From an uncultured Spirochaetales bacterium (GTDB lineage Bacteria; Spirochaetota; Spirochaetia; Sphaerochaetales; Sphaerochaetaceae), in contig CALXXN010000001.1 in NCBI GenBank assembly GCA_944392695.1, positions 124,001 through 188,000 on the forward strand: DNA of 64,000 nucleotides. Reading direction: 5' to 3'. The translations under genes were made by a program, and so were the position numbers. Of the stretch, positions 1 through 64,000 are shown piece after piece. The notes beneath the pieces are model-generated. The model made no database searches, was not told the DNA's origin, and saw only the letters and a list, made by a program, of their open reading frames with translations. The first letter of the stretch is position 1. Every line of letters starts with the position of its first letter.

Positions 1-706
1 CTGTCTTGTATGGTGAGGCGGCATAGCCAACCACCAAGGCCCCATGCAGGTTGTTGGCGCTATGCACCGCCCAAGGGGCCATGAATGAACCATCCCAGAT
101 GGCGAGGGCGGATGCCGCGGCTCCGAATAGGAAGTACCAGGAGAGGAGCAGGGCCACGTTGGCGCCTTCCTCCTGGAACTCTGGATTCGCCAGGTGCAAG
201 AGGGCGAAGATGATGCCGCATATGACAAACGCGGTGCTCTTCCTCAACCTGCTCCCTTCCTGCAATGATGGCCCCATGATGAAGTGTAGTGGCAGGGAAC
301 GCGTCAAAAGCTCCTCACCAAGACATTGTACAGGTACAAGCGCAAGTGAGAGCAGGATGAAGATGATGCGCTCGGCAATGGCGCTCCTGTTGAATGACAT
401 GTCAGTTGCGACCAGGTCTGAGACCAGGAGTACGACGGCTGTTATGATGAAGGCTTCAATGAAGACCTTCCAGCTCCTCCTGTGTATTGGCTTGTCTTGG
501 ATGAATGGCCTGATATCCTGCTTCATGAAGATATGTGAGCCTGCTACGATTGCCAGGATGATGACGATATGAGGGATGTTGAGGTTGATGAAGGCTGCAT
601 AGGGGGCAGGAATAAGATTGCCTGCTATAATGACCAGCGGAGGTGCCAAGGCGATGATGGACACAAGCGCCAGGACCAGTATTGATGCCACTCTCACTTT
701 CCACAT
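1..706 (-). CDS. CPBP family intramembrane metalloprotease (3' end cut off)
   Basis: A hydrophobic protein read on the minus strand from the ATG at 706; 235 codons are visible and the C-terminus lies beyond the window. It carries the three signature motifs of the CPBP (CAAX protease and bacteriocin-processing, Abi) family: EELLTR at residues 131-136 (EExxxR), FALLH at 167-171 (FxxxH) and HSANN at 215-219 (HxxxN). These form the putative intramembrane metal site. Several membrane segments are evident, the first at about residues 8-30. Family members act in the membrane on prenylated proteins, peptides or bacteriocin-related substrates, but the substrate here is unknown. It diverges from the AddB-like gene at 764. 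No Shine-Dalgarno close to the ATG is obvious, so the start is less certain than the identity. Confidence 0.85.
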   Translation of the reverse strand, partial: MWKVRVASILVLALVSIIALAPPLVIIAGNLIPAPYAAFINLNIPHIVIILAIVAGSHIFMKQDIRPFIQDKPIHRRSWKVFIEAFIITAVVLLVSDLVATDMSFNRSAIAERIIFILLSLALVPVQCLGEELLTRSLPLHFIMGPSLQEGSRLRKSTAFVICGIIFALLHLANPEFQEEGANVALLLSWYFLFGAAASALAIWDGSFMAPWAVHSANNLHGALVVGYAASPYKT

Positions 707-763
707 GGAAGCGAGGATAGCAGAAAACGGGGAAAAGTTCCCCTCTCTTGCCGGAGGGCGCGG

Positions 764-3241
764 ATGAAAGAGGAATTGTTCCGTGTGCTTGACAGGGATG
801 GGGTGGTCCTCGTGCTGCCGACCCAGCGCTCCGTACGTCATGTGCTCTCGCTTTATGCCAGGAGCCGTAAGACCGCCATCGCAGCCTCCCGTGCGATGAG
901 CTTCGATGCCTTCTCAGCCCTCTTTGATGAGGATGTTGGCGATAGGACTCAGGCGGGTCCTATTGAGAGGGCCCTGTTCGCATCGCTCTTCCTCATGGGA
1001 CACCGCGATGAATTGCAGAGCATCTACAACAGCAAGTACCCAGAGTCCCAGGAGAGGGCTGCGTCATTCATAGCCGCCATCCTTCCTGCGCTCCCGGATG
1101 GGTTGGCCTCTGTTGCCCGCAATGGCACACGCCATGACCTCTTGGTCATCCAGGAAGCTTACAAGGTTTTCATGGATGCACATGGCCTTTATGAAGCTCG
1201 GTGGTTGAAGAAGGATGCGGCCTTCTTCAAGGGGGATGCCGCATTGACTTACGTCCTCGCCTGTCCTTCGGCCGAGCTCGGCATGCAGCGCCTCCTTGCC
1301 CAGGTGGGGCAGCCGCCTTTCATCGAAGTCCTTGAAAGCAAGGAGGCCTTGGATGGGCGTATGAGGCTCTATGAGAACGAGAAGGCGGAGATCCTCTCGC
1401 TTTTTGATGAGCTTGAGGACTTGAGGGATGCCGGCGTCCTGATGGATGACATCATGCTGACAAGCCCTGCCTTGAAACGCCTCAGGCCCTATCTGGAGAG
1501 TGAGGCGGCCAGACGGGCCATACCGCTTTCCTTCGAGGATGATGGACGCCTCCTTGATACGAAGGTCGTACGCTATTTGAGCTTGATCCGCGAGTGTCAT
1601 CGTACGAAGTATGACTTCAACATCCTTGAACGCATCTTTTCTGACAGGAGCCTTCCTTGGTTGGACGCGGCTTATGCTGAAGGGCAGGCACTGCTTGGCG
1701 CCATGATAGGAGCCGGAATCGTAAGCGATGCTGATGGACGGATGGAGGAACGGCTTCCAGATGCGAAGGTGCGGGGCTTCTTCCATCGTTTCAGAGGACA
1801 TCTGGACTCCATCAACAGGGAGAAGGATCCTGACAGGTTGCTTGCATCATTGCAAGGCCTGGGGGATTGGCTTTTCGGACCAACCCAGTTCAGAGGTGAT
1901 GAGTCCGACAGTGCCGTCTATTCCTACATCATGGACCGTTATGATGCCTTCTCGAAGCTTGTCAGGAAGCTTGGGGCCGTGCAGCCTGGTCCTCTCTTCA
2001 GCCTTTTCCTGACAACGCTCTCGTCACTTACCTACATCAAGCAGGAGCGGAGCCCTGGAATCAGCGTGAATGCTTATGGTCATGACTACCAGCTCCATGT
2101 GCCATACCGCTTTGTCTTCGCATTGGAGGAGGATGGTGTGAAGAAGGAGGACCGCCCGCTATCCTTCCTGTCGGAATGGGAGGATGATGGAGCTGAAGTC
2201 CACGATGCCACGGAGGCCATGCTGCTCCTATATTGCCATTGTGCTGACGAGGTGCGCCTGTCTGGAAGCCAGGTCGGCTGGGACGGACAGCACTCAACGC
2301 CCTTCGCCTTCATCTCGCGTGGCCTTGTGGATGAGATGCCTCCTTACAAGCCTTCCAGGCCTTGGAAGGAGAGGGAGCTTGAGGCCTCTTCTTTCTCCCG
2401 TCGCTTCATCCGGCCCGCGAGGGAGGATGACATAGGGCGGGGTGCCATTTTGAATGGCCCTGTCCCTGAGAAGTTCTCCTACTCGACAGTGTCAGAGTAC
2501 GCACGTTGTCCTTTTGCCGCTTTCTCAAGGAATGTCTTGAAGATTGACGAACCTGACATGGCGCCAGATGAGGCGGATCCGAGGGATATCGGCTCCTTCC
2601 TGCATGCTGTGGTCGAGACCTTCCTGAGGAACCACAAAGGAGGGCATCTTGTGAGTGCAGGGCTTGAAGACTACATCTGTGAGATTGAGGATGTTTTCCA
2701 CAGGCTGCTTCCAGAGCAGGGCTTTGACGATTACACAGCCCTTTATCTTGAGAACGTGGCGCTTCCAGGCCTCAAGGCATTCCCCGGCGAGCTGCTGAAG
2801 CGCTGTGGTGGAGATGCCATCCCCCGTGGCATCGAGATGGTCACAGAGGAAGATGGCCTCACTGGCCGCATTGATGCCGTGGTCGATTGGACAGATGGCA
2901 GCATGCTGATCGACTTCAAGACCCGCAGGGCTCCCTCGAAGAGGCGCTACCAGCTCTTGATGTACAGGCGGATGCTTGCCTCAAGAGGTGAAGACATCGA
3001 CACCAATGACCTTTGTTATTACAAGTTCATCTACGAACCAAAGAAGGATGAAGGCCACTTTGAAGCCGAAGTGAGGGAAAACACCCGGGACGGGGATGAT
3101 CCTGTTGCTGAGATGGAGATGGATATCGAAAATGCGGTGTCAGGCTGGTCTTCAGGTGCCTGGCCTTACACCGAGGACTTCGAATCCTGCTCATACTGCG
3201 CATACAGGCCGCTTTGTAGAAGGAGGTTCACACTCAGATGA
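764..3241 (+). CDS. addB: AddB-like PD-(D/E)XK nuclease subunit
   Basis: An 825-aa protein resembling AddB/RexB, the nuclease partner of the AddA helicase-nuclease that resects double-strand breaks for RecA. The N-terminus has the degenerate helicase-like start (VVLVLPTQRS). The C-terminus has a RecB-type nuclease core with a GRIDAVVD segment followed by IDFKT, where D717 and K719 are the predicted catalytic residues. Four cysteines, C582 and then C809, C812 and C818, match the pattern that holds the 4Fe-4S staple around the AddB nuclease. The next gene starts inside its stop codon (ATGA overlap), so the two are probably translationally coupled. The AddB assignment rests on these motifs and the partner gene; overall divergence from well-studied AddB cannot be measured here. 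Confidence 0.8.
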   Translation: MKEELFRVLDRDGVVLVLPTQRSVRHVLSLYARSRKTAIAASRAMSFDAFSALFDEDVGDRTQAGPIERALFASLFLMGHRDELQSIYNSKYPESQERAASFIAAILPALPDGLASVARNGTRHDLLVIQEAYKVFMDAHGLYEARWLKKDAAFFKGDAALTYVLACPSAELGMQRLLAQVGQPPFIEVLESKEALDGRMRLYENEKAEILSLFDELEDLRDAGVLMDDIMLTSPALKRLRPYLESEAARRAIPLSFEDDGRLLDTKVVRYLSLIRECHRTKYDFNILERIFSDRSLPWLDAAYAEGQALLGAMIGAGIVSDADGRMEERLPDAKVRGFFHRFRGHLDSINREKDPDRLLASLQGLGDWLFGPTQFRGDESDSAVYSYIMDRYDAFSKLVRKLGAVQPGPLFSLFLTTLSSLTYIKQERSPGISVNAYGHDYQLHVPYRFVFALEEDGVKKEDRPLSFLSEWEDDGAEVHDATEAMLLLYCHCADEVRLSGSQVGWDGQHSTPFAFISRGLVDEMPPYKPSRPWKERELEASSFSRRFIRPAREDDIGRGAILNGPVPEKFSYSTVSEYARCPFAAFSRNVLKIDEPDMAPDEADPRDIGSFLHAVVETFLRNHKGGHLVSAGLEDYICEIEDVFHRLLPEQGFDDYTALYLENVALPGLKAFPGELLKRCGGDAIPRGIEMVTEEDGLTGRIDAVVDWTDGSMLIDFKTRRAPSKRRYQLLMYRRMLASRGEDIDTNDLCYYKFIYEPKKDEGHFEAEVRENTRDGDDPVAEMEMDIENAVSGWSSGAWPYTEDFESCSYCAYRPLCRRRFTLR

Positions 3242-6200
3242 GTGAGCGTATGGACAAGCTGCTATCACTTCTGTCCAGGATAGACCCTGGGCGCAAGTTG
3301 AATGAGGAACAGCTGGCTGCCGTCTTTTCTGACAAGAACACTGTCGTCAGCGCAGGTGCGGGCTCAGGGAAGACAAGCGTGCTGTCTGTGCGCTTCCTCC
3401 GCCTCCTCTTGGAAGGCAAGGCCAAAAGCGATGAGATCCTGACGCTGACCTTCACACGCAAGGCCGCGATGGAGATGGGTGAGCGCATACGCAAGCTTGT
3501 CAGCCTTGCGGGCCCTGAGGTCGGCCAGGAGGACCTCGAACGCCTCTCGAAGGCGGAGATCTCAACTCTGGACTCATTCGCTTCACAGATAGTGCGCATG
3601 GACTGTGTACGCTATGGCATTTCGCGGGATTTCCAGCTTGAGGATGAGATGACGAGGAATGCCAAGGTACGCCGCCTGGCACATGAGTTCCTCGCAGATC
3701 CGGCGAATAAGGCCGAGTGTGCTGTGCTGACACGCTGTTACAGCCCAAGCCAGATCCTCGATTCCTTCTTCGCCCTTGTCGATGAGCGTGTGACCCTCAC
3801 TGGTGACTACGATGCGAAACGCACCGCCCACTGGCTTGACAGCCGTCTTGTCGCAGATCATGCGAAGCTGCGTGGGCAGATGGTGAGGACACTTGGAGAG
3901 TTGATTCCAATAGCAAGCCCAAAGAACAGGGAAAGCGCCATCGTCCATCTTTCGCACATTTGTGAGGATGGTGATGGGGATCTTGAGGATGCATCAAAGG
4001 AATACAAGTTCACCGCATCAGGCAAGAACGAGGAGATGAAGGAACTGGTCAGGGAGTACAAGGAGATGCTCGCCAAGTACCTTGTCTTGAACCGTCATCT
4101 TTCATCAGACCTGCCTTATGACAAGTTGCTTACGGCAATCGAGAAGTTCGCAAACATTTTGAAGCGTGAGAAGCGCCGTAGCTCCGTGCTCTCCTTTGGC
4201 GATGTGGCCAATCTCGCACTTGAGATATTGAGGGAGAATGCAGAGGTACGTACATGGTTCAAAAACCGCTTCAAGGCCATCATGATAGACGAGTTCCAGG
4301 ACAACAACTCGCTCCAGCGTGATATGATGTTCCTCCTTGCAGAGAAGAAGGAACTCTGTTGCACAGGTCGTGTGCCCACAGTGGATGAACTTGAGGATGG
4401 CATGCTCTTCTTCGTCGGAGACGAGAAGCAGAGCATCTACCGCTTCCGAGGTGCTGATGTCTCTGTCTTCCGTGCCCTTCAGGATGAGATCTCCTCCTCA
4501 GGTGGGACGCTGATCCAACTGTCGCATAACTACCGCAGCGCCCCTGGCTTGGTCGCCCATTTCAACTCTGTCTTCGCCAATGTGATGGGCACTGTCACCG
4601 AGGATTACGAGGCACGTTATGAGGAGAGCATCGCAGGGCGTCCCGACAGCCCTTGTTCCATCACACTCATGCTCGCAGACAAGGACACGTTGAAGAGTAG
4701 TGATGAAGACGCGATGCGCCCTGACGAGTGCGAAGCTGAAGAGGTCGCATCCTTGATTGATGAGATGCTATCGACTGACGGTTTCCTGATTGATGGCAGG
4801 CGTCCCACGCCTGCTGATATCGCAGTGCTCTTCCCACGCCGCAGCCACCAGGTCGAGTTCGAGACAGCCTTGAAGCGTCATGGCACACCATATCAGGTGG
4901 CAGTGCCCAAGAGCCTGATGCAGGAGGCCTTGGCTTCTGACTACTACCACCTGATCGAGGCAGCATTGCATCCAGAAGAGGAGTTCTTCCTGCTTTCAAC
5001 ACTGCGTTCTCCCTTTGCAAGGATCAGTGACAAGGGATTGAAAGCCATAGCTCAGGACGGTCTTGATGCCACACTTGATGAGGCTGATGGTGCGAAGCTT
5101 TCAGCCTTCCTCACATTCTTCAATGACTTGAAGGACAGCGTATCCTCGTACAGCATCCCAGCGCTGTTGGACCATATCTACTACGAGGGTGGCTACCATG
5201 CCTTCCTCCAGTCGGACAAATCCTACCGCGGTTATCAGGAACACCATGACTACCTTTTCTCTTATGCTGTGGCCTATCAGGAGGCAGGCCTGGGTGTGAC
5301 GGATTTCCTGTCCTTCATGAGGGAACGTCTCGGAAGCCGTGAGCGGCTTGATGATACCAGCGTGCTCCATGAGAGGAAGGATGGAGTGCAGTTGATGACC
5401 GTGCATGCATCAAAGGGTCTTGAGTTCCCTATCGTCATAGTAGCATCCTGCGGTGGAGCATCGAACAAGGCCATTGAGAGCCGCTACGTCTACATGCATC
5501 GTGGCCGTCTTGTGGCAAGCCTGGACAAGGACCTGCGCTCCTATCTTGAGGACGAGGGCAAGAAGATGGACGAGGCTGAACAGAAGAGGTTGCTTTATGT
5601 CGCCCTCACACGTGCAGAGCGCCATCTTGTAGTCAGTGGGCTGGTCAACCTGACCCAGGCGTTGAATATCACCTGCAACCCCTTCTTCAAGATTTACCTT
5701 GAGGCCATTGGTGTGAGCTTCAATCCACCGGCTTTTCCAAAGGGTGTCACCACAAGGATGATATCCCTCCATGAGCGTACCTTTGATGGCAGGAGGGATG
5801 ATTCCTATCTGACATCTCTAGAGAAGGCGGGGGTGGGGCATCAAGCACCCATTTTCGAGAGTAGGAAGAAGGCCGTAAAGCCAAGTGATATCGAAGAGCT
5901 TTACGATGGTGGAATCGAAGAGCTTCCTGCTTTTGCCTCAGATGCTATATGTAAAAGCAAGGAAGAAAGTGCCGTATTCGGTACTGCTGTTCATGCTTAT
6001 ATTGAACATAGTCTGAAGAATGAAGATATCGAGCCTGCCTTTGCGGACCCGCTTTTCTCTGGCCCTGATGGGCGTACGTTGCGCTCTGATGCCATCAAGA
6101 TGGCTGATAACTTCCTTTCATCGTCTTTCTGGAAGTCTTTGGCCTCGTTCAAGAGGATGAACGAATGGCGCTTCATGGCCCACGACGAGGCTGGTGATTC

Positions 6201-6444
6201 TGTTGTGGAAGGTGTTGTCGACCTCATTGTCGACCTTGGACCACGTCTTATTGTGATTGACTTCAAGAGTGACAGGACTAAGGCGGAATGGAGGCACAAA
6301 GGCCAGGTGCTGACCTACCTGAAGGCGGTCCAGGCCGCCTTCAAGAAGCCTGCTGCCGGCTGTTTGTTCTTCTTGAGGGAGGATGCACCCTCCACGCTTT
6401 GGGACGCAGAGGGCGGGGAGGTGGATTCTAGCGTATTGTCTTGA
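3238..6444 (+). CDS. addA: AddA/RecB-like UvrD-family helicase-nuclease
   Basis: A 1068-aa superfamily 1 helicase. Walker A is SAGAGSGKT at 38-46, motif II is DEFQD at 351-355, motif V is VHASKGLEF near residue 720, and motif VI is LYVALTRAERH near 785. The C-terminus carries a RecB-type nuclease with VIDFKSD near residue 1007. This is the architecture of AddA, which unwinds and cuts DNA ends for homologous recombination together with AddB. It overlaps the upstream AddB-like gene by four bases. Its 3' end overlaps the convergent aminotransferase gene by 17 bp, leaving no room for a separate terminator between them. Confidence 0.88.
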   Translation: MSERMDKLLSLLSRIDPGRKLNEEQLAAVFSDKNTVVSAGAGSGKTSVLSVRFLRLLLEGKAKSDEILTLTFTRKAAMEMGERIRKLVSLAGPEVGQEDLERLSKAEISTLDSFASQIVRMDCVRYGISRDFQLEDEMTRNAKVRRLAHEFLADPANKAECAVLTRCYSPSQILDSFFALVDERVTLTGDYDAKRTAHWLDSRLVADHAKLRGQMVRTLGELIPIASPKNRESAIVHLSHICEDGDGDLEDASKEYKFTASGKNEEMKELVREYKEMLAKYLVLNRHLSSDLPYDKLLTAIEKFANILKREKRRSSVLSFGDVANLALEILRENAEVRTWFKNRFKAIMIDEFQDNNSLQRDMMFLLAEKKELCCTGRVPTVDELEDGMLFFVGDEKQSIYRFRGADVSVFRALQDEISSSGGTLIQLSHNYRSAPGLVAHFNSVFANVMGTVTEDYEARYEESIAGRPDSPCSITLMLADKDTLKSSDEDAMRPDECEAEEVASLIDEMLSTDGFLIDGRRPTPADIAVLFPRRSHQVEFETALKRHGTPYQVAVPKSLMQEALASDYYHLIEAALHPEEEFFLLSTLRSPFARISDKGLKAIAQDGLDATLDEADGAKLSAFLTFFNDLKDSVSSYSIPALLDHIYYEGGYHAFLQSDKSYRGYQEHHDYLFSYAVAYQEAGLGVTDFLSFMRERLGSRERLDDTSVLHERKDGVQLMTVHASKGLEFPIVIVASCGGASNKAIESRYVYMHRGRLVASLDKDLRSYLEDEGKKMDEAEQKRLLYVALTRAERHLVVSGLVNLTQALNITCNPFFKIYLEAIGVSFNPPAFPKGVTTRMISLHERTFDGRRDDSYLTSLEKAGVGHQAPIFESRKKAVKPSDIEELYDGGIEELPAFASDAICKSKEESAVFGTAVHAYIEHSLKNEDIEPAFADPLFSGPDGRTLRSDAIKMADNFLSSSFWKSLASFKRMNEWRFMAHDEAGDSVVEGVVDLIVDLGPRLIVIDFKSDRTKAEWRHKGQVLTYLKAVQAAFKKPAAGCLFFLREDAPSTLWDAEGGEVDSSVLS

Positions 6445-7651
6445 GGGCCTTCTCGAGTCCCTCAAGACCCTTCTCCAGGAGTTCATCGCCACAACCGAAA
6501 TTGAAGCGCACATAGTCTGAGTAGGCGGAGCCGAACATCGAACCGTCGTTCATGCAGATCCCACCGCGGGCACCGAAGAAGGACGCCATGAGGTAGTCGT
6601 TGTGGCTGTACAGTCCAGGATTGGCTGCCTTGTCTGCTTCAACTGCGGCACGTATGGCTGAGCAGTCGATGAACGCGATGAATGAGGCATGTGGTGCACA
6701 GTAACGGAGTTCTGGACAGCGTTCCTTGATGAATGACCCGACCTTGGCTGACTTGGCTGCAAGAGCCTCACACAGCGCCTTGTTGTAGTCCAGGCCATCC
6801 TTGTATGCTGCTTCGGCCATGACAGCCGCACTGTAGCCGGGGCTTGATAGATAGAGGCGCTTCTGCACGCTTGTGTATTCCTCTTTCATCGCCTTGTCAC
6901 TGAAGAGGGCGAAGGCGCAGTGCTCTCCTGCGATGTTGAAACTCTTGGAAGCCGCACAGAAGGAGATGCATCTGGCTCCAATGGCCTCATTGGCCTTTAC
7001 CATGGGGATGTGCTTGTATCCAGGGTAGGCCATGTCGGAGTGGATCTCATCGCACAGCACGAGCTGTCCACGTTCCTTGGCCGTTTCCAGCACACATCCA
7101 AGTTCTTTCTGGCTGAACACGATCCCCGTAGGATTATGTGGTGAACAGAAGAGTATGGCCTGGCAGTCCTCATCAGCTTTCTTGAAGTCAGCGGGGTCGA
7201 AGACGAAGCCGTCACTGGTGCGTTTGAGGGGAAGTGGTACTATGACACGGCCGTTGGCTTCTATCATCTCGATGAAGGGATGGTAGCTTGGGTAGGGTAA
7301 CAGGATCCTGTCACCTGGCTTTGTGAAGATGTTCATGGCGAGTGAGATCGCATGGAGCATGCCTTGGGCGAAGGTCACATGGTCCTCGTCAAGGACCGTA
7401 TCATGTTTTTCCTTCATGAAGTCGGTGAAGAGGCTTGCCAGCCCGCTGTTGTCACGGTAGCCGATGACCCCGATGTCAGCTTCCCTATATAGTCCAGCCT
7501 TTATGCCTTCGAAGACACTGATGTCCATGTCTGCGACCCAGAATGGCAGGGCATCTGCGTTTCCGCACATGGCAAGCAGGTTCGCCTTGCTCCATTTCTC
7601 GCTCCTGTCGCCACTCCTGTCTGCTGAGTGGGTGAAGTCGTATGTGCTCAC
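6428..7651 (-). CDS. MalY/PatB-type PLP-dependent aminotransferase (probable C-S lyase)
   Basis: A 407-aa fold-type I PLP enzyme. The N-terminal block LPFWVADMDI and the lysine block AASKSFNIAG, whose lysine would form the Schiff base, are typical of the MalY/PatB subfamily. Members usually have cystathionine beta-lyase activity, making homocysteine, pyruvate and ammonia, and some also act as regulators. Translation most likely starts at the GTG at 7651, which has AGGAGG five bases upstream. A promoter sits at 7675-7703. Annotation as a generic class I/II aminotransferase is the conservative alternative; beta-lyase activity is inferred from the subfamily. Confidence 0.85.
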   Translation of the reverse strand: MSTYDFTHSADRSGDRSEKWSKANLLAMCGNADALPFWVADMDISVFEGIKAGLYREADIGVIGYRDNSGLASLFTDFMKEKHDTVLDEDHVTFAQGMLHAISLAMNIFTKPGDRILLPYPSYHPFIEMIEANGRVIVPLPLKRTSDGFVFDPADFKKADEDCQAILFCSPHNPTGIVFSQKELGCVLETAKERGQLVLCDEIHSDMAYPGYKHIPMVKANEAIGARCISFCAASKSFNIAGEHCAFALFSDKAMKEEYTSVQKRLYLSSPGYSAAVMAEAAYKDGLDYNKALCEALAAKSAKVGSFIKERCPELRYCAPHASFIAFIDCSAIRAAVEADKAANPGLYSHNDYLMASFFGARGGICMNDGSMFGSAYSDYVRFNFGCGDELLEKGLEGLEKALKTIR

Positions 7652-7674
7652 TTCGTCCTCCTTATGATGGCTGG

Positions 7675-7703
7675 ATCTTATCGCGATGGAGGGGTGGAGG
7701 CAA
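7675..7703 (-). promoter_or_regulatory. Predicted sigma-70 promoter of the MalY-like gene
   Basis: On the minus strand a TTGCCT -35 is followed after 17 bp by a TAAGAT -10. The -10 ends about 23 bases before the GTG start at 7651, leaving room for the AGGAGG ribosome site. Confidence 0.5.
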
Positions 7704-7916
7704 TACAGGGGTGTTTGTTAGGATTGCTTATGAAGTATGCCGGCATTGCTGTCTGATGTCATTATGCAAGGTAAGAGGTGCATGTCGCAGTTTTAGCTTG
7801 TGTCCGGTATGCATTACTTCCTGCTGCCTGGCATCCGGGCGTCATGGTGGACTCATCCGCCATCCTGCTTGGAAGTGTCATGTGCTCTTGCCAGGCGGTA
7901 CGCCATTGCGAGTGTG

Positions 7917-9290
7917 TCAGGGGGAGGTCCTTGGGAACATCCTGCTTCCATAGCGCAGTGCGTAGACCCTCCCGTCTCCGTCCCTGATGGCGGTGACCCA
8001 GGTCCTCGAACAAGGTTTCTGCACATAGCCTGTATCTTCATCTATGCGGTATAGAGGCAGGATTTCTCCCTCGCGTCTCACTGAGAGCTTGTTTCCTTCA
8101 TTTGTGATTTCAACGGATCCTCCTTCATCTGAGATGTAGGTGCCTTGGATGTCCTTGAGCGCTTGCCCATCCCACTTGGATCCTGGGGCGTCTTCCCATA
8201 TTGGCAGGGGATCATGGCCAAGTGCCATCTTGAATGCTGCTTCTGCTATATATGACACGGGCACATCCGATGTGTTCGAGAGGACGAAGACGCCTGGACC
8301 ACCATCAATCGCGGCGATCATGTCGGACGATGCTCCTGTCATGCTGCCTGCGTGTTCGATGACATCCCTGGAACAGCATTCCCTCCTCTCAAGACCCGCG
8401 GTATAGTACAATCCAGGGTGTACGTAGGCGCGTGGCCTTATCAACTCTTCAAAGCCACTATGGGGCAACAGGCCTTTGCAATGGCCTGTCAATGCCTTGA
8501 CATAGAGGACCATGTCATGGGCTGAGGCCTTCATCGCCCCTCCTCCTGGGAGGGCGAAGGCGTTGTCTGTGAAGTCATAGTCAGCCTTCCATGTACCATT
8601 GTCCTTCCTGTAGAGCTTTGCCGCCTGGCCTGTGTTGGCGATTGATGAGAATCCTGTCCCGCTATGCTCCATTCCAATTGGATGCAGGATGTGTTTTTGG
8701 ACATAGGCTTCGTAGGAGGGCTCTCCTCCATGCCGCCTGACGATGTCCCCAAGCAGGCCGAATGAGTCGTTTGAGTAGCTGAAATGTGTTCCTGGGGCAC
8801 CTGTGAGGTGCTCTTGCTGGCTCAAACGCCCTGCTATCACCTTGATGGCCTCATTGGCGTAAGCCTCATCATGTTCGAGTGGTGTGGTCTTGTCATCCAG
8901 GCCAAGCTGGTCGCATAGCCATGGCACTGTCAACCTCTTTTGTGGATAGAATCCCGCACTGTGGCATAGCAGTTGATCCACTGTGATGATGTGACCTTCC
9001 TTGGGGTCATGGTACTCTGGTATGAGCCTGCTGACCGGGTCATCAAGGTGGATGATGCCCTTTGCAACCAGCTGGAGGATGGCGATTGCTGTGAATGACT
9101 TCGTGATCGAGCCAAGTCCGAAGATGCTGTCTGCCGTGATGGGCCGCCCAGCTTCCTCATCGGCCCAACCGTAGCAGGAGAGCCTGGCATCTCCGTCAGG
9201 GTCTATGATCCCAAGGGCCAAGCCCCTGGCACCGGATGCCTCCATCACTTCCTTTATCATCCCATCGAGCCGCGCTTCCAAGCCTGCCAT
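7917..9290 (-). CDS. Beta-lactamase-family serine hydrolase
   Basis: A 457-aa protein of the penicillin-binding-protein-like serine hydrolase family (class C beta-lactamase, esterase EstB and DD-peptidase relatives). It has the nucleophile motif SITK at residues 61-64, a YSN tyrosine motif (in FSYSNDSFG) and a late HAG block equivalent to the KTG/HxG motif. A C-terminal beta-rich extension of roughly 90 residues follows the catalytic domain. The start at 9290 is supported by AGGAGG five bases upstream. An open frame continues further upstream, but it runs into the divergent livJ promoter and start. With this start there is no signal peptide, pointing to a cytoplasmic esterase or peptidase rather than an exported beta-lactamase. 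The substrate is unknown. Confidence 0.82.
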   Translation of the reverse strand: MAGLEARLDGMIKEVMEASGARGLALGIIDPDGDARLSCYGWADEEAGRPITADSIFGLGSITKSFTAIAILQLVAKGIIHLDDPVSRLIPEYHDPKEGHIITVDQLLCHSAGFYPQKRLTVPWLCDQLGLDDKTTPLEHDEAYANEAIKVIAGRLSQQEHLTGAPGTHFSYSNDSFGLLGDIVRRHGGEPSYEAYVQKHILHPIGMEHSGTGFSSIANTGQAAKLYRKDNGTWKADYDFTDNAFALPGGGAMKASAHDMVLYVKALTGHCKGLLPHSGFEELIRPRAYVHPGLYYTAGLERRECCSRDVIEHAGSMTGASSDMIAAIDGGPGVFVLSNTSDVPVSYIAEAAFKMALGHDPLPIWEDAPGSKWDGQALKDIQGTYISDEGGSVEITNEGNKLSVRREGEILPLYRIDEDTGYVQKPCSRTWVTAIRDGDGRVYALRYGSRMFPRTSP

Positions 9291-9363
9291 CCAGTCCTCC
9301 TGTGTCGTGGATAGTGTACTACAAACTGCCTGGATTGTGTTGTCTTGTTTTCTTTTTTTGTCA

Positions 9364-9387
9364 GATATGTATTTACAATACAATATC
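9364..9387. promoter_or_regulatory. AT-rich near-palindrome in the divergent intergenic region
   Basis: GATAT-GTATT-TAC-AATAC-A-ATATC: nested arms GATAT/ATATC and GTATT/AATAC around a three-base centre, with one extra base. It lies between the hydrolase gene and livJ and could be an operator. No regulator is assigned. Confidence 0.35.
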
Positions 9388-9417
9388 TTATTTGGTGTGG
9401 TTGAAATATTTTGCAGG

Positions 9418-9438
9418 GCAATGGGGAATATCCATTGC
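9418..9438. promoter_or_regulatory. Inverted repeat overlapping the livJ -35 box
   Basis: GCAATGG and CCATTGC are perfect 7-bp inverted arms separated by seven bases. The right arm shares the TTGC of the predicted livJ -35 element, so a bound protein would be placed to block RNA polymerase. This is an operator candidate for the branched-chain amino acid importer. Confidence 0.42.
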
Positions 9439-9463
9439 ATAAATATACCCATTCTTGTATAAA
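9435..9463 (+). promoter_or_regulatory. Predicted sigma-70 promoter of the liv operon
   Basis: TTGCAT, a 17-bp spacer and TATAAA. The expected transcription start is near 9470, about 35 bases before the livJ ATG. Confidence 0.62.
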
Positions 9464-9504
9464 TCAGAGTCATTACAGACCTAAAGATCATCAGGAGGTG
9501 TCTT

Positions 9505-10674
9505 ATGGCTAAGAAACTGTTGACTGCCCTCGCCATCCTGTTGTGTGCCGTATCGCTTTTCGCAGGCGGTACATCCGAGACTTCGGGTGACACATACAAG
9601 ATTGGCTTCATCGGACCTCTCACAGGAGACAATGCGAACTATGGTATCAGGTGCTCCAACGCAGCACGCCTCGCTGTCAGCGAGATCAATGCCGCTGGTG
9701 GTGTTGATGGCAAGATGCTCGAGCTGATCGCCGAAGACAGCCAGGGGACTGTCGAGAGGGCCATCGCCGCTTACGAGAAGCTTGCCTATTCTGACAATGT
9801 CGTCGCCATCATCGGACCTGTCTTCACTTCTCCTGCCTTGGCTGTCGGTCAGAGGTGCTGTGAGGATGGTATCGTGATGATCACGCCAAGCGCCACCCAC
9901 AAGGATGTCACCGCCGCTGGTGATTACATCTTCAGGACCGTACCTTCAGACTCACTGCAGAGCGAGGTCGCTTCCCATTACTTCTACGAAGTGCTTGGTT
10001 ACAGGAACATCGCCACGCTTTATGCGATGAATGACTACTCCCAGGGCCTTGCACAGGGTCTTGTCGATTACTTCACACCGCTTGGCGGCACAGTTGTCGA
10101 CGAGCAGACCTTCATGGTTGGTGACAGGGACTTCAGGACCCAGCTGACTGAGATCCGCTCCCTGGATCCGGCCCCGGATGCCATTTACATGCCTGACTAC
10201 ACAGTCGAGATGGCCCAGATCCTTGAACAGGCCTCACAGCTTGGAATCGACATCCCATTCCTTTCTTCTGATGGCTTCAGCGATCCTGAGATTTATGACC
10301 TTGCCGGTGACTACACAAATGGTGTCATCTATGTCGGTCCCGCCCAGGCCCAGGCCTCCCAGAAGTACAATGACTTCGCCGCTGCTTATTCAGCCGCCTA
10401 CGATGGCGACGCCCCTGATTCCTTCAGTACCAACGCCTACGATGCGACCTACATCCTCGCTGAGGCGATTGACAGGGCAGGAAGCGCAGACCGCGAGGCG
10501 ATCAGGAACGAAGTCGCTGCCACGACGGACTTCGAGGGAGCCAATGGCATCATCAACTTCGCTGAGAACGGTGACCTCATCGCCAGCCAGGGTGTCTACG
10601 AGGTTGTCGACCAGACCCCTGTCTACCTTGGTGCCTACCAGGTCCAGGATGGCCACATCGTCCAGGTCGACTGA
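9505..10674 (+). CDS. livJ: Branched-chain amino acid ABC transporter, substrate-binding protein
   Basis: A 389-aa periplasmic type I binding protein of the LivJ/LivK family. It has an N-terminal signal peptide ending around LFAGG, then YKIGFIGPLTGDNANYG, the usual first strand and ligand loop of this family. It should capture leucine, isoleucine, valine or a related amino acid in the periplasm and deliver it to LivHM. There is no cysteine at the cleavage site, so it is probably soluble or held by the signal peptide. AGGAGG lies eight bases before the ATG. It is the first gene of livJHMGF and is separated from livH by a strong hairpin that may raise its expression over the membrane subunits. 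Urea or amide ligands remain possible within the family. Confidence 0.93.
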   Translation: MAKKLLTALAILLCAVSLFAGGTSETSGDTYKIGFIGPLTGDNANYGIRCSNAARLAVSEINAAGGVDGKMLELIAEDSQGTVERAIAAYEKLAYSDNVVAIIGPVFTSPALAVGQRCCEDGIVMITPSATHKDVTAAGDYIFRTVPSDSLQSEVASHYFYEVLGYRNIATLYAMNDYSQGLAQGLVDYFTPLGGTVVDEQTFMVGDRDFRTQLTEIRSLDPAPDAIYMPDYTVEMAQILEQASQLGIDIPFLSSDGFSDPEIYDLAGDYTNGVIYVGPAQAQASQKYNDFAAAYSAAYDGDAPDSFSTNAYDATYILAEAIDRAGSADREAIRNEVAATTDFEGANGIINFAENGDLIASQGVYEVVDQTPVYLGAYQVQDGHIVQVD

Positions 10675-10698
10675 GCCACGACTGGTCTCAATGATGAG

Positions 10699-10734
10699 AT
10701 CTGCAGGGGGAAATGACTCTCCCTGCAGATTTGT
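10699..10734 (+). terminator. Hairpin between livJ and livH (partial terminator or mRNA-stabilising stem)
   Basis: Arms at 10699-10711 and 10718-10730 pair over 13 bp (ATCTGCAGGGGGA with TCTCCCTGCAGAT, one G-U) around a six-base loop, followed by a short T-rich run. In binding-protein operons such stems usually protect or enrich the binding-protein message relative to downstream genes. Confidence 0.6.
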
Positions 10735-10772
10735 GTTTAAATGAGTTCAATCCATACAATGGGGGCACCCCG

Positions 10773-11693
10773 GTGAACACCTTTACCGTCTATATGCAAT
10801 ACATCATCAATGGACTGACCTTGGGCTCGATCTATGCCTTGATCGCCCTAGGTTACACAATGGTGTATGGCATCCTGAAGTTCATCAACTTCGCGCATGG
10901 AGATGTCCTGATGGTTGGAGCCTACATAGGCTTGCTGACTTATCAGGCCCTTCTTGGGGATTCGACCAGCGCCAGCTGGATGATGCTGGCCTTCCTGATC
11001 GCACTTGTGGTCAGCGCACTGTTATGCGCCCTGCTGGGCATGTTCATCGAGCGTGTCGCCTACAAGCCGCTGAGGAATGCCAACCGCCTGGCTCCCCTGC
11101 TGAGCGCTATCGGCGTCTCCTTCATACTTTCCAATGGGGCCGCTTGGGTTTTCGGTACCCAGTCCAGGCGTTTCCCTTATCCTTTTGCAAACAACCCGAT
11201 CAGCATCCTTGGGGTCACGATAACCCCGCATCAGATCCTGATTGTCATAGTGGCGGTGGTCATGATGGTCGCCTTGACCTTCTTCGTGAACCGCACACGC
11301 ATGGGCAAGGCCATGAGGGCGACCAGCCTTGACCAGGGGACGAGCGAGCTGATGGGGATCAATGTCAACCGTGTGATCTCGCTCACCTTCGCAATAGGAT
11401 CCGCCCTTGCCGCTGTTGGAGGCATACTCGCTTCCTTTGATTTCCGCGTTTATCCATCGATGGGTACGATGACAGGCCTCAAGGCCTTTGTCGCCGCTGT
11501 CATCGGAGGAATCGGCAACATCTCTGGAGCCATGCTCGGAGGTGTCCTCCTTGGAATACTCGAGTCAGTAGGCGCCCCCTTGTTGCACATACCTAACGCC
11601 ATGAAGGACACGATCGCCTTCGCGGTCCTGATCATCATCCTCCTGGTCAAGCCCGATGGCATACTCGGCAAGAACGAGAAGGAGAAGGTCTGA
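10773..11693 (+). CDS. livH: Branched-chain amino acid ABC transporter, permease LivH
   Basis: An integral membrane subunit of 306 aa with the family opening INGLTLGSIYALIALGYTMVYG and a glycine-rich EAA-type loop region near GLKAFVAAVIGGIGNISGAMLGG. With LivM it forms the membrane channel of the importer. The GTG at 10773 is preferred: it has a GGGGG ribosome site seven bases upstream and gives the normal short LivH N-terminus. An earlier ATG lies inside the loop of the livJ-livH hairpin and would add an unrelated leader. Its stop codon overlaps the livM start by one base. Confidence 0.92.
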   Translation: MNTFTVYMQYIINGLTLGSIYALIALGYTMVYGILKFINFAHGDVLMVGAYIGLLTYQALLGDSTSASWMMLAFLIALVVSALLCALLGMFIERVAYKPLRNANRLAPLLSAIGVSFILSNGAAWVFGTQSRRFPYPFANNPISILGVTITPHQILIVIVAVVMMVALTFFVNRTRMGKAMRATSLDQGTSELMGINVNRVISLTFAIGSALAAVGGILASFDFRVYPSMGTMTGLKAFVAAVIGGIGNISGAMLGGVLLGILESVGAPLLHIPNAMKDTIAFAVLIIILLVKPDGILGKNEKEKV

Positions 11694-12622
11694 TGCTCAA
11701 TTTCTTCCAGCTCATCATCATCTACGCAGGCATCTATGCGCTCATGGCCATAGGCCAGAACTGCATCACTGGTTATACCGGCATGCTTTCACTCTGCCAT
11801 GCGGGCTTCTTCTGCATCGGCAGCTACGTCACAGCCATACTATGCAAGACCTTTGGCCTCTCATTCTGGTTGACCATACCTGTCGCAGCCATCGCAGCAG
11901 GCTTTGTCGGCTTCCTGATTGGTGTGCCGACACTGCGCCTGAAGGGTGACTATCTCTGTATAGCGACGCTTGGACTAGGTGAGATCATCCGCAACATCGC
12001 GACCAACCTCAATCCTGTCGGATACCAGGCCATCCCACGTGCGAGCCTCTTTGGTTATGAGTTCTCCGCCCGTGGCAAGTGGCAGTTCATCGCCCTGGTG
12101 TGGGTCTTCGTCCTGGTCTTCTACTTCCTCTTCCAGCGTCTAGCCCATTCGCGGATCGGACGTGCCCTGAACGCGGTCAGGGAGGATGAGATCGCCGCAC
12201 AGAGCAATGGCATCAATGTGACAAAGTACAAGATTGGTTCCTTCACGCTCGGTGCCGCTGTCGGTGGTGTCGCAGGTTGTTTCATGGCTGCCTATACCGC
12301 AACAGTCAACCCAGGTACATTCACATTCATGGTGTCTGTAATGGTGCTCTGCATGGTCGTGCTTGGAGGCATGGGCAATGGCAAAGGTGTCATCCTTGGT
12401 GCCTTCATCATACAGTTCATATCCTATTTCCCGCAGCTCTTCGGCTTGTCAAGCATCATTCCAGCCCAGGCCCAGCAGATCATCTATGGCCTGATCCTGG
12501 TCGTGATGATGATCTGGAGGCCCCAGGGCCTGCTTGGACGAGACAAGTTCCGTTACGGTATCGAGAAGAGGAGGCTGGCCATCCCCCACAAGGGTGCAAG
12601 GAAAGAAGGAGGCAGGGCATGA
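11693..12622 (+). CDS. livM: Branched-chain amino acid ABC transporter, permease LivM
   Basis: A 309-aa membrane protein, the second permease of the importer. It has about eight hydrophobic segments, the family block GYTGMLSLCHAGFFCIGSY near residue 25 and a conserved late block VLGGMGNGKGVILGA. It starts in the TGATG overlap with livH and ends in an ATGA overlap with livG, a tightly coupled arrangement expected for subunits of one complex. The C-terminal tail is basic and cytoplasmic. Confidence 0.93.
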   Translation: MLNFFQLIIIYAGIYALMAIGQNCITGYTGMLSLCHAGFFCIGSYVTAILCKTFGLSFWLTIPVAAIAAGFVGFLIGVPTLRLKGDYLCIATLGLGEIIRNIATNLNPVGYQAIPRASLFGYEFSARGKWQFIALVWVFVLVFYFLFQRLAHSRIGRALNAVREDEIAAQSNGINVTKYKIGSFTLGAAVGGVAGCFMAAYTATVNPGTFTFMVSVMVLCMVVLGGMGNGKGVILGAFIIQFISYFPQLFGLSSIIPAQAQQIIYGLILVVMMIWRPQGLLGRDKFRYGIEKRRLAIPHKGARKEGGRA

Positions 12623-13407
12623 GGATCCTTGAGACTGAACACCTTAGCCGCATCTTCGGAGGCGTCGTGGCTGTGAATGATGTCAACTTCCAGGTGGAGA
12701 AGGGCTTGGTCAACGGCCTGATCGGCCCCAATGGCGCTGGCAAGACGACGCTTTTCAACCAGATCACAGGCATGGACAAGCCGACCAAGGGGCGGATCAT
12801 CTTCAACGACCAGGACATAACAGGACTGCCTGCATGGAAGATCAGCCGCCTTGGCATCGCACGCACCTTCCAGAACATCCGCCTTTACAAGGACCTGACT
12901 GTTGTTGAGAACGTGATGACAGGACTTCACTTCACAGTTGGCCGGGATCCGTTCAAGGGGCGTTTCGCCCAGGCCTTCAAGAGCTATTTCACCGCAGGAA
13001 GCGAAAACAAGGATGTCTACCTGCAGGCCATGGAATGGCTTGAGTTCTTCAGTCTTGAGGATTCCGCACAGGAGCTGGCGGGAAGCCTGCCTTATGGCAA
13101 GCAGAGGGAGTTGGAAATCGCACGCGCATTGGCAGCCAAGCCCTCCCTGCTTTTCCTTGACGAGCCTGCTGCTGGCATGAACCCTGCTGAGACCGAGCAT
13201 CTCATGGATACCGTCAACAGGATCCGGGACCTTGGTGTGACAATCGTGCTGATCGAGCATGACATGAAGCTGGTCATGAACATCTGCGACCAGATCACTG
13301 TCCTCAGCTTCGGACAGAAGATCGCCCAGGGTACCCCTGAGGAGATCAAGAATGACAGTACTGTCATCGAGGCCTACCTCGGTGCGCCTGATGAGGAGGA
13401 AGAGTGA
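12619..13407 (+). CDS. livG: Branched-chain amino acid ABC transporter, ATP-binding protein LivG
   Basis: A 262-aa ABC ATPase with Walker A GPNGAGKTT, a signature region at AGSLPYGKQRELEIARALA and Walker B LLFLDEPAAGMNP. The signature is YGKQR rather than LSGGQ, a normal feature of LivG. The block GIARTFQNIRLYKDLTVVENV is diagnostic of the family. The ATG at 12619 overlaps the livM stop by four bases. A longer open frame extends upstream within livM, but it has no ribosome site and no family similarity. Confidence 0.93.
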   Translation: MRILETEHLSRIFGGVVAVNDVNFQVEKGLVNGLIGPNGAGKTTLFNQITGMDKPTKGRIIFNDQDITGLPAWKISRLGIARTFQNIRLYKDLTVVENVMTGLHFTVGRDPFKGRFAQAFKSYFTAGSENKDVYLQAMEWLEFFSLEDSAQELAGSLPYGKQRELEIARALAAKPSLLFLDEPAAGMNPAETEHLMDTVNRIRDLGVTIVLIEHDMKLVMNICDQITVLSFGQKIAQGTPEEIKNDSTVIEAYLGAPDEEEE

Positions 13408-14156
13408 TGGCCCAGATGCTGAAGATTGATGACATCGCCGTCAGTTATGGCAACATAGAGGCGCTCCATGGCATTTCGATGGAAGTCGAGGCTGGTGGCA
13501 TCGTCTCCCTGATAGGAGCCAACGGCGCTGGCAAGAGCACCTTGCTCAAGGCCATCGTCGGCCAGGTCCCGCTTACACGTGGATCCATCACATTCGAAGG
13601 GTCCCCCATCTGTGTGCCACGCCATTCGAAGAAGGAGGGTGGCAAGGCCCTGCCGACTCATGATATCGCCAAGCTTGGCATCGCCCTTGTCCCTGAGGGA
13701 CGTCATGTCTTTGCTGACATGACTGTCGAGGAAAACCTCGACATGGGCGCTTTCCTGGTCAAGGACCCTGCTGTGATTGAGCGCAAGAAGGAGGAGATGT
13801 ACGACTTCTTCCCCATCCTAGGGGCGAGGCGGAAGCAGAAGACACGCTCCCTCTCCGGTGGTGAGCAGCAGATGATGGCTATCGCCCGGGCATTGATGAG
13901 CTCACCAAAGCTCCTCCTCCTGGATGAGCCAGGCCTTGGGCTCGCCCCCTTGATCGTCCAGGACATCTTCCACAAGATCCGCTTGATCAATGAGGAAGAT
14001 GGGGTGACAGTCTTCCTTGTCGAGCAGAACGCACGCATGGCCTTGCGCAACAGCACGGTGGGTTATGTGATGGAGACTGGCAACATCGTCCTGTCTGATG
14101 CATCTGAGGCCCTGCTTGTCAATGAGCGGGTGAAGAAGGCTTATCTTGGAGAATGA
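13407..14156 (+). CDS. livF: Branched-chain amino acid ABC transporter, ATP-binding protein LivF
   Basis: A 249-aa ABC ATPase, partner of LivG. Walker A is GANGAGKST, the signature is SLSGGEQQMMAIARALM and Walker B is LLLLDEPGLGLAP. The ATG at 13407 overlaps the livG stop by one base and has AGGAGG seven bases upstream; the GTG one codon earlier is the alternative start. There is a short insertion around residues 70-85 (CVPRHSKKEGGKALP) between the Walker A region and the Q-loop part of the fold. It is the last gene of the transporter operon. Confidence 0.93.
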   Translation: MAQMLKIDDIAVSYGNIEALHGISMEVEAGGIVSLIGANGAGKSTLLKAIVGQVPLTRGSITFEGSPICVPRHSKKEGGKALPTHDIAKLGIALVPEGRHVFADMTVEENLDMGAFLVKDPAVIERKKEEMYDFFPILGARRKQKTRSLSGGEQQMMAIARALMSSPKLLLLDEPGLGLAPLIVQDIFHKIRLINEEDGVTVFLVEQNARMALRNSTVGYVMETGNIVLSDASEALLVNERVKKAYLGE

Positions 14157-14174
14157 GCCGACAGGGATTAGAAT
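14146..14174 (+). promoter_or_regulatory. Predicted promoter of the CBS-ACT gene
   Basis: TTGGAG, 17 bp, TAGAAT, lying across the end of livF. It shares the TAGAATC block seen at the lysR, manA and prs promoters. It suggests the CBS-ACT gene can be transcribed apart from the liv operon. Confidence 0.5.
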
Positions 14175-14193
14175 CTAGGTAAGGAGCAAACGC

Positions 14194-14838
14194 ATGACCG
14201 TCGAAAGAAGAATGACACTCAATCCTGTTACGATAGGCCCTGACGCCAGTGTCGTCGAGGCCAGCGACCTGATGAAGAAGGAGAAGGTCCACCGCCTTCC
14301 TGTCCTGGACAAGGACAAGAAGCTGATTGGTGTGATCACTGAAAAGGACATACTCCACGCGACACCATCTCCCGCATCAAGCCTATCAATCCATGAGATG
14401 GCTTACCTGTTGAGCAGACTGACAGTGAAGAAGCTGATGACCAAGGATCCTGTCACGATAGGCAAGGACACTCCTGTCGAGGAGGCCGCACGCATCATGG
14501 CTGACCAGGACCTCTCCTGTCTTCCTGTTGTCGAAGGGGACCGCCTGATTGGTATTGTCAGCAAGAGTGACCTTTTCAAGATCCTGACAGAGCTCTTTGG
14601 AGCCAGGCATATCGGGGTCCGTGTGACTTTCTTGGTCGATGACACTCCTGGTTTCATCGCCAAGGTGTCCAAGGTCATAGCTGACGCAGGTTTCGACATC
14701 ATAGCCTTTGGAACGTTCATGGGCACCGAGGTGTCAAACAGGATCTGCACCCTGAAGGTCGCAACCGACAAGCTGGACGAGGTCCTTTCCCTTGTGAAAC
14801 CCCTCGTCAAGGAAATCATGGATATCCGCGTCGCTTGA
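14194..14838 (+). CDS. CBS-pair and ACT-domain protein (AcuB-like)
   Basis: A 214-aa cytoplasmic sensor-type protein. Two CBS repeats cover roughly residues 5-60 and 78-132, each with a typical PVTIG and RLPVLDKDKKLIGVITEKDIL type pattern. The C-terminal part, about 140-214, reads as an ACT-like domain (VRVTFLVDDTPGFIAKVSKVIADAGFDI). CBS pairs bind adenine nucleotides and ACT domains bind amino acids, and this combination is found in AcuB-like proteins. Its position immediately after a branched-chain amino acid importer suggests a link to amino acid or energy sensing, but that is inference. AAGGAG lies upstream of the ATG. Confidence 0.82.
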   Translation: MTVERRMTLNPVTIGPDASVVEASDLMKKEKVHRLPVLDKDKKLIGVITEKDILHATPSPASSLSIHEMAYLLSRLTVKKLMTKDPVTIGKDTPVEEAARIMADQDLSCLPVVEGDRLIGIVSKSDLFKILTELFGARHIGVRVTFLVDDTPGFIAKVSKVIADAGFDIIAFGTFMGTEVSNRICTLKVATDKLDEVLSLVKPLVKEIMDIRVA

Positions 14839-14869
14839 TTGCGGACCCACGTCGGATCATCAATGACAA

Positions 14870-14900
14870 ACAGGAGGCCTCCATTTGTGGGGCCTCCTGT
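14870..14900. terminator. Bidirectional terminator between convergent genes
   Basis: Perfect 10-bp arms ACAGGAGGCC (14870-14879) and GGCCTCCTGT (14891-14900) with an 11-base loop, between the convergent CBS-ACT and CMD-family genes. The flanks are A-rich on the left and T-rich on the right. Confidence 0.65.
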
Positions 14901-14921
14901 CATATTTACTGCTGTCTTGTC

Positions 14922-15590
14922 TCAAATCCTGTTCACTATGGCGATGCCGTTCAATGTGCGTGGATAGCCCACATAGGGCAGGGCCTGGAGCAGGGCTGCC
15001 ATGAGCACATCCTTTCCATTGCCATTGGCGAGGTTGGCCTTGGCGTGGCTCTCAGCCTGTGGTTCGACACAGCCAAGGCTTGTGAGGAGGATGAAGGTGA
15101 CAAGTTCCCTCTCCTGGTAGTCAAGCTGCTTCCTTGTGTAGTAGTCGCCAAAACAGTTCTCCGCCAGGAGGTAGTTGACCGCACCCTTCTCGTAAAAGCC
15201 CCTCATGCCTTCACCGAAGAGGTCGATCTGTGCCTGAGCGCCTTTTTCAAGGTGGTCCTCCTTGCTCGTCGTCCCCTGGTCTGGCAAGGGCAGGGCCGTA
15301 CCCCGGCCCCCGAGGTAGGAGTTGAAATCCTGGAGGAAGTCCGCAGTGCGTCCCGCACCAAGATAGGCTGTCGCCTGGTAGATGACTTCACGTAACTCTA
15401 CGGGTTTGAGCGATGTGGCCTGCAGGTAGTCAAGCCAGGCTGACCTGCCTCCTGCGGCGAGGATGGCTGAGGCCTTCACCAGGTCTTTCTGCTTCGCACT
15501 GAGGACGGAAGATTCCAGACGGTCGACCTCATCATGGAAGTCCTTGAAGATGCGGGCAAGCTCAGGGTCCCTTGTTGGATCAAAGCGCAT
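14922..15590 (-). CDS. Carboxymuconolactone decarboxylase (CMD) family protein
   Basis: A 222-aa protein containing two CMD/AhpD-like helical segments: EVIYQATAYLGAGRTADFLQ in the first half and ERELVTFILLTSLGCVEPQAESHAKANLANGNG near the C-terminus. The familiar AhpD CxxC is not present, so a peroxidase role is doubtful. Family members include gamma-carboxymuconolactone decarboxylases and many uncharacterised redox-associated proteins. It starts at 15590, inside the end of the cupin gene, with AGGAGG seven bases upstream. Together with the cupin and flavodoxin it forms a three-gene operon facing away from a LysR regulator, a grouping common in gut anaerobes. The substrate is unknown. Confidence 0.8.
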   Translation of the reverse strand: MRFDPTRDPELARIFKDFHDEVDRLESSVLSAKQKDLVKASAILAAGGRSAWLDYLQATSLKPVELREVIYQATAYLGAGRTADFLQDFNSYLGGRGTALPLPDQGTTSKEDHLEKGAQAQIDLFGEGMRGFYEKGAVNYLLAENCFGDYYTRKQLDYQERELVTFILLTSLGCVEPQAESHAKANLANGNGKDVLMAALLQALPYVGYPRTLNGIAIVNRI

Positions 15591-15999
15591 TGTAAGCCTC
15601 CTCATCGACCGCTTCGAGCCACTCGTTGGACGTGTCTTCTCCTGGGACTTCGATTGCGATATGGCTGAACCATGAGTCAGCAGCGGCTCCATGCCAGTGC
15701 TTGACACCTGCCGGGATGGTGATCACCATACCTGGCTTCAGTTCGACCGCCTCCTTGCCCCATTCCTGATACCAGCCGCGGCCATTTGTGCAGATCAGGA
15801 TCTGCCCACCACCCTTTGTGGCATGGTGGACGTGCCAGTTGTTGCGGCAACCTGGCTCAAAGGTGACATTGGCCAGGAAGAGGCCGCATGATGGGTCTGT
15901 CAGCGGGTTCAGGTAAGACTGCCCGATGAAGTACTGTGCGAACGCGTCATTCGGCTTGCCAAGGCCGAACATGATTCCGTCTTTCCCATTGTCGTTCAT
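15580..15999 (-). CDS. Cupin domain protein
   Basis: A 139-aa single-domain cupin. The first cupin motif is visible as CRNNWHVHHATKGGGQILICTNGRGW, with histidines and a following glutamine and glycine, and the second as PGMVITIPAGVKHWHGA. These histidines should bind a divalent metal. It is the kind of cupin that often accompanies CMD-family proteins and is sometimes fused to them. It overlaps the CMD gene by 11 bp and sits three bases downstream of the flavodoxin gene, so all three are presumably made together. The catalytic role is unknown. Confidence 0.85.
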   Translation of the reverse strand: MNDNGKDGIMFGLGKPNDAFAQYFIGQSYLNPLTDPSCGLFLANVTFEPGCRNNWHVHHATKGGGQILICTNGRGWYQEWGKEAVELKPGMVITIPAGVKHWHGAAADSWFSHIAIEVPGEDTSNEWLEAVDEEAYNAL

Positions 16000-16002
16000 G
16001 TG

Positions 16003-16518
16003 TCAACCCTCCTCATGTCTTGCGCACCACGAGTGGATGACATCGCCGGCTGTGGCGGCCTCCGACCCGTGGATCGCGATGTGGTCTGCTATTGTGGCCT
16101 TTGGGAGAAGTTCCCGGAGGTCGTCTAGGCTCGTACCCATGCCACTGCCTTCATGGGTGCAGAATGGATACAACGTCAAGTGGATGTCACTGATGGTGCT
16201 GAGGAAGGTCCTGACAGGCGATGGGAAGGTCCCGCACCAGTCCGGGTAGCCCAGGTAGAGCACATCCCCATCATGCAATTCTAGTCCAAGCCCCCTGATG
16301 GGTGTGCAGGTCTTGGCCTTCATCTCCTTCACAGCCCTTGCGACACATTCCTTGTAAGGTCCAGGGTAGGGTTCGAGCGCTTCTATCTCATGCACCTCGC
16401 ATCCAAGCCATTCTGCGATCATCCTTGCAACGACAAGGGTGTTGCCGGTTTCAAGATTCCTGACACTTCCTGAACACCAGTTGGCTCCAGGTCGTGAGAA
16501 GCATACGACAGCCTTCAT
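16003..16518 (-). CDS. Flavodoxin-like protein
   Basis: A 171-aa flavodoxin-fold protein. The N-terminal strand is KAVVCFSRPGANW, followed by a phosphate-loop-like ETGNTLVVARMIAEWLG, then VLYLGYPDWCGTFPSPVRTFL, where the aromatic residues would stack on FMN. It resembles the short flavodoxins that precede cupin and CMD genes in anaerobes. It likely carries electrons or acts as an NAD(P)H-dependent flavin oxidoreductase in the cytoplasm. It is the first gene of the minus-strand operon controlled from the divergent region at 16519-16774, which also holds the LysR promoter. Confidence 0.82.
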   Translation of the reverse strand: MKAVVCFSRPGANWCSGSVRNLETGNTLVVARMIAEWLGCEVHEIEALEPYPGPYKECVARAVKEMKAKTCTPIRGLGLELHDGDVLYLGYPDWCGTFPSPVRTFLSTISDIHLTLYPFCTHEGSGMGTSLDDLRELLPKATIADHIAIHGSEAATAGDVIHSWCARHEEG

Positions 16519-16739
16519 GCCTCACCTCCCGCTGAAAATGGGCAGGGCAACGCACCCACCATGAGCCCTGAGGCCTTGCAGGTATCGGTCCTTGCTGTCT
16601 TGTCTGCCACCAATAGGCCATGACTTTTGCGGCCGCAGCTCCTGTTGTGATTTGAAAGCTTTACTATCTTGTCCATTCCCATATCTTGAAAATAAGACAT
16701 GCTTGGGTGCTTGGGGAATTTCAATTTTGTATGGATGTG

Positions 16740-16768
16740 TTAACCAGAAGTTAATACCATGTTAGAAT
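16740..16768 (+). promoter_or_regulatory. lysR promoter containing a LysR-type operator
   Basis: -35 TTAACC, 17 bp, -10 TAGAAT. The 15-bp palindrome TTAAC-CAGAA-GTTAA at 16740-16754 covers the -35 and part of the spacer, and contains the T-N11-A pattern bound by LysR regulators. The -10 ends only six bases before the ATG, which implies a leaderless message. Confidence 0.6.
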
Positions 16769-16774
16769 CACCTC

Positions 16775-17677
16775 ATGATAGACCAACAGGTCCTCAGCTT
16801 CATCGCAGCCGCTGAGGCGGGTTCGTTCACCAAGGCTGGTGAGAGGCTGCATCTGACTACTCCTGCTGTCATGAAGCAGGTCAACGCACTTGAGGAAAAG
16901 CTGGGCTTCCGCCTTTTCGAACGGAACCATAGTGGGATACGCCTCAACAAAGCAGGGGAAAGCCTTTTGCGTGATGCCAAACGTCTTGTCAGGCTGTCCC
17001 AGGAAGCTATCGAGAAGGCCCGGCGCGATGGAGAGGCCTTGGATCGTTCCATCAAGATAGGCTCGTCTTACCTTAATCCTGCGCTCACATTCCTGTCGCT
17101 ATGGTATGCAAGGGGAGGGGATGGGCATGGCTGGAAACCCTCCATCGTCCCCTTCCTTGACGACCATAGGACGGTCAATGATGCGATTGACGCCCTTGGA
17201 AGCGCTTATGACCTGATCTTCGGTGTCTGCGATTCGAAGGAATGGCTTTCCAGGGTGGGGTTCACCATGCTTGGTTCCTGGAGGAAGATGATCGCCATCC
17301 CCCGTACACACCGCCTTGCCAAGCGTCAGCAATTGTCACTTGATGACCTGGCAGGGGAACGTCTGATCATGGTCGGTCCAGGGGACAGCCCTGTGAACGA
17401 CCAGATCCGGCAAGACCTCATGGAGCACCAACCCAGTCTGGAGATTGTTGACAGCGCCACTCATTACGACCTGTCTGTCTTCGACAAGGCGGTGGCTGAA
17501 GACTGCCTGCTATTGAACATAGAGTGCTGGGCGGACATCCATCCCGCCTTGGTCACGTTGCCTGTGGATTGGTCTTGGACCATACCCTATGGCTTGATGT
17601 ACCAGAAGGATGCGCCAGAGCGTGTGCTCAACTTTGTCAGCGATGCCCTCTCCCTGTTCACCAACCAAGGAAGGTGA
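16775..17677 (+). CDS. LysR-family transcriptional regulator
   Basis: A 300-aa LysR-type regulator. The N-terminal winged helix-turn-helix is clear (AAEAGSFTKAGERLHLTTPAVMKQVNALEEKLGFRLFERN at about residues 11-51), followed by a periplasmic-binding-like effector domain. It is divergent from the flavodoxin-cupin-CMD operon and is its most likely regulator; the inducer is unknown. The N-terminus aligns with LysR proteins exactly at this ATG, yet the predicted -10 box ends six bases earlier and there is no Shine-Dalgarno. Translation from a leaderless mRNA is therefore likely. The LysR box within its own promoter suggests autoregulation. Confidence 0.93.
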   Translation: MIDQQVLSFIAAAEAGSFTKAGERLHLTTPAVMKQVNALEEKLGFRLFERNHSGIRLNKAGESLLRDAKRLVRLSQEAIEKARRDGEALDRSIKIGSSYLNPALTFLSLWYARGGDGHGWKPSIVPFLDDHRTVNDAIDALGSAYDLIFGVCDSKEWLSRVGFTMLGSWRKMIAIPRTHRLAKRQQLSLDDLAGERLIMVGPGDSPVNDQIRQDLMEHQPSLEIVDSATHYDLSVFDKAVAEDCLLLNIECWADIHPALVTLPVDWSWTIPYGLMYQKDAPERVLNFVSDALSLFTNQGR

Positions 17678-17713
17678 GGTAAAGTTGGTCTTGACTAACA
17701 AAAGGAGGCGCCA

Positions 17714-17983
17714 ATGTACAGGACAGTCCTGGTGATTGATGGGATGATGTGTACGATGTGCGAAGCCCATGTCAATGACATCGTGAGGAAGACCTGCCCG
17801 GGGGCTTCGGTCAGAAGTGACCATAAGAAGGGCGAAGTGGTGATCACAAGCAAGGACAAGCCTGATACAGAGGCTGTGGGCAAGGCTGCCACCGCCATGG
17901 GGTACAAGGTCGTCAGTGCCAGCATCGAGGAAGTGGAGGAGGAGCGTGAAGGCCTGTTCAAACGTTTGAGGCGGCGGCGTTGA
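17714..17983 (+). CDS. Heavy-metal-associated (HMA) domain protein
   Basis: A small 89-aa cytoplasmic protein with the HMA ferredoxin-like fold and the metal motif GMMCTMCEAHV, where C13 and C16 form the CxxC site. Such proteins bind Cu(I) or similar soft metals, either as chaperones or as stand-alone sensors. The tail from about residue 73 is charged and ends in a run of arginines, which is unusual for a simple chaperone. AAGGAGG stands before the ATG. No copper ATPase is nearby; the next gene is another small metal-related protein with its own promoter. Confidence 0.85.
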   Translation: MYRTVLVIDGMMCTMCEAHVNDIVRKTCPGASVRSDHKKGEVVITSKDKPDTEAVGKAATAMGYKVVSASIEEVEEEREGLFKRLRRRR

Positions 17984-17987
17984 GGCT

Positions 17988-18016
17988 TTGACTGCAGGCT
18001 TGCTAATGGCTATCCT
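17988..18016 (+). promoter_or_regulatory. Predicted promoter of the NifX/NifB-like gene
   Basis: TTGACT, a 17-bp spacer and TATCCT, placed between the HMA gene and the next gene, with AAGGAGG downstream before the ATG at 18038. Confidence 0.5.
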
Positions 18017-18037
18017 CTGATGAAGGAGGTACATTAG

Positions 18038-18466
18038 ATGACTATTGCATGTACTTATGAAGATGGCGTCATCTGCCAGCACTTTGGGCATTCTCCTGCA
18101 TTCAAGCTTTACACTGTCGAGGATGGGAAGGTCTCAGACTCCCGTGTCCTCTCTTCTGATGGACAGGGGCATGGAGCCCTTGCCGTCCTCCTTTCATCCG
18201 CCAAGGTCGATGTGCTCATCTGTGGTGGAATCGGACCTGGTGCTGTCAATGCGCTCTCTGATTCCGGCATAGAGGTGTGGCCTGGTGCCGCTGGAGACCC
18301 TGATGCCGCTGTGGCTGCCTATCTTTCCGGTTCCCTTGTGAAGAGGGAGGGTGCCAACTGTTCACACCACGACCACGGAGAGGGCCACGACTGCCATCAT
18401 GGCCATGAGGATGGACATCAGTGCCATCATGGTCATGACGGTGGCTCATGCAGCTGTCATAGTTGA
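18038..18466 (+). CDS. NifB/NifX-family Mo-Fe cluster-binding-like protein with His/Cys-rich tail
   Basis: A 142-aa protein. Residues 1 to about 105 form the NifX/NifB C-terminal (dinitrogenase iron-molybdenum cofactor) domain, with ICQHFGHSPAFKLYTVEDG and VLICGGIGPGAVNALSDSGIEV as diagnostic blocks. The last 35 residues are an unusual tail containing repeated DCHHGHED and QCHHGHDG type segments and ending SCSCHS, clearly suited to binding several metal ions. Family members outside nitrogen fixation are widespread in anaerobes and are poorly understood. There are no nif genes here. The neighbouring HMA protein supports a role in metal binding or delivery, which is an inference. Confidence 0.85.
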   Translation: MTIACTYEDGVICQHFGHSPAFKLYTVEDGKVSDSRVLSSDGQGHGALAVLLSSAKVDVLICGGIGPGAVNALSDSGIEVWPGAAGDPDAAVAAYLSGSLVKREGANCSHHDHGEGHDCHHGHEDGHQCHHGHDGGSCSCHS

Positions 18467-18477
18467 ACTGGTAGCAG

Positions 18478-19245
18478 ATGAGGCACCCTGCCCGGCTAGC
18501 CATCCTTGTCCTGATGTCCACACTCCTGACATCCTGTTCCCTGGACCTCCTTTACAACATGAGTTCCGTCTTCAAGGGCAACCTGGCTGTGAATGGAGGA
18601 GCAGTGGCTGTGGATACCACGGACCTTGAAGACCAGCTGACAGCGTTCAGCACATCCCTGCCTGTCCTGGACTGCCGGGACGGCCAGGTCCCGCTGTCGA
18701 CAGCCTCCTTCTCCATGGAGGGGCTTGGTGGACGGTGGGGCAGTCTTCTCGCGCCCTTGGATGAGGATTTGTTGCAGACGCTTTCGCTCGCTGTTGACAA
18801 TACGGTGCGTTGCGAAGCGGTGCGTGATGTCCTATCGCAGGGACTTGATGCTGGCCAGGCTGCCGTGGTCATCCAGACAAAAGCCTTCCTCGCCGCTATC
18901 GTTGGAGCCTTGGAAGGCAGGGTGTCGGACAGGATCCATGACCTGGTCGCCGCATTCATACCCATTGGGGATGAGTCTCTTGATGGGGCGCAGGCTTTGG
19001 CCATGGCCCTTGTCATGAATGTGGTCGAGGATGCCTTGTCATGGTTTCCAGAAGGGCGGATTGTCACTATCAATGACCTGGTCAGCGCTTTCTCGAATGG
19101 GCGTGATGCCTTGGAGGCTGACTATGTCGACCGTATGGCCTCGTCGATAGGCTGGGCCCGTTCCGCCTGCAGGACGGCAGGCCTTGGCTGGCTTGATGAT
19201 GCCTTTGGAGCTGTCACCGCATACATGCTGGAGGAGGGGGTATGA
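18478..19245 (+). CDS. Predicted lipoprotein of unknown function
   Basis: A 255-aa protein with an N-terminal signal and lipobox LLTSC, the lipidated cysteine being C20. The mature part is mostly helical and contains no family motif that I recognise. The next gene starts within its stop codon (ATGA overlap) and encodes a probable outer-membrane barrel. The pair is therefore likely to act together at the outer membrane, for example as a barrel with its lipoprotein partner. The ribosome site before the ATG is weak. Confidence 0.65.
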   Translation: MRHPARLAILVLMSTLLTSCSLDLLYNMSSVFKGNLAVNGGAVAVDTTDLEDQLTAFSTSLPVLDCRDGQVPLSTASFSMEGLGGRWGSLLAPLDEDLLQTLSLAVDNTVRCEAVRDVLSQGLDAGQAAVVIQTKAFLAAIVGALEGRVSDRIHDLVAAFIPIGDESLDGAQALAMALVMNVVEDALSWFPEGRIVTINDLVSAFSNGRDALEADYVDRMASSIGWARSACRTAGLGWLDDAFGAVTAYMLEEGV

Positions 19246-20498
19246 GCAAGCGCCTGCTTGTCTTGATCCTCCTGGCCCTCTGCACAGCATCGCTTGTCGC
19301 GCGGCCAGGCAGCGCCATGGATGCCTGGAGGCCTGTATCATCACGTTCGTCCTCGATGGGTGGCACTGGTGTGGCATCCAGCCATCATCAGGACGTGCTC
19401 TGGGCGAATCCTGCGCTCGTAGGACATGACGAGCAGTTCTTCTCACTTCCAAGCCTCTCGTTCACCCTCTACAACTTCAACAAGCTTGTCGAACCTGGCG
19501 GGGCCTTGGACATCTTCCTCGAAGATCCCTGGGATGAAGAGGTCTTGAACCGGGCGGTCAACCAGTTGATCTCATCGATAGGCCCTGGCTATGGGGATAC
19601 TGCGACATTGGATCTTGGCATGGGCTTCATCTCAGGGATAACCGGCCTGGGGCTTGATGGCCAGCTCGCCTTCCACAGCCAGGGGGGTGGTGGAGAGGCC
19701 AGCACACTTGTCATGGAGGCCAACCTGGCGGCAAGCCTTGCCCTGTCGTTGCCATTTGAATTCGGAGACCACAGCATCTCATTTGGTGTGGGGGCCCACT
19801 TCGTCTTCAGGGCCTTGACAGTCCAGGACATGGACGCCCCCTTCACCGAGGGGGGGATCACGGCAGGAGGCCTCTTGGACATCATCAGCCAGGAGGCGAT
19901 CCTGGACAGCCTGCTGAACCAGGTGCCTGTGGCTTTTGGTTTCGCCGTACCTATAGACGTCGGGCTCTCTTACAAGTGGCGTGACATCGTGACTGTCGGT
20001 GCTGTCGTCTCGAACTTGAATGGACGCTATCACATGGAGAGTTACAACGGACTGAACCAGCTTTACCACAGCCTCACAGGAGGCCATCTCGGTTCCAGCC
20101 TCCCCGGAGGCCTGGAGGGAGGGGGCTCGTTCGTGTTCGACAACATGCCTTCTTTCGACATCGGCTTCGCACTCTCGAGCCCGGAAGGCGGCATATGGGA
20201 CTGGATCGACATCAGCGCGGCTGTCGATTTCGTTGATATCGCAGGGCTCTTCATGGAGGACGCCCTGGACAGTGAGGACTTCATCTCCAGGCTCCGGTTT
20301 GGATTCGAGCTGAGGTTGATGAGGACCTTCGAGCTGAGATTCGGCCTCAATGCAGGCTACATGGCCTTTGGACTTGGTTTCGATTTCCAGGTCTTCACCC
20401 TCGACCTGGCTTATGCTGTCGAGGAGTATGGTGTACGCCTGGGTGACAAACCACTCGACTACCTGACAGTGGCTTTCAGGCTTGGACTTGAGGATTGA
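19242..20498 (+). CDS. Probable outer-membrane beta-barrel protein
   Basis: A 418-aa exported protein. The signal peptide ends near ASLVA, followed by RSSSMGGTGVASSHHQDVLWANPALVG. This glycine-rich opening with an asparagine-proline step is shared by the FadL- and PorV/TraF-like outer-membrane proteins common in spirochaetes and Bacteroidetes. The rest alternates short hydrophobic and polar strands (for example FELRFGLNAGYMAFGLGFDFQVFTLDLAY) as expected of a barrel. The function could be uptake of hydrophobic compounds or secretion support; neither can be chosen from sequence. It is coupled to the upstream lipoprotein gene. Confidence 0.65.
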   Translation: MSKRLLVLILLALCTASLVARPGSAMDAWRPVSSRSSSMGGTGVASSHHQDVLWANPALVGHDEQFFSLPSLSFTLYNFNKLVEPGGALDIFLEDPWDEEVLNRAVNQLISSIGPGYGDTATLDLGMGFISGITGLGLDGQLAFHSQGGGGEASTLVMEANLAASLALSLPFEFGDHSISFGVGAHFVFRALTVQDMDAPFTEGGITAGGLLDIISQEAILDSLLNQVPVAFGFAVPIDVGLSYKWRDIVTVGAVVSNLNGRYHMESYNGLNQLYHSLTGGHLGSSLPGGLEGGGSFVFDNMPSFDIGFALSSPEGGIWDWIDISAAVDFVDIAGLFMEDALDSEDFISRLRFGFELRLMRTFELRFGLNAGYMAFGLGFDFQVFTLDLAYAVEEYGVRLGDKPLDYLTVAFRLGLED

Positions 20499-20515
20499 TG
20501 GTGCTGTGTTAGAAT
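20488..20515 (+). promoter_or_regulatory. Predicted promoter of manA
   Basis: TTGAGG, 16 bp, TAGAAT followed by C, overlapping the end of the barrel gene. A GGAGG ribosome site and the GTG start follow. Confidence 0.45.
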
Positions 20516-20533
20516 CGATTGTGGAGGTAGGCC

Positions 20534-21646
20534 GTGGACATCATCACCCTTCATCCCACGATCAAAGATTACAGCTGGGGCTCCCGTGATCATCTCCCAT
20601 CACTTTTCCATTACAAGAGCGATGGACAACCACAGGCCGAGGCCTGGTTTGGAACGCATCCTGATGGACCTGCCAGGCTTGATGATGGCAGGACGCTTGA
20701 CCAGGTGCTGGACCATCCTCTGCCCTTCATGTTGAAGGTCCTGGCTGTGAACACACCGCTAAGCCTCCACGTCCATCCAGACGAGGCCCAGGTCGAAGCG
20801 GGGTGGAAGCGGGAAGCACCTCTGAGGAAGGCAGGGGCCGACAGGAAGGGCTTGGATTACAAGGACCAGGGGGTGAAGGCGGAGCTCTTCCATGCACTTT
20901 CCCCATCGACCTTGCTAGTAGGACTACGGGCCGCCGAGGACATGAGGCAGCATCTATCGCGCCTCCTGCCCAGGTCCTTTGAACCGGTTTTCAGTGCGAA
21001 GCTGACCAGCAGGGGGATCATCAAGACCCTTTTCAAATTGGATGAGGGCAGTGTGGCTGCCTTGTGTGATGAGTTCCTCTCCTCCTTGGAAGGCGAGGAG
21101 GTCAGGCGTTCAGGGCTCTTCCTGACAGAGCGGGGTATCGCGGAGCGGCTCTTCTCCTTGCAGGGGCCCTGTCCTGCTGTGCTGATGCCTTATCTGATGA
21201 ACATCGTCCATCTCAGGCCAGGAGAGGCCGTACTGATTGATAGTGGCACATTGCACAGCTACATCCATGGATTCGGCATAGAGCTTGAGGACTCTTCTGA
21301 CAACGAGGTGCGCCTCGCGCTTGGCGACCACCACCAGGATCCTGATGAGGCCTTGAGGATAATGAACTATGATGAGCATTTCCAAGGCAAGGCACAGGGG
21401 ATTGAGGACCGCTTCCTCCGCCAGGTCTTCCATGGGCCACGCTGGTCGCTTGCCCTCCTGCCCAGTGGTTCCTATGATATCCCAGGAGAGGGGCCGCAGG
21501 TCCTGCTGTGCACAGAAGGCCGTGTCAGGGTCGGAACAGGTGCCAGGCACCTGGTCCTTGGGGAAGGTGCTTGTTGCTACATCCCCGCATCCAATGAAGG
21601 CTATCATGTCAGGGTAGGTGGCAAGGCCTTCCAGGCGCTCCTCTGA
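20534..21646 (+). CDS. manA: Mannose-6-phosphate isomerase, class I
   Basis: A 370-aa type I phosphomannose isomerase converting mannose-6-phosphate and fructose-6-phosphate. The N-terminal block KDYSWGSRD and the zinc-site block PLSLHVHPDEAQ, followed by a later LHSYIHGFGIELEDSSDNEVR segment, contain the expected metal ligands (Q, H, E and a later H). The start is GTG at 20534 with GGAGG upstream. It would feed mannose into glycolysis or supply mannose for glycans. The downstream exonuclease begins just after its stop codon. Confidence 0.93.
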   Translation: MDIITLHPTIKDYSWGSRDHLPSLFHYKSDGQPQAEAWFGTHPDGPARLDDGRTLDQVLDHPLPFMLKVLAVNTPLSLHVHPDEAQVEAGWKREAPLRKAGADRKGLDYKDQGVKAELFHALSPSTLLVGLRAAEDMRQHLSRLLPRSFEPVFSAKLTSRGIIKTLFKLDEGSVAALCDEFLSSLEGEEVRRSGLFLTERGIAERLFSLQGPCPAVLMPYLMNIVHLRPGEAVLIDSGTLHSYIHGFGIELEDSSDNEVRLALGDHHQDPDEALRIMNYDEHFQGKAQGIEDRFLRQVFHGPRWSLALLPSGSYDIPGEGPQVLLCTEGRVRVGTGARHLVLGEGACCYIPASNEGYHVRVGGKAFQALL

Positions 21647-21661
21647 TTGGAGGAAGAGGAA

Positions 21662-22252
21662 TTGGAATATGTGGCCATAGACTTCGAGACTGCGAACACG
21701 GCACCTGATAGTGCCTGCTCTGTTGGTCTTGTCCGTTTTGACGAGGAGGGTAGGGTCGTTGATTCCTACACGAGCCTGATCCGACCTCCCGTCCTCTATT
21801 TCGATCCGGTCTGCGTGGCTGTACATGGGTTGAATGCATCTGATTGCCGCTGGGAGAGGCGTTTCGACGAAGTTCTGAAAGACATGGTCCCCTTCATCGG
21901 GGATGACCCGCTTGTCGCCCACAACGCCGCCTTCGACATGCGTGTGCTACGTTCCAGTGCGGCAGCCTACGGCGTTCAGCTACCCAACTGGGAGTACTAC
22001 TGCACCCTTGCCCTCAGCCGGAGGATGCTGCCAGGGCGCAGCCACAAGCTCGGTGAGCTTGTCTGCAATTACCTGGAGACCGTGTACGACGCCCATGTGG
22101 CTTCAAGCGATGCAGAGATGTGTGGACGTCTTTTCGGCCGTCTGTTGGCAGGCAAGCTCTACGACAAGGCGACGCTCGACCATGAGCTGCGCCTGCGTGG
22201 GGTGGCTTATCCTAAGAAGCTTTATCCAGAAGGCGGGTCCGGACTGCTATGA
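21662..22252 (+). CDS. DEDDh 3'-5' exonuclease (DnaQ/epsilon-like)
   Basis: A 196-aa exonuclease domain protein related to DNA polymerase III epsilon. Motif Exo I is AIDFETAN, Exo II is AHNAAFDMRVL and Exo III is HVASSDAEMC, in which H and D complete the DEDDh set. It could proofread or trim nucleic acids; no polymerase domain is attached. The most probable start is TTG at 21662, seven bases after GGAGGA. A GTG nine bases later or an earlier TTG at 21647 are alternatives. It follows manA directly and its last 41 bases overlap the convergent PAP2 gene. Confidence 0.85.
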   Translation: MEYVAIDFETANTAPDSACSVGLVRFDEEGRVVDSYTSLIRPPVLYFDPVCVAVHGLNASDCRWERRFDEVLKDMVPFIGDDPLVAHNAAFDMRVLRSSAAAYGVQLPNWEYYCTLALSRRMLPGRSHKLGELVCNYLETVYDAHVASSDAEMCGRLFGRLLAGKLYDKATLDHELRLRGVAYPKKLYPEGGSGLL

Positions 22253-23111
22253 AGGGGTAGAGGCCTACGGCCCAGAAGCCCAGGAGCAGGTGCAGGATGA
22301 GGCTTCCTACGGCATCAACCGGGGCGGGTACAAGGCTGTCAGCCACCATTATGATGCCGGCACCTGCCAGGCAGATAAGACTGTTCAGGATCCTCCTCTT
22401 CAGCCCACATGCCTCTTTGAAGCCTGCCTTCCTTGTTTCGAGCAGGACTCCTGCCATGGCTCCAGATGAGAGGGCTGCGATTTTCATCAGGTCCTTTCCA
22501 TCGATCTCCTCTATGATGCCAAGCTGGATGAGGATGCAAGGCACGAGCGCCACCACGGCAAGCACAGGAGCTGCCACGAGGCAGGTCGTGCACCGCTTCT
22601 CCTCATCCTCATAGAGCGCCATCAGACGTGGCAGGAGCACAAGGGATGAGATGAGGCCTATGGCAAGGCCTATGAGGCAGTCTGTAGGCCAATGCACACC
22701 CAGCATGTTGCGGCTGAGTCCGACCAGCACGGCGAGGATGACTGCCAATACTGTAGCCCATGTCCTGCCCGAGAGCCGTCCGAGGGCAGGTAGGAAGGCT
22801 GCAGCCCCTGTCGTATGGCCAGAGGGGAAGGACCAGCCTGTCGCTGTCGACAACCTGCCTGCATCAATGTCGCTGTACACCATGAAGGGGCGTGGACGGT
22901 GGATGATTGGTTTCAATGTGTTGGTCACAAGCTGGGCGCACATCAGCGAGCAGAAAAGGCCGAAGCCGGCTTTCTTGCTCTGAGTGAGGTAGATCACGAC
23001 AAGGACTACGACCAGGACTGTCTCCTCAGCGAGGAAGGACAGCACATTGGCCACTGCCGTCATGACAGGGCCCCTGATTGACTGCAAGGCCAGGAGGAAA
23101 GCGTGTTCCAT
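22212..23111 (-). CDS. PAP2-superfamily membrane phosphatase
   Basis: A 299-aa integral membrane protein with the three PAP2 motifs: KPIIHRPRP, PSGHT and SRNMLGVHWPTDCLIG. These supply the catalytic histidines and arginines. Five to seven membrane segments surround them, and extra segments follow the catalytic part. Likely substrates are lipid phosphates, such as undecaprenyl pyrophosphate or phosphatidic acid. It is convergent with the DEDDh exonuclease, overlapping by 41 bp, and divergent from lnt. Confidence 0.9.
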   Translation of the reverse strand: MEHAFLLALQSIRGPVMTAVANVLSFLAEETVLVVVLVVIYLTQSKKAGFGLFCSLMCAQLVTNTLKPIIHRPRPFMVYSDIDAGRLSTATGWSFPSGHTTGAAAFLPALGRLSGRTWATVLAVILAVLVGLSRNMLGVHWPTDCLIGLAIGLISSLVLLPRLMALYEDEEKRCTTCLVAAPVLAVVALVPCILIQLGIIEEIDGKDLMKIAALSSGAMAGVLLETRKAGFKEACGLKRRILNSLICLAGAGIIMVADSLVPAPVDAVGSLILHLLLGFWAVGLYPFIAVRTRLLDKAS

Positions 23112-23213
23112 ATGTCAATCATAGCACGTTTGCCTCACAGCTGCTGTTGTGGTTTGCAAGTCCAGATGTTAAGATCCTTCCCATAGGCGTTGGGGTGCGC
23201 CAAAGGAGGTGTC

Positions 23214-24824
23214 ATGATGCACAGGTTCCTGCACTCGCTCGGCTCTTTCATAGTGGAGGCCCTGCTCTTGATCGCATCGGCCTTCTGGGCCTCCCTTGCC
23301 TTCCCGGGCCCCTTCAATGAACAAGGCTGGGGCTGGATCGCCTTCTTCTACCTCATACCAGTCTTCTGGATCGTCAACAGGACAAGCTGGGTACGCGCAC
23401 CCATCCTTGGAGCTATTTATGGCTTCATGTTCTATATCTTCTACAATTACTGGCTTTCCACCTTCCATCCCCTGGCCATACTGATCGCCCCGATACTCAA
23501 GTGTGTACAGTACATACCGCTCTTCCTCTGCCTCAAGGCGGCTACGAGGCTCTTCCACCGCCGCTCCTGGCTGGTGCAGTCCTTCATCTACCTTGCCTAC
23601 CTCTACCTGACCCAGCAGGGCTTCATAGGCTACCCCTATGGGAACATATCTTCGGCAGTCACTGCCTACACGCTGTTGATCCAGATCGCCGACATCACAG
23701 GAATCTGGGGCGTGGCCATGCTGCTCGTGTTGCCTCAGGCCCTTGCCGCCCAGGTCCTGCATGAGCATAGCCTCCGTGGCCGCTATATGGAGGTCATGTT
23801 CATCCTTGGCCTCTTCGCCCTCGACCTCCTATATGGAGCCATGACCTTGCACCATTACTCCGTCCAGGAGCCAGAGAGGGTGTTGCGCATAGCGGCATTG
23901 CAGCACAGCGCAGACACCTGGGAGGGTGGGGACAGCACGTACAGGCGCAATTTCGAGACACTACGCGACATGACGCTGGAAGCCTTGCAGGAGGACCCAG
24001 ACATCATCGCCTGGTCTGAGACGGCCTTCGTGCCTTCCGTGACCTGGAACATGGCCTATCCTCCATCAAGCTACAGGCAGAGCCTGTGTGCGGAGTTCGT
24101 CGACTTCGCGACCAGCCTGCCTGTCCCCCTGGTGACAGGCAACCCGGAGGGTGTGATCGCGGATCCTTCACTTCCCCCTTACCTTGAGGATGGCACCTGG
24201 AACTGGAAGAAGTACAACACCGTCCTCCTCTTCTCTGACGGTGCGGTGAAGGAGACGTACAGGAAGCAGCACCTGGTGCCCTTCACCGAGCACTTCCCGT
24301 ACGGAGAGCAGTTCCCCCGTCTCTACCAACTTCTGCTTGACAATGATTACAACTGGTGGGAGGAGGGGACGGAGGCCACGGTCTTCGAACATGATGGAGT
24401 CCGCTTCTCCACTCCAATCTGCTTCGAGGACACCTTCGGCTACATCTCAGCCGGCTTTGTCCAGAACGGGGCCGACTTCCTCCTGAACATGACCAATGAT
24501 GTCTGGTCGGGTGCCATTCCCGCCGAGGTCCAGCACCAGCAGCTCTCGATCTTCCGTGCCATAGAGAACAGGAGGCCGCTCTTGAGGAGCACGAACTCTG
24601 GAATCACCTGCCTGGTCCTTCCGACAGGCGAGGTGGTCGACCCCCTCGAACCTTTCACTGTCGATTGGCATATGTACGAGGTGCCTGTCGATACGGATGC
24701 GCCGTTGACCTTTTATACGATGTTCCCTGACCTGTTCGCCCGGATCTTCACGGCGACCGCTGTCTGCGCACTTGTTTACGGCTGGTGGCGCTGGTTCAAC
24801 GACAGGCGTGGCCGCAGGGCATGA
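23214..24824 (+). CDS. lnt: Apolipoprotein N-acyltransferase
   Basis: A 536-aa enzyme that adds the third acyl chain to lipoproteins at the inner membrane. The N-terminal half contains about seven to eight hydrophobic segments. The C-terminal half is a nitrilase domain with the catalytic Glu in IIAWSETAF, Lys in YRKQHLVPFTEHFPYGE and Cys in TPICFEDTFG. AGGAGG lies four bases before the ATG at 23214 and seven before the in-frame ATG at 23217; either could be used, and a longer frame upstream has no ribosome site. It fits the several predicted lipoproteins in this window. Confidence 0.93.
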   Translation: MMHRFLHSLGSFIVEALLLIASAFWASLAFPGPFNEQGWGWIAFFYLIPVFWIVNRTSWVRAPILGAIYGFMFYIFYNYWLSTFHPLAILIAPILKCVQYIPLFLCLKAATRLFHRRSWLVQSFIYLAYLYLTQQGFIGYPYGNISSAVTAYTLLIQIADITGIWGVAMLLVLPQALAAQVLHEHSLRGRYMEVMFILGLFALDLLYGAMTLHHYSVQEPERVLRIAALQHSADTWEGGDSTYRRNFETLRDMTLEALQEDPDIIAWSETAFVPSVTWNMAYPPSSYRQSLCAEFVDFATSLPVPLVTGNPEGVIADPSLPPYLEDGTWNWKKYNTVLLFSDGAVKETYRKQHLVPFTEHFPYGEQFPRLYQLLLDNDYNWWEEGTEATVFEHDGVRFSTPICFEDTFGYISAGFVQNGADFLLNMTNDVWSGAIPAEVQHQQLSIFRAIENRRPLLRSTNSGITCLVLPTGEVVDPLEPFTVDWHMYEVPVDTDAPLTFYTMFPDLFARIFTATAVCALVYGWWRWFNDRRGRRA

Positions 24825-24829
24825 TAATA

Positions 24830-24852
24830 CCCACCTGGCTCAGCCAGATGGG
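24830..24852. terminator. Bidirectional hairpin between lnt and infA
   Basis: CCCACCTGGC and GCCAGATGGG form ten-base arms around TCA. There is one mismatch in lnt-sense RNA, which becomes a G-U pair in infA-sense RNA. It lies between the convergent ends of both genes. Confidence 0.5.
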
Positions 24853-24879
24853 CTTGTGATGCATTTGTCCTAGGTGTGC

Positions 24880-25098
24880 TCAGCGCTCCCTGTAGACGAT
24901 CCTGCCCTTGGTGAGGTCGTAGGGTGAGAGCTCCACCTTGACGATGTCTCCGGGGACGATGCGGATATAATGCTTCCTCATCTTTCCGGAAAGGTGGGCG
25001 AGTATGACAAGCTTGTTCTGCAGCTCGACCCTGAACCTGGTGTTGGGGAGGGCTTCCTTGACAACGCCCTCTACTTCGATCGCTTCTTCTTTAGCCAC
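24880..25098 (-). CDS. infA: Translation initiation factor IF-1
   Basis: A 72-aa S1-like OB-fold protein with the IF-1 core [33 protein letters not shown] and [20 protein letters not shown]. It binds the ribosomal A site during initiation. The GTG at 25098 is chosen: GGAGG lies four bases upstream and the product has exactly the normal IF-1 length, while the open frame upstream adds eleven unrelated residues. It has its own strong promoter at 25138-25166. It stands apart from the ribosomal protein operons where infA is often found. Confidence 0.95.
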
Positions 25099-25137
25099 TG
25101 TTCCTCCAGTTGAATAATGTCTCTCAGACAAGGCTGG

Positions 25138-25166
25138 ATTATATTTACCACCGCCGCCGGCGTCAA
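25138..25166 (-). promoter_or_regulatory. Strong predicted promoter of infA
   Basis: On the minus strand TTGACG, a GC-rich 17-bp spacer and a perfect TATAAT. The -35 box overlaps the last bases of the XRE regulator gene. Confidence 0.7.
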
Positions 25167-25618
25167 TCTTCCTTCCCCTGCATCATGCTATAGCGGTGTA
25201 TGACCTTGACGACATCCCTGGCCATGTCCTCGAACAACTGGTCCTCCTTTGAAGCCTCTTGCCTGGCTTCATCGTTGACATAGCAGCTTGATGGCATGGC
25301 GAACATCCTGCTCACAGGAATCTCGAGGCCACGGCAGATCTTGCTTGCCGATTCCATCGTGATGTTGCGCACCCCACGCTCGATCTCCCCGATCAGGGAA
25401 GGTGGAAGTCCTGTCCTGCTGCCAATCTCCTTCTGTGTCATCTTGTTCATGAGCCTGTAATGGCGCAGGTTGGTCCTGAAGACCTCCATCAAGTTGAATG
25501 CATCCTCTGTGTACCTTTCATTGACCGGCCTTGGCTTGTGGGTGTGTATCAGGCACTCGTTCCTCCCATGCTCCCTCTTCATGGTACGCCTTGGTGCTTT
25601 CTCTCTGTGTCCATCCAT
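25163..25618 (-). CDS. XRE-family helix-turn-helix transcriptional regulator
   Basis: A 151-aa DNA-binding protein. The HTH-XRE domain covers roughly residues 48-105 ([56 protein letters not shown]). A basic N-terminal extension of about 45 residues precedes it and a polar helical tail follows. There is no enzymatic or sensor domain, so the signal is unknown. GGGAGG lies nine bases before the ATG at 25618; a later start inside the basic extension is possible. It is upstream of and co-oriented with infA but separated from it by the infA promoter. Confidence 0.85.
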
Positions 25619-25811
25619 TGGTTGCTACCTCCCTTCTGGACAGGTAGCTGGCCTGGCCGTCTCAAATACCTGTCTGAATTAGTTTATTGTCATGGTAGAG
25701 CATTAATGACTGGATTGCACAGACTTTTTCGTAAAAAAGATTGTCCTCCGACGCCTTGTCCCAAAGGGCCTTGATGGCTTACTGTAGCTCCAAGGCAAGG
25801 AGGTGGATCAT

Positions 25812-27326
25812 ATGCTATCAGGAAACCTAAGGGATTATCTTTCACAAGCGGGGGATGGGGCCACGACAGCCATGGTCCATATGATTTCAGCGCTCGACCT
25901 TGTGTCTGCCGACTCCCCAGCTGTTGCCGCATCGATAGTCCAGGAGTTCTCAGACCAGAGGGAGGGCTACCTGAAGCTGATCGCAAGTGAGAACTTCTCA
26001 TCACATGCCGTCCAGGCAGCCATGGGGACCTTGCTGACAGACAAGTACGCAGAAGGTTTCCCTGGGCACCGTTTCTATGCGGGCTGTGGGAATATCGACG
26101 CAATCGAATCACTCGCCGTAGAGGAAGCCAAGGCCCTTTTCGGCGCCCAGCATGCCTATGTGCAACCGCATAGCGGAGCTGACGCCAACCTCTGTGCATT
26201 CTGGGCCATACTCAACACGCGCATCCAGGTCCCGATGCTGGAGGAGATGGGTGTGACAGACCCCGGCAAGCTATCACGTGAGGACTGGGGCAGGATCCGG
26301 GAAGCCTGTCACAACCAGCGCCTGCTTGGACTGGACTACTATTCAGGTGGTCATCTCACCCATGGTTACAGGCAGAACATATCAGCCCAGCTCTTCGATG
26401 CCTGGTCTTACAGCGTCGATGAGGAGACGAAGCTCCTTGACTACGATGCGATCGAGGAGCGTGTGAAGGAAGTCAAGCCCTTGATCCTGCTTGCGGGATA
26501 CTCCGCCTATCCCAGGAAGATCGACTTCCGCCGCATGGCAAGGATCGCCCATGACAATGGTGCCGTCCTCATGGTCGACATGGCCCACTTCGCAGGACTC
26601 GTGGCTGGTGGTGTCTTCACCGATGAATACAATCCTGTCCCCTGGGCTGATGTCGTCACGAGCACGACACATAAGACGCTGCGTGGTCCACGTGGTGGCC
26701 TGGTGCTCTGCACTGAGGAGTTCCGTGAGGCTGTCGACAAGGGCTGCCCCCTGGTGCTTGGAGGTCCGCTTGGCCATGTTGTCGCAGCCAAGGCCCTCTG
26801 CTTCATCGAGGCCAGGACCGATGAGTTCAAGCGTTATGCGCATACGATAGTCGCGAACTGCCAGGACCTCGCACTGGCCTTGAAGGAGGAGGGTGTGTCT
26901 GTACTGACAGGTGGCACTGACAACCATCTCCTGCTGGTCGATGTGTCCTCCTTTGGAATCAATGGACGCCAGGCTGAGTCATTGCTACGGGACTGTGGGA
27001 TCACCCTCAACCGAAATGCGCTGCCCTTTGACAAGAACGGCCCTTGGTACACTTCGGGCCTCCGCCTTGGTACGGCGGCCTTGACGACACTTGGCATGGG
27101 GGAGGCTGAGATGAAGGAGATCGCCTCCATCATCGCCATGGTCATGAGGAATGCACGCCCTGCCGTCATCAGCAAGGGACCTAATGCAGGCCAGTTGTCC
27201 AAGAGCAGGGCGAAGGCCCCCAAGGAAGTCATGGAGGAGGCGGAGACGAGGGTGGCGGCCCTGCTCAAGGCCCATCCACTCTATCCTGACCTGGATCTTG
27301 ACTTCCTCAGGGAACGCTACCTCTGA
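25812..27326 (+). CDS. glyA: Serine hydroxymethyltransferase (long form)
   Basis: A 504-aa PLP enzyme that interconverts serine plus tetrahydrofolate with glycine plus methylene-tetrahydrofolate. Recognisable blocks include LIASENFSSHAVQAAMG, YAEGFPGHRFYAGC, VDMAHFAGLVAGG and STTHKTLRGPRGG, whose lysine binds PLP. Typical bacterial GlyA is about 415-430 aa. This longer form, with an N-terminal extension and an insertion around residues 135-200, matches a longer SHMT type that I associate with spirochaetes and some other lineages. AAGGAGG lies a few bases before the ATG at 25812; an in-frame GTG at 25803 overlaps that site and is unlikely. Confidence 0.93.
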   Translation: MLSGNLRDYLSQAGDGATTAMVHMISALDLVSADSPAVAASIVQEFSDQREGYLKLIASENFSSHAVQAAMGTLLTDKYAEGFPGHRFYAGCGNIDAIESLAVEEAKALFGAQHAYVQPHSGADANLCAFWAILNTRIQVPMLEEMGVTDPGKLSREDWGRIREACHNQRLLGLDYYSGGHLTHGYRQNISAQLFDAWSYSVDEETKLLDYDAIEERVKEVKPLILLAGYSAYPRKIDFRRMARIAHDNGAVLMVDMAHFAGLVAGGVFTDEYNPVPWADVVTSTTHKTLRGPRGGLVLCTEEFREAVDKGCPLVLGGPLGHVVAAKALCFIEARTDEFKRYAHTIVANCQDLALALKEEGVSVLTGGTDNHLLLVDVSSFGINGRQAESLLRDCGITLNRNALPFDKNGPWYTSGLRLGTAALTTLGMGEAEMKEIASIIAMVMRNARPAVISKGPNAGQLSKSRAKAPKEVMEEAETRVAALLKAHPLYPDLDLDFLRERYL

Positions 27327-27375
27327 GGCCGGATGGCCATGTGGCATCATGTCTATTTCCATCGTCTAAAATGTA

Positions 27376-27405
27376 TTGACGAAGGAATGGTGATGAAAGT
27401 ATTCT
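27376..27405 (+). promoter_or_regulatory. Predicted promoter of rpsD
   Basis: TTGACG, an 18-bp spacer and TATTCT. The expected transcription start is near 27412, at the base of a hairpin. Confidence 0.6.
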
Positions 27406-27411
27406 AATCGG

Positions 27412-27426
27412 GCTGGCCTGGCCAGC
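27412..27426 (+). promoter_or_regulatory. Hairpin at the predicted 5' end of rpsD mRNA
   Basis: GCTGGCC-T-GGCCAGC is a perfect palindrome; as RNA it forms GCTGG/CCAGC with a five-base loop. It starts at about +1 of the predicted transcript and could stabilise the message or take part in S4 autoregulation. Confidence 0.4.
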
Positions 27427-27454
27427 ACATAATCTTTCGGAGGGTATTGATCTA

Positions 27455-28048
27455 ATGGCAAGGAACATGTCACCTAGATTCAAGCAGTGCAGAAGACTTG
27501 GGGTCAATGTATGTGGACATCCCAAGGCAATGAACAGGGCCAACAGCCCGGCATTCACAAAGAGGCGCAAGCCGACTGAGTACAGCAAGCAGCTGACGGA
27601 GAAGCAGAAGCTCAAGGCTTACTATGGTGTCCTTGAGAAGCAGCTCCACCACTACTATGAGAAGGCTCTCAAGAGCGACCTGATGACAGGCGATGCCCTC
27701 GTCATCCAGCTCGAGACCAGGCTGGACAACTGCGTCTACCGCATTGGTTTCGGCAACTCGATCCGCCTTGCCCGCCAGCTCGTGTCCCACGGACATATCC
27801 TGGTCAATGGCAAGAAGGTCGACATCCCTTCCTACCAGGTCAAGGTTGGTGATGTCATCTCCCTCAAGGAGAAGTCAAGGAAGAACGAGCAGTTCAAGGA
27901 TTGCTTCCTCGGCCATCCCGCTTTCAACCTCGCTTACTTCGAGAAGAACGACGAGGAGTTCAGCGGCAAGCTGGTCAGGCTTCCTGAAAGGAACGAGATC
28001 CCAATCGAAGTCAACGACCAGTACGTCGTCGAGTTCTACAGCAAGTAA
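27455..28048 (+). CDS. rpsD: 30S ribosomal protein S4
   Basis: A 197-aa S4 protein with the N-terminal block [14 protein letters not shown] and the S4 RNA-binding domain at about residues 88-150 ([46 protein letters not shown]). S4 nucleates assembly of the 30S body. The gene stands alone with its own promoter rather than in the alpha operon. A CGGAGG site precedes the ATG, and the 43-base leader begins with a hairpin. Confidence 0.96.
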
Positions 28049-28210
28049 CCACTGGCTCCTGACCGTCCTGGAAGCCGACCACATACGGCTCCCTGTGATC
28101 CCCGTCACATTCCCAACCACGACGGGGGAGAGAAAGGACGAAGGCGCATCTACGGCTACCCTCATCAAGGTGCGTCGGACGGGAAGGATGAAGAGGCTTG
28201 CACCAAATGG

Positions 28211-28242
28211 ACCGGTTCTGGGGATATCCTGGAACCGGTTTT
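28211..28242 (+). terminator. Intrinsic terminator upstream of the prolyl-tRNA deacylase gene
   Basis: ACCGGTTC (28211-28218) pairs with GAACCGGT (28232-28239), with a GGATATCC palindrome in the loop, followed by a TTTTCTC run. It may end rpsD transcription about 160 bases after the stop, or act as an attenuator for the gene at 28289. Confidence 0.65.
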
Positions 28243-28288
28243 CTCGTATCTGGAATGGAATGCCCCGTCTCCAGACAGGAGGCTTGAC

Positions 28289-28798
28289 TTGGCAGACATG
28301 TATTCACGTGAATCAATCATTGACCTGCTGAAGCGGCGGGGTGTATGGCATGAGATCACAATGCACCCTGCGGTCAATACGATGGAGGAGGCGGCACGTA
28401 TTGAGCTGCCTTATCCAGGACGGGAAGCGAAGAACCTCTTCCTGCGCGATGACAAACGGAAAAGCTGGTATCTTGTCAGTGTCATGGGGGACAAGAGGCT
28501 GGACCTCAAGGCCTTCAGGATGGATCAAGGGACAAGGCCGCTGAGCTTCGCCTCGCCATCTGAGCTGATGGAGCACCTTGGTCTGATGCCAGGTTCCGTC
28601 ACCCCCTTTGGCGTGCTCAATGATGAATCACACACAGTCTCATTGTATCTGGACAAGTCATTCTGGGAGGATGGTGGGGTCATTGGCTTGCACCCCTGTG
28701 ACAACCGCGCGACAGTCTGGATGAAGACGGCTGACCTGGCCTCCATTTTGACCTCACTGGGACATGAAGTGATAGCGTTCCAGGTGCCGGAAATGTGA
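28289..28798 (+). CDS. YbaK/ProX-type prolyl-tRNA deacylase
   Basis: A 169-aa member of the YbaK/EbsC aminoacyl-tRNA editing family, most like stand-alone ProX/PrdX proteins that hydrolyse Ala-tRNA(Pro) misacylated by ProRS. Typical blocks are YPGREAKNLFLRDDKRKSWYLV with the conserved lysine, GSVTPFGVLND and IGLHPCDNRATVWM. TTG at 28289 is the likely start, with AGGAGG six bases upstream; the ATG at 28298 would be 15 bases from that site. It lies downstream of a structured stretch and terminator that could control it. Confidence 0.88.
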   Translation: MADMYSRESIIDLLKRRGVWHEITMHPAVNTMEEAARIELPYPGREAKNLFLRDDKRKSWYLVSVMGDKRLDLKAFRMDQGTRPLSFASPSELMEHLGLMPGSVTPFGVLNDESHTVSLYLDKSFWEDGGVIGLHPCDNRATVWMKTADLASILTSLGHEVIAFQVPEM

Positions 28799-28860
28799 AA
28801 TCCCGTACCCGTTGGACTTCACAATCCGGATAATTGCTTTTGTTGCAATTGTTTTTCTGT

Positions 28861-28901
28861 TTTACATAGATTTTACATACTCCTGTCTCTTCATTTCACA
28901 T
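28861..28901 (+). promoter_or_regulatory. Pho-box-like direct repeats upstream of pstS
   Basis: TTTACAT at 28861-28867 and again at 28872-28878, seven-base units spaced by four, with a third TTCACAT at 28895-28901 near the same 11-base phase. The 11-base periodicity matches PhoB/PhoP half-site spacing. A TGATAG -10 candidate lies at 28907. The likely binder is the PhoB encoded in this operon. Confidence 0.65.
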
Positions 28902-28960
28902 GGCACTGATAGCCTTCGAGCCATCCTAAGAGGAAAACTTCCAATTTCAGGAGAAATGAA

Positions 28961-29770
28961 ATGAAGAAACTTGCAATGATTGCTCTTGTCGCCCTGTGCG
29001 CGATCAGCTTTGTCTTCGCCAGTGGCGCTTCTGAGTCCACACAGAACGTCTCCACCGATGGATCGACTTCAATGGAGTCTGTCATCGGCTCCCTGGCTGA
29101 GGCCTATATGGCGGAGAACCCCAATGTCACAGTCACCTACAACCCGACTGGCAGCGGCAGTGGCATCACAGCAGTCAGCGAGGGCAGGTGCGACATCGGA
29201 CTTGCTTCCCGCGCCCTCACCGATGATGAGAAGGCTGGTGGCCTCACCGAGACCGTCCTCGCCCTGGATGGAATCGCCATCATCGTCAACAACTCCAACC
29301 CTGTCAACGACCTGACACTTGAGCAGATCGCAGCCCTCTATACTGGTGAGATCGCAAACTGGAGCGAGGTCGGCGGTGCCGATGCCCCAGTCGTCCTGAT
29401 CGGCCGTGAGGCTGGTAGCGGAACAAGGGACGGCTTCGAGTCCATCACTGGAACTGAGGACCTTTGCCAGTACCGCCAGGAGCTGACAAGCACTGGTGAT
29501 GTCATCACCACTGTCTCCACCAACCCCAATGCCATCGGTTACGCCTCCCTGTCCGCAGTCAGCGACAGCGTCAAGACCCTGACTGTCAACGGCGTGGCTC
29601 CCAGCGAGGAGACTGTCCTGAGCGGTGAATACCTGGTCCAGCGCCCCTTCGTCATGGCCACCAGGAGTGCAGAGCCCCTCAGTGAAGCTGCCCAGGCCTT
29701 CTTCGACTACGCCCTCAGCAGCGAGGCCGCTCCGATCATCGCCGGTGCCGGTGCAGTCCCCCTCAACTAA
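28961..29770 (+). CDS. pstS: Phosphate ABC transporter, substrate-binding protein
   Basis: A 269-aa periplasmic phosphate-binding protein. The signal peptide ends near VFA, followed by SGASES. Ligand-binding blocks are DGSTSMESVIGSLAEAY, NPTGSGSGITAVSEGRCDIGLASR and REAGSGTRDGFE, which hold phosphate by many hydrogen bonds in the PstS fold. GGAG lies before the ATG. It opens the pstSCAB-phoU-phoB-phoR operon behind Pho-box-like repeats. There is no lipobox cysteine at the cleavage point. Confidence 0.95.
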   Translation: MKKLAMIALVALCAISFVFASGASESTQNVSTDGSTSMESVIGSLAEAYMAENPNVTVTYNPTGSGSGITAVSEGRCDIGLASRALTDDEKAGGLTETVLALDGIAIIVNNSNPVNDLTLEQIAALYTGEIANWSEVGGADAPVVLIGREAGSGTRDGFESITGTEDLCQYRQELTSTGDVITTVSTNPNAIGYASLSAVSDSVKTLTVNGVAPSEETVLSGEYLVQRPFVMATRSAEPLSEAAQAFFDYALSSEAAPIIAGAGAVPLN

Positions 29771-29794
29771 GACAGACTGGCCAGGAAACGGAGT

Positions 29795-30661
29795 ATGAAC
29801 ATTAAAAAATCCAAAGAGGATGTCATACACTTCATATTCCTTATCCTCGGTCTCATAGCAGTCGGCTCGGTATTGGTGATCACGGTCTACCTGGTCATCT
29901 CCGGGCTGCCTGCCATCAGGGAGATAGGCCTGGTGGACTTCCTTTTCGGAACCCGCTGGGCCTCTACTGCCGCTGAGCCCGAGTATGGAATCCTTCCCTT
30001 CATCCTCACCAGCATCTACGGTACGGCCGGTGCCATCCTGATCGGAGTCCCCATCGGCTTCTTCGCCGCCGTCTACCTCGCCAAGATGGCACCTCGGAAA
30101 GTGTGCTCCTTCATGCAGCTGTGCATCGGAGTGCTCGCTGGCATCCCCTCGGTCGTATATGGCCTGGTTGGCATGCTGATACTCGTGCCGGGAATCATGA
30201 ATGTCTTCAACGTACCTGATGGAGCGAGCCTGCTGGCAGCCATCATCGTCCTTGCCGTCATGATCCTGCCTTCCGTCATCAACGTGTCGCTGACCAACCT
30301 CCAAGCCGTTCCACGCGACTATGAGGAAGCCTCACTCGCCCTGGGTGCGACGACGACGGAGACTTATTTCCGTGTCACGGTGCCAGCCGCCAAGAGCGGT
30401 ATCTTCACCGCCATCGTCCTTGGTATCGGACGTGCCATCGGAGAGGCCATGGCTGTCATGATGGTCGCCGGAAACGTGGCGAACATGCCATCCCTCTTCC
30501 AGAGCGTACGCTTCCTGACCACGGCTGTCGCAAGCGAGATGAGCTACTCTTCGGGACTGCAGCGCCAGGCGCTGTTCTCAATCGCCCTCGTGCTCTTCTT
30601 CTTCATCATGCTGATCAATGCGACCTTGCTCGTGATCAAAAAGAGGAGTCAGACAGTATGA
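29795..30661 (+). CDS. pstC: Phosphate ABC transporter, permease PstC
   Basis: A 288-aa inner-membrane permease with six predicted segments. The N-terminus contains the PstC pattern FLFGTRWASTAAEPEYGILPFILTSIYGT. The cytoplasmic coupling loop is EASLALGATTTETYFRVTVPAAKSGI, which contacts PstB. With PstA it makes the high-affinity phosphate channel. It follows pstS after 24 bases and overlaps pstA by four bases. Confidence 0.95.
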   Translation: MNIKKSKEDVIHFIFLILGLIAVGSVLVITVYLVISGLPAIREIGLVDFLFGTRWASTAAEPEYGILPFILTSIYGTAGAILIGVPIGFFAAVYLAKMAPRKVCSFMQLCIGVLAGIPSVVYGLVGMLILVPGIMNVFNVPDGASLLAAIIVLAVMILPSVINVSLTNLQAVPRDYEEASLALGATTTETYFRVTVPAAKSGIFTAIVLGIGRAIGEAMAVMMVAGNVANMPSLFQSVRFLTTAVASEMSYSSGLQRQALFSIALVLFFFIMLINATLLVIKKRSQTV

Positions 30662-31518
30662 TCCAGCCATTGTCAAACAAGAGGAAGGCCTGGTGTGCCA
30701 TCATGAAAGCCCTGTGCTACCTCTCGATCGGCATAGTCACCGCCCTGACCCTCTTCATGCTCATCTATGTTTTCGTGAAGGGCCTGCCTGAGGTCACATG
30801 GGACCTCCTGTCGACCTCGCCTAGCTACCTGAGGCACACGATTGGCATCCTGCCAGATATCATGAACACGGTCTATGTGGTGATCGCGACCCTGGTCATG
30901 GTCCTCCCAATCGGTGTGGGGGCGGCCATCTATCTTAATGAGTATGCTAAGAACCGCCGCGTTGTAGAACTCATCGAGTTCGCCGCTGAGACGCTTTCCG
31001 GCATACCATCGATCATCTATGGCCTTGTCGGCATGCTCGTGTTCTGCCAGTTCCTCGGATTGCAGACGAGCCTCCTGGCCGGTTCGATGACCTTGGTCAT
31101 CATGAACCTGCCGACCATATTGCGCACGACGCAGGAAGCGCTCAAGACGGTGCCACAGAGTTACAGGGAGGGTGCCTTCGCCCTTGGTGCGGGTAAGTGG
31201 CGTGTCATCAGGACAGTCGTCCTGCCCAGCTGCATCAATGGCATCATCACAGGCTGCATCCTCTCAATTGGAAGGATACTCGGTGAGAGTGCCGCCCTGC
31301 TGTTCACGACAGGCTTCGCCCACAACCTCAATGGCTTCTTCGAAGGCCTTAGGAGCTCGGGTGCCACATTGACTGTCGCCCTCTACGTCTATGCCAAGGA
31401 GCAGGGGGAGTTCGAAGTCGCCTTCGCGATTGCCGCGATCCTGGTCATACTGACCATCTTGATCAATCTTGCCACAACGTTCATGGGCAAGCTCATGGAA
31501 AGGAGAAACGGACAGTGA
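30658..31518 (+). CDS. pstA: Phosphate ABC transporter, permease PstA
   Basis: A 286-aa permease pairing with PstC. Diagnostic parts are [10 protein letters not shown]-like [35 protein letters not shown] and the coupling loop [26 protein letters not shown]. Six hydrophobic segments are visible. It overlaps pstC by ATGA and overlaps pstB, which starts with GTG, by GTGA. Confidence 0.95.
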
Positions 31519-32267
31519 AAATACTGGAAACCCATCACCTGAACCTCTGGTATGGCCAGAGCCAGGCCCTCAAGGATATAAACCTCGATATCGAGGAGAA
31601 GAGCATCACGGCCCTCATCGGACCATCTGGCTGTGGCAAGTCGACCTATCTCAGGACGCTCAACAGGATGAACGACCTCATCGATAGTGTAAGGATTGAA
31701 GGTGAGGTCCTCTATGAAGGACAGGACATCTTCTCCCCAAAGGTCGACGTCAACGGCCTCAGGAGGGACATCGGCATGGTCTTCCAGAAGCCGAACCCCT
31801 TCTTGATGAGTATTTACGACAACATCGCCTATGGTCCCAGGACAAACGGCATCAAGAGCCGCGCCAAGCTTGATGAGATCGTCGAGCGCAGCCTCAAGGC
31901 GGCCGCCCTCTGGGATGAGGTCAAGGACCGCTTGAAGAAGAACGCCACGGGGCTTTCCGGCGGTCAGCAGCAGAGGTTGTGCATAGCCCGTGCCTTGGCT
32001 GTCGAGCCCAAGGTCCTCTTGATGGACGAGCCCACCAGCGCCCTCGACCCGATTTCAACAAGCAAGATCGAAGATTTGGCGATGGAATTGAAAAAGGACT
32101 ATACTATCGTCATCGTCACACACAACATGCAGCAGGCCTTGAGGATCAGCGATACGACCGCCTTCTTCCTCCTTGGTGAGCTGATCGAGGTCGGCGATAC
32201 GGAGCAGCTCTTCAGCCAGCCCAAGCTGAAGAAGACAGAAGATTACATCACAGGAAGGTTTGGTTGA
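31515..32267 (+). CDS. pstB: Phosphate ABC transporter, ATP-binding protein PstB
   Basis: A 250-aa ABC ATPase that energises phosphate import. Walker A is GPSGCGKST, the signature is [20 protein letters not shown] and Walker B is [12 protein letters not shown]. The block [10 protein letters not shown] right after Walker A is specific to PstB. It starts with GTG in a GTGA overlap with pstA and is followed at once by phoU. Confidence 0.96.
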
Positions 32268-32268
32268 G

Positions 32269-32925
32269 ATGACTAGGATCCACTTCAACGAACAGCTGAA
32301 CGAACTCAACAATGAACTCATACAGATGGGTGGTCTGTGTGAGAGTGCGATTGATACTTGTGTCGACGCCCTGCAGAGCGGTGATGAGGCCCTTGTCAAG
32401 GAGATCTCCAAGCGTGAGAAGGAGATCGACGAGAAGGAAAGTGAGATATCCGCCCTGTGCATGAAGATGTTGCTGCACCAGCAGCCTGTCGCCCGCGACC
32501 TCAGGACGATCAGCAGCGCCCTCAAGATGATCACCGACCTTGAGAGGATAGGTGACCAGGCGGACGATATAGGTGAGATGATCAGCTATACGACAAGCCA
32601 TAGTGGTGCACCTTATGAGTTGATCAAGGAAATGGGGCTCGCTACGAAGAAGATGGTCCGTGACTCGATTGACGCCTTCGTCGCACAGGACAAGGCGATG
32701 GCAGAGGCTGTCATAAAGCACGATGATGTCGTCGATGACCTCTTTGTCAATGTGAAGCGCACAGTGATTGATGATATCAACAGGAAGACGATCGATGGCG
32801 AGTTCGCAAGCGATGTCCTGATGATAGCCAAGTACTTCGAGAGGATAGGTGACCATGCGGTCAATGTGGCCGAGTGGGTCGAGTTCTCGATCACAGGACA
32901 CCACAGAAGAGAGGGCGAGGTATGA
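32269..32925 (+). CDS. phoU: Phosphate signalling and transport regulator PhoU
   Basis: A 218-aa helical protein made of two PhoU repeats, each with the metal-binding motif seen here as DLERIGDQADDIGE and YFERIGDHAVNVAEW. PhoU links the state of PstB to the PhoR kinase and restrains phosphate uptake. The ATG at 32269 is preferred because AGGAAGG stands about ten bases upstream, whereas the earlier TTG overlaps that site. The stop overlaps phoB by four bases. Confidence 0.94.
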   Translation: MTRIHFNEQLNELNNELIQMGGLCESAIDTCVDALQSGDEALVKEISKREKEIDEKESEISALCMKMLLHQQPVARDLRTISSALKMITDLERIGDQADDIGEMISYTTSHSGAPYELIKEMGLATKKMVRDSIDAFVAQDKAMAEAVIKHDDVVDDLFVNVKRTVIDDINRKTIDGEFASDVLMIAKYFERIGDHAVNVAEWVEFSITGHHRREGEV

Positions 32926-33602
32926 TTTTCACAGTCGAGGATGACGAGAGCATCCGTGAGATCGAGGTCTACACACTGACCAGCATGGGCTTCCAGGCGC
33001 GTGGCTTCTCTGATGGCACCTCCCTGTTCGAGGCCCTTGAATCTGGTCAGCTGCCTGACCTGGTCATGCTCGACATCATGCTTCCAGGCCAGAGTGGTGT
33101 GGATATACTACGCACCCTGCGCTCGAGCAGGCAGTGGCGTGACATACCTGTGATCATGGCCACGGCCAAGGGCAGTGAGTACGACAAGGTCGAGAGCCTT
33201 GACGCCGGTGCTGATGACTATCTTGTAAAGCCCTTTGGCATGATGGAGATGGTCAGCCGTGTCAAGGCCGTGCTCCGCCGCAGCGGGGCCAAGGCCTCTG
33301 ATGGTGTGCTCACTCTTGGCCGGATCACCTTGAACAAGCCTGAGCATGTCGTCATGGTCAGCGGTGAGAAGGTCGCCCTGACACTGAAGGAATTCGAGCT
33401 GCTGGAGCTGATGATGGAGAACCCAGGCATTGTCTTCACACGCGAGATGCTCCTCGACAGGATCTGGATGCAGGGTGCAGGAACTGAGACGCGCACAGTC
33501 GATGCGCATATCAAGACGTTGCGGCAGAAGCTTGGCGCACAGGGCCAGGTGATAGAGACGGTCCGTGGCGTCGGCTACCGTATCGCGGAGGATGGAAAGT
33601 GA
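32922..33602 (+). CDS. phoB: PhoB-family response regulator
   Basis: A 226-aa OmpR/PhoB-type regulator. The receiver domain has acidic residues EDDE near residue 6, the phosphoacceptor D51 in VMLDIMLPGQSG and a conserved lysine in DYLVKPFG. The C-terminal winged helix ends in AHIKTLRQKL and TVRGVGYRI. It should bind the TTTACAT repeats upstream of pstS when phosphorylated by PhoR. The start is the ATG overlapping the phoU stop; the open frame upstream lies inside phoU. Confidence 0.93.
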   Translation: MIFTVEDDESIREIEVYTLTSMGFQARGFSDGTSLFEALESGQLPDLVMLDIMLPGQSGVDILRTLRSSRQWRDIPVIMATAKGSEYDKVESLDAGADDYLVKPFGMMEMVSRVKAVLRRSGAKASDGVLTLGRITLNKPEHVVMVSGEKVALTLKEFELLELMMENPGIVFTREMLLDRIWMQGAGTETRTVDAHIKTLRQKLGAQGQVIETVRGVGYRIAEDGK

Positions 33603-35266
33603 ACAAGACGATATTCCGCTCGATGCTGCTTGCCTGCTGCGTCGTCATGGTCTTCAGCCTTCTCGTGACCCTCTTCTTCCTCAACTCATATTTCATGGGC
33701 ATGGAGATGGAGACACTGCGTGGACAGTTGGAGATGGTCGCCCGCAGCATAGGACAGTCCGGGCTTGACTGGTTTGATTCCTTCTCCAGTGATGTCTACC
33801 GGGTCACCTGGATCGACAGTACGGGCGATGTCATATGGGATACGGAGAGCGATGAGGAGACGATGGAGAACCATCTCGACCGCGAAGAGGTCGCCATGGC
33901 ACTCCAGGCGGGTTATGGGGAAGCGTCCAGATTGTCTGACACGCTTTCACAGGAGACACTGTACAGCGCCATGAGGATTGATGATGGTTCTGTCGTCCGC
34001 CTGTCCATGACGCGCCAGTCCGTCTTCCGCCTGACGCTTGGCATGATTCCATACATGATAGTCGTACTCATTGCCGCCTTGCTTCTGTGCACCTTCATAT
34101 CAAAGTGGGTCTCGAGGCGGATCATAGAGCCACTCAACCGACTCAACCTGGACAAGCCGCTTGAGAACGACACCTATGAGGAGCTCAGCCCGCTCCTGAC
34201 AAGGATTGAGAACCAGAACCGCCAGATCGAAGGGCAGATCGAGACAATCCGCAAGAGGCAGAAGGAGTTCTCCGCAATCACTGACAACATGAGGGAGGGC
34301 ATGATCATCCTCAACAGCGCCGATGAGATTGTGAGCATCAACTCCTCTGCGATGAAGCTCTTCGGAGGTAACAGCTCTGTCATCGGACGTGGCATACTCG
34401 TCCTTGAGCGCTCGCCTGAGTTCATGAACGCCCTGACCGAGGTCAAGGAGAAGGGCAGGAGCGAGTACTTCTTCGAACGCAATGGATTCATCAACCGCCT
34501 GATCGCCAACCGCATCCATGATGATGACAACAGGGACCTTGGTACCTGCATCCTGATTGTCGATGAGACTGAAAAGGTCCTTTCAGAAGGCATGAGGAGG
34601 GAGTTCAGCGCCAATGTATCACATGAGCTTAAGACTCCTCTGCACTCAATACTCGCATCTTCGGAGCTGTTGATGAACAACCTGGTCAAGGAGGCGGACA
34701 AACCTGCCTTCATCGCCAGGATCCACAGCGAGGCCGAGCGTCTTGTGACCTTGATCGAGGACATAATAAGGCTCAGCCAGCTCGATGAAGGCCAGGACTT
34801 CCCAAAGGAGGAGGTTGATTTCGCTGAAATCGCCTCGTCTGTCTTCGACGCGATTGGGAAGAACGCCCAGGAACATCAGGTGACGCTGTCACAAGACCTG
34901 GATGACATACGCATCCAGGGCGTGCAGCGACTGGTCTATGAGATCATATTCAACTTGGTTGACAACGCGGTGCGCTACAGCAAGCCAGGTGGGCATGTCG
35001 TCCTCTCGCTCCACAAGAGCCAGCGTGGTATCGAGCTTGCCGTCAAGGATGATGGCATAGGCATACCAGCCGAGCACCAGGCGAGGATCTTCGAGCGCTT
35101 CTACCGTGTCGACAGCTCACACTCCCGCCAGACAGGTGGTACGGGACTAGGCTTGTCGATTGTCAAACATGCCGCCTCTGTCATGGGCGCCACGGTCGAA
35201 GTGGCGAGCAGGGAAGGGGAAGGCAGTACATTCACAGTTGTCTTCCCAGCATCCAGCATGCTTTGA
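33599..35266 (+). CDS. phoR: PhoR-like sensor histidine kinase
   Basis: A 555-aa membrane kinase. The first membrane segment is at about residues 8-30 and a second at about 146-168, enclosing a roughly 115-residue periplasmic part. A HAMP-like linker, a PAS domain around 228-320, a HisKA domain with H342 in NVSHELKTPLHS and a HATPase with FNLVDNAVRYS, DDGIGIP and GTGLGLSIV follow. It phosphorylates PhoB when the Pst-PhoU complex senses low phosphate. It starts with GTG in the phoB stop overlap, and a strong terminator follows. Confidence 0.93.
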   Translation: MNKTIFRSMLLACCVVMVFSLLVTLFFLNSYFMGMEMETLRGQLEMVARSIGQSGLDWFDSFSSDVYRVTWIDSTGDVIWDTESDEETMENHLDREEVAMALQAGYGEASRLSDTLSQETLYSAMRIDDGSVVRLSMTRQSVFRLTLGMIPYMIVVLIAALLLCTFISKWVSRRIIEPLNRLNLDKPLENDTYEELSPLLTRIENQNRQIEGQIETIRKRQKEFSAITDNMREGMIILNSADEIVSINSSAMKLFGGNSSVIGRGILVLERSPEFMNALTEVKEKGRSEYFFERNGFINRLIANRIHDDDNRDLGTCILIVDETEKVLSEGMRREFSANVSHELKTPLHSILASSELLMNNLVKEADKPAFIARIHSEAERLVTLIEDIIRLSQLDEGQDFPKEEVDFAEIASSVFDAIGKNAQEHQVTLSQDLDDIRIQGVQRLVYEIIFNLVDNAVRYSKPGGHVVLSLHKSQRGIELAVKDDGIGIPAEHQARIFERFYRVDSSHSRQTGGTGLGLSIVKHAASVMGATVEVASREGEGSTFTVVFPASSML

Positions 35267-35283
35267 CCAGGACAGTGGAACAG

Positions 35284-35314
35284 GGGGTCGGAATGAGACA
35301 TTTCGGCCCCTTTT
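35284..35314 (+). terminator. Intrinsic terminator of the pst-pho operon
   Basis: GGGGTCGGAAT (35284-35294) pairs with ATTTCGGCCCC (35300-35310) over 11 bp with two G-U pairs and the loop GAGAC, followed by TTTTGTTGTTT. Confidence 0.82.
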
Positions 35315-35332
35315 GTTGTTTCAGATGAGAAT

Positions 35333-35362
35333 TTGTTTGAAAAGCCTGATTCCTGTTACTAT
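35333..35362 (+). promoter_or_regulatory. Predicted promoter of the MarR-ABC exporter operon
   Basis: TTGTTT, 18 bp, TACTAT. Transcription would start near 35369, which favours the marR start at 35437 over an ATG at 35371. Confidence 0.42.
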
Positions 35363-35436
35363 CTTTTAGCATGCATCTGCTTGACGCCAAGTGGATGTTC
35401 AAATACTTTTTCTTGGATTTCGGAGTATTCAGACAA

Positions 35437-35892
35437 ATGGCTAAAGAAAACGTTGAGAACCTTATCCAGTCGCTCAGTGCTTTTGGTGTGAGATGCTCGG
35501 ATGAGGTGGATCGGATCATCATGCGCACCTGTGGTTATCCTTCTGTCCAAGTCAAGATCTGCGCCCACATGGCAAGACGCGGCGGGACGATGCTCCAGCG
35601 TGATATCGAAGCGCTTTTCAAGCTTTCGCGTCCTGCGATCAGCCAGACCGTCGACCAGATGGTATCAAGTGGGCTGATTGTCCGTGATGGCGTCGAACGC
35701 GACAAAAGGCTCAAAAGGATAAGCCTGACCGATTACGGCACATCCCTTGCAAAGAAGGTCAACCAGGAAGTGTCCCGCTTCCAGCGCAGCCTCGCTTCCA
35801 AGCTGGATGCGTCCCAGCAGGAGCAGCTGGCCCTCATACTCGAGGCCCTCTCTGCTGCCATGGAGGACGGCGGTGATAAAGGAATTATCTAA
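35437..35892 (+). CDS. MarR-family transcriptional regulator
   Basis: A winged-helix regulator of 151 aa from the ATG at 35437. The MarR DNA-binding core is visible as LQRDIEALFKLSRPAISQTVDQMVSSGLIVRDGVERDKRLKRISLTDYG. It probably represses the exporter genes that follow, the first of which starts inside its 3' end (20-bp overlap). The start is uncertain: the frame is open upstream to an ATG at 35371, but that codon would lie at the predicted transcription start. The ligand is unknown; drugs or aromatic compounds are typical for the family. Confidence 0.85.
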   Translation: MAKENVENLIQSLSAFGVRCSDEVDRIIMRTCGYPSVQVKICAHMARRGGTMLQRDIEALFKLSRPAISQTVDQMVSSGLIVRDGVERDKRLKRISLTDYGTSLAKKVNQEVSRFQRSLASKLDASQQEQLALILEALSAAMEDGGDKGII

Positions 35893-37609
35893 GAGCGTCA
35901 GGGAATACAAGAAACAAGCCATGCTCTCGCCCATCATGATGGTGGGCGAGGTCGCCATGGAGGTCTTGATCCCTATGCTGATGAGCCTGATCATCGACAA
36001 CGGCGTCTATGCAGGAGACATGGACTATATCGTCCGCATGAGCCTCCTGATCGTACTTGCCGCGGTCCTTTCCCTGCTTTTCGGCATAGGTGGCGCTTTC
36101 ACCGCAGCCAAGGCGTCCTCAGGTTTCGCCAAGAACCTACGGCATGACATCTTCTACCACCTGCAGGACTTCTCGTTCCGCAACATCGACTCATTCTCGA
36201 CATCGTCGCTGATCACACGTATGACGACAGATGTCCAGAACGTCCAGCAGTCCTTCCAGATGCTGATCCGCATCTGTTTCCGTGCTCCTGTGATGTTTGT
36301 CTTCGCAATCATCATGGTCGCCAACACAGGAGGCTCCCTGGTCACGGTCTTTGTTGTAGCGATACCTGTCCTCCTCTTCATCGTCTGGTCAGTCCTCAGG
36401 CGGGTGCACCCTATATTCAGCAGGGTCTTCCGCAACTATGATAAGTTGAACATGGTCGTCGAGGAGAACCTGACAGGCATCAGGACGGTCAAGGCCTATG
36501 TCCGTGAGGACCACCAGATCGCCCGCTTCAAGCAGTCCTCCTCTGACATCAGGAACGACTTTGTGAAGGCACAGCGCCTGATGACGCTGATGAACCCGCT
36601 CGTACAGGCTGTCAGTTATGCCTGTATCCTGGCGATTTGTTGGTTCGGAGCCCATCTGATCACTGGTGGCGCCATGGGCACTGGCCAGCTGATGAGCACC
36701 TTCACCTATACGATGCAGATCCTTTCATCGCTGATCATGATCGCGGTGGTGATCAACATGCTCTCGATCTCACGTGCGAGTGCGCAGCGTATAGTAGAGG
36801 TCCTGACGACAAAGGCTGACATGGAACTCGATGGCGAAGGCCTGACAGGAGTCCCCAATGGCGACATCGAATTTGATCATGTCGACTTCTCTTACGGTGG
36901 CAAGGGCGAGGCCCTCTGCTTAAAGGACATCAACCTCTCGATCAAGGCTGGTGAGATGGTTGGCGTGCTTGGCTCCACTGGTTCAGGCAAGTCTACCCTC
37001 GTCTCCCTTATCGCCAGGCTTTATGATGCGACCTCGGGTTCCGTCAAGGTCGGTGGCCACGATGTCAGGGAGTACCGCTTGCACAGCCTTCGTGACAATG
37101 TCGCTGTCGTCCTGCAGAAGAACATGCTCTTCTCCGGCACGGTCAGGAGCAACCTGCAGTGGGGTGACAAGGACGCTGATGATGAGCACATGCGCTGGGC
37201 CTTGAAGGTCGCGAACGCTGACTTCATCTTCCAGAACAAGGATGGCCTCGACTCCGTGGTGGAGCAGGGTGGCAACAACTTCTCTGGGGGCCAGAAGCAG
37301 CGGCTGTGCATAGCTCGCGCCCTCCTCAAACACCCCCAGGTCATCATCTTTGATGACTCGACAAGTGCTGTCGACACGGCGACCGATGCCCAGATCCGGC
37401 GTGCGCTCAGGGAGGATATCGGGCAGACGACCAAGATCATCATCTCGCAGCGCGTGAACTCCGTGATCGATGCCGACAAGATCATCATCATGGATGGCGG
37501 GCGTATCCAGGACATGGGTACGCATGAAGAACTGATGAGCCGCAACGAGACCTATCAGAGCCTCGTCAAGGTCCAGTTGGGAGGTAAGGATGCCAGGGCC
37601 GATGTCTAG
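35873..37609 (+). CDS. Heterodimeric ABC exporter, subunit with degenerate ATP site
   Basis: A 578-aa half-transporter with six membrane segments and a C-terminal ATPase. Walker A is GSTGSGKST and the signature is NFSGGQKQR. The Walker B end reads VIIFDDSTSAVD, with Asp in place of the catalytic Glu, and the H-loop His is replaced (IIISQRVNSV). These two changes define the degenerate site of TM287/288- and BmrCD-type heterodimers. The GTG start at 35873 has GGAGG six bases upstream and lies inside the MarR gene. It pairs with the next gene, with which it overlaps by 20 bp, to export drugs, peptides or lipids. Confidence 0.92.
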   Translation: MIKELSKSVREYKKQAMLSPIMMVGEVAMEVLIPMLMSLIIDNGVYAGDMDYIVRMSLLIVLAAVLSLLFGIGGAFTAAKASSGFAKNLRHDIFYHLQDFSFRNIDSFSTSSLITRMTTDVQNVQQSFQMLIRICFRAPVMFVFAIIMVANTGGSLVTVFVVAIPVLLFIVWSVLRRVHPIFSRVFRNYDKLNMVVEENLTGIRTVKAYVREDHQIARFKQSSSDIRNDFVKAQRLMTLMNPLVQAVSYACILAICWFGAHLITGGAMGTGQLMSTFTYTMQILSSLIMIAVVINMLSISRASAQRIVEVLTTKADMELDGEGLTGVPNGDIEFDHVDFSYGGKGEALCLKDINLSIKAGEMVGVLGSTGSGKSTLVSLIARLYDATSGSVKVGGHDVREYRLHSLRDNVAVVLQKNMLFSGTVRSNLQWGDKDADDEHMRWALKVANADFIFQNKDGLDSVVEQGGNNFSGGQKQRLCIARALLKHPQVIIFDDSTSAVDTATDAQIRRALREDIGQTTKIIISQRVNSVIDADKIIIMDGGRIQDMGTHEELMSRNETYQSLVKVQLGGKDARADV

Positions 37610-39500
37610 GATGGGTGGGTCCACCACCGTCAAAGACGGCAAGGGGACCTTCAAGAGACTTTTCAAGGAGGTCTTCGAAGGCAAGATGAAGCAGCTTGTG
37701 CTTGTCCTCATCTGCATCCTCATCTCCGCCTTCACGACCGTCTACATAAGCAACATCATCGAGACGTTGATTGATGATTACGTCACACCGATGTTGACGG
37801 GGCGCGGTGTCAGTTTCACGGACCTGGCCTGGGCCATGCTCCGCTGGGCCTGTGTGATGGCCTGTGGTGCCCTGTCTGTCTTCGTCTATTCGAGGATCAT
37901 GGTGACCATAGCCCAGGATGCCTTGATGGATATCCGTGACAAGATGTTCGAGAAGCTGCAGCACCTGCCGATCTCATACTATGACAGTACTCAGCATGGT
38001 GCCACGATGTCGCTCTTCACGAACGATGCGGACACCTTGCAGCAGATGATCAGCCAGTCCATGGTCAGTGTCATCTCCTCGCTGCTCACTGTCCTGATGG
38101 TCTTCATCACCATGCTGCGCAACAGCTGGATCCTGACCATCGTAGTCGTGCTTGCGACCGTGGCCTTGATGCTTGTGACAAAGACGATCGCCAAGAAGAG
38201 TGGACGCAACTTCGTCTCACAGCAGGCCAACCTGGCCCGTGTGAATGGCTTCATCGAGGAGATGATCAATGGCAGCAAGGTTGTAAAGGTCTTCTGCCAC
38301 GAGGATGCGAGCGAGAAGGATTTCGATGAGATCAACGAACGCCTGTGTGAGACGATGACAAAGGCTGGTGGCTACTCGAATGTAATGGGGCCTGTGTCGA
38401 TGAACATCGGCAACCTGCAGTATGTCGTCCTTGTCTTCGTCGGCTCGGCGGTCTGCATCCTGGGTGGTGGCTTTGCTGCAGGATACACTGTCGGCATGCT
38501 CGCAGCCTTCCTCCAGCTCTCTCGTTCCTTCGCCAACCCGATCAGCCAGATCGCCCAGCAGGCCAATTTCTTCCTGATGGCGCTCGCTGGTGCTGAGAGG
38601 ATTTTCAACTTCCTCGACCTTGAGGACGAGGTCGACAATGGTTACGTCACCCTTGTCGATTGTGAGGATGACGGCAATGGCCATGTGGTCGAGAGCGCCA
38701 GCAGGACAGGCAAGTGGGCTTGGAAGCATCCACATACGGATGGAAGCCCTGTCACCTACACGCCAGTCAAGGGCGATATCGTCATGGACCAGGTCGACTT
38801 CGGTTACACCCAGGAGAAGACCGTGCTGCATGACATCACCCTCTATGCACGGCCAGGTCAGAAGATCGCCTTCGTCGGCTCCACAGGTGCCGGCAAGACC
38901 ACGATCACCAACCTGCTGAACCGCTTCTATGACATCCAGGATGGCAAGATCCGTTTCGATGGGATCAATATCAACAAGATCCGCAAGGCGGACCTCCGCC
39001 ATTCGCTTGGCATGATCTTGCAGGACACGCACCTCTTCTCGGGTACGATCAGGGACAACATACGCTTCGGCAAGCTGGATGCGACAGATGCGGAGGTCGA
39101 GGCCGCGGCCAAGCTGGCTGGTGCCCATGACTTCATCATGATGATGCCAAAGGGGTACGACACGATGATTGAAAATGATGGTGAAGGGCTTTCACAGGGC
39201 CAGAGGCAGCTCTTGTCCATCGCCCGCGCCGCTGTCGCAGATCCTCCTGTCCTTGTCATGGATGAGGCCACAAGTTCGATCGATACCCATACCGAGTCCC
39301 TTGTGCAGGCAGGCATGGACCGCCTGATGGAAGGCCGTACGGTCTTCGTCATCGCCCACCGCCTTTCAACTGTGCGCAACAGCGACTGCATCATGGTCCT
39401 CGATCATGGACGGATCATCGAACGTGGTACTCATGACGAGCTGGTCGCCGCCAAGGGGACCTACTACCAGCTTTACACAGGTGCCTTCGAACTCGAGTGA
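37590..39500 (+). CDS. Heterodimeric ABC exporter, catalytic subunit
   Basis: A 636-aa half-transporter, partner of the preceding one. Its ATPase is canonical: Walker A GSTGAGKTT, signature GLSQGQRQLLSIARAAV, Walker B VLVMDEATSSIDT with the catalytic Glu, and H-loop VIAHRLSTV. About 40 extra residues (near 345-385, VDCEDDGNGHVVESASRTG onward) separate the membrane domain from the ATPase, as in many Firmicutes and spirochaete exporters of this type. GGGAGG stands before the ATG at 37590. The MarR gene ahead suggests substrate-induced expression. Confidence 0.92.
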   Translation: MPGPMSRMGGSTTVKDGKGTFKRLFKEVFEGKMKQLVLVLICILISAFTTVYISNIIETLIDDYVTPMLTGRGVSFTDLAWAMLRWACVMACGALSVFVYSRIMVTIAQDALMDIRDKMFEKLQHLPISYYDSTQHGATMSLFTNDADTLQQMISQSMVSVISSLLTVLMVFITMLRNSWILTIVVVLATVALMLVTKTIAKKSGRNFVSQQANLARVNGFIEEMINGSKVVKVFCHEDASEKDFDEINERLCETMTKAGGYSNVMGPVSMNIGNLQYVVLVFVGSAVCILGGGFAAGYTVGMLAAFLQLSRSFANPISQIAQQANFFLMALAGAERIFNFLDLEDEVDNGYVTLVDCEDDGNGHVVESASRTGKWAWKHPHTDGSPVTYTPVKGDIVMDQVDFGYTQEKTVLHDITLYARPGQKIAFVGSTGAGKTTITNLLNRFYDIQDGKIRFDGININKIRKADLRHSLGMILQDTHLFSGTIRDNIRFGKLDATDAEVEAAAKLAGAHDFIMMMPKGYDTMIENDGEGLSQGQRQLLSIARAAVADPPVLVMDEATSSIDTHTESLVQAGMDRLMEGRTVFVIAHRLSTVRNSDCIMVLDHGRIIERGTHDELVAAKGTYYQLYTGAFELE

Positions 39501-39501
39501 T

Positions 39502-40347
39502 TCAGAGGAAGAAGACGCCGTAAGCCCGGTCCATATGCCCACCTGAAGCCAGGTGGGCTTTCCATATCCTCTGGAGCCTCGTGTCTTCAGGAAGGGCCTG
39601 GATGTCGCTGATGTCCTCTGTGTTGAAGACACGCCAGGCATCGCTGTCACTGCTGTCCGGGACCATGGCGAGCACTTCATAGCGGCTTGCGAAGCGTACG
39701 ATGCCAGAGGCCCTGCCCAGGGCCTTGTTCACTGGGTTCAGTAGCCAGCTGTCTGTGACAATGGCAGGGTGGCCTCCGACCTGTGAGGCCTGGTCGGCGA
39801 AGAAGCCAGCCGCGGCCTCATAACTCTCCTGGCAGTCCTCCTCCCTCAATGGTCCGGAGGAGGGGATGTGGATGTTGATCACGGGAGAGCCCTTCCTGAG
39901 GTACTCCTCGTTCTGGAAGGGACGTATCTCGGCTTCCAATCGGCCGAAGCCGAAGCGGTCGAAGTGGTAGAATCCTTCTATCCAGTAAGCAGTGAAGACA
40001 CCATGCATGCCGCGCAGGCTGTGGCACTCCCTCTCTTTGATCCTCAGGTCGTCAAAGCTGGAGTGGAACATGTCTTCCCCAAGTCCCCTTGCCTTGTAAT
40101 GGCCTGATGCTGCAGGCAGCAGGGATGCCAGCAATGAGAGGTGGCTGCGCTCCCACTCAAGGCCATGGGCGGCAGAGAGCGTCTTCAAGTCCTCGAGGGC
40201 CACGCTGAAGCTGTACATGGAGTCCAGCTCATATGACGCCCTGACGCTCTTGAAAAGGGAGGCGAGGTCGTCGCGCCTCGCGATGAAGGAGGCGGCATCA
40301 GCTTCCGCCATCAAGGCTTCGTCATCATAAGACCATTCCTCAAGCAT
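39502..40347 (-). CDS. GNAT-like acyltransferase domain protein (DUF5596-like)
   Basis: A 281-aa protein that resembles the two-part NAT_N/GNAT_C acyltransferase family. The C-terminal half shows the recognisable succession VINIHIPSSGPLREEDCQESYEAAAGFF, SWLLNP, GIVRFASRYEV and ISDIQALPEDTRLQRIWKAHLASGG. Members are common in gut bacteria and have no established substrate. Start at the ATG at 40347, with AGGAGG four bases upstream; the gene begins within the last eight bases of the DUF4105 gene, so the two are coupled. The catalytic residues of classic GNATs are not identifiable here, so acyl transfer is a family-level inference. Confidence 0.7.
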   Translation of the reverse strand: MLEEWSYDDEALMAEADAASFIARRDDLASLFKSVRASYELDSMYSFSVALEDLKTLSAAHGLEWERSHLSLLASLLPAASGHYKARGLGEDMFHSSFDDLRIKERECHSLRGMHGVFTAYWIEGFYHFDRFGFGRLEAEIRPFQNEEYLRKGSPVINIHIPSSGPLREEDCQESYEAAAGFFADQASQVGGHPAIVTDSWLLNPVNKALGRASGIVRFASRYEVLAMVPDSSDSDAWRVFNTEDISDIQALPEDTRLQRIWKAHLASGGHMDRAYGVFFL

Positions 40348-41584
40348 CTTTCCTCCTCTTGAATGCCATGACAAGGTAGAGCGGCAAGACAAGGGCATGC
40401 ACTGCCAGGTTGTCCTGTATGAAGGTGTCCATGAAGAGGCCCTTCAGGACCAGGCTTATGATTTCCAATGCCAGCAGGAGCCTGAAGGTGGACCTGCTTG
40501 CGCCAAACTTCGCCTTACGGCCCCTGATGATGCAGGAGAGTGACTGTACGAAGGGTATGACAAGCAGGGGGTTCACGAAGGCTATGTTCTCATTGCCATA
40601 GGTCACAGCATGGTCTGTGAAGCACATGACGAAGAGCAGCACGGTTCCAAGTAGGAAGAGGTAGAGCCACAGCAGTACTGAGCTGATTCCATAGGCCCTC
40701 CTGTGTCCTGTGGCCAGTAGCGCCCCGTAGAGGGCTGCGAGCAGGACGCCTGCGCACAGTGATGTGATGAAGAGGTAGGACTGTCCTGCCTCATCACCAT
40801 CGCCTTCATTCAAGACGATGGCTTCCTGTCCTGTCCATTCCTGGACGGCCTTGTCCAGGACGGATGGGAGGAAGCAGGCTTCCCATAACGTCGCCTCATG
40901 GTCGATCGAGGAGGCCTGGAGGAAGTTGAGTGTGAAGGAGACGAGGGTGCTCCTTGACATGCACTGTGTTGACAGCTCGCGCAGGCTGTGCCCTGTGCTG
41001 ATGCCTTCCGCCCAGGTCTTGAAAGCACCTCCGCTTGCCGCGTTGATGATATCACGCACCCTGGTCGCACAGTTGTCGAAGTAATAATCGTAGAGGTAGG
41101 TCCTGTTCTCAGGTTGGTTGTTGAGGTTGAGGAACTGGATGGTGGCCCTTTTCGCCGCATTGTCCATTGGCAGTGGCACGGCATCAACATGCCTCCCTTC
41201 TTGTGTTGCGGAGGCGATCCTGGCTGAAGGTCTTGAGGGCAGGAGGGAATAGTAGAGGCGGCCGAAGACGAAGTCGATGTAGAATGAGGGGGAGAAGGAG
41301 AAGACCCCCCAATCGTACATCGTGCTCCCATAGGGCGTGTCGACTACAAGGCCTGTATGCCCGAACCAGGAGTAGACAGGCCTGCCAGGGGACTGTGTCA
41401 CCAAGGTGAAGGAGACCTGGTCAAGGTAGTCGTTGTCGAGCCCTTCCTCATCTGTGAAATCGAAGAGGGCCAGGGCCTCTGTCCCCTCGAAACTGTCCTC
41501 GCTTACAGGCCCCCTGACCGAGGCCGCGCCAAGGACCGGCAGGATCCATAGGGCCAGGATGGTCGTCATCAAGACTTTCCTCAT
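40340..41584 (-). CDS. DUF4105-domain membrane protein
   Basis: A 414-aa protein with a signal peptide, an exported domain of roughly 240 residues and about five membrane segments in the C-terminal part. The exported domain is DUF4105-like (Lnb N-terminal): SWFGHTGLVVDTPYGSTMYDWGVF carries a conserved His, and YLYDYYFDNCATRVRDII carries a conserved Asn-Cys pair. The His and Cys pattern is reminiscent of a papain-like or NlpC-type peptidase or acyltransferase. The ATG at 41584 begins a good signal sequence; the open frame upstream does not. It diverges from recO and overlaps the GNAT-like gene by eight bases. Confidence 0.75.
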   Translation of the reverse strand: MRKVLMTTILALWILPVLGAASVRGPVSEDSFEGTEALALFDFTDEEGLDNDYLDQVSFTLVTQSPGRPVYSWFGHTGLVVDTPYGSTMYDWGVFSFSPSFYIDFVFGRLYYSLLPSRPSARIASATQEGRHVDAVPLPMDNAAKRATIQFLNLNNQPENRTYLYDYYFDNCATRVRDIINAASGGAFKTWAEGISTGHSLRELSTQCMSRSTLVSFTLNFLQASSIDHEATLWEACFLPSVLDKAVQEWTGQEAIVLNEGDGDEAGQSYLFITSLCAGVLLAALYGALLATGHRRAYGISSVLLWLYLFLLGTVLLFVMCFTDHAVTYGNENIAFVNPLLVIPFVQSLSCIIRGRKAKFGASRSTFRLLLALEIISLVLKGLFMDTFIQDNLAVHALVLPLYLVMAFKRRKDA

Positions 41585-41670
41585 ACGGCAGAGTCTAGCG
41601 CACTTGGCTTCCTCTTTGAAGCTCCGAGACACCTTGACAAGAGGCCCTGCGCCTCCTACTTTTCCCCTTG

Positions 41671-42414
41671 ATGGACAGGAATGAGAGCGCACCGGGGATC
41701 GTGATCAAGAGCGAGAGGTGGAAGGAAAGGGACCGCATGGCCACTGTCCTGAGTCCTGTCTGGGGCCTGCGCCGCATCAGGGTCTATGGAGCCCAGAAAA
41801 GCCGCAAGGCCATAAAGGCCCCGCTTTACACGGAGGCCGTCTTCCATGTTTACGAGAACAGGGAGAGGGGGCTGACAAGTCTTGTCGACCTTGACCTGAT
41901 CTCGATCCATGAGGCGGCCTTGGATGGACTTGGTCCTTCGTTCACCGCTGCCATGATGAGCGAGGTCGCCTTGGCAGGACATGGTGCTGATGGTCCTGCC
42001 ATGTTCCAGCTTTTCACCTCCTGCCTGGACGCGTTGGAGGATCACAGGTGGAGGCGTGTGGCCATACAGTTCGTCATCAGGGCGCTTGACAGCGCGGGCG
42101 TGGGGACGGACTATGAGAACTGTCCTGTCTGCTCAAGACCCTATCCTGATGACATGGTCCTGGGTTTCAACAGCCAGGTGTCCAGCCCTTGCTGCTGGGA
42201 CTGCGACAGTTTCCAAGGGACACTGATCCTGCCTCCATCTGCAAGGAGGTACATACATGACAGCCTGCACTGCGGCCTGGAACAGGCCTTGGCTTTCCAA
42301 GTGAGCCTCCTGATGGAGCAACGGCTCCTGCGCTACTCGCTCAGGCTGTGGTCAGCTGTCCAGCAGGTCACCCTCAACAGTGCCGACCTGCTGCTGTCGC
42401 TGGAGGATGATTGA
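41671..42414 (+). CDS. recO: DNA repair protein RecO
   Basis: A 247-aa RecO. The N-terminal OB-fold (GIVIKSERWKERDRMATVLSPVWGLRRIRVYGAQKSRKAI) precedes a helical part with a zinc site, seen as CPVCSRPY and CCWDC. RecO anneals SSB-coated strands and loads RecA with RecR. The start at ATG 41671 matches the usual RecO N-terminus, though no good ribosome site is visible. Its stop overlaps the recJ start by one base, giving a recO-recJ repair pair. Confidence 0.85.
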   Translation: MDRNESAPGIVIKSERWKERDRMATVLSPVWGLRRIRVYGAQKSRKAIKAPLYTEAVFHVYENRERGLTSLVDLDLISIHEAALDGLGPSFTAAMMSEVALAGHGADGPAMFQLFTSCLDALEDHRWRRVAIQFVIRALDSAGVGTDYENCPVCSRPYPDDMVLGFNSQVSSPCCWDCDSFQGTLILPPSARRYIHDSLHCGLEQALAFQVSLLMEQRLLRYSLRLWSAVQQVTLNSADLLLSLEDD

Positions 42415-44561
42415 TGAGAGATCTCAGATATAGCATGAAGCGTGTCGCTCCAGAGATCGTGCGCCGCTTCTGTGAACGCTACAAGACCGACCTGACCTGT
42501 GCGAACATATTCGCCAGGCGCTCGATAACAGCCCCTGGAGAGGTCCGTTATTATTTGGAGAATGGCCTGAACTGGCTCCATTCCCCCTTCCTCTTCAAGG
42601 ACATGGAGGAGGCGGTCGAGCGCATACTCGCCATCAAGGAGGAGGGTGGGCGCATTGTCATCTTCGGCGACCGTGATGCCGACGGGGTCACATCCTCGGC
42701 CCTGCTTGGGCTGGAGCTTGAGGGTATGGGCCTTGATGTCGTGACCATGCTTCCAGAGGGCGATGAACCATATGGCATATCGATGGACGCTGTGAAACGG
42801 ATTATCGATGTCGGCGCCAGCCTTGTCATCACTGTCGACAACGGGGTGGGGGCGGTTGATGAGGTGGCCGCCTTGAACGATGCGGGCATCGATGTGATCG
42901 TCACCGACCATCATATCGCGGGGGAGGAGCTTCCTGATGCCATCGCAATCATCGACCCAAAGGTGCCTGGCTGTGGCTATCCCTTTGAACACCTCGCAGG
43001 TTGCGGAGTGGCTTCCAAGCTTGTCTGGGCGCTGCGTTTCGCACAGACCCCCTTGTACAAGTCCCATGTCATACTCCTGCATGCCGAGCCTGGACCCGGG
43101 GAGGATACGACTACGATCGTCCAGGCAGTAGAGCTCTACAACCTCGTCGAGACCGACAGGGTCGTCGAAGAACTTCCAAATGGTGCTGTCGACTTCTCAA
43201 GGAGCCGCCTGGTGCGCCTCCTGACGCGAGGCCTCCCCATCATGGTCCTGGACAAGGATGTCGAACTCAGGCAGCTGCGCAAGGCCTTCGGTCCTGGTGT
43301 CGACATAAGCCTTGTCGACATGAGGAAGGAACTTGATGCGGTGATCCCCCGTTCCCGTGGCCGCAGCCTCTTCGAGCTGACGACTGAGAGCAGGGCCGCA
43401 CTCTATGCGGATGGTCATCCTGAGATCGAGGCCTTGCTGAGCCTCTTCACCTCATGTTGCATCTACAAGCACCCATCATTGAGCCGGGACTATGTGAAGA
43501 TGCTGGACCTGGTGGCAATAGGCACGGTCGCCGACATGATGCCGCTTGTTGATGAGAACCGCATACTGGTACGCTTGGGCTTGAAGGAGCTTGGCCGCAT
43601 GTCGAGGCCCTCCCTCATCCAGCTCCTGTCCGCACAGGGCCTTGCCAACCATCCCATAACGGCACATGACATCGCTTGGAACATCTCTCCTGTCATCAAC
43701 TCCGCAGGACGTCTGGGCTGTCCCTCTGTCGCGCTCTCACTCCTCAAGGCCACAGAGCCACAGGATTGTTATGACCTGACCCACAAGCTCCTGGACCTGA
43801 ACAAGGAACGCCAGAGGCTGGGGGACGATGCCTGGCAGGGTGCCCGTGGCAAGGCGAAGGAGTCACTTGAGTCCTTCGGTTCTAAGTTCATCCTCCTTGA
43901 CATCGACACCCCGCGTGGGCTGACAGGGGCCTTGGCGACACGTACGTTGAAGGAGAACCCCCAGGTTCCTGGGGTGGTCGTCCTGTCGGCAGAGGAGGAT
44001 GGACGTGTCAGCGCATCCATGCGTTCCAGGGGCAGCCTCAACTGCCGTGACTTCCTCTCCCTCCTGAAAGACCACATGTTGGATTTCGGAGGTCACAAGT
44101 ATGCAGGTGGTTTCTCGATGTCAGGAGCGTCCAAGGAGGCTTTCAAGGCCGGTCTCGAGGAAGAGGTCATGAAGATGGACTACAGCATCGAGGAAGAGGA
44201 GCTGGCTGTCGATAGCCTGGTCAGCGATGCTGACATGAATCTCAACCTGATCCGCGCAGTGGAACTCTTCGAGCCCTATGGTGAGGCGAACCCTCCCCTG
44301 GCCTTCATGCACAGTGGTGGCAAGGTCGTGGACATCATAACGCTTGGGGATGTCAGCAAGGGGAATATCAAGGTGAATGTGCAGATTGGGAATACTGTCT
44401 GGCCCTGTCTCTGGTGGGGTGCCCGCCTGGACCCTGGCTTCGACATCTCAATCGGTGACCGCCTGACTATGATCTTCAGGATGAACCGCAACTACTACCG
44501 TGGAGTCGGCAATGTCCAGCTGACCATACTCCAGGCAAAGAAGATGGAAGGTGATGCCTGA
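42414..44561 (+). CDS. recJ: Single-stranded-DNA-specific exonuclease RecJ
   Basis: A 715-aa RecJ, the 5'-3' single-strand exonuclease of the RecFOR pathway. The DHH domain includes FGDRDADG (D86, D88, D90), VDNGVG and TDHH (D165 H166 H167). The DHHA1 motif is GGHKYAGGFSM and an OB-fold follows. It is longer than the common 550-580 aa because of an insertion of about 100 residues around 215-325. GGAGG lies seven bases before the ATG at 42414. The TOTE-type helicase gene begins inside its final bases. Confidence 0.93.
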   Translation: MRDLRYSMKRVAPEIVRRFCERYKTDLTCANIFARRSITAPGEVRYYLENGLNWLHSPFLFKDMEEAVERILAIKEEGGRIVIFGDRDADGVTSSALLGLELEGMGLDVVTMLPEGDEPYGISMDAVKRIIDVGASLVITVDNGVGAVDEVAALNDAGIDVIVTDHHIAGEELPDAIAIIDPKVPGCGYPFEHLAGCGVASKLVWALRFAQTPLYKSHVILLHAEPGPGEDTTTIVQAVELYNLVETDRVVEELPNGAVDFSRSRLVRLLTRGLPIMVLDKDVELRQLRKAFGPGVDISLVDMRKELDAVIPRSRGRSLFELTTESRAALYADGHPEIEALLSLFTSCCIYKHPSLSRDYVKMLDLVAIGTVADMMPLVDENRILVRLGLKELGRMSRPSLIQLLSAQGLANHPITAHDIAWNISPVINSAGRLGCPSVALSLLKATEPQDCYDLTHKLLDLNKERQRLGDDAWQGARGKAKESLESFGSKFILLDIDTPRGLTGALATRTLKENPQVPGVVVLSAEEDGRVSASMRSRGSLNCRDFLSLLKDHMLDFGGHKYAGGFSMSGASKEAFKAGLEEEVMKMDYSIEEEELAVDSLVSDADMNLNLIRAVELFEPYGEANPPLAFMHSGGKVVDIITLGDVSKGNIKVNVQIGNTVWPCLWWGARLDPGFDISIGDRLTMIFRMNRNYYRGVGNVQLTILQAKKMEGDA

Positions 44562-47500
44562 GCCTGTACGCTTTGTAGACAGCATGACGCTTGTCGGAGG
44601 ACAAGATGGGCAGATGTCGCCTTCGGAACTCCAAGTTGCCATCAAAAGCATCGATGAGCAGCTAGATGAGCTGATTGCGAAAACCGAGGCCCTCAAGGAG
44701 GAGAGGGCCGTATTGGCCGCACAGCTTGAAGCGCAATCAAAGCGATACAGTATTCCTCCATTGGAACTCGGAACATCTCGTATCAGTGAATATGCATCAT
44801 TGGAGGAACAGGCAGGGTTCCTCATTGATTTATTCTCACCAAGACGTGATGTCCATGCTGTGAGGCGGATATATTACTCAAGTAAGAAGGATGCATGGTG
44901 TACTTCGTACTATCCACCATGTGAAAACTACAAAAGGCGTGGGTGTGCGAAGGCTGTTTCACTTGGGGCTAGGACGATTAGTGATGCTTCTCCATGCTCG
45001 AAATGCACGATGAAGGCCTATCAACCACTTGATGTGGACAAAATCATCAACAAGCATCTTGAGAACACTGATAATGATGGTGTGGGGGCCATAGGCATTT
45101 ATCCATTGAAGGATGGTAATCTGACCCGCTTCATCCTGATCGACCTTGATGAGAAGAACTGGGAAAAGGACGCCAGGGCCATATTGCATACTGCGAGGAA
45201 CATGGGTGTCAGCATGGCCTGGGAGCGTAGTTTCAGTGGTCGAGGTGCTCATTTGTGGGTTTTCTTCAGTGAGGATGTACCTGTTGCCGAGGCAAGACGG
45301 CTCATGTTCATCATCATAGACAAGGCGCGGGAGTCACACTCTGGACTCAGCATTTCTTCTTATGACCGCTTGATCCCGTCTCAGGATGGTTTGGTGAATG
45401 GAGGAATCGGGTCATTGGTCCTCATGCCATTTGTCCTGTCAGCCGCAGGCCGTTCTTGTACAGTCTTCCTCGATGATAACGGTGTTGCTTATCCGCTTTA
45501 CCGGCAGTTTCCGTACCTTTCATCTGTACACAGACATGACGCTGTAGAGCTTAAGCGCTTGATTGCCACAAATGAAAACAAGATTGGATTCAAATTGGAA
45601 GCACTCGACAAGGACATGCTTAATCCAAGTTGGGCCAAGCGTCTACCAAAGCTTACAAAGGAGGATGTGAAGGCCCCTGTGGTGCTTTATCTGTCAACAG
45701 GAGTGAGTGTTGATAAGAAGGCCTTGTCCGAGAAGGCCATCGAAGGTTTGCGCCGTCTTGCCTTGGTATCCAATCCAGAGCACTACAAAGAACTTGCACG
45801 CATGGATGGCCGTGCCCATACTCCTGCTTGCATTCCTGTAAGTCGGGAAAACCACAGGGTGTTATGCCTGCCAAGAGCCCTGCGCCCTGTTATGGAAGCT
45901 TATTTGTCTGCTTCCGGAATACCGTATACGATTGAGGATCACCGCCATACAACAAGAGGACTTGATGCTACTTTCAAGGCGGTCCTCCGCAAAGACCAGG
46001 TCCTTGCTTTTGATGCCATGATGGATAATGAAATCGGGGTACTTGCCTTGCCTCCTGGTTCTGGTAAGACAGTCATAGCCCTTGCGATTGCTGCAGCAAG
46101 GGCCGAAGCAACACTGGTCATAACTCCTTCAGACTTGGTTCCCCAGTGGAAAGAACGGGCTGTCGAGATGCTTGAAATCCACAATCAGCCAAGCCTTGGT
46201 AAGTGGAAACGCAAGAGTGGATCCTATCCAGTTGGGGAGTTCGTGGGGTCTAAGAAACATCTTTATGGTGTTTTCGATATCGCAAGCATTGAGACGCTTG
46301 CAAGCAGGGTGAAGGATGGCAAGGACCTTGAACTACCATCCTATGGCCTTGTCATTGTCGACGAATGCCATGGCATCGCTGCAAGCAACTTCCGCAATGT
46401 GATGTCAGTGCTCAATTCGAAATATGTATATGGCCTGACAGCCACTGTAAAACGTGCAGATGGGCTTGAACGACTGATGCATGTTGAGATTGGCCCTGTT
46501 GTCTACTCTATGGAAAGTGCAGCACTTGCAAGAGAGAGGGGTATCATGCAGTACTTCGTACCTCATTATCTTGAAACAGCCCCTCCAGGTAAATCTGGTC
46601 ACATACGCTTCTCGGAACTCTTGAACCAACTTGCGGAAGATTGGACAAGAAATGCACAGATTGCCGATGATATTGCAGAGGCCTACCACGATGGACGGAA
46701 CATCATCGTCTTCACAAGACGAGTGAAGCAGAACAATGCCATAGCGCAATGCCTTGATGCCCGTCTTATTCCATGTATCGTGATGGAGTCTGGGATGAGA
46801 GACTCGGAAAGGGCAGGATTGCTGGATGATGTCAGACGCAAGGAACATGCTCCTGTAATCATCGCAACAGACCAGCTATTGGGAGAAGGAGTGGACATTC
46901 CCAATATGGACACCCTTTTCCTGGCTTCTCCTTATATGCAGGAACGGGTCATGGTCCAGTGTGCTGGTCGTATTGCCAGGCAATGGGAAGGGAAGCAGGA
47001 GACCAGGATTCATGATTATGTCGACTTCCTCATTCCTTGTATGGATCATATGTTCTCGAGGCGTGTAAGGGAATACAGGCGCATGGGGTATATTGAGAAA
47101 GGTGGAGTAGGGCGGCCTTCTGTCAGGCAGCTTTATCATGAGGATGATTTCATAGAGTGTCTTATAGCTGATTTATCAAAAGCGATTTCCTCAATAGTGA
47201 TTTCATCACCTTTCCCCGTTGCATCAAAGTCCTCTGCGCGGATTCTTGAAAGTGCCGTTGAGGCGATGGAACGTGGTGTCGAATTCGAACTCCGTTTGTC
47301 ATACTCGCGATTAAGCGAAGCAGCGGCCGCCCGTACCAAGGCTCTTTTACTGCGATTGGGTATCAAGGCAGTCGAATTGGAACATGCCCTTGCTTTCGTG
47401 GTGATTGATGAGAGCATAAGCTGGTATGGGGAACTTGATGTCATGAGCCTAAGTCAGAAAAATACCGCAACAGCAGTGCATGGTGGTGTCCTCAGAATAG

Positions 47501-47562
47501 TTGACAACCGCCCCGCTAAGGCATTGCTGGAAGATGATAATCTCCTTGTGAGAGGCTGCTGA
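44554..47562 (+). CDS. TOTE-type primase-SF2 helicase with C-terminal PLD-like domain
   Basis: A 1002-aa protein. Residues ~25-65 are a coiled coil. An archaeo-eukaryotic primase-like domain of the TOTE conflict-system type follows: YYPPCENYKRRGCAKA, a CSKC pair, D197 and D199 in LIDLDEK, H233 in FSGRGAHLW, and YDRLIPSQDGLVNGGIGSLV. An SF2 helicase comes next, with PPGSGKT near 499-505, DECH at 603-606, GLTATVKR, and QCAGRIARQ near 800. The C-terminus resembles a phospholipase-D nuclease, but the HKD-type motif has become LAFVVIDESISWYGELDV, lacking the catalytic His and Lys. TOTE proteins are linked to mobile-element conflict; the exact role is unknown. It overlaps recJ by eight bases. ATG 44614, after GGAGG, is an alternative start. 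The sequence is AT-richer than recJ, suggesting transfer. Confidence 0.8.
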   Translation: MPEPVRFVDSMTLVGGQDGQMSPSELQVAIKSIDEQLDELIAKTEALKEERAVLAAQLEAQSKRYSIPPLELGTSRISEYASLEEQAGFLIDLFSPRRDVHAVRRIYYSSKKDAWCTSYYPPCENYKRRGCAKAVSLGARTISDASPCSKCTMKAYQPLDVDKIINKHLENTDNDGVGAIGIYPLKDGNLTRFILIDLDEKNWEKDARAILHTARNMGVSMAWERSFSGRGAHLWVFFSEDVPVAEARRLMFIIIDKARESHSGLSISSYDRLIPSQDGLVNGGIGSLVLMPFVLSAAGRSCTVFLDDNGVAYPLYRQFPYLSSVHRHDAVELKRLIATNENKIGFKLEALDKDMLNPSWAKRLPKLTKEDVKAPVVLYLSTGVSVDKKALSEKAIEGLRRLALVSNPEHYKELARMDGRAHTPACIPVSRENHRVLCLPRALRPVMEAYLSASGIPYTIEDHRHTTRGLDATFKAVLRKDQVLAFDAMMDNEIGVLALPPGSGKTVIALAIAAARAEATLVITPSDLVPQWKERAVEMLEIHNQPSLGKWKRKSGSYPVGEFVGSKKHLYGVFDIASIETLASRVKDGKDLELPSYGLVIVDECHGIAASNFRNVMSVLNSKYVYGLTATVKRADGLERLMHVEIGPVVYSMESAALARERGIMQYFVPHYLETAPPGKSGHIRFSELLNQLAEDWTRNAQIADDIAEAYHDGRNIIVFTRRVKQNNAIAQCLDARLIPCIVMESGMRDSERAGLLDDVRRKEHAPVIIATDQLLGEGVDIPNMDTLFLASPYMQERVMVQCAGRIARQWEGKQETRIHDYVDFLIPCMDHMFSRRVREYRRMGYIEKGGVGRPSVRQLYHEDDFIECLIADLSKAISSIVISSPFPVASKSSARILESAVEAMERGVEFELRLSYSRLSEAAAARTKALLLRLGIKAVELEHALAFVVIDESISWYGELDVMSLSQKNTATAVHGGVLRIVDNRPAKALLEDDNLLVRGC

Positions 47563-47783
47563 GGATGATTGCAGGGTTGCAGGAAGTGATTCAATGACAT
47601 GGATTTCCTACGGGATGTGTTGACAGTGGCTTTATCCATCTACGTGTCCTGGCATTCCATTGAATTTGAGCTAGATGTAGCAGACAGAAGTCCCTCCTGC
47701 CCATGGATTCCTATATACATTAGGATGTCCTGCTGTTACACTGTATCCAATAGGTGGGAATACGATGATGCGTAGGAGAGGGC

Positions 47784-48611
47784 ATGGATATCATCAAGCA
47801 GAAAGGCTTGAGCCTGAGCGACGCCGATAGGTGTAAACTTGACAGCTTCATAGAAGCGAACTGTAGCGCATATTACATAGTCGATTTCCTAAGGATCACT
47901 TCTGGTAATGTTGATGACGCTATCTCCCTGTACTTCCTTGACGAGGACCTACGGGCTGTGGTTTTGAAATACATCCTCCGGTTGGAGGTCCAGATGAAGA
48001 AGGACTTCATAAATTGTGTGTTTGAAGAAACCAATGACGAAAGTTTTTGGAACAACAGAACATACTACACAAGTCAATTCGTCAAAGCGAAAAAAGGAGT
48101 TGATAGAAGTCAGTTTGATATCGCGGTCACGGAAGTCAATGCCAGAATGCGTGTCATGCAGTTTTCAATCGCAAGTGATAGGAACCATCAGGCCTTCTAT
48201 GCGATGTCTCTCGGAACATTTTCAAAGCTGTATTCTGGAATGTTCTTGAGGTACCATTTCGACTTCACTTCGAAGTACTCATTTCGGAATCCTTGTTCTG
48301 TAGATGTGTTGCGTCGTTACTTTGATACAGTCCGTATAATCCGTAATCGTTGTTGTCATAGCAATCATATGATTTCAGCGAAATTGAAGAATGCGTTGAT
48401 TTTCAATGTTTCTGTATTGCCTGGTTATTTTGGAGATACTGGGAATGAGTTTGAGAAAACACTGTACTTCATTTATTCCCGCTTGGATAACAAGGAGTCA
48501 TTCAAAGACGATGTTATCGGACTATTGAAGGAGAATACTTCATGCTGGCGCCCATATTGCAACAAGCACCTGTTACATCCTGCATTTGCGGAAGATATCG
48601 ATATATGGTGA
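47784..48611 (+). CDS. Abi-family (AbiD/F-like, HEPN-type) protein
   Basis: A 275-aa protein similar in layout to the Abi_2 family of abortive-infection proteins. It opens like that family (KGLSLSDADRCKLDSFIEANCSAYYIVDFLR) and carries RNRCCH at residues 187-192, the R-x4-H signature of HEPN RNases, in the usual place (IIRNRCCHSNHMI). If active it would cut RNA and stop growth after phage infection. AGGAG lies six bases before the ATG. It follows the TOTE-type gene after 221 bp, is strongly AT-rich, and was probably acquired horizontally. The Abi assignment rests on motif position rather than overall similarity. Confidence 0.7.
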   Translation: MDIIKQKGLSLSDADRCKLDSFIEANCSAYYIVDFLRITSGNVDDAISLYFLDEDLRAVVLKYILRLEVQMKKDFINCVFEETNDESFWNNRTYYTSQFVKAKKGVDRSQFDIAVTEVNARMRVMQFSIASDRNHQAFYAMSLGTFSKLYSGMFLRYHFDFTSKYSFRNPCSVDVLRRYFDTVRIIRNRCCHSNHMISAKLKNALIFNVSVLPGYFGDTGNEFEKTLYFIYSRLDNKESFKDDVIGLLKENTSCWRPYCNKHLLHPAFAEDIDIW

Positions 48612-48639
48612 AAAAGATAATGTCTATTTCACTTTCCCA

Positions 48640-48668
48640 TTGACAAGTTGTTTTTTACAAACTAGATT
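48640..48668 (+). promoter_or_regulatory. Near-consensus promoter in the Abi-hydrolase gap
   Basis: A perfect TTGACA, 17 bp, and TAGATT. The -10 lies in the first copy of a direct repeat ACTAGAT (48661-48667 and 48672-48678). Confidence 0.6.
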
Positions 48669-48674
48669 TGTACT

Positions 48675-48732
48675 AGATGGTGGGGACGATAGATGCCCCC
48701 AGCCGCCGGCCCGTGGAGTCGGCTTTTCTTTT
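48675..48732 (+). ncRNA. Candidate small RNA of about 58 nt with terminal hairpin
   Basis: A near-consensus promoter ends at 48668, so transcription should begin near 48675. TGGGG (48681-48685) can pair with CCCCA (48697-48701), and AGCCG (48701-48705) pairs with CGGCT (48720-48724) directly before TTTTCTTTT. There is no open frame of note inside. The second hairpin may simply terminate the upstream Abi gene, but that would not explain the promoter. The family was not recognised. Confidence 0.4.
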
Positions 48733-48797
48733 ATCCGCCATATGTTTTGATTGTTCCATTTCCCGTGCTATGATGAAGCTACACAGAGGAGGCGCAT

Positions 48798-49352
48798 ATG
48801 AAGAAGGCGGTATTCTTCCCCGGTACTGGTTACACCTGCAAGGAGGACCTCTTCCAGCGCATTGGACAGGAATTGGGACAAGCAGGCTGGTCTGTCGTTC
48901 CACTTGATTGGCAGGCCATCCCTTTCAAAGCCATTGATACAATCACTGAAGCCTGCGACATGGCTGTAGGTTTTGCCATATGCGCTTTGGAAGGTGAGGG
49001 GCTTGAGGACTGCGATGATCTCCTCTTCGTCTCCAAGAGCCTTGGTTGCATAAGCGCATTGGAATACAGCCAGCTCCTTGGTCTTGAAGCACGTCATGTG
49101 CTGCTGACACCGACCCCGGATGCCCTTGCTTTGGTCAAGACATCAACTGAAGTGGCCTGTGCTGTCATTGGAGATGAAGATCCTTTGATGGATAGTTCCT
49201 CATTGGTCTCTTTTGGTGAGGAGCATGGCTTCCCTGTATTCGTGGTGAAGGGATCGGGGCATGCGTTGAAGCATGAGGACCCCGCGATAACTGAATCCAT
49301 CACTTCAAGGGTTGTTTCATTTGCAAGCAAGGAACTTGGCCTTCATGCTTGA
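48798..49352 (+). CDS. Small alpha/beta-hydrolase-fold protein
   Basis: A 184-aa protein with a minimal alpha/beta-hydrolase layout: AVFFPGTGYTCKEDLF as first strand and oxyanion loop, LLFVSKSLGC with the nucleophile serine in an S-x-S-x-G elbow, GDEDPLMD with the acid, and VVKGSGHALKHED with the histidine. It lacks a lid domain. Similar small hydrolases are often annotated as esterases or left unnamed. GAGGAGG precedes the ATG. It lies after the candidate small RNA and terminator hairpin, so it is probably transcribed separately from the Abi gene; a link to defence is only positional. Confidence 0.75.
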   Translation: MKKAVFFPGTGYTCKEDLFQRIGQELGQAGWSVVPLDWQAIPFKAIDTITEACDMAVGFAICALEGEGLEDCDDLLFVSKSLGCISALEYSQLLGLEARHVLLTPTPDALALVKTSTEVACAVIGDEDPLMDSSSLVSFGEEHGFPVFVVKGSGHALKHEDPAITESITSRVVSFASKELGLHA

Positions 49353-49917
49353 TGATGCAATGGGCCTGCCTGGGGTTATGTGAGGAATGGTAAGTGCATG
49401 ATTGCCTGTGATTGACAGGGTTGCGAAGATGGTGCCTTGAAAACGGTTTTCGGAAGATTCAGTGGTGAAAACCACTAAAGTCTTCAAAGCCTGGAGTTCA
49501 CTTTCATTTCAATCATCAGGGACCTCATTTCATGATTCCATGTGGAGTATGCCAACGAAACAGGACTCAGGAACGAAGGCATTCGCGCAGTATGCAGTTG
49601 CAAGGTCATCTGGAGCGTGTCCAGATGTTTCCGTCATGCTATCGTCTTCGACATGTCCGCAACAATATCATCGGCCCTCAACGCTTGAGTGAAGACCGGC
49701 ATCGATAATGACGAGATACCTGATGGGATATGCGTCGGCATTTCCAATGTCTTGCTCAGGGAGGCTTTGGCTTGGCCATGCTCAGCCCGAGACCGAGGTG
49801 AGGCGAATATCAAGTAAAAGTGTTGCCCCCCCCATGAAAAGTGCTAGGGTCTTATTAGTGGTAGGGATAGATGGATTTCTTACATTTTAATCTCTACCCT
49901 GAGTTTTGGAGGTTAAA
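49353..49917. other. 565-bp stretch without a confident gene
   Basis: Short minus-strand frames between about 49530 and 49800 have plausible codon use (one ends in LRADDIVADMSKTIA, another reads TSGHAPDDLATAY in the next frame). They look like a decayed gene, but I recognise no family. A 6-bp stem with a GAAA loop lies at 49461-49476 (AGTGGT-GAAA-ACCACT). Near the right end is the C8 tract and probable promoter of the GLUG lipoprotein gene. Confidence 0.4.
49826..49833. repeat. Poly-C tract (C8) in a lipoprotein promoter region
   Basis: Eight consecutive C residues lie 84 bp upstream of the GLUG lipoprotein start. A possible promoter TTGCCC (49823-49828), 16 bp, TAGGGT (49845-49850) would include the tract in its -35 and spacer, so slippage would change the spacing. 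Confidence 0.45.
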
Positions 49918-51705
49918 ATGTTTTCTAGATTAAAGTATTGTTCTGCAATACTTCTTATGGGACTAGCTGTTACAGTCCTCTTTTCCTGTAGCGGAGAAAA
50001 CCCGGTCAGGCCACCAGCTTCAATTGATGATGTGGAGTTGACCGGACGCTGGGAAGCCGAGCCGGTGATTCCTGGTTCTGTTGAATACTATTGGTTTGAG
50101 TTCAGAGATGATGGCTCGATGCAATACGGGGAAAAGGGTGTAAGTGAAATAATCGGCGACAAAACATATGATGGTACTTATGCTGTAGAAGGGAACATGA
50201 TTACAATCAGTCTTCCCACGTATACAACACCCGAACTCGCAAATGCAAATGTTGAATATGAAATCACTTCGGATGGACAGTTCTGGTTCCCAAACAAGAA
50301 TGATGGTAGCTGGGGAAGTGTCCAATTCTTTGAAAAGTTCATTAAAGTAGGACAGCCTGGCCCAGGAGACCCATCCACGCCTGACGAGCCTGGTTCGGAA
50401 AAGCTTGCTGTTACTTTGATTATTGATGGATATGCCTTCCCTGATGGCGAAAACTCCAAAAGCATCCAGGTAAACCATGGCAGCCTGCTTGAAGAAATCC
50501 AAATTCCAGAAACAGGCCTTGTCTTTGGAGAAACCAGTACGTGGGGATGGTACGAAGAAGGCGCTGATGCACCATTTACAGGAAACATCAATTCCAACCT
50601 GACTCTTTATTTGAAATGGTCAGGTGGTGTAACGACAGAAATTGATGGTGTGAAGACGTACCTCGTCAAAGATGCCGATGGCCTTTATGCTTGGAGGAAT
50701 GAAGCGGTTGACAATCCAACCATAGGTTGTTTGCTTCTTGCAAACATAGCACTGCCAGTGGAAGCTGTAGATGTCAGTAATTGGGATAGTCCTTTCAACA
50801 ATACTAATATCCAGTTCCGTGGGGTGTTTGAAGGAAATGGATATACAATCTCCAATATCCAGAACCTGGATTCAGGACGTGGCCTGATTGGTGCGGTTGC
50901 AGAAGAAGGAATTGTGCAAAACGTATCATTGGAGAATGCCACAATAATTGGTCTTGCATATACAGCAGGAATAGCTAGCTATAATAACGGAACGATTCGG
51001 AATTGCAGCTTTTCTGGTTTTGTACAGTCAACCTTCCATTCAGGAGGAATAGCTGGACTCAATGGAGAGACTGGGATAATTGAAGGCTGTATAGTGGATG
51101 CGAACCTATCGATGGAATCAGAGACTGGATATACTGGTGCAAGTCTTGGAGGAATAGTTGCAGATAACTATGGAGGTATTATCATCGGGTGTTCTTCTAG
51201 TGGCGAAGTCATCAGCAATGCAATATACACAGATGATTACATTGGTGGAGTTGTTGGAGAGAACAAGAATAATGGTGTAGTCATCGCATGTGTTTCAGAT
51301 GCCGCTGTTGGATACAATAGGAAGCACGACAAAGATCTTACTAGGATTGGTGGATTATGTGGTCGCAACTTAGATGGGGCAGTAGTCCAATCATGCTATT
51401 TCATCGGGGAAATTGATGCTCCATTTGGTTCTGGTGGAGCCCACCTTCTTGGATCCATACTCTCTAATGGTGAAATACGTAACTGTTTCTGGGAAGGTGG
51501 CTCAACATATATTGGCTATCCTTATCAGCCAAATATAATTGAAGATGTCGGACGTGTTCCAGAGAAACTTCCATGGAGCGATGCAACTGGCTTGCTTAAT
51601 GAAGGCATAGAAGCATGGAATAATTCAAATCCAAATCATCCATGCAACTTTGAGTTTGTTCAGCAAAGTCTGCTTTCCAGACCAGATCTTACAGCAAAAG
51701 AATGA
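49918..51705 (+). CDS. Surface lipoprotein with InlB-like and GLUG repeats
   Basis: A 595-aa predicted lipoprotein with lipobox LFSC (C24). It begins with a small beta domain (LTGRWEAEPVIPGSVEYYWFEFRDDG), then a proline-rich linker near residue 145 (PGPGDPSTPDEPG). An InlB B-repeat-like domain follows (YAFPDGENSKSIQVNHG to NLTLYLKW). The last third consists of GLUG-type repeats such as GLIGAVAEEGIVQNVSLENA, TAGIASYNNGTIRNCSFSG and SGGIAGLNGETGIIEGC, as found in bacterial adhesins. It is probably exposed on the cell surface. GGAGG lies five bases before the ATG at 49918. It is AT-rich relative to the flanking core genes. Confidence 0.78.
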   Translation: MFSRLKYCSAILLMGLAVTVLFSCSGENPVRPPASIDDVELTGRWEAEPVIPGSVEYYWFEFRDDGSMQYGEKGVSEIIGDKTYDGTYAVEGNMITISLPTYTTPELANANVEYEITSDGQFWFPNKNDGSWGSVQFFEKFIKVGQPGPGDPSTPDEPGSEKLAVTLIIDGYAFPDGENSKSIQVNHGSLLEEIQIPETGLVFGETSTWGWYEEGADAPFTGNINSNLTLYLKWSGGVTTEIDGVKTYLVKDADGLYAWRNEAVDNPTIGCLLLANIALPVEAVDVSNWDSPFNNTNIQFRGVFEGNGYTISNIQNLDSGRGLIGAVAEEGIVQNVSLENATIIGLAYTAGIASYNNGTIRNCSFSGFVQSTFHSGGIAGLNGETGIIEGCIVDANLSMESETGYTGASLGGIVADNYGGIIIGCSSSGEVISNAIYTDDYIGGVVGENKNNGVVIACVSDAAVGYNRKHDKDLTRIGGLCGRNLDGAVVQSCYFIGEIDAPFGSGGAHLLGSILSNGEIRNCFWEGGSTYIGYPYQPNIIEDVGRVPEKLPWSDATGLLNEGIEAWNNSNPNHPCNFEFVQQSLLSRPDLTAKE

Positions 51706-52063
51706 TGGTTTGAAAGGAAGACTTGATGATGAAATGAATCTTGGAGCACAAGGTTTGAGAAAAACGTAGGATATAAGCGCCCTTGGCTACTGTAGGAGGT
51801 AAGCATGGAGGGCGCTTGATTTGTATCCGCCGGTCTTATTCTTCATGCCCTGCCGACCGTCCTCCTTTGCGGTCAAGCAGATGCCATGATGATGAAGTAT
51901 GACCAGGCCTGTCCTAAGCACAGTGTTGGCCACTGTGCCTTGCCATGATATGTCGCTGCTTCTTTGATATGTGGATCTCGGAAGAGGGCAGGAAGGACCT
52001 GTGAGACAAGGTGTGTGAATTGGAAATGCTGCTGCAGGGATGGAGATGCAGTAGACCAGATCC
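51706..52063. other. 358-bp intergenic stretch without a confident gene
   Basis: Between the GLUG lipoprotein and the end of the patatin gene. A hairpin lies at 51775-51817. A minus-strand frame covers much of the rest, but its proline- and histidine-rich translation shows no family features. A short plus-strand frame near 51825-51955 is also unconvincing. Confidence 0.4.
51775..51817 (+). other. Hairpin enclosing a ribosome site and a four-codon frame
   Basis: AAGCGCCCT (51775-51783) and AGGGCGCTT (51809-51817) are perfect 9-bp arms. The loop holds AGGAGG and an ATG at 51805, which would encode Met-Glu-Gly-Ala followed by TGA. It could be a terminator of the upstream gene or a remnant of a lost gene's start. 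Confidence 0.35.
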
Positions 52064-53215
52064 TCAGGTCCCTTCAATCAGAGGAACCTCTTCAGCAGGC
52101 GCAAGGGCCACCTGGGTGAAGTCCTCCCTCTGGCTGAGGAGGCTTGCGTAGGCGGTGAGGGCCTCCTTGTTGTCCTCCCACATCTTGTCCCCGCCTTCCA
52201 GCAACAGATTGAGGCTGCCAGGCCTGGTGTCGTCAAGCTTGATCTTCTCCTTCGTGACCTGGGAGTAGACCCGTGTCAATGAGACATCCTCGAGCGATGA
52301 GAGGACCATGTGCGTCAGGCTGTACTGGGCGTTTGGGTAGATCCTCATCACAGGTTCGGCCCAGCCTGCGATCCCTCCTGGTGCCTCCTTGGGGTTGAAA
52401 CGGTAAGGGGGACGTGCCGTGGAGAGCGAGAGCAGGTGGAAGCGCCTGCAATCAGGATAGAGCCTGCGGGCTTCGGCGTAAGCCAGCAAGGCAGGGTCGT
52501 TGGCAATCATGCCACCATCAAGCAAGGATGCTTCCCTTCCTTCCGGTGAGACTGTATGGAGGGGTTGAAAGTAGAGTGGGGCGGCTGCTGATGCCCGGGC
52601 CGCCTGGCTTGCCGCCATGTCCTTCCACTGGTTGTAGGATGAGAGCATGACACCCTGTCCCTCCCGGCTGTCATAGCTGACCAGCATCGTCGGGACGAGG
52701 CAGTCCGATAGCTTGGCATCCTTATAGGTCTTGTCGAGCACATCCTCGAGCGAGGCTGAGTCATAGCGGCTTCCAAAGACAGGTCCCAGCAGTCTCATCT
52801 TCGGACTGAAGATGCCTGCGGCGTTGTCGAGGTAGAGCTTGGCAAAGAGCTGTGGATCCGCCGCCCTCTTGATATACCCGATTGTCATTGTGCCATGTTT
52901 GAAGAATCCTGACTTGAAATCCTCTGTCACAGGAATGGCAGGGCCTTCCTCATTTGCCAGCCCAATGTCGCAAAGCGTCAGTCCAAGCGAGAGCAGCGCC
53001 CCTGTCGAGGTGCCTGCGACGAGGTCGAAGTGTGAATAGAGAGGCTTATCGTCTCCAAGCGACTTCAAGTGGTCCGAGAGGCGGGCGAGTACGACAGCCG
53101 GGACGATGCCCCGGATCCCTCCTCCATCGATTGAGAGTATGAAGCGTTCCTGTACACCCTGCGCATCCTTCTGCCGTTTTCCCGCGAGGGCTTTGAATAT
53201 CGTGCCAACGTTCAT
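52064..53215 (-). CDS. Patatin-like phospholipase
   Basis: A 383-aa patatin-family lipid hydrolase with a Ser-Asp dyad. Visible motifs are the oxyanion loop SIDGGGIRGIVPA, the nucleophile elbow AGTSTGALLSLG (GxSxG) and the DGG box LLDGGMIANDP. It lacks a signal peptide, so it acts from the cytoplasm on membrane lipids or acyl stores. The plant-type patatin layout is shared with CapV effectors of CBASS, but no cyclase gene lies nearby. The ATG at 53215 has an AGGA site; it diverges from the radical SAM gene with a 28-bp gap, so upstream starts would overlap that gene's ribosome site. Confidence 0.9.
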   Translation of the reverse strand: MNVGTIFKALAGKRQKDAQGVQERFILSIDGGGIRGIVPAVVLARLSDHLKSLGDDKPLYSHFDLVAGTSTGALLSLGLTLCDIGLANEEGPAIPVTEDFKSGFFKHGTMTIGYIKRAADPQLFAKLYLDNAAGIFSPKMRLLGPVFGSRYDSASLEDVLDKTYKDAKLSDCLVPTMLVSYDSREGQGVMLSSYNQWKDMAASQAARASAAAPLYFQPLHTVSPEGREASLLDGGMIANDPALLAYAEARRLYPDCRRFHLLSLSTARPPYRFNPKEAPGGIAGWAEPVMRIYPNAQYSLTHMVLSSLEDVSLTRVYSQVTKEKIKLDDTRPGSLNLLLEGGDKMWEDNKEALTAYASLLSQREDFTQVALAPAEEVPLIEGT

Positions 53216-53243
53216 GTAGTATCCTAATTTGGAGGAAGATCCG

Positions 53244-54182
53244 ATGTATGACAAGTGCCTCTTGTGCCCAAACCGCTGTGCTGTGGACCGTCATGTGCGT
53301 CCTGGGGCCTGCGGTCAGAGGGATGTTGTGAAGCTTGCCTGGGCGGGACTGCACCGTGGCGAGGAGCCACCTATCACAGGGGAGCATGGTTCTGGCATGC
53401 TCTTCTTCACCGGCTGCCCACTTGCCTGCAGGTACTGCCAGAACCAGCAGATCTCATCCAATGATGACTGTGCCTATGGCATCGAGGTGTCTGATGAGGA
53501 GCTTGCCCAGCTGATGCTCTCCTTGCAGGATGCAGGGGCCGCGACACTCAACCTGGTGACCGGCACCCACTTCATCCCATCGATAGCCGCCGCCCTTGAT
53601 ATCGCAAAGGGCAGGGGTTTCCACCTTCCTGTCGTCTGGAACTCTTCGGGTTATGAATCCTTGGAAGGCCTGACCTTGATCGACCCCTATGTCGATATCT
53701 ACCTTGTCGATGTGAAGACCTATGACAGGCAGGTCGCCCGCACCTTCTGCGGCAAGGAGCGCTATGTCGATGCGATTGATGCCGTGATGGACTTCATCAT
53801 ATCACATAAGAATGTGACAGACATGGATGCGATGCGCGGCACGATCGTGCGTCATCTGGTCTTCCCTGGTGCGCTTGATGCGACGAAGGTCTTCCTGCGC
53901 CGCTTCGCCCAGTACTACAAGGACCATTGCTGGCTGAGCCTGATGGTCCAGTTCATACCACCAAATGAAGCTGATAGGATCTTTCCTCCCATCACAGACG
54001 ATGAATATGATGAGCTGGTGGATTTTGTCGATGAGCTGGGCATAGACGATGGATTCATCCAGGAGAAGAGTGATGATGACATACTCTGGGTCCCGGATTT
54101 CCGAGAGGATGTACCCTTCCCAGCGCCCTTCGCCGATGCCCTTCCTGCCTTTCTTGAGTTGAAGAGGCAGCGTCTCAGCTGA
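53244..54182 (+). CDS. PflX-like radical SAM protein
   Basis: A 312-aa radical SAM protein of the PflX (COG1313) group, related to pyruvate formate-lyase activases. The cluster motif is CPLACRYC (CxxxCxxC), preceded by FFTG. The N-terminus has its own cysteine set CLLCPNRCAVDR and GACGQR, typical of this group. Downstream blocks NLVTGTHFIPSI and VVWNSSGYE are conserved in PflX proteins. The target is not established in the family; a glycyl-radical enzyme is only a guess. GGAGGA is seven bases before the ATG at 53244. The stop overlaps the convergent UMP kinase gene by eight bases. Confidence 0.88.
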   Translation: MYDKCLLCPNRCAVDRHVRPGACGQRDVVKLAWAGLHRGEEPPITGEHGSGMLFFTGCPLACRYCQNQQISSNDDCAYGIEVSDEELAQLMLSLQDAGAATLNLVTGTHFIPSIAAALDIAKGRGFHLPVVWNSSGYESLEGLTLIDPYVDIYLVDVKTYDRQVARTFCGKERYVDAIDAVMDFIISHKNVTDMDAMRGTIVRHLVFPGALDATKVFLRRFAQYYKDHCWLSLMVQFIPPNEADRIFPPITDDEYDELVDFVDELGIDDGFIQEKSDDDILWVPDFREDVPFPAPFADALPAFLELKRQRLS

Positions 54183-54867
54183 TCGTCGTTCCTACGTAAG
54201 GCCTGCCTTCAAGGATCGCCAGCGTGTTGGGGATGTCACGTCCAAGCGCGCAGACAACCCTCATGCCTGCTTCCTTCGCGATGGCTGAGGCGATTGGGTC
54301 GAAGGGCGTGTTGCGTCCAGGCGTCCACTCGCTTCCCACCATCTTGATGAAATCATCCCATGAGATCTCATCAAGAGGCTTGGCATCCGGGTTCTTCCGA
54401 GGGTCGTCCGTATATACCTTGGCGATGTTCGAAAGGTTGATCACTGTCTTTGCCCCATAGCGCTTGGCCAGGTAGACAGCGTCCGTGTCTGTCGAGAAGC
54501 CAGGCTTCCAACCTGCGGCGACGAGGATGCGTCCTTCGAAGCTTATATCATCGCTTGTGGGATCAGTCACAAGCTGGTCGCTGACATAGGGGAGGAAGAT
54601 GGCCCTGACCAGGGCTCCATTGAGGTGGGTCGCCCTGATGCCCAGCCAGTCTTGTTCGGAGGCATCCGCCCCGCTGTACACCTCACGAAGCGCTTCCTGG
54701 TAGATGCGTGCAGGGGCGCCTCCTCCGCATACGAGTATGAGCTTACGTCCGGGATCTGCTTCCAGATATCCTGTGATGGCTTCCTTGAAGGCCTTGAGGA
54801 AGCTTGAATCGACCTTGTCAGGGGCTATGATCGAACCTCCGAGTGATAGCACGGTGACGTTCTGCAT
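54175..54867 (-). CDS. pyrH: UMP kinase (archaeal-type, amino acid kinase family)
   Basis: A 230-aa member of the amino acid kinase superfamily phosphorylating UMP to UDP. It starts with VLSLGGSIIAPDKVD, has the glycine loop LVCGGGAPARIYQEA, then TDTDAVYLAKRYGAKTVINLSNIAKVYTDDPRKNPDAKPLDEISW, a diagnostic run for PyrH. The compact form without the usual bacterial insert resembles the archaeal-type UMP kinases, which as I recall also occur in spirochaetes. The ATG at 54867 has AGGAGGAG upstream. It is divergent from ssb. Confidence 0.88.
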   Translation of the reverse strand: MQNVTVLSLGGSIIAPDKVDSSFLKAFKEAITGYLEADPGRKLILVCGGGAPARIYQEALREVYSGADASEQDWLGIRATHLNGALVRAIFLPYVSDQLVTDPTSDDISFEGRILVAAGWKPGFSTDTDAVYLAKRYGAKTVINLSNIAKVYTDDPRKNPDAKPLDEISWDDFIKMVGSEWTPGRNTPFDPIASAIAKEAGMRVVCALGRDIPNTLAILEGRPYVGTTIS

Positions 54868-54962
54868 TGGCTTTCTCCTCCTACAACTGAATCCTAACCC
54901 ATAGGACGCTTTGGCACAATCCAAGGGGAAAAAGCGAATAGATGAGGTAGGAGGCTTTTGAT

Positions 54963-55397
54963 ATGAACCACCTCAATTCCATCCTGCTGGAGGGCAATGT
55001 GGTCGCAGAACCACAGGTGCGTGCCACTGCCAGCAATGGGCGGAAGCTCGTCGTCTTCCGCATCGCTTCAAACCGCTATACAAGGCTCAACCCTGGTGAG
55101 GACGAGGCCCGCTGGGCTACGGAGACATTGTACATGGATGTCCTGGCCTGGGGGAATCTTGGGGAGGCCTGTGTGGCCATGCTCGCAAAAGGCCTGTGCG
55201 TACGTGTGGTCGGACGCCTGAAGAGTTCATCGTTCAAGTGCAAGGATGGCGCTGAACGGCAGAGCTGTTCGATTGTCGCCCAACATGTCGAGTTCAAGCT
55301 GCCTAAGGGCGCAGGGGGTAATGAGAAGGAAGTCAGCATCAACGCGGGTGAGGATGATGGCGAGGTCCATGAACCCGTCGTTATCTACGAGTACTGA
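54963..55397 (+). CDS. ssb: Single-stranded DNA-binding protein
   Basis: A 144-aa SSB with the OB-fold opening NHLNSILLEGNVVAEPQVRA and the core VVFRIASNRYT, FRIASNR being typical of the family. Residues from about 118 form a short acidic tail that ends VVIYEY rather than the usual DDIPF-type tip. This could alter binding of partner proteins; the last residues are still acidic before it. TAGGAGG precedes the ATG. A GC-rich terminator follows. Confidence 0.88.
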   Translation: MNHLNSILLEGNVVAEPQVRATASNGRKLVVFRIASNRYTRLNPGEDEARWATETLYMDVLAWGNLGEACVAMLAKGLCVRVVGRLKSSSFKCKDGAERQSCSIVAQHVEFKLPKGAGGNEKEVSINAGEDDGEVHEPVVIYEY

Positions 55398-55407
55398 ACT
55401 TGCCTGG

Positions 55408-55429
55408 GATGGGCCCTGCGGGGCCCGTC
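55408..55429. terminator. Bidirectional GC-rich hairpin between ssb and the lipoprotein gene
   Basis: GATGGGCCC and GGGCCCGTC pair over nine bases (one G-U) around TGCG. It lies between the convergent stop codons at 55397 and 55431; no long T-run follows. Confidence 0.55.
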
Positions 55430-55430
55430 C

Positions 55431-56411
55431 TCATTGCCGGGGTGGTACGTACTCGGCACTGCTGTTCATTTCCCCAAAGGTCCCTCCTCTTGTCTCGCAG
55501 ATCATGAAGTCCTCTGCCCGGTTGGTGTCATCATGCGAGATCCTGCGGCAGATCGTCCTGGTCGATGTGGAGTAGAGGGCGTTGAAGGGCTGTGCAAACC
55601 AATCGAATGAATCCTTCAGCGCCTGCCAGGAGGCTTCGACCGCGGCAGAACCGAGTCCGCCATGGGTGGATGCCCTCCCATCTGTGTAGACCAAGGCATC
55701 GATCACTGGGCCATCACCTGAGGCTGTGGGGTAGACGACAAAGGCCCCATTGTTCGTCGCCAAGCCCTCTGGCGAACCTGCTTCCAGGTTGTATGTCATG
55801 CTGCCACTTTTGTTGCTGAGCGCCTCAGGGGCGTCACACTTGCTGTCCCACCAGATGACTACATAGTCACCGCGCCTCACGTCGATGTCTGGAAGGACGA
55901 AGGCGTGGCGTTCATTCCCCTTGGTCCCATCCATGAGGCAGACACCTTCCAGGTTGCCATCGCTGTGGATTTCGAGTTCTATCCTGTCCGGCTGGGTCTC
56001 AGTGCCCTTGGAAGAGAACTCGTTGATCACCAGGCTTGGAATGTCGTTGTTCCTCCCGCTGACGGGTATGGAGAGGGCTGAGCTGTTCCAGGCCTTGTCG
56101 CGGACGCTGATGAACAGCTGTGCCGCATGGGAGAGGGGCAGCTCATCGCTGCTGTGTACTTGTATGACGCCAGGGGCGGCAGGCCAGGCTTCTGCCTCAA
56201 GTCCGTCAAATGATGCTGCGAGGACCTCGACTTCCTCGTTGAATGTCAATGTGACATCATGCCTGTCAAGGACCGACAGTTCTTCAAGCACCGGGACCTG
56301 GTGGTCCATGTGCAGCATGGCGTTGATCGTCCCAGGTGCTTCGGGGAGTGAGCAGGCGCAAAGCAGCGCCAGGATGGTGGCTGTCAGTATTCTCTGTCTC
56401 ATACCCTTCAT
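55431..56411 (-). CDS. Predicted lipoprotein, possibly with a lamin-tail-like domain
   Basis: A 326-aa exported protein with signal peptide and lipobox LCAC (C20). Residues ~35-120 look like an Ig-like bacterial surface domain (VLEELSVLDRHDVTLTFNEEVEV to LFISVRDKAWNSSAL). The following part, LVINEFSSKGTETQPDRIELEIHSDGNLEGVCLMDG and PDIDVRRGDYVVIWW, resembles the LTD (lamin tail) beta domain of many bacterial surface proteins. The function is unknown. Start at ATG 56411 or at ATG 56402; neither has a clear ribosome site. It diverges from argH. Confidence 0.68.
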   Translation of the reverse strand: MKGMRQRILTATILALLCACSLPEAPGTINAMLHMDHQVPVLEELSVLDRHDVTLTFNEEVEVLAASFDGLEAEAWPAAPGVIQVHSSDELPLSHAAQLFISVRDKAWNSSALSIPVSGRNNDIPSLVINEFSSKGTETQPDRIELEIHSDGNLEGVCLMDGTKGNERHAFVLPDIDVRRGDYVVIWWDSKCDAPEALSNKSGSMTYNLEAGSPEGLATNNGAFVVYPTASGDGPVIDALVYTDGRASTHGGLGSAAVEASWQALKDSFDWFAQPFNALYSTSTRTICRRISHDDTNRAEDFMICETRGGTFGEMNSSAEYVPPRQ

Positions 56412-56492
56412 ATATGCAGGAAAGGGCTGGTCCGTCCCATTTTGACCAAGAGGTGCGCTGATGCTAAGCTTGGGCGCATCAGGAGGGTCCTA

Positions 56493-57872
56493 ATGGCAAG
56501 ACTCTGGCAGAAGGATTATGGCCTTGATGGCCTCATGCAGCGTTTCACCGTACGCAACGATTATGTGCTCGACCAGCAGCTCGTGATGAGTGATGTCTTT
56601 GGTTCCACTGCGCACGCCATGGGACTTGGAAGGATCGGCATGCTCTCATCCGAGGAGGTCTCCACCCTCCGCCAGGGCCTTTGTGAGATAGCAGCCCTCT
56701 CTGAGGAGGGGCGCTTCCAGATCCGCGAGGAGGATGAGGACTGCCATACCGCGATCGAGGGCTACCTCACTGCCAAGTATGGTGACATCGGCAAGAAGAT
56801 CCACACAGGCCGTAGCCGCAACGACCAGGTCCAGACCGCGCTGAGGATCTGGATGAGGGAGGCCGCACTGGTCCTGGCCGACGAGGCGGGACGCTGGGCA
56901 CAGGGCCTTCTTGATGCCGCCAGGCGCCATGAGTCCGTCCCCATGCCTGGACGCACGCATACCCAGCTTGCCATGCCGTCCTCGCTGGGCCTCTGGTTCT
57001 CTTCCTATGCTGAGGAGGTCATGGACAGCATGGACCAGCTCCTCTTCCTTGCAGGAGGTGTGCTTGACCGCTGCCCACTTGGCTCTGCGGCTTCTTATGG
57101 CGTGCCAATACCACTGGACAGGGAATACACTGCCTCATTGCTTGGCTTCAAAGGACCTCAGCACAATGTCCTCTATGCGAACAACAGCAGAGGGCGCTTC
57201 GAGTCCATGCTGCTTGATGTGGCAGGCTATCTCTGTGCGACCGCTGCGAAGATGGCACAGGACCTGATCCTCTTCACCCTGCCCGAGCTTGGCTACTTCT
57301 CACTGCCTGTCGAGCTGACGACCGGCAGCTCCATCATGCCGCAGAAGAAGAACCCTGATGGTCTTGAACTCGTGCGTTCCCGTGCCGCCCGGGTCGCCTC
57401 CTCGTCCATGCTCGTCAAGGATATCACCCGATGCCTTGTCAGTGGTTACAACCGTGATTTCCAGGATACGAAGGAGCCTCTGCTGGATGGCATGCGCACG
57501 GCCTATGATGTCATAGCCGTCATGGCCAGGATGCTTTCCGGTCTTGTGGTCCATGAGGACCGCCTGAGGCAGGGCATGAGGAAGGAAATCTATGCGACTG
57601 ACAAGGTCTTCGACTCGGTGGCCCATGGGGGTAACTTCCGTGACAGCTACAAGGCCGTCGGCCTCGACCTCGACAGTGTCGAGGAGGGCGATGCTGATGC
57701 CGCACTCAAGCGCCGTACGAGCACGGGCACGAGTGGCAACCTCGGCCTTGATGATGATTACGCCCTCCTCGGTCAGCTGACAGGTCTGGTGACACAGCGT
57801 CTTGCCAGGCTGCAAGAGGTTTACGATGCCCTCGTGCCATCTGGACATCATGCTGTGGGACTAGCTGACTGA
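56493..57872 (+). CDS. argH: Argininosuccinate lyase
   Basis: A 459-aa lyase of the fumarase/aspartase superfamily that splits argininosuccinate into arginine and fumarate. The signature GSSIMPQKKNPD is intact, as are HTGRSRNDQVQTALRIW and the block DCHTAIEGYLTAKYG. AGGAGG lies six bases before the ATG at 56493, whereas the frame upstream has no ribosome site. No other arginine genes are nearby, so citrulline-to-arginine steps must be encoded elsewhere or the pathway is partial. Confidence 0.95.
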   Translation: MARLWQKDYGLDGLMQRFTVRNDYVLDQQLVMSDVFGSTAHAMGLGRIGMLSSEEVSTLRQGLCEIAALSEEGRFQIREEDEDCHTAIEGYLTAKYGDIGKKIHTGRSRNDQVQTALRIWMREAALVLADEAGRWAQGLLDAARRHESVPMPGRTHTQLAMPSSLGLWFSSYAEEVMDSMDQLLFLAGGVLDRCPLGSAASYGVPIPLDREYTASLLGFKGPQHNVLYANNSRGRFESMLLDVAGYLCATAAKMAQDLILFTLPELGYFSLPVELTTGSSIMPQKKNPDGLELVRSRAARVASSSMLVKDITRCLVSGYNRDFQDTKEPLLDGMRTAYDVIAVMARMLSGLVVHEDRLRQGMRKEIYATDKVFDSVAHGGNFRDSYKAVGLDLDSVEEGDADAALKRRTSTGTSGNLGLDDDYALLGQLTGLVTQRLARLQEVYDALVPSGHHAVGLAD

Positions 57873-57875
57873 CTC

Positions 57876-57905
57876 TTGGACAAAAGCACCAAAGGGCGGT
57901 AGAAT
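57876..57905 (+). promoter_or_regulatory. Predicted promoter of prs
   Basis: TTGGAC, 18 bp, TAGAAT then C. The -10 ends seven bases before the ATG at 57913, so the transcript would be leaderless or nearly so. Confidence 0.55.
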
Positions 57906-57912
57906 CCGAATC

Positions 57913-59199
57913 ATGAGCATGATCAAACCGCACAAGCTGGGCGTGATCGCAGGCCCTGGCTCGGAGTATTTCACCGGAAAGGTCGTCAAACATCTCAGGC
58001 GGCTGTACATCGACCGTTATGAGAAGGTCTCCAAGGCCCTTAGCAAGCGCCATGGGATCACGGAGGCAGAACTCCTTGACCAGGTGACGCTACTCGATGA
58101 CCTCGACAGCAAGAAGATCCCCACAGGACGCATGCCTAGCGCCTTCTACTGCCCTGACTTCACCATCAATGTGAAGTACACGCGCTTCGCCAATGGCGAG
58201 GAGAAGGCCGAGCTGATCGACCCTGTGCGTGGCCTTAATGTCTACATCATCCATGATGTCTCGAATTCGGCCCCGATAAAGGTCGCCGGGCTCGATGAGG
58301 CCCAGCCCTTCAGTGTCAACGACCATTTGATGTTCCTCTTCACGACGATTGATGCTGTCAAGCTCGCAGGTGCGGCTTCGATCACGCTGGTCCTTCCAAC
58401 CTATCCCTATGCCAGGCAGCATAAGAAGGGTGGGCGCGAGGCCCTCACTGCGAGCATGATCGCCCGCTTCTGTGAGAACCTCGGTGTCGAGAGGATCATC
58501 ACACTCGACATCCATTCGCGCGAGATTGAGAACGCATTCTCGACCTGCCACCTCGAGAACCTGCATGGTTCCTACCAGACACTGATCGCCCTGCGCAAGG
58601 TCATCGACCTCTCAGATCCAGACCTTGTCGTCGTCTCTCCTGACACTGGGGCTGTCAGCCGCAACAAGTTCTACGCCCAGGGCCTCCACAGGCCACTGGC
58701 CATGCTTTACAAGGAACGTGACTATTCGATTGTCAGCAAGGATGCCAAGAACAGCAATATCAAGAGCATAAACCTCCTTGGCGACGTCAGGGGCAAGACG
58801 GTCCTGATGGCTGATGACATGATAGCCACTGGTGGCACGATGATAATAGCGATGAGGGAGCTGATGAACCTCGGCGCCAAGAAAATCATCTGCATGGTCT
58901 CGCTTCCATTCTTCAATGGCAACGCGGTTGAGAATTTCGATGCCGCCTACCGTGAGGGTGTCTTCTACCGCATCATCGGTACGAACGCCGTATACCAGGG
59001 CCGCAACCTCCTTGAGAAGGAGTGGTTCATCCAGGCTGATGTCACAGAGCTCTTCGCCCGTGTCATCTCCAGGTTGCACCATGGCCGTTCGATCTCCCCA
59101 CTGCTGGACAACAGGAAATTCATCCAGAAGCTGATCGACGACACACAGGCCCGCAAGATCCTTGGCGATGTCGACCCGAACGAGAACATCCCGGATTGA
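57913..59199 (+). CDS. prs: Ribose-phosphate pyrophosphokinase, long form
   Basis: A 428-aa PRPP synthetase-like protein making phosphoribosyl pyrophosphate from ribose-5-phosphate and ATP. Conserved parts are LVLPTYPYARQHKKGGREALTASMIARFCENLGVERIITLDIHS (catalytic flexible loop and metal site), VVVSPDTGAVSRNKFYAQ and the PRPP loop VLMADDMIATGGTMI. It is about 110 residues longer than classical Prs (near 315 aa), mostly N-terminal around residues 20-100. No Shine-Dalgarno is seen before the ATG at 57913; a second ATG lies two codons later. Confidence 0.88.
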   Translation: MSMIKPHKLGVIAGPGSEYFTGKVVKHLRRLYIDRYEKVSKALSKRHGITEAELLDQVTLLDDLDSKKIPTGRMPSAFYCPDFTINVKYTRFANGEEKAELIDPVRGLNVYIIHDVSNSAPIKVAGLDEAQPFSVNDHLMFLFTTIDAVKLAGAASITLVLPTYPYARQHKKGGREALTASMIARFCENLGVERIITLDIHSREIENAFSTCHLENLHGSYQTLIALRKVIDLSDPDLVVVSPDTGAVSRNKFYAQGLHRPLAMLYKERDYSIVSKDAKNSNIKSINLLGDVRGKTVLMADDMIATGGTMIIAMRELMNLGAKKIICMVSLPFFNGNAVENFDAAYREGVFYRIIGTNAVYQGRNLLEKEWFIQADVTELFARVISRLHHGRSISPLLDNRKFIQKLIDDTQARKILGDVDPNENIPD

Positions 59200-59222
59200 G
59201 CCCTCTGGAACAGTCTGTACCG

Positions 59223-59260
59223 CAGTCCCCTGCCTCATCAAGAGCAGGGGATTGTCTTTT
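59223..59260 (+). terminator. Intrinsic terminator of prs
   Basis: CAGTCCCCTGC (59223-59233) and GCAGGGGATTG (59244-59254) form an 11-bp stem with one G-U and a 10-base loop, followed by TCTTTT. Confidence 0.82.
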
Positions 59261-59310
59261 GACAGGCTTGTGGTGGCTAGACCCTTGAGTCGCTTTCAAT
59301 AATAATAGCC

Positions 59311-59352
59311 TTGCAAAGGAGAGGGGCCCTGCGGCCTCTTTTATTGCAAAGG
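59311..59352 (+). promoter_or_regulatory. Terminator-like hairpin flanked by direct repeats before the aminotransferase
   Basis: TTGCAAAGG occurs at 59311-59319 and 59344-59352. Between the copies AGAGG pairs with CCTCT (59320-59336 region, with an inner CC/GG pair), followed by TTTT. The arrangement could be an attenuator; the second repeat also supplies part of the ribosome site of the gene at 59364. Confidence 0.4.
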
Positions 59353-59363
59353 TGGGTAGTGCT

Positions 59364-60563
59364 ATGAAAATGTCGATGCGCATCTCCGGCTTCCAGGCGT
59401 CCCCGATCCGCCGCCTGGTTCCTTATTCACGTCAGGCAGAAGAGCGGGGGGTGCATGTGATCCACCTCAACATCGGACAACCTGACATCAAGACCCCGCG
59501 TGAGGCGATTGAGGCGATTCATGCCTACAATGAGGACTACATCGCCTATGGCATCTCGGAAGGCGAGCTCTTCCTCCGCCAGGCCCTTGTCGATTACTAC
59601 AAGAAATATGATGTCGAGCTCACTGCTGACGACATCATGATCACGACAGGTGGAAGCGAGGCCTTGCAGTTCATATTCACCACCCTCTGCGATCCCTACG
59701 ACGAGGTCATCATCCCAGAGCCTTTCTACACCAATGTGTCGACTTTCGCAGCCTCGGCCATGGTCAACCTGGTTCCTGTCACAAGCCGTATAGATGATGC
59801 CTTCGTGCTGCCGTCCATTGAGGAGTTCGAGGCCCGGATCAGCAAGAAGACCATGGCCATCCTCCTCTGCTCCCCGAACAACCCGACCGGACATGTCTAT
59901 ACCCGTGATGAGCTCCAGGCCCTGCTTGAGCTGTGCAAGAAGCATGATATCTTCCTTGTCGTCGACGAGGTCTACCGTGAGTTCTGCTACGATGGGCAGT
60001 CTTTCACCAGCATACTGACATTCCCTGAATACAGGGACAGGATCGTCTGTGTCGACAGCTTCTCAAAACGCTTCAGCATGTGTGGGGCCAGGGTCGGCGC
60101 CATCGTCTCCTACAACAAGGAAGTCCTCTCATCGGCGATGAAACTGGCCCAGGCCAGGCTCTGTCCTCCTGCTGTCGAGCAGGTCGCAGCCGCAGCCGCC
60201 CTTACAGCACCTGACAGCTACATCGAGGCCGTCAGGGAGGAGTATGAGAGGCGGCGCAACCTCCTCGTGGCTGGAATCCAGGAGATTCCTGGTTGCAAGG
60301 TCAGCCGTCCGCGGGGTGCCTTCTATTTCGTCGTCGACTTTCCTGTAGATGATGCGGAGAAGTTCGCACTCTTCATGCTGCGTGACTTTTCCTGGGAGGG
60401 CAATACGGTGATGTTCGCTCCTGCTGAGGACTTCTATGTGACAAAGAACCTTGGACGGACACAGGCGAGGATAGCCTATGTCCTGAACGAGCATGAGCTC
60501 TCACTTGCCGTCAAGTGCCTGGAGGAGGGCCTCAAGGCCTACAGGCGCAAGTATTGCATGTGA
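59364..60563 (+). CDS. Pyridoxal-phosphate-dependent aminotransferase (class I, aspartate-like)
   Basis: A 399-aa fold-type I aminotransferase of the AspB/aromatic group. Typical blocks are HLNIGQPDIKTP, YGISEGELFLRQALVDYY, LLCSPNNPTGHVYTRDEL and the PLP-lysine region SFSKRFSMCGARVG, in which SFSKRFSM carries the lysine. The NNPTG and late arginine motifs are intact. Substrates could be aspartate, aromatic or other amino acids. The ATG at 59364 follows GGTGGG. A possible attenuator lies just upstream, suggesting regulated expression. Confidence 0.9.
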   Translation: MKMSMRISGFQASPIRRLVPYSRQAEERGVHVIHLNIGQPDIKTPREAIEAIHAYNEDYIAYGISEGELFLRQALVDYYKKYDVELTADDIMITTGGSEALQFIFTTLCDPYDEVIIPEPFYTNVSTFAASAMVNLVPVTSRIDDAFVLPSIEEFEARISKKTMAILLCSPNNPTGHVYTRDELQALLELCKKHDIFLVVDEVYREFCYDGQSFTSILTFPEYRDRIVCVDSFSKRFSMCGARVGAIVSYNKEVLSSAMKLAQARLCPPAVEQVAAAAALTAPDSYIEAVREEYERRRNLLVAGIQEIPGCKVSRPRGAFYFVVDFPVDDAEKFALFMLRDFSWEGNTVMFAPAEDFYVTKNLGRTQARIAYVLNEHELSLAVKCLEEGLKAYRRKYCM

Positions 60564-60609
60564 GCTTTCCTTTCCTTGATAATCAAAGCACATACAGGGG
60601 GCGGTCATA

Positions 60610-63600
60610 GTGAGTGTTTTTTCCGACGATCCCGGCATACTGCGCATCCGTGAGGACAAGGCCCGTCGCAACCATGCGGAGGCTATGAACTTCCTGGAGA
60701 ACGACTTCAAGTCAATCGCACAGGTGGTGCAGCGTTACTGGCCACCTGCCGTCCTGGCGAAGGCGGCCTGGTGGGCGGCGACGACGAATGCCAAGGATGA
60801 GTTGGCGAAGGCCCGTGCCCGTTTCATGCCTGTCCTCCTGCAATCCGTCGTCCAGAGCCGCTACTTCCAGGTGCCTGACCTTGGTTACAGCGCCAACCAG
60901 GAGATCCGTGACAAGGACTGGGAACGTCTTCACAGCCTCTGTGATGACGCCTCAAGGCGTTTCCTCCGCTTGATCGAGAGCCATGCCTTGATCGCTGTCC
61001 ATGAAGGCAGGATCAGCAGTGAGGCCTTCAGCGCCTATCGGGAGAAGCTTTTCCTCCAGGTCTTCGGCTATGAGGTCGGACGTGATGGCTGGGATGCGGC
61101 GCAGTCGCTATTCGCATCCATGTTCGAGGAGGAGGGTGGGCTGATTCCACAGGTCTTCGGCTGTCCTGTCGATAGCCTGACAACCCAGCTTGGAGCCTTG
61201 GGCCGCACCTTCGCTTTCGCAGTGAATGACATCGATGAACGCCTCAGGTCTGTCAATGAGGAGATCAGAGGCAAGGTCGCGTTGATGGAAGCCCAGGACG
61301 GGCTGTCCCATCAGGAGGCCAGTGACAGGGTCATGGCTGAAGGTGGTTATAGGAAGGTCCTCAGCGATATCACCAACGAGGGTGGTGGCTTGAAACTTTT
61401 CTCAGTCGAGATGAACAGCCTGCTGTCCACCGACTGCTGCCGCCTCTTCACTGCTGATGCCTCAAGCCAGGATGATGTCGTCACAGAAGGCTTCCTAACA
61501 GCACTGCAGTTCCCCTTCATCCGCTTTGCTGACCGTTTCTACTGTTTCATAGGGCGGCTTTTCATGCCTTCAGCGTCTTTTGTCGTAAGGCGCATACTGC
61601 ATTCCCACAGCCGCCACAGTGGCTATGCGATGAGGGTGGGTGACCTCTACGCCAAGACGATGGCAGCGCTCTTCATCGAGAGCGATATTGTTGATGTCTA
61701 CACCTGGCGGGGACACAAGGTCGACGTCGTCCTCCTTTCATCATTGAAGTACGTCAACGCATACAAATACCCGGAACTCTTCCAGACCAGGGTTGAACGC
61801 AGGCTGGAAGCCATGGCGGCCAAGCCGGCCTTGGGCCATGCCCAGCTTTTCGTGGATCCGGACAGCTTTGGGGGCCTTGAACGTACGCCAACAGGTGCCT
61901 TCCGCATCTCCCTTGCCGAACTGGCCCATGTCCAGGCCGTGCCCAGCCTCCAGGATGCCTTCTACCAGGCCCTCTTCCAGGACAGTATTTCGGATATCGA
62001 GGAAGAGAGCGTGCTCTCAGAGGCGCTGGATGAACTCGACATCGATGACGCCCCGCCTCCTTCCATTGACGAGATTTACGACGATGAGGCCCCCTCGATC
62101 ATGCCTGACGACGAGACCGAGTACGACAGGAGCGATGATGATGACAAGGCAAGGATGCTCGAGCGCATCTATGACCAGGAGCCAATCAGCATGGTTGAGG
62201 AGGAGCCTTCAGCCAGCCGGCAGAGGAGTTCCAGTGACCTTGCAGGGCTCTATGAACTTCCAGAGGAGATGAAGGACGAGGAGGTCAGCGAAGAACTGGA
62301 TGATGTCGACGCAGAAGACCTTTTCAGCCCTTCTGACGAGGCTGTCGTCCATGATGACGAAGAGGACGATGGTATGGATTATCTCCTTGATGTCGAGGAG
62401 GAGGCTGACGAGGTCCCTGATGATGACTTGGATGACCTGTTCGCTGATGACGACGCCATACCTGTCGATGAAGACGATGAGGATTATCAAGAAGGTCATG
62501 ATGAGATTGATGGCTACTGCTATGATGTCAATTCAGGCCGTACTGTGGATGATCCTGGGCAACTTTACCTCTTCGACGAGGAAGGTGGCCCTGCAAATGC
62601 CTACGATGAAGACCAGCTGCTTGACATGCAGGAAGATGACACCTCATTGCTGGAGGCGGAAGATGGGGCCTCTCCTCATCAGAACATGATGGTTGAAGCT
62701 GATGAGGAGGAAGAGGCGGATGAGGAGGAGCTTTCCCCTGTGCCATCTGACGATGAGGATTCCCCCTTCGATCCAGCTGCAGCCGAAGCCGAGGAGGAGT
62801 CCCTGCCTCCAGAAGAAAGCGAAGAAGCCCAGGAAGCCGAGGATGAGGATGCTGAACTGGTCAATGAGCTGGATGCATATCTTGCAAGTGGAGATGAGGA
62901 CCTCATCAGTGAGGATGAGGCTTCCTATGCCCCAGAGGCTTCCTGGTCAGAATCCGATACTGCTCCTGAACCAGAGGCTGTCGCTGAACCAGAGGCTGTC
63001 GCTGAACCAGAAGCTGCCGCTGAACCAGAAGCTGCCGCTGAACCAGGGGCTGTCGCTGAACCAGGGGCTGTCGCCGAACCAGAGGCTGTCGCCGAACCAG
63101 AGGCTGTCGCCGAACCAGGGGCTTGCGCTGAACCAGAAGCTGTCGAAGAATCAGAAGCTGTCGAAGAATCAGGAACCAAAGACGAAGGACCTGTCAGTTA
63201 CACAGGACTTGCAGGTAAGATCCTGGATTCTCTTGAGGACCGGTCTTTCTTCTTACGTTTCCTCCGTTCCATGGATAGTGCCACGCTTTCAGGATTCGAA
63301 CTCGCATTGCAGCGCAGCATGGACTCTGCGGCTGCGGACGGACATGACAAGATGATGACAGCTGCCGGGGCCGGACTTTCAATAGTCGTCACACATACCT
63401 CGCGGCTTGATCCCGTAAGGAAGAGTGAGCTGTGTAACAAGGCTGGTGCCCAGATGTATGCCAGGGGTGCCAAGGAATGGACGATCATGTTGCTTTCCTT
63501 TACTGACGATGGCCGCTTGGCCTTCAGCTGGCAGCGTCAAATCGACCAGTCCTCATTCAGTGCCGTTGATTGGAAAATCGTCAGGATCATGGGTGAAGAT

Positions 63601-63618
63601 ATCAAGAGGAGGACCTGA
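60610..63618 (+). CDS. Large acidic protein with Glu-Pro-Ala minisatellite, function unknown
   Basis: A 1002-aa protein with three parts. Residues 1 to about 455 look globular and mostly helical, with a well-conserved appearance (VQRYWPPAVLAKAAWWAATT; DVYTWRGHKVDVVLLSSL). Residues ~456-855 are extremely acidic, with runs of Asp and Glu, and end in eleven six-residue repeats of the AEPEAV type at 786-851. The last ~145 residues (GPVSYTGLAGKILDSLEDRSFFLRFLRSMD onward) again look folded. There is no signal peptide or membrane segment, so it is cytoplasmic. The start is GTG at 60610 after a GGGGGCGG stretch. It overlaps the IMPase-family gene by one base. No family was recognised; a spirochaete-specific scaffold is a possibility. 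Confidence 0.7.
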   Translation: MSVFSDDPGILRIREDKARRNHAEAMNFLENDFKSIAQVVQRYWPPAVLAKAAWWAATTNAKDELAKARARFMPVLLQSVVQSRYFQVPDLGYSANQEIRDKDWERLHSLCDDASRRFLRLIESHALIAVHEGRISSEAFSAYREKLFLQVFGYEVGRDGWDAAQSLFASMFEEEGGLIPQVFGCPVDSLTTQLGALGRTFAFAVNDIDERLRSVNEEIRGKVALMEAQDGLSHQEASDRVMAEGGYRKVLSDITNEGGGLKLFSVEMNSLLSTDCCRLFTADASSQDDVVTEGFLTALQFPFIRFADRFYCFIGRLFMPSASFVVRRILHSHSRHSGYAMRVGDLYAKTMAALFIESDIVDVYTWRGHKVDVVLLSSLKYVNAYKYPELFQTRVERRLEAMAAKPALGHAQLFVDPDSFGGLERTPTGAFRISLAELAHVQAVPSLQDAFYQALFQDSISDIEEESVLSEALDELDIDDAPPPSIDEIYDDEAPSIMPDDETEYDRSDDDDKARMLERIYDQEPISMVEEEPSASRQRSSSDLAGLYELPEEMKDEEVSEELDDVDAEDLFSPSDEAVVHDDEEDDGMDYLLDVEEEADEVPDDDLDDLFADDDAIPVDEDDEDYQEGHDEIDGYCYDVNSGRTVDDPGQLYLFDEEGGPANAYDEDQLLDMQEDDTSLLEAEDGASPHQNMMVEADEEEEADEEELSPVPSDDEDSPFDPAAAEAEEESLPPEESEEAQEAEDEDAELVNELDAYLASGDEDLISEDEASYAPEASWSESDTAPEPEAVAEPEAVAEPEAAAEPEAAAEPGAVAEPGAVAEPEAVAEPEAVAEPGACAEPEAVEESEAVEESGTKDEGPVSYTGLAGKILDSLEDRSFFLRFLRSMDSATLSGFELALQRSMDSAAADGHDKMMTAAGAGLSIVVTHTSRLDPVRKSELCNKAGAQMYARGAKEWTIMLLSFTDDGRLAFSWQRQIDQSSFSAVDWKIVRIMGEDIKRRT
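62965..63162 (+). repeat. Coding minisatellite: eleven 18-bp units
   Basis: Tandem 18-bp units related to GCTGAACCAGAGGCTGTC encode AEPEAV, AEPEAA, AEPGAV, AEPGAC and EESEAV variants. Units 1-2, 3-4, 5-6 and 7-8 occur as near-identical neighbours, suggesting stepwise duplication. Unit changes stay in frame. Confidence 0.85.
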
Positions 63619-64000
63619 TGGAGCGTGGTGAGCTGCTCTTCAAGCTGGCCTATGAGGCTTCTGACCTTGTGCGAGGCCTCCATGCTGATGGCATCGTCAA
63701 GAAAGCCGTCAATGACTTTGTCACTTCTGCGGACAAGACGGTGGAGGTCTGGATCCGGGAGAGGATAAACGCGCTCTTCCCTGATGACGCCATACTTGGT
63801 GAGGAGGAAGGCCTGGCTGCTGGGCAGGACGGCTGGTTATGGGTTGTCGATCCGATAGATGGAACAGTCAACTTCATGAACGGTTTCCCCCTCTATTCGG
63901 TGTCGATAGCGCTCTACAAGGATGGTGTGTGCCTGGCTGGGGCTGTCTCAAACCCCTTCTTCAACGAACATTTCACCGCAGTGAAGGGGGAGGGTGCTTT
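63618..64000 (+). CDS. Inositol monophosphatase family protein (3' end cut off)
   Basis: The first 127 codons of an IMPase/FBPase-like Mg-dependent phosphatase. The metal-binding parts are present: NDFVTSADKTVE, ILGEEEG and WVVDPIDGTVNFMNGFP, whose Asp-Pro-Ile-Asp-Gly core is the family signature. It would dephosphorylate inositol-1-phosphate or a related sugar or nucleotide phosphate. AGGAGG stands five bases before the ATG at 63618, which overlaps the stop codon of the acidic protein gene. The remainder lies beyond the window. Confidence 0.92.
   Translation, partial: MERGELLFKLAYEASDLVRGLHADGIVKKAVNDFVTSADKTVEVWIRERINALFPDDAILGEEEGLAAGQDGWLWVVDPIDGTVNFMNGFPLYSVSIALYKDGVCLAGAVSNPFFNEHFTAVKGEGA

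Follow-up and report, generated by a model that had tools for sequence, protein, structure and literature searches.

A conserved small RNA element behind an Abi_2-family HEPN gene in an accessory patch of a Spirochaetales genome

In type III toxin-antitoxin systems (ToxIN, CptIN, TenpIN), a small structured RNA lies beside a ribonuclease-type toxin gene. The AbiD/F HEPN toxins are the presumed ancestral group of Cas13. A described member with an RNA of its own is AbiF-RCd22 of C. difficile phage phiC2 and the R20291 prophage; its abiF RNA (Rfam RF03085) lies upstream in the leader, is ~100-130 nt long, contains two RF03085 motifs and is read through into the gene (PMC12373285). TOTE conflict systems are named for their TPR, OB, TBP and Effector components, according to PMC12458937, which cites Aravind et al. 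2022. Here we compare with these systems a locus of an uncultured Spirochaetales bacterium, in which what merits pursuit is a conserved small RNA, predicted behind an Abi_2 gene and not described before.

The DNA analysed is a 64-kb stretch (the window) on the 308-kb contig C1; the draft genome totals 2.31 Mb in 39 contigs and is 96.5% complete. Positions 44554-52063 form a block of four genes (Table 1) with a GC content of 46.9%, whereas 163 other 7.5-kb stretches of the window have a mean of 55.8% (sd 1.0, minimum 53.7%). GC steps down sharply at the 3′ end of recJ and returns between 51.7 and 52.1 kb. The left edge coincides exactly with recJ, whose stop codon (44559-44561) is overlapped by the first gene of the block (ATG at 44554), and the right edge lies within 51705-52063. 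The GC3 values of the four genes (0.485, 0.496, 0.519 and 0.350, against 0.674 ± 0.065 for the host) and their CAI (0.54-0.63 against 0.72) are off the host range; recO, recJ, patatin and PflX are host-like in both. These outliers, with the patchy distribution of the helicase and Abi_2 genes described below, bear out the initial annotation in two respects, that the block has AT-richer codons than its flanks and that it carries foreign accessory and defence content. GC is also uneven from gene to gene (0.49, 0.415, 0.51 and 0.44 for genes 1-4), which makes a single arrival unlikely and suggests more than one. As an accessory patch the island itself is ordinary, but its history had to be corrected.

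Table 1. Positions and supporting evidence for the block and its two flanking genes (window coordinates)
Feature	Position	Strand	Evidence
recJ, left flank, host-like	42411..44561	+	TIGR00644 E 7e-136; 54-68% identity to genus orthologues
Gene 1: AEP primase-like domain + XPB/RAD25-type SF2 helicase + degenerate PLD-like C-terminus	44554..47562	+	PF22548, ResIII, Helicase_C
Gene 2: Abi_2/AbiD-F family HEPN protein	47784..48611	+	PF07751 2e-14; PADLOC AbiD 5e-15
Sigma70-like promoter TTGACA-17-TAGATT for the small RNA (predicted)	48640..48668	+	Matched in place and spacing in G250 and G332; less well formed in G346 and G238
Conserved two-hairpin small RNA element ending in an intrinsic terminator (predicted)	48675..48733	+	Copies in four further genomes, 79-81% identical as DNA; model R1; pairs kept
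Gene 3: small alpha/beta-hydrolase-like ORF, family uncertain	48798..49352	+	27% to a Butyrivibrio plasmid protein, E 2e-4
Non-coding spacer	49353..49905		Nothing recognisable
Gene 4: GLUG-motif surface lipoprotein	49906..51705	+	PF07581 6e-9; lowest GC3 in the block (0.35)
Patatin-like phospholipase, right flank, genus gene, host-like	52064..53254	-	PF01734; 48-63% identity in 12 congeners, beside PflX

The product of gene 2 belongs to the Abi_2 domain family (PF07751, E 2.1e-14) and carries the HEPN motif R-N-x3-H as RNRCCH at residues 187-192, of which the R, the N, the second C and the H are invariant across aligned relatives. Close relatives were found only in G250 (57%) and G332 (54%). 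Searches with Abi_2 gave no match among PDB sequences or in plasmids and phages, and the single-sequence AlphaFold model had a low pLDDT (36).

Starting 64 nt past the Abi_2 stop codon, we found an element of 57-59 nt with two hairpins and a T-run. A DNA search of 139 family genomes revealed copies in G346, G250, G332 and G238 (E 6e-8 to 4e-5; noise floor ~1e-2, except for one partial promoter-side match at 3e-3). Covariance model R1 then recovered a sixth copy, in G046 (E 1.6e-9), which was outside its training set and has a decayed terminator hairpin. There was one strong copy per genome, always 3′ of, and on the same strand as, an attached defence-type gene. All 3/3 known members of the Abi_2 subfamily, that of the source genome included, are followed by the element, which in G250 and G332 stands ~100 nt past the Abi_2 relative; the unit common to these two genomes begins upstream of Abi_2 and ends precisely where the RNA does. 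An AlbA_2/Schlafen-type gene precedes it in G046 and, as a remnant, in G346. In G238 it comes after a DUF3800 remnant, and a frameshifted Abi_2-like sequence, recognised by eye and giving no Pfam match, lies 290-340 nt further on.

A comparison of the source genome with G250 gives 80% identity for the RNA but only 60% for the Abi_2 coding DNA, and the Abi_2 leader aligns poorly. The pairing is maintained in 98% of pair cells; the stem of the source RNA has one additional G on one arm, one additional C on the other, and an A-U to G-C change. Covariation is thin, with one compensatory pair among four distinct sequences, a number that 123/500 shuffles reach. Conservation of the element is seen in the four independent DNA matches, the copy found by the model, the closer identity of the RNA than of the coding DNA, the shared promoter spacing and the kept pairs. 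Five loci beyond the training set were inspected among the class-wide model matches; apart from G046, the weak matches that were aligned (E 6e-6 to 1e-2) appear to be terminator look-alikes or coding sequence. An apparent viral copy (L243) was a chance match within a DNA methyltransferase gene. A search of 80 helicase loci from other phyla, like the plasmid and phage searches, gave no copy.

Like AbiF-RCd22, the window combines an Abi_2/AbiD-F HEPN protein bearing R-N-x3-H with a small RNA beside the gene that has a sigma70-type promoter and an intrinsic terminator. The RNA here, however, is downstream, measures ~57 nt and is unrelated in sequence. RF03085 gave no match at E<=1 in 44400-52300, nor at E<=10 in 48600-48760, whereas the same search detected it in phage phiC2 (E 1.5e-5), and the RNA is therefore not an abiF RNA of this family. 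The juxtaposition of a small structured RNA and a ribonuclease-type toxin gene is shared with type III toxin-antitoxin systems, but there is no upstream repeat array here and the protein is HEPN, not of the ToxN fold. A type I antisense RNA was rejected because duplex energies with the 5′ region of the Abi_2 mRNA were no better than those of shuffled RNA in three genomes. The element was not an integron cassette with multiple attC copies and R boxes either, since each genome has one strong copy and no GTTRRRY was seen by eye.

Gene 1 encodes an AEP-TOTE domain (PF22548, E 7.8e-50) joined to a helicase. The catalytic motifs of both domains (DxD 198/200, H234, GKT, DECH and QxxGRxxR) are invariant in five relatives, and HxKx4D is absent from the PLD-like C-terminus in every sequence that extends that far. 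The closest solved structures are XPB helicases; for the AEP part they are chains 7nqd/7nqf, labelled 'TPR_REGION domain-containing protein', which we take to be CRISPR-associated primase-polymerases. PADLOC PrimPol matches gene 1 at 6e-46, in agreement with this reading. The primase domain is common to gene 1 and TOTE systems, but in the latter it is accompanied by linked TPR, OB/cold-shock and TBP genes. We found none of these at 44.5-52 kb, and none was frequent beside helicase relatives. Since the partners that define TOTE are missing, gene 1 is not a TOTE system despite its AEP domain, and its earlier label 'TOTE-type' should give way to stand-alone AEP primase-XPB-type helicase. The helicase is present in 18/139 family genomes (E<=1e-40), and relatives occur in many phyla and on 96 plasmids, of which 40 are conjugative, which marks it as a mobile gene of defence islands. 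Because its ATG overlaps the recJ stop codon, recJ and the helicase gene are possibly co-translated, judging from the sequence.

The helicase and Abi_2 had been proposed to form one defence unit. They are on the same strand with 221 bp between them, and no promoter or terminator is predicted in the gap, as would suit co-transcription. We ran Pfam on the nearest genes of helicase relatives (78 upstream, 78 downstream) and listed every family with at least two members, so that Abi_2 occurs at most once (<=1/78) on each side. Furthermore, G250 and G332, which hold the close Abi_2 relatives, are both absent from the 18 helicase genomes, and the two genes differ in GC. A single co-transcribed unit is thus very improbable, and we rejected it on the census and the separate genome distributions; the pairing is a coincidence of neighbourhood. 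Partners of the helicase vary by genome (AbiL, AlbA_2/Schlafen, AAA_14, AbiEii), with Abi_2 rare if ever; in the census SLFN_AlbA_2 was found in 6 upstream neighbours, and AAA_14/DUF4143, AbiEii and RloB were also present.

The other part of the proposal was an insertion directly at the recJ 3′ end, at a defence and surface hot spot. We compared the surroundings of recJ and patatin in 14 congeners, and the two genes were neighbours in none of them. Downstream of recJ there is a conserved convergent gene (9/14) or a conserved three-gene run (5/14), which does not support a hot spot there. The patatin-PflX-kinase genes are located elsewhere, and patatin, where present, is mostly flanked by a conserved block. 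In the source genome, the usual convergent gene of recJ is on contig C2 and the usual neighbour of patatin on C6. With synteny lost on both sides and the usual neighbours on these contigs, the block sits at a rearrangement junction, and a simple insertion at recJ is rejected, as the flanks are no ancestral pair split by it. Of the earlier placement, the left edge at the recJ stop codon stands. That edge and the sharp GC steps would also suit a single genomic island put in there by an integrative element, but this is unlikely: we found no integrase, no tRNA and no att, flanking or direct repeat at the block ends, both flanks are parted from their usual partners, recJ is directly followed by patatin in 0/14 congeners, and GC is heterogeneous among the genes. 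Neither a transposase for the block nor a rearrangement remnant or repeat at its edges was found. An assembly chimera at the edges might be suspected in a draft of 39 contigs. It would require two separate mis-joins within one 308-kb contig, however, and the overlap of recJ and the helicase gene is a clean 8-nt start-stop coupling; we regard this explanation as scarcely credible.

Our best explanation, which we put at an even chance, is a composite, horizontally acquired patch at a rearrangement junction of a Sphaerochaetaceae chromosome, with two independent defence-type genes and an RNA that is part of the Abi_2 cassette and checks the toxin. It is based on the GC and codon outliers, the patchy distribution of the helicase and Abi_2, the lack of linkage between recJ and patatin in the genus, and the conservation of the RNA and its linkage to Abi_2 in 3/3 close relatives. 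The two defence-type genes probably arrived separately. The stand-alone AEP primase-XPB helicase would recognise or remodel invading DNA or stalled forks, and Abi_2 would be a HEPN ribonuclease whose cassette ends in the ~57-nt RNA with its own predicted promoter and terminator. Most likely, the RNA belongs to this cassette and would restrain the HEPN toxin as abiF RNAs do, from a separate downstream gene. An antitoxin role is plausible, and the RNA may control the Abi_2 gene. Several points count against this explanation: the RNA is shared with genes other than Abi_2, as it also follows AlbA_2 genes and a DUF3800 remnant; the covariation signal is thin; no transposase or integrase was found that would explain the arrival; and the draft genome may be mis-joined at the junction.

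The RNA could instead be a generic mobile or cassette module (promoter-sRNA-terminator) joined 3′ of various defence genes with no specific tie to Abi_2; it could mark where a cassette ends or be an sRNA belonging to the carrier element. We consider this somewhat improbable, though a serious competitor. The range of genes to which the RNA is attached, always on the same strand (Abi_2 in three cases, AlbA_2 in two, a DUF3800 remnant in one), speaks for it, as do a promoter-to-tail segment 89% identical between G250 and G346 despite different upstream genes and a shared 20-nt tail past the terminator. However, a single strong copy per genome is unlike integron attC arrays or MITEs, GTTRRRY/RYYYAAC boxes were not seen within the module, and the unit transferred in G250 and G332 includes Abi_2 and stops at the RNA's exact end. 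A bolder and rather doubtful extension of the antitoxin explanation is that a short RNA antitoxin, encoded downstream under its own promoter and representing a new family, controls a branch of the AbiD/F HEPN toxins, and that AlbA_2/Schlafen-type effectors have adopted this RNA too. The RNA may be a partner that effectors have passed among themselves, or else a generic module of cassettes. Should it prove to be an antitoxin, control of AbiD/F-type HEPN nucleases by RNA would be wider than the single known abiF motif, and the RNA position could switch from leader to trailer, which bears on the origin of guide-RNA use by Cas13. If it is a generic module, it would point to a portable format in which gut-type spirochaetes carry single defence genes as cassettes.

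In the rest of the block, the initial annotation's small hydrolase fared less well than its helicase with AEP-TOTE domain, Abi_2 and GLUG lipoprotein, which were all recovered. Although gene 3 is reminiscent of a small alpha/beta hydrolase, nothing in Pfam was above cut-off (best Ser_hydrolase, E=0.25), no family could be assigned at any cut-off, and its single-sequence AlphaFold model had a low pLDDT of 42. The supposed decayed stretch behind it is non-coding, with no recognisable gene remnant. On the right, patatin is a conserved genus gene adjoining PflX, outside the island; it resembles CBASS phospholipase effectors (NF041079, below cut-off). A GLUG lipoprotein comes after Abi_2 in both the window and G250, where a 12-repeat GLUG + Big_2 lipoprotein (L186:1068-2972) is encoded on the same strand as the Abi_2 relative and 4.5 kb downstream; this could be chance. 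G250 and G238 also share dispersed repeats of ~105 bp, 90-92% identical (L186:1683-1787 and 2647-2753, reverse-complement coordinates; L274), possibly small mobile elements. In G046 (L273, around 7332-7700), the AlbA_2 gene and the RNA are immediately 5′ of an apparent tmRNA with smpB nearby, as judged by eye. The tmRNA gene is a common integration site.

Among the closest helicase relatives, the commonest neighbour is AbiL (AbiLi/AbiLii, RloA/RloB-like): AbiL-type genes adjoin the helicase in G012, which also has IetAS, in G022 and, as fragments, in G007, are adjacent to it in G170 and lie within a few kb in G345. AbiL is not in the block; an AbiLi-like gene is on contig C2 of the source genome. 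There, ~10 kb from the gene that follows recJ in relatives, we observed a second AT-rich two-gene cassette (L100:4403-6356; G000 contig C2, ~166.9-168.9 kb; GC 0.44 in a setting of 0.58), composed of an AbiLi-like AAA_21 ATPase and a RiboL-PSP-HEPN protein. AlbA_2/Schlafen genes lie directly upstream of AEP-helicase relatives in L113, L109, L152, L169, L208, L209 and L081, in many cases with an overlap or a gap of no more than a few hundred bp, and are a better candidate for a recurrent pair with the helicase than Abi_2. In L081, from G052, the AEP-helicase relative is situated between two CRISPR-like repeat arrays, recognised by eye from repeated peptide frames.

Follow-up and report, generated by a model that had tools for sequence, protein, structure and literature searches.

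Between the Abi_2 gene and the next gene in the stretch of DNA analysed here (64,000 nucleotides, referred to below as the window), a short interval at 48640-48732 had been singled out in a preliminary description as a candidate small RNA gene, possibly an RNA antitoxin. The questions were whether this interval encoded a conserved RNA, with which of the two neighboring genes the RNA belonged, and what such an RNA might do.

Architecture and conservation of the probable small RNA gene

As had been described, the interval contained TTGACA, a 17-bp spacer, TAGATT, two stems and a terminal run: sequence inspection and a motif scan recovered the promoter, both hairpins and the U-run within 48640-48732. 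The sigma-70-type promoter (48640-48668, + strand) agreed with the consensus at 10 of 12 positions, its -35 hexamer TTGACA occupying 48640-48645 and its -10 hexamer TAGATT 48663-48668. Judging from the sequence, the 5' end of the RNA was probably at AGAUGG, 6 nt past the -10. The small RNA itself (about 55 nt, 48675-48732, + strand) was delineated by alignments and by a covariance model, R1, which scored the window copy at 77.6 bits, this copy being one of the three model-building sequences. Hairpin 1 (48679-48704, + strand) had nine pairs, and the sequence CGAUAGA at and around its loop (48687-48693) was invariant in all seven RNA copies. The intrinsic terminator (48705-48732, + strand), namely a hairpin at 48705-48723 and then TTTTCTTTT at 48724-48732, was kept in six of the seven copies and lost in one (L041).

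Neither kind of signal exceeded chance when taken alone. Between 46500 and 50500 there were 7 promoter-like sites against 6.3 in shuffled sequences, and 5 terminator-like sites against 2.7. The combination of a promoter of at least 10/12 with a terminator starting 10-80 nt past the -10 occurred at one place in the 64 kb, and 20 dinucleotide-shuffled versions of the window together gave a single one; thus, the pairing of the two signals at 48640-48732 exceeded chance. The folding energy of the window copy alone, which is GC-rich, was unremarkable (z about -0.2), and the three other copies that were folded were far more stable than their own shuffles (z from -3.4 to -4.7).

Two details of the preliminary description had to be revised. 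It had stated that no open frame was present, and we found three mechanical open reading frames crossing the stretch (48586-48750 and 48677-48907 on the + strand, 48673-48903 on the - strand). The stretch was nevertheless probably non-coding, since single-base insertions and deletions between copies inside the RNA speak against coding. The direct repeat ACTAGAT, said to overlap the -10 and the start, was not conserved in relatives and looked like a product of chance.

Against the three other copies found behind Abi_2 genes (see below), the window RNA was 80.0-83.6% identical and was better conserved than the Abi_2 coding DNA of the same loci (58.2-64.5%). The spacers between gene and RNA (15-24%) and the 100 nt 3' of the RNA (28-42%) had no clear similarity, and the 43 nt 5' of the RNA were 49-54% identical, the two promoter hexamers aside. 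The predicted pairs were kept in every copy that had letters there (70 of 70 cells, five distinct sequences). In hairpin 1, all nine pairs were kept in five distinct sequences, two of them with changes in both partners and two with a change in one partner. When the pairing was slid by 1-3 columns, the paired cells fell from 100% to 19-52%. Covariation was weak, as 56 of 500 column shuffles reached it and the alignment had been fitted to the structure. On this sequence evidence, it was very likely that the small RNA was a real, conserved small-RNA gene.

The Abi_2 gene and its linkage to the RNA

The gene upstream of the RNA (47784-48611, + strand) was intact in the window and encoded a putative toxin of 275 aa, an Abi_2 protein of the AbiD/AbiF type with a HEPN motif. 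It matched PF07751 (Abi_2) at E 2.1e-14 (54.7 bits against a curated cut-off of 25.6), the PADLOC AbiD model at E 5e-15 and a PHROG abortive infection protein at E 1.8e-8. The HEPN RNase motif R187-N-R-C-C-H192 (codons 48342-48359, + strand) was identical in all four aligned sequences, the window included. This RNRCCH agreed with the R-polar-xxx-H catalytic motif of AbiF/AbiD HEPN RNases, and it fitted the motif described for AbiFCd, RNQCAH (PMC12373285). The protein had a weak sequence match to the PbAbiF structure 8VZ6 (E 0.38), and its predicted structure, made from a two-sequence alignment, had a mean pLDDT of 42. Directly upstream, at 44551-47562, was a gene for a 1003-aa TOTE-type primase-helicase (AEP-TOTE, E 7.8e-50). 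Since it adjoined the Abi_2 gene, this part of the window may form a small cluster of defence genes.

At E <= 0.001 the Abi_2 protein was found in 1 of 16 genomes of the genus, the window's own, and at E <= 0.01 in 10 of 139 genomes of the family. The latter were its own genome, three genomes with close relatives (G357, G422 and G426; 54-65% identity) and six with weak matches that covered the protein in part at 23-39% identity. A sample of 392 genomes from the phylum gave 6 matches, and only G357 was close besides the window's own. No relatives were found by a protein scan of viral_contigs, nor in plasmid and phage records at E 1e-5.

Among the 139 family genomes, the RNA was present in all four that had the Abi_2 protein or a close relative, the window's own included. 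At each of these loci it was located downstream of the Abi_2 gene on the same strand, at a distance from the stop codon of 63 nt in the window, 108 nt in G357 (locus L025, CASFDW010000006.1, an uncultured Spirochaetales bacterium), 101 nt in G422 (locus L037) and 50 nt in G426 (locus L026, CALXXO010000063.1, an uncultured Spirochaetaceae MAG). All four copies had TTGACA, a 17-nt spacer and a -10 (TAGATT in the window, L037 and L026, TAAATT in L025) that ended 6 nt before AGAUGG; then came hairpin 1 with CGAUAGA, AGCCGCCG, the terminator with GAGUCGGC and a U-rich run.

The RNA had first been spotted by eye downstream of Abi_2 in G357 and then in L026, and the copies were later aligned; R1 was built from the window, L025 and L026 copies. 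Three of the four linked copies had thus gone into the model, and two had come to light through inspection of the DNA beside the protein gene. For that reason the per-genome probability of the linkage, 2.4e-6, was partly circular; it was also inflated by kinship and should carry no weight. The copy behind the Abi_2 gene of G422 was not in the model and was found by a genome-wide R1 search, which made it an independent confirmation of the linkage. Thus, all four genes of this Abi_2 clade had a small structured RNA next to the putative toxin gene, conserved as a pair, and the covariance search that the preliminary description had called for supported its proposal of a small RNA gene next to a gene of the HEPN/Abi kind.

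Further evidence came from L026, where the Abi_2 gene and the RNA were inside an insert of about 1.0 kb between two 166-bp direct repeats that were 94% identical (L026:2778-2943 and 3959-4124). The repeat was matched in 7 of 48 genomes of the genus to which the L026 genome belongs, twice in G426 and once in each of six others. In the three of these six that were examined (G432, G264 and G418), there was one repeat copy with contiguous flanks, and the insert was absent. Only the Abi_2 gene and the RNA were recognised inside the insert, which was direct evidence that they had moved together or had been duplicated in together. The Abi_2 gene of L026 was broken by one stop and one frame break, possibly through an assembly error. 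The insert had no recognised recombinase, yet it was flanked by a long duplication of 166 bp; by eye, a short inverted repeat, ACAACG...CGTTGT, was noticed at its downstream end.

Because all four Abi_2 loci had the RNA and the two shared the L026 insert, the sequence comparison indicates that the RNA belongs with the Abi gene and not with the gene on its other side. The latter, a 184-aa gene called a hydrolase in the preliminary description, was matched by no Pfam, PADLOC or NCBIfam model. Relatives of this gene occurred in 8 other genomes of the genus, none of which had the RNA above 20 bits, and on this ground we rejected the attribution of the RNA to the hydrolase. A promoter-like site before the hydrolase gene (48747-48774, + strand; TTGATT-16-TATGAT with TG before the -10) was not part of the RNA, and its score of 9/12 was at the level expected by chance. 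Immediately ahead of the hydrolase start, a 43-nt segment (48755-48797) had an 86% match in G002, and by eye the sequence further out differed between the two genomes; this segment may be a variable insertion point.

Solitary copies of the RNA and other Abi_2 loci

The R1 scan of the 139 family genomes gave matches in 25 at E <= 0.05, and 7 of these exceeded 40 bits. We retained these seven matches as RNA copies and dropped those of 24 bits and below; the alignments of the two best dropped matches (L042 and L043) were mostly terminator-like. A scan of the class gave matches in 15 of 394 genomes at E <= 1e-4, of which 5 exceeded 40 bits, all already known, and the remaining matches were all below 28 bits. 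No RNA above 20 bits was found in the 15 other genomes of the genus, and the RNA pattern had no match in viral_contigs.

Three of the seven copies, found independently by the search, had no close Abi_2 relative beside them. The L041 copy was behind a SLFN_AlbA_2/HATPase_c_4 gene. The L035 copy was behind a gene related to the L041 neighbor, with 84% DNA identity over 580 nt including the RNA start, and this neighbor gene looked broken by eye. The L040 copy was behind a DUF3800 gene, and some 290 nt further on there were pieces of another Abi_2 gene, which was broken; in the same genome (G347) we observed the Rfam DUF3800-XI RNA (L072:722-770, - strand). Two of the three genomes with solitary copies, G436 and G347, had other Abi_2 genes elsewhere, and the third, G241, had no Abi_2 at E <= 0.01. 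Moreover, L025, L035 and L040 shared about 30 nt past the terminator. These three copies could be relics or stand-alone antitoxins, or they may have some other partner. Since they made up three of the seven and two of their genomes had other Abi_2 genes, the partner of the RNA may be less specific than proposed, and this is the main weakness of the RNA antitoxin reading.

Other Abi_2 genes were also inspected for adjacent promoter-terminator units. Among nine such loci (eleven minus L061, which had no frame, and L073, which by eye was another gene), a unit within 350 nt was found in one, upstream of the gene, and downstream in none. In this locus, L007, a promoter scoring 11/12, with a hairpin and a T-run after it, was located some 100 nt ahead of the frame of a distant Abi_2 gene; this may be an RNA partner of another kind.

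Known systems and alternative explanations

The closest described systems were AbiF-RCd22 of C. difficile and AbiF-AbiFr (PbAbiF, PDB 8VZ6), which likewise combine an Abi_2 protein carrying a HEPN RNase motif with an adjacent small hairpin RNA, a sigma-70/SigA-type promoter and a terminator. PMC12373285 reports binding of RCd22 to AbiFCd, neutralisation of the toxin in trans and dependence on the hairpin stems of the RNA; the HEPN residues R202 and H207 of AbiFCd are needed for toxicity, which the mutants lose. A review (PMC12737573) describes one AbiFr RNA bound per PbAbiF monomer in 8VZ6. RCd22 precedes the toxin gene, which is reached by read-through from a promoter common to both (PMC12373285), whereas the present RNA was downstream, with a promoter to itself.

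Two abiF motifs (Rfam RF03085) occur in RCd22, and the present RNA matched none. RF03085 (cut-off 37 bits) did not match the window, nor, with the E limit raised to 10, 47500-48850, 48640-48740 or the L003 copy of the RNA. It was likewise absent from the window's own genome under stricter filters and, at E <= 1, from 12 other Abi_2-related loci, so that its absence here was not special in itself. RF03085 has another consensus and structure than the present RNA. Among 385 sampled genomes of the phylum, it was found in 8 at E <= 0.001 (L027-L034), 5 of them over the cut-off. It was upstream of Abi_2 in three of these loci (L028 and L031 by Pfam, L030 by eye), in contrast to the downstream position of the present RNA in four of four, and at 5 of the 8 no Abi_2 gene was recognised by eye in the DNA inspected. 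Thus, the identity of the RNA with abiF RNA was ruled out by its different sequence and its place on the other side of the gene. Both RNAs were seen next to Abi_2 genes and, it seems, in places lacking such a gene, so that solitary abiF RNAs may exist too. As for other Rfam families, none reached its gathering score in the window. A permissive scan of a 1.35-kb stretch gave four chance-level matches, none overlapping the RNA; 48640-48740 scanned by itself gave none, and the L003 copy gave eight matches, all far below gathering scores.

The proposed arrangement, an RNA antitoxin beside an RNase toxin, resembles type III toxin-antitoxin systems (ToxIN, CptIN, TenpIN). In those systems the toxin is of the ToxN type rather than HEPN, and the gene order is opposite to that of the present locus. 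ToxIN-type RNA antitoxins consist of tandem repeats, whereas the present RNA had one hairpin unit and a terminator. Rfam DUF3800-associated RNAs (e.g., RF02975) are also small RNAs linked to a conflict-type gene; none of their models matched the present RNA, one solitary copy of which was behind a DUF3800 gene. In searches of a paper library, no title or abstract opening reported a downstream Abi_2 RNA or the present RNA. Covariance models of AbiF by Zilberzwige-Tal et al. are mentioned in PMC12804078, so the RNA may already fall within the AbiF models.

Another explanation takes the stretch for no more than the place where the Abi mRNA terminates, or for a leader that belongs to the hydrolase gene. 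The former alternative had been named in the preliminary description. The terminator of the small RNA was the only terminator-like site on the + strand between 46500 and 50500, and for this reason the Abi mRNA probably ends there. An mRNA end would not account for a promoter, a fixed distance from the -10 to AGAUGG and a hairpin 1 that were kept across four loci with dissimilar spacers, and the hydrolase relatives lacking the RNA argue against a leader; we regard this explanation as very improbable. Even less credit is due to a trans-acting antisense RNA that pairs with the Abi mRNA as in type I systems, although a small, structured RNA adjoining a putative toxin gene would suit it. The RNA was on the same strand as the Abi_2 gene, and 84-90% of 200 shuffled RNAs paired at least as well with the mRNA region from -80 to +40 at each of the four loci. 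Pairing with the Abi mRNA, which the preliminary description had suggested checking, was accordingly rejected for the start region.

The solitary copies invite yet another explanation: a small RNA of the host, or one that moves independently, could often come to sit by Abi_2 genes or serve several kinds of neighbor, with no specific tie to this protein. Their positions behind SLFN_AlbA_2/HATPase_c_4, related and DUF3800 genes, the 30 nt shared past the terminator and the other Abi_2 genes in two of the three genomes would agree with this. Against it, every gene of this Abi_2 clade had the RNA in one orientation and within 110 nt, and the broken-looking neighbor of L035 and the missing terminator of L041 were as expected of relics; we consider a mobile RNA of this kind unlikely. 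It was also quite unlikely, in our judgement, that the RNA serves as a co-factor or guide-like partner needed for the activity of the HEPN protein in a ribonucleoprotein effector. AbiF is held to be a Cas13 precursor and is credited with cleavage and processing of its own RNA partner (PMC12737573), and the 5' AGAU and CGAUAGA were invariant in the RNA copies. However, the AbiF RNAs described in PMC12373285 and PMC12737573 neutralise their proteins, the copy alignment had no evident variable guide-like stretch, and there was no array of spaced direct repeats at 46500-49800.

Proposed mode of action and its meaning

We favor an antitoxin that acts by binding the Abi_2 toxin protein, and by analogy with AbiF this is the probable, if by no means certain, role of the RNA. 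The HEPN motif, the conserved hairpin RNA partner, the lack of outstanding pairing with the mRNA start and the AbiF precedent all point to it. Of the original antitoxin proposal, the linkage of RNA and Abi gene was supported by the sequences, and the antitoxin role fits what PMC12373285 reports for AbiF.

The locus would then be a two-part cassette, in which a gene for an Abi_2/HEPN ribonuclease-type toxin (47784-48611) is followed by a small structured RNA (48675-48732). We infer that transcription of the RNA would begin at a promoter of its own and stop at its terminator, and that the RNA would fold into hairpin 1, with CGAUAGA at and around the loop, and the terminator hairpin. Its target would be the Abi protein, presumably a HEPN dimer, which it would bind and neutralise by blocking or occupying the RNase site, as modelled on AbiFr for PbAbiF and RCd22 for AbiFCd. 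If the RNA were lost, diluted or displaced, for example on phage takeover, the protein would be freed, would cut RNA, and growth would stop.

A broader proposal, which we put forward as doubtful but worth stating, is that a divergent HEPN Abi_2 clade with a downstream, own-promoter RNA unlike abiF constitutes a distinct RNA-antitoxin family, and that the RNA also spreads or survives by itself in solitary copies, which protect their hosts from an incoming cassette. An Abi_2 clade with a different RNA, encoded from its own promoter and located on the other side of the gene, would suggest that the pairing of toxin and RNA had been rearranged or had arisen more than once, and the solitary copies would offer an opening onto antitoxin-only protection. 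Cas13 is proposed to descend from HEPN toxins of the AbiF type that have RNA partners, and a compact system of about 1.0 kb may help to reveal how such RNAs recognise HEPN proteins.
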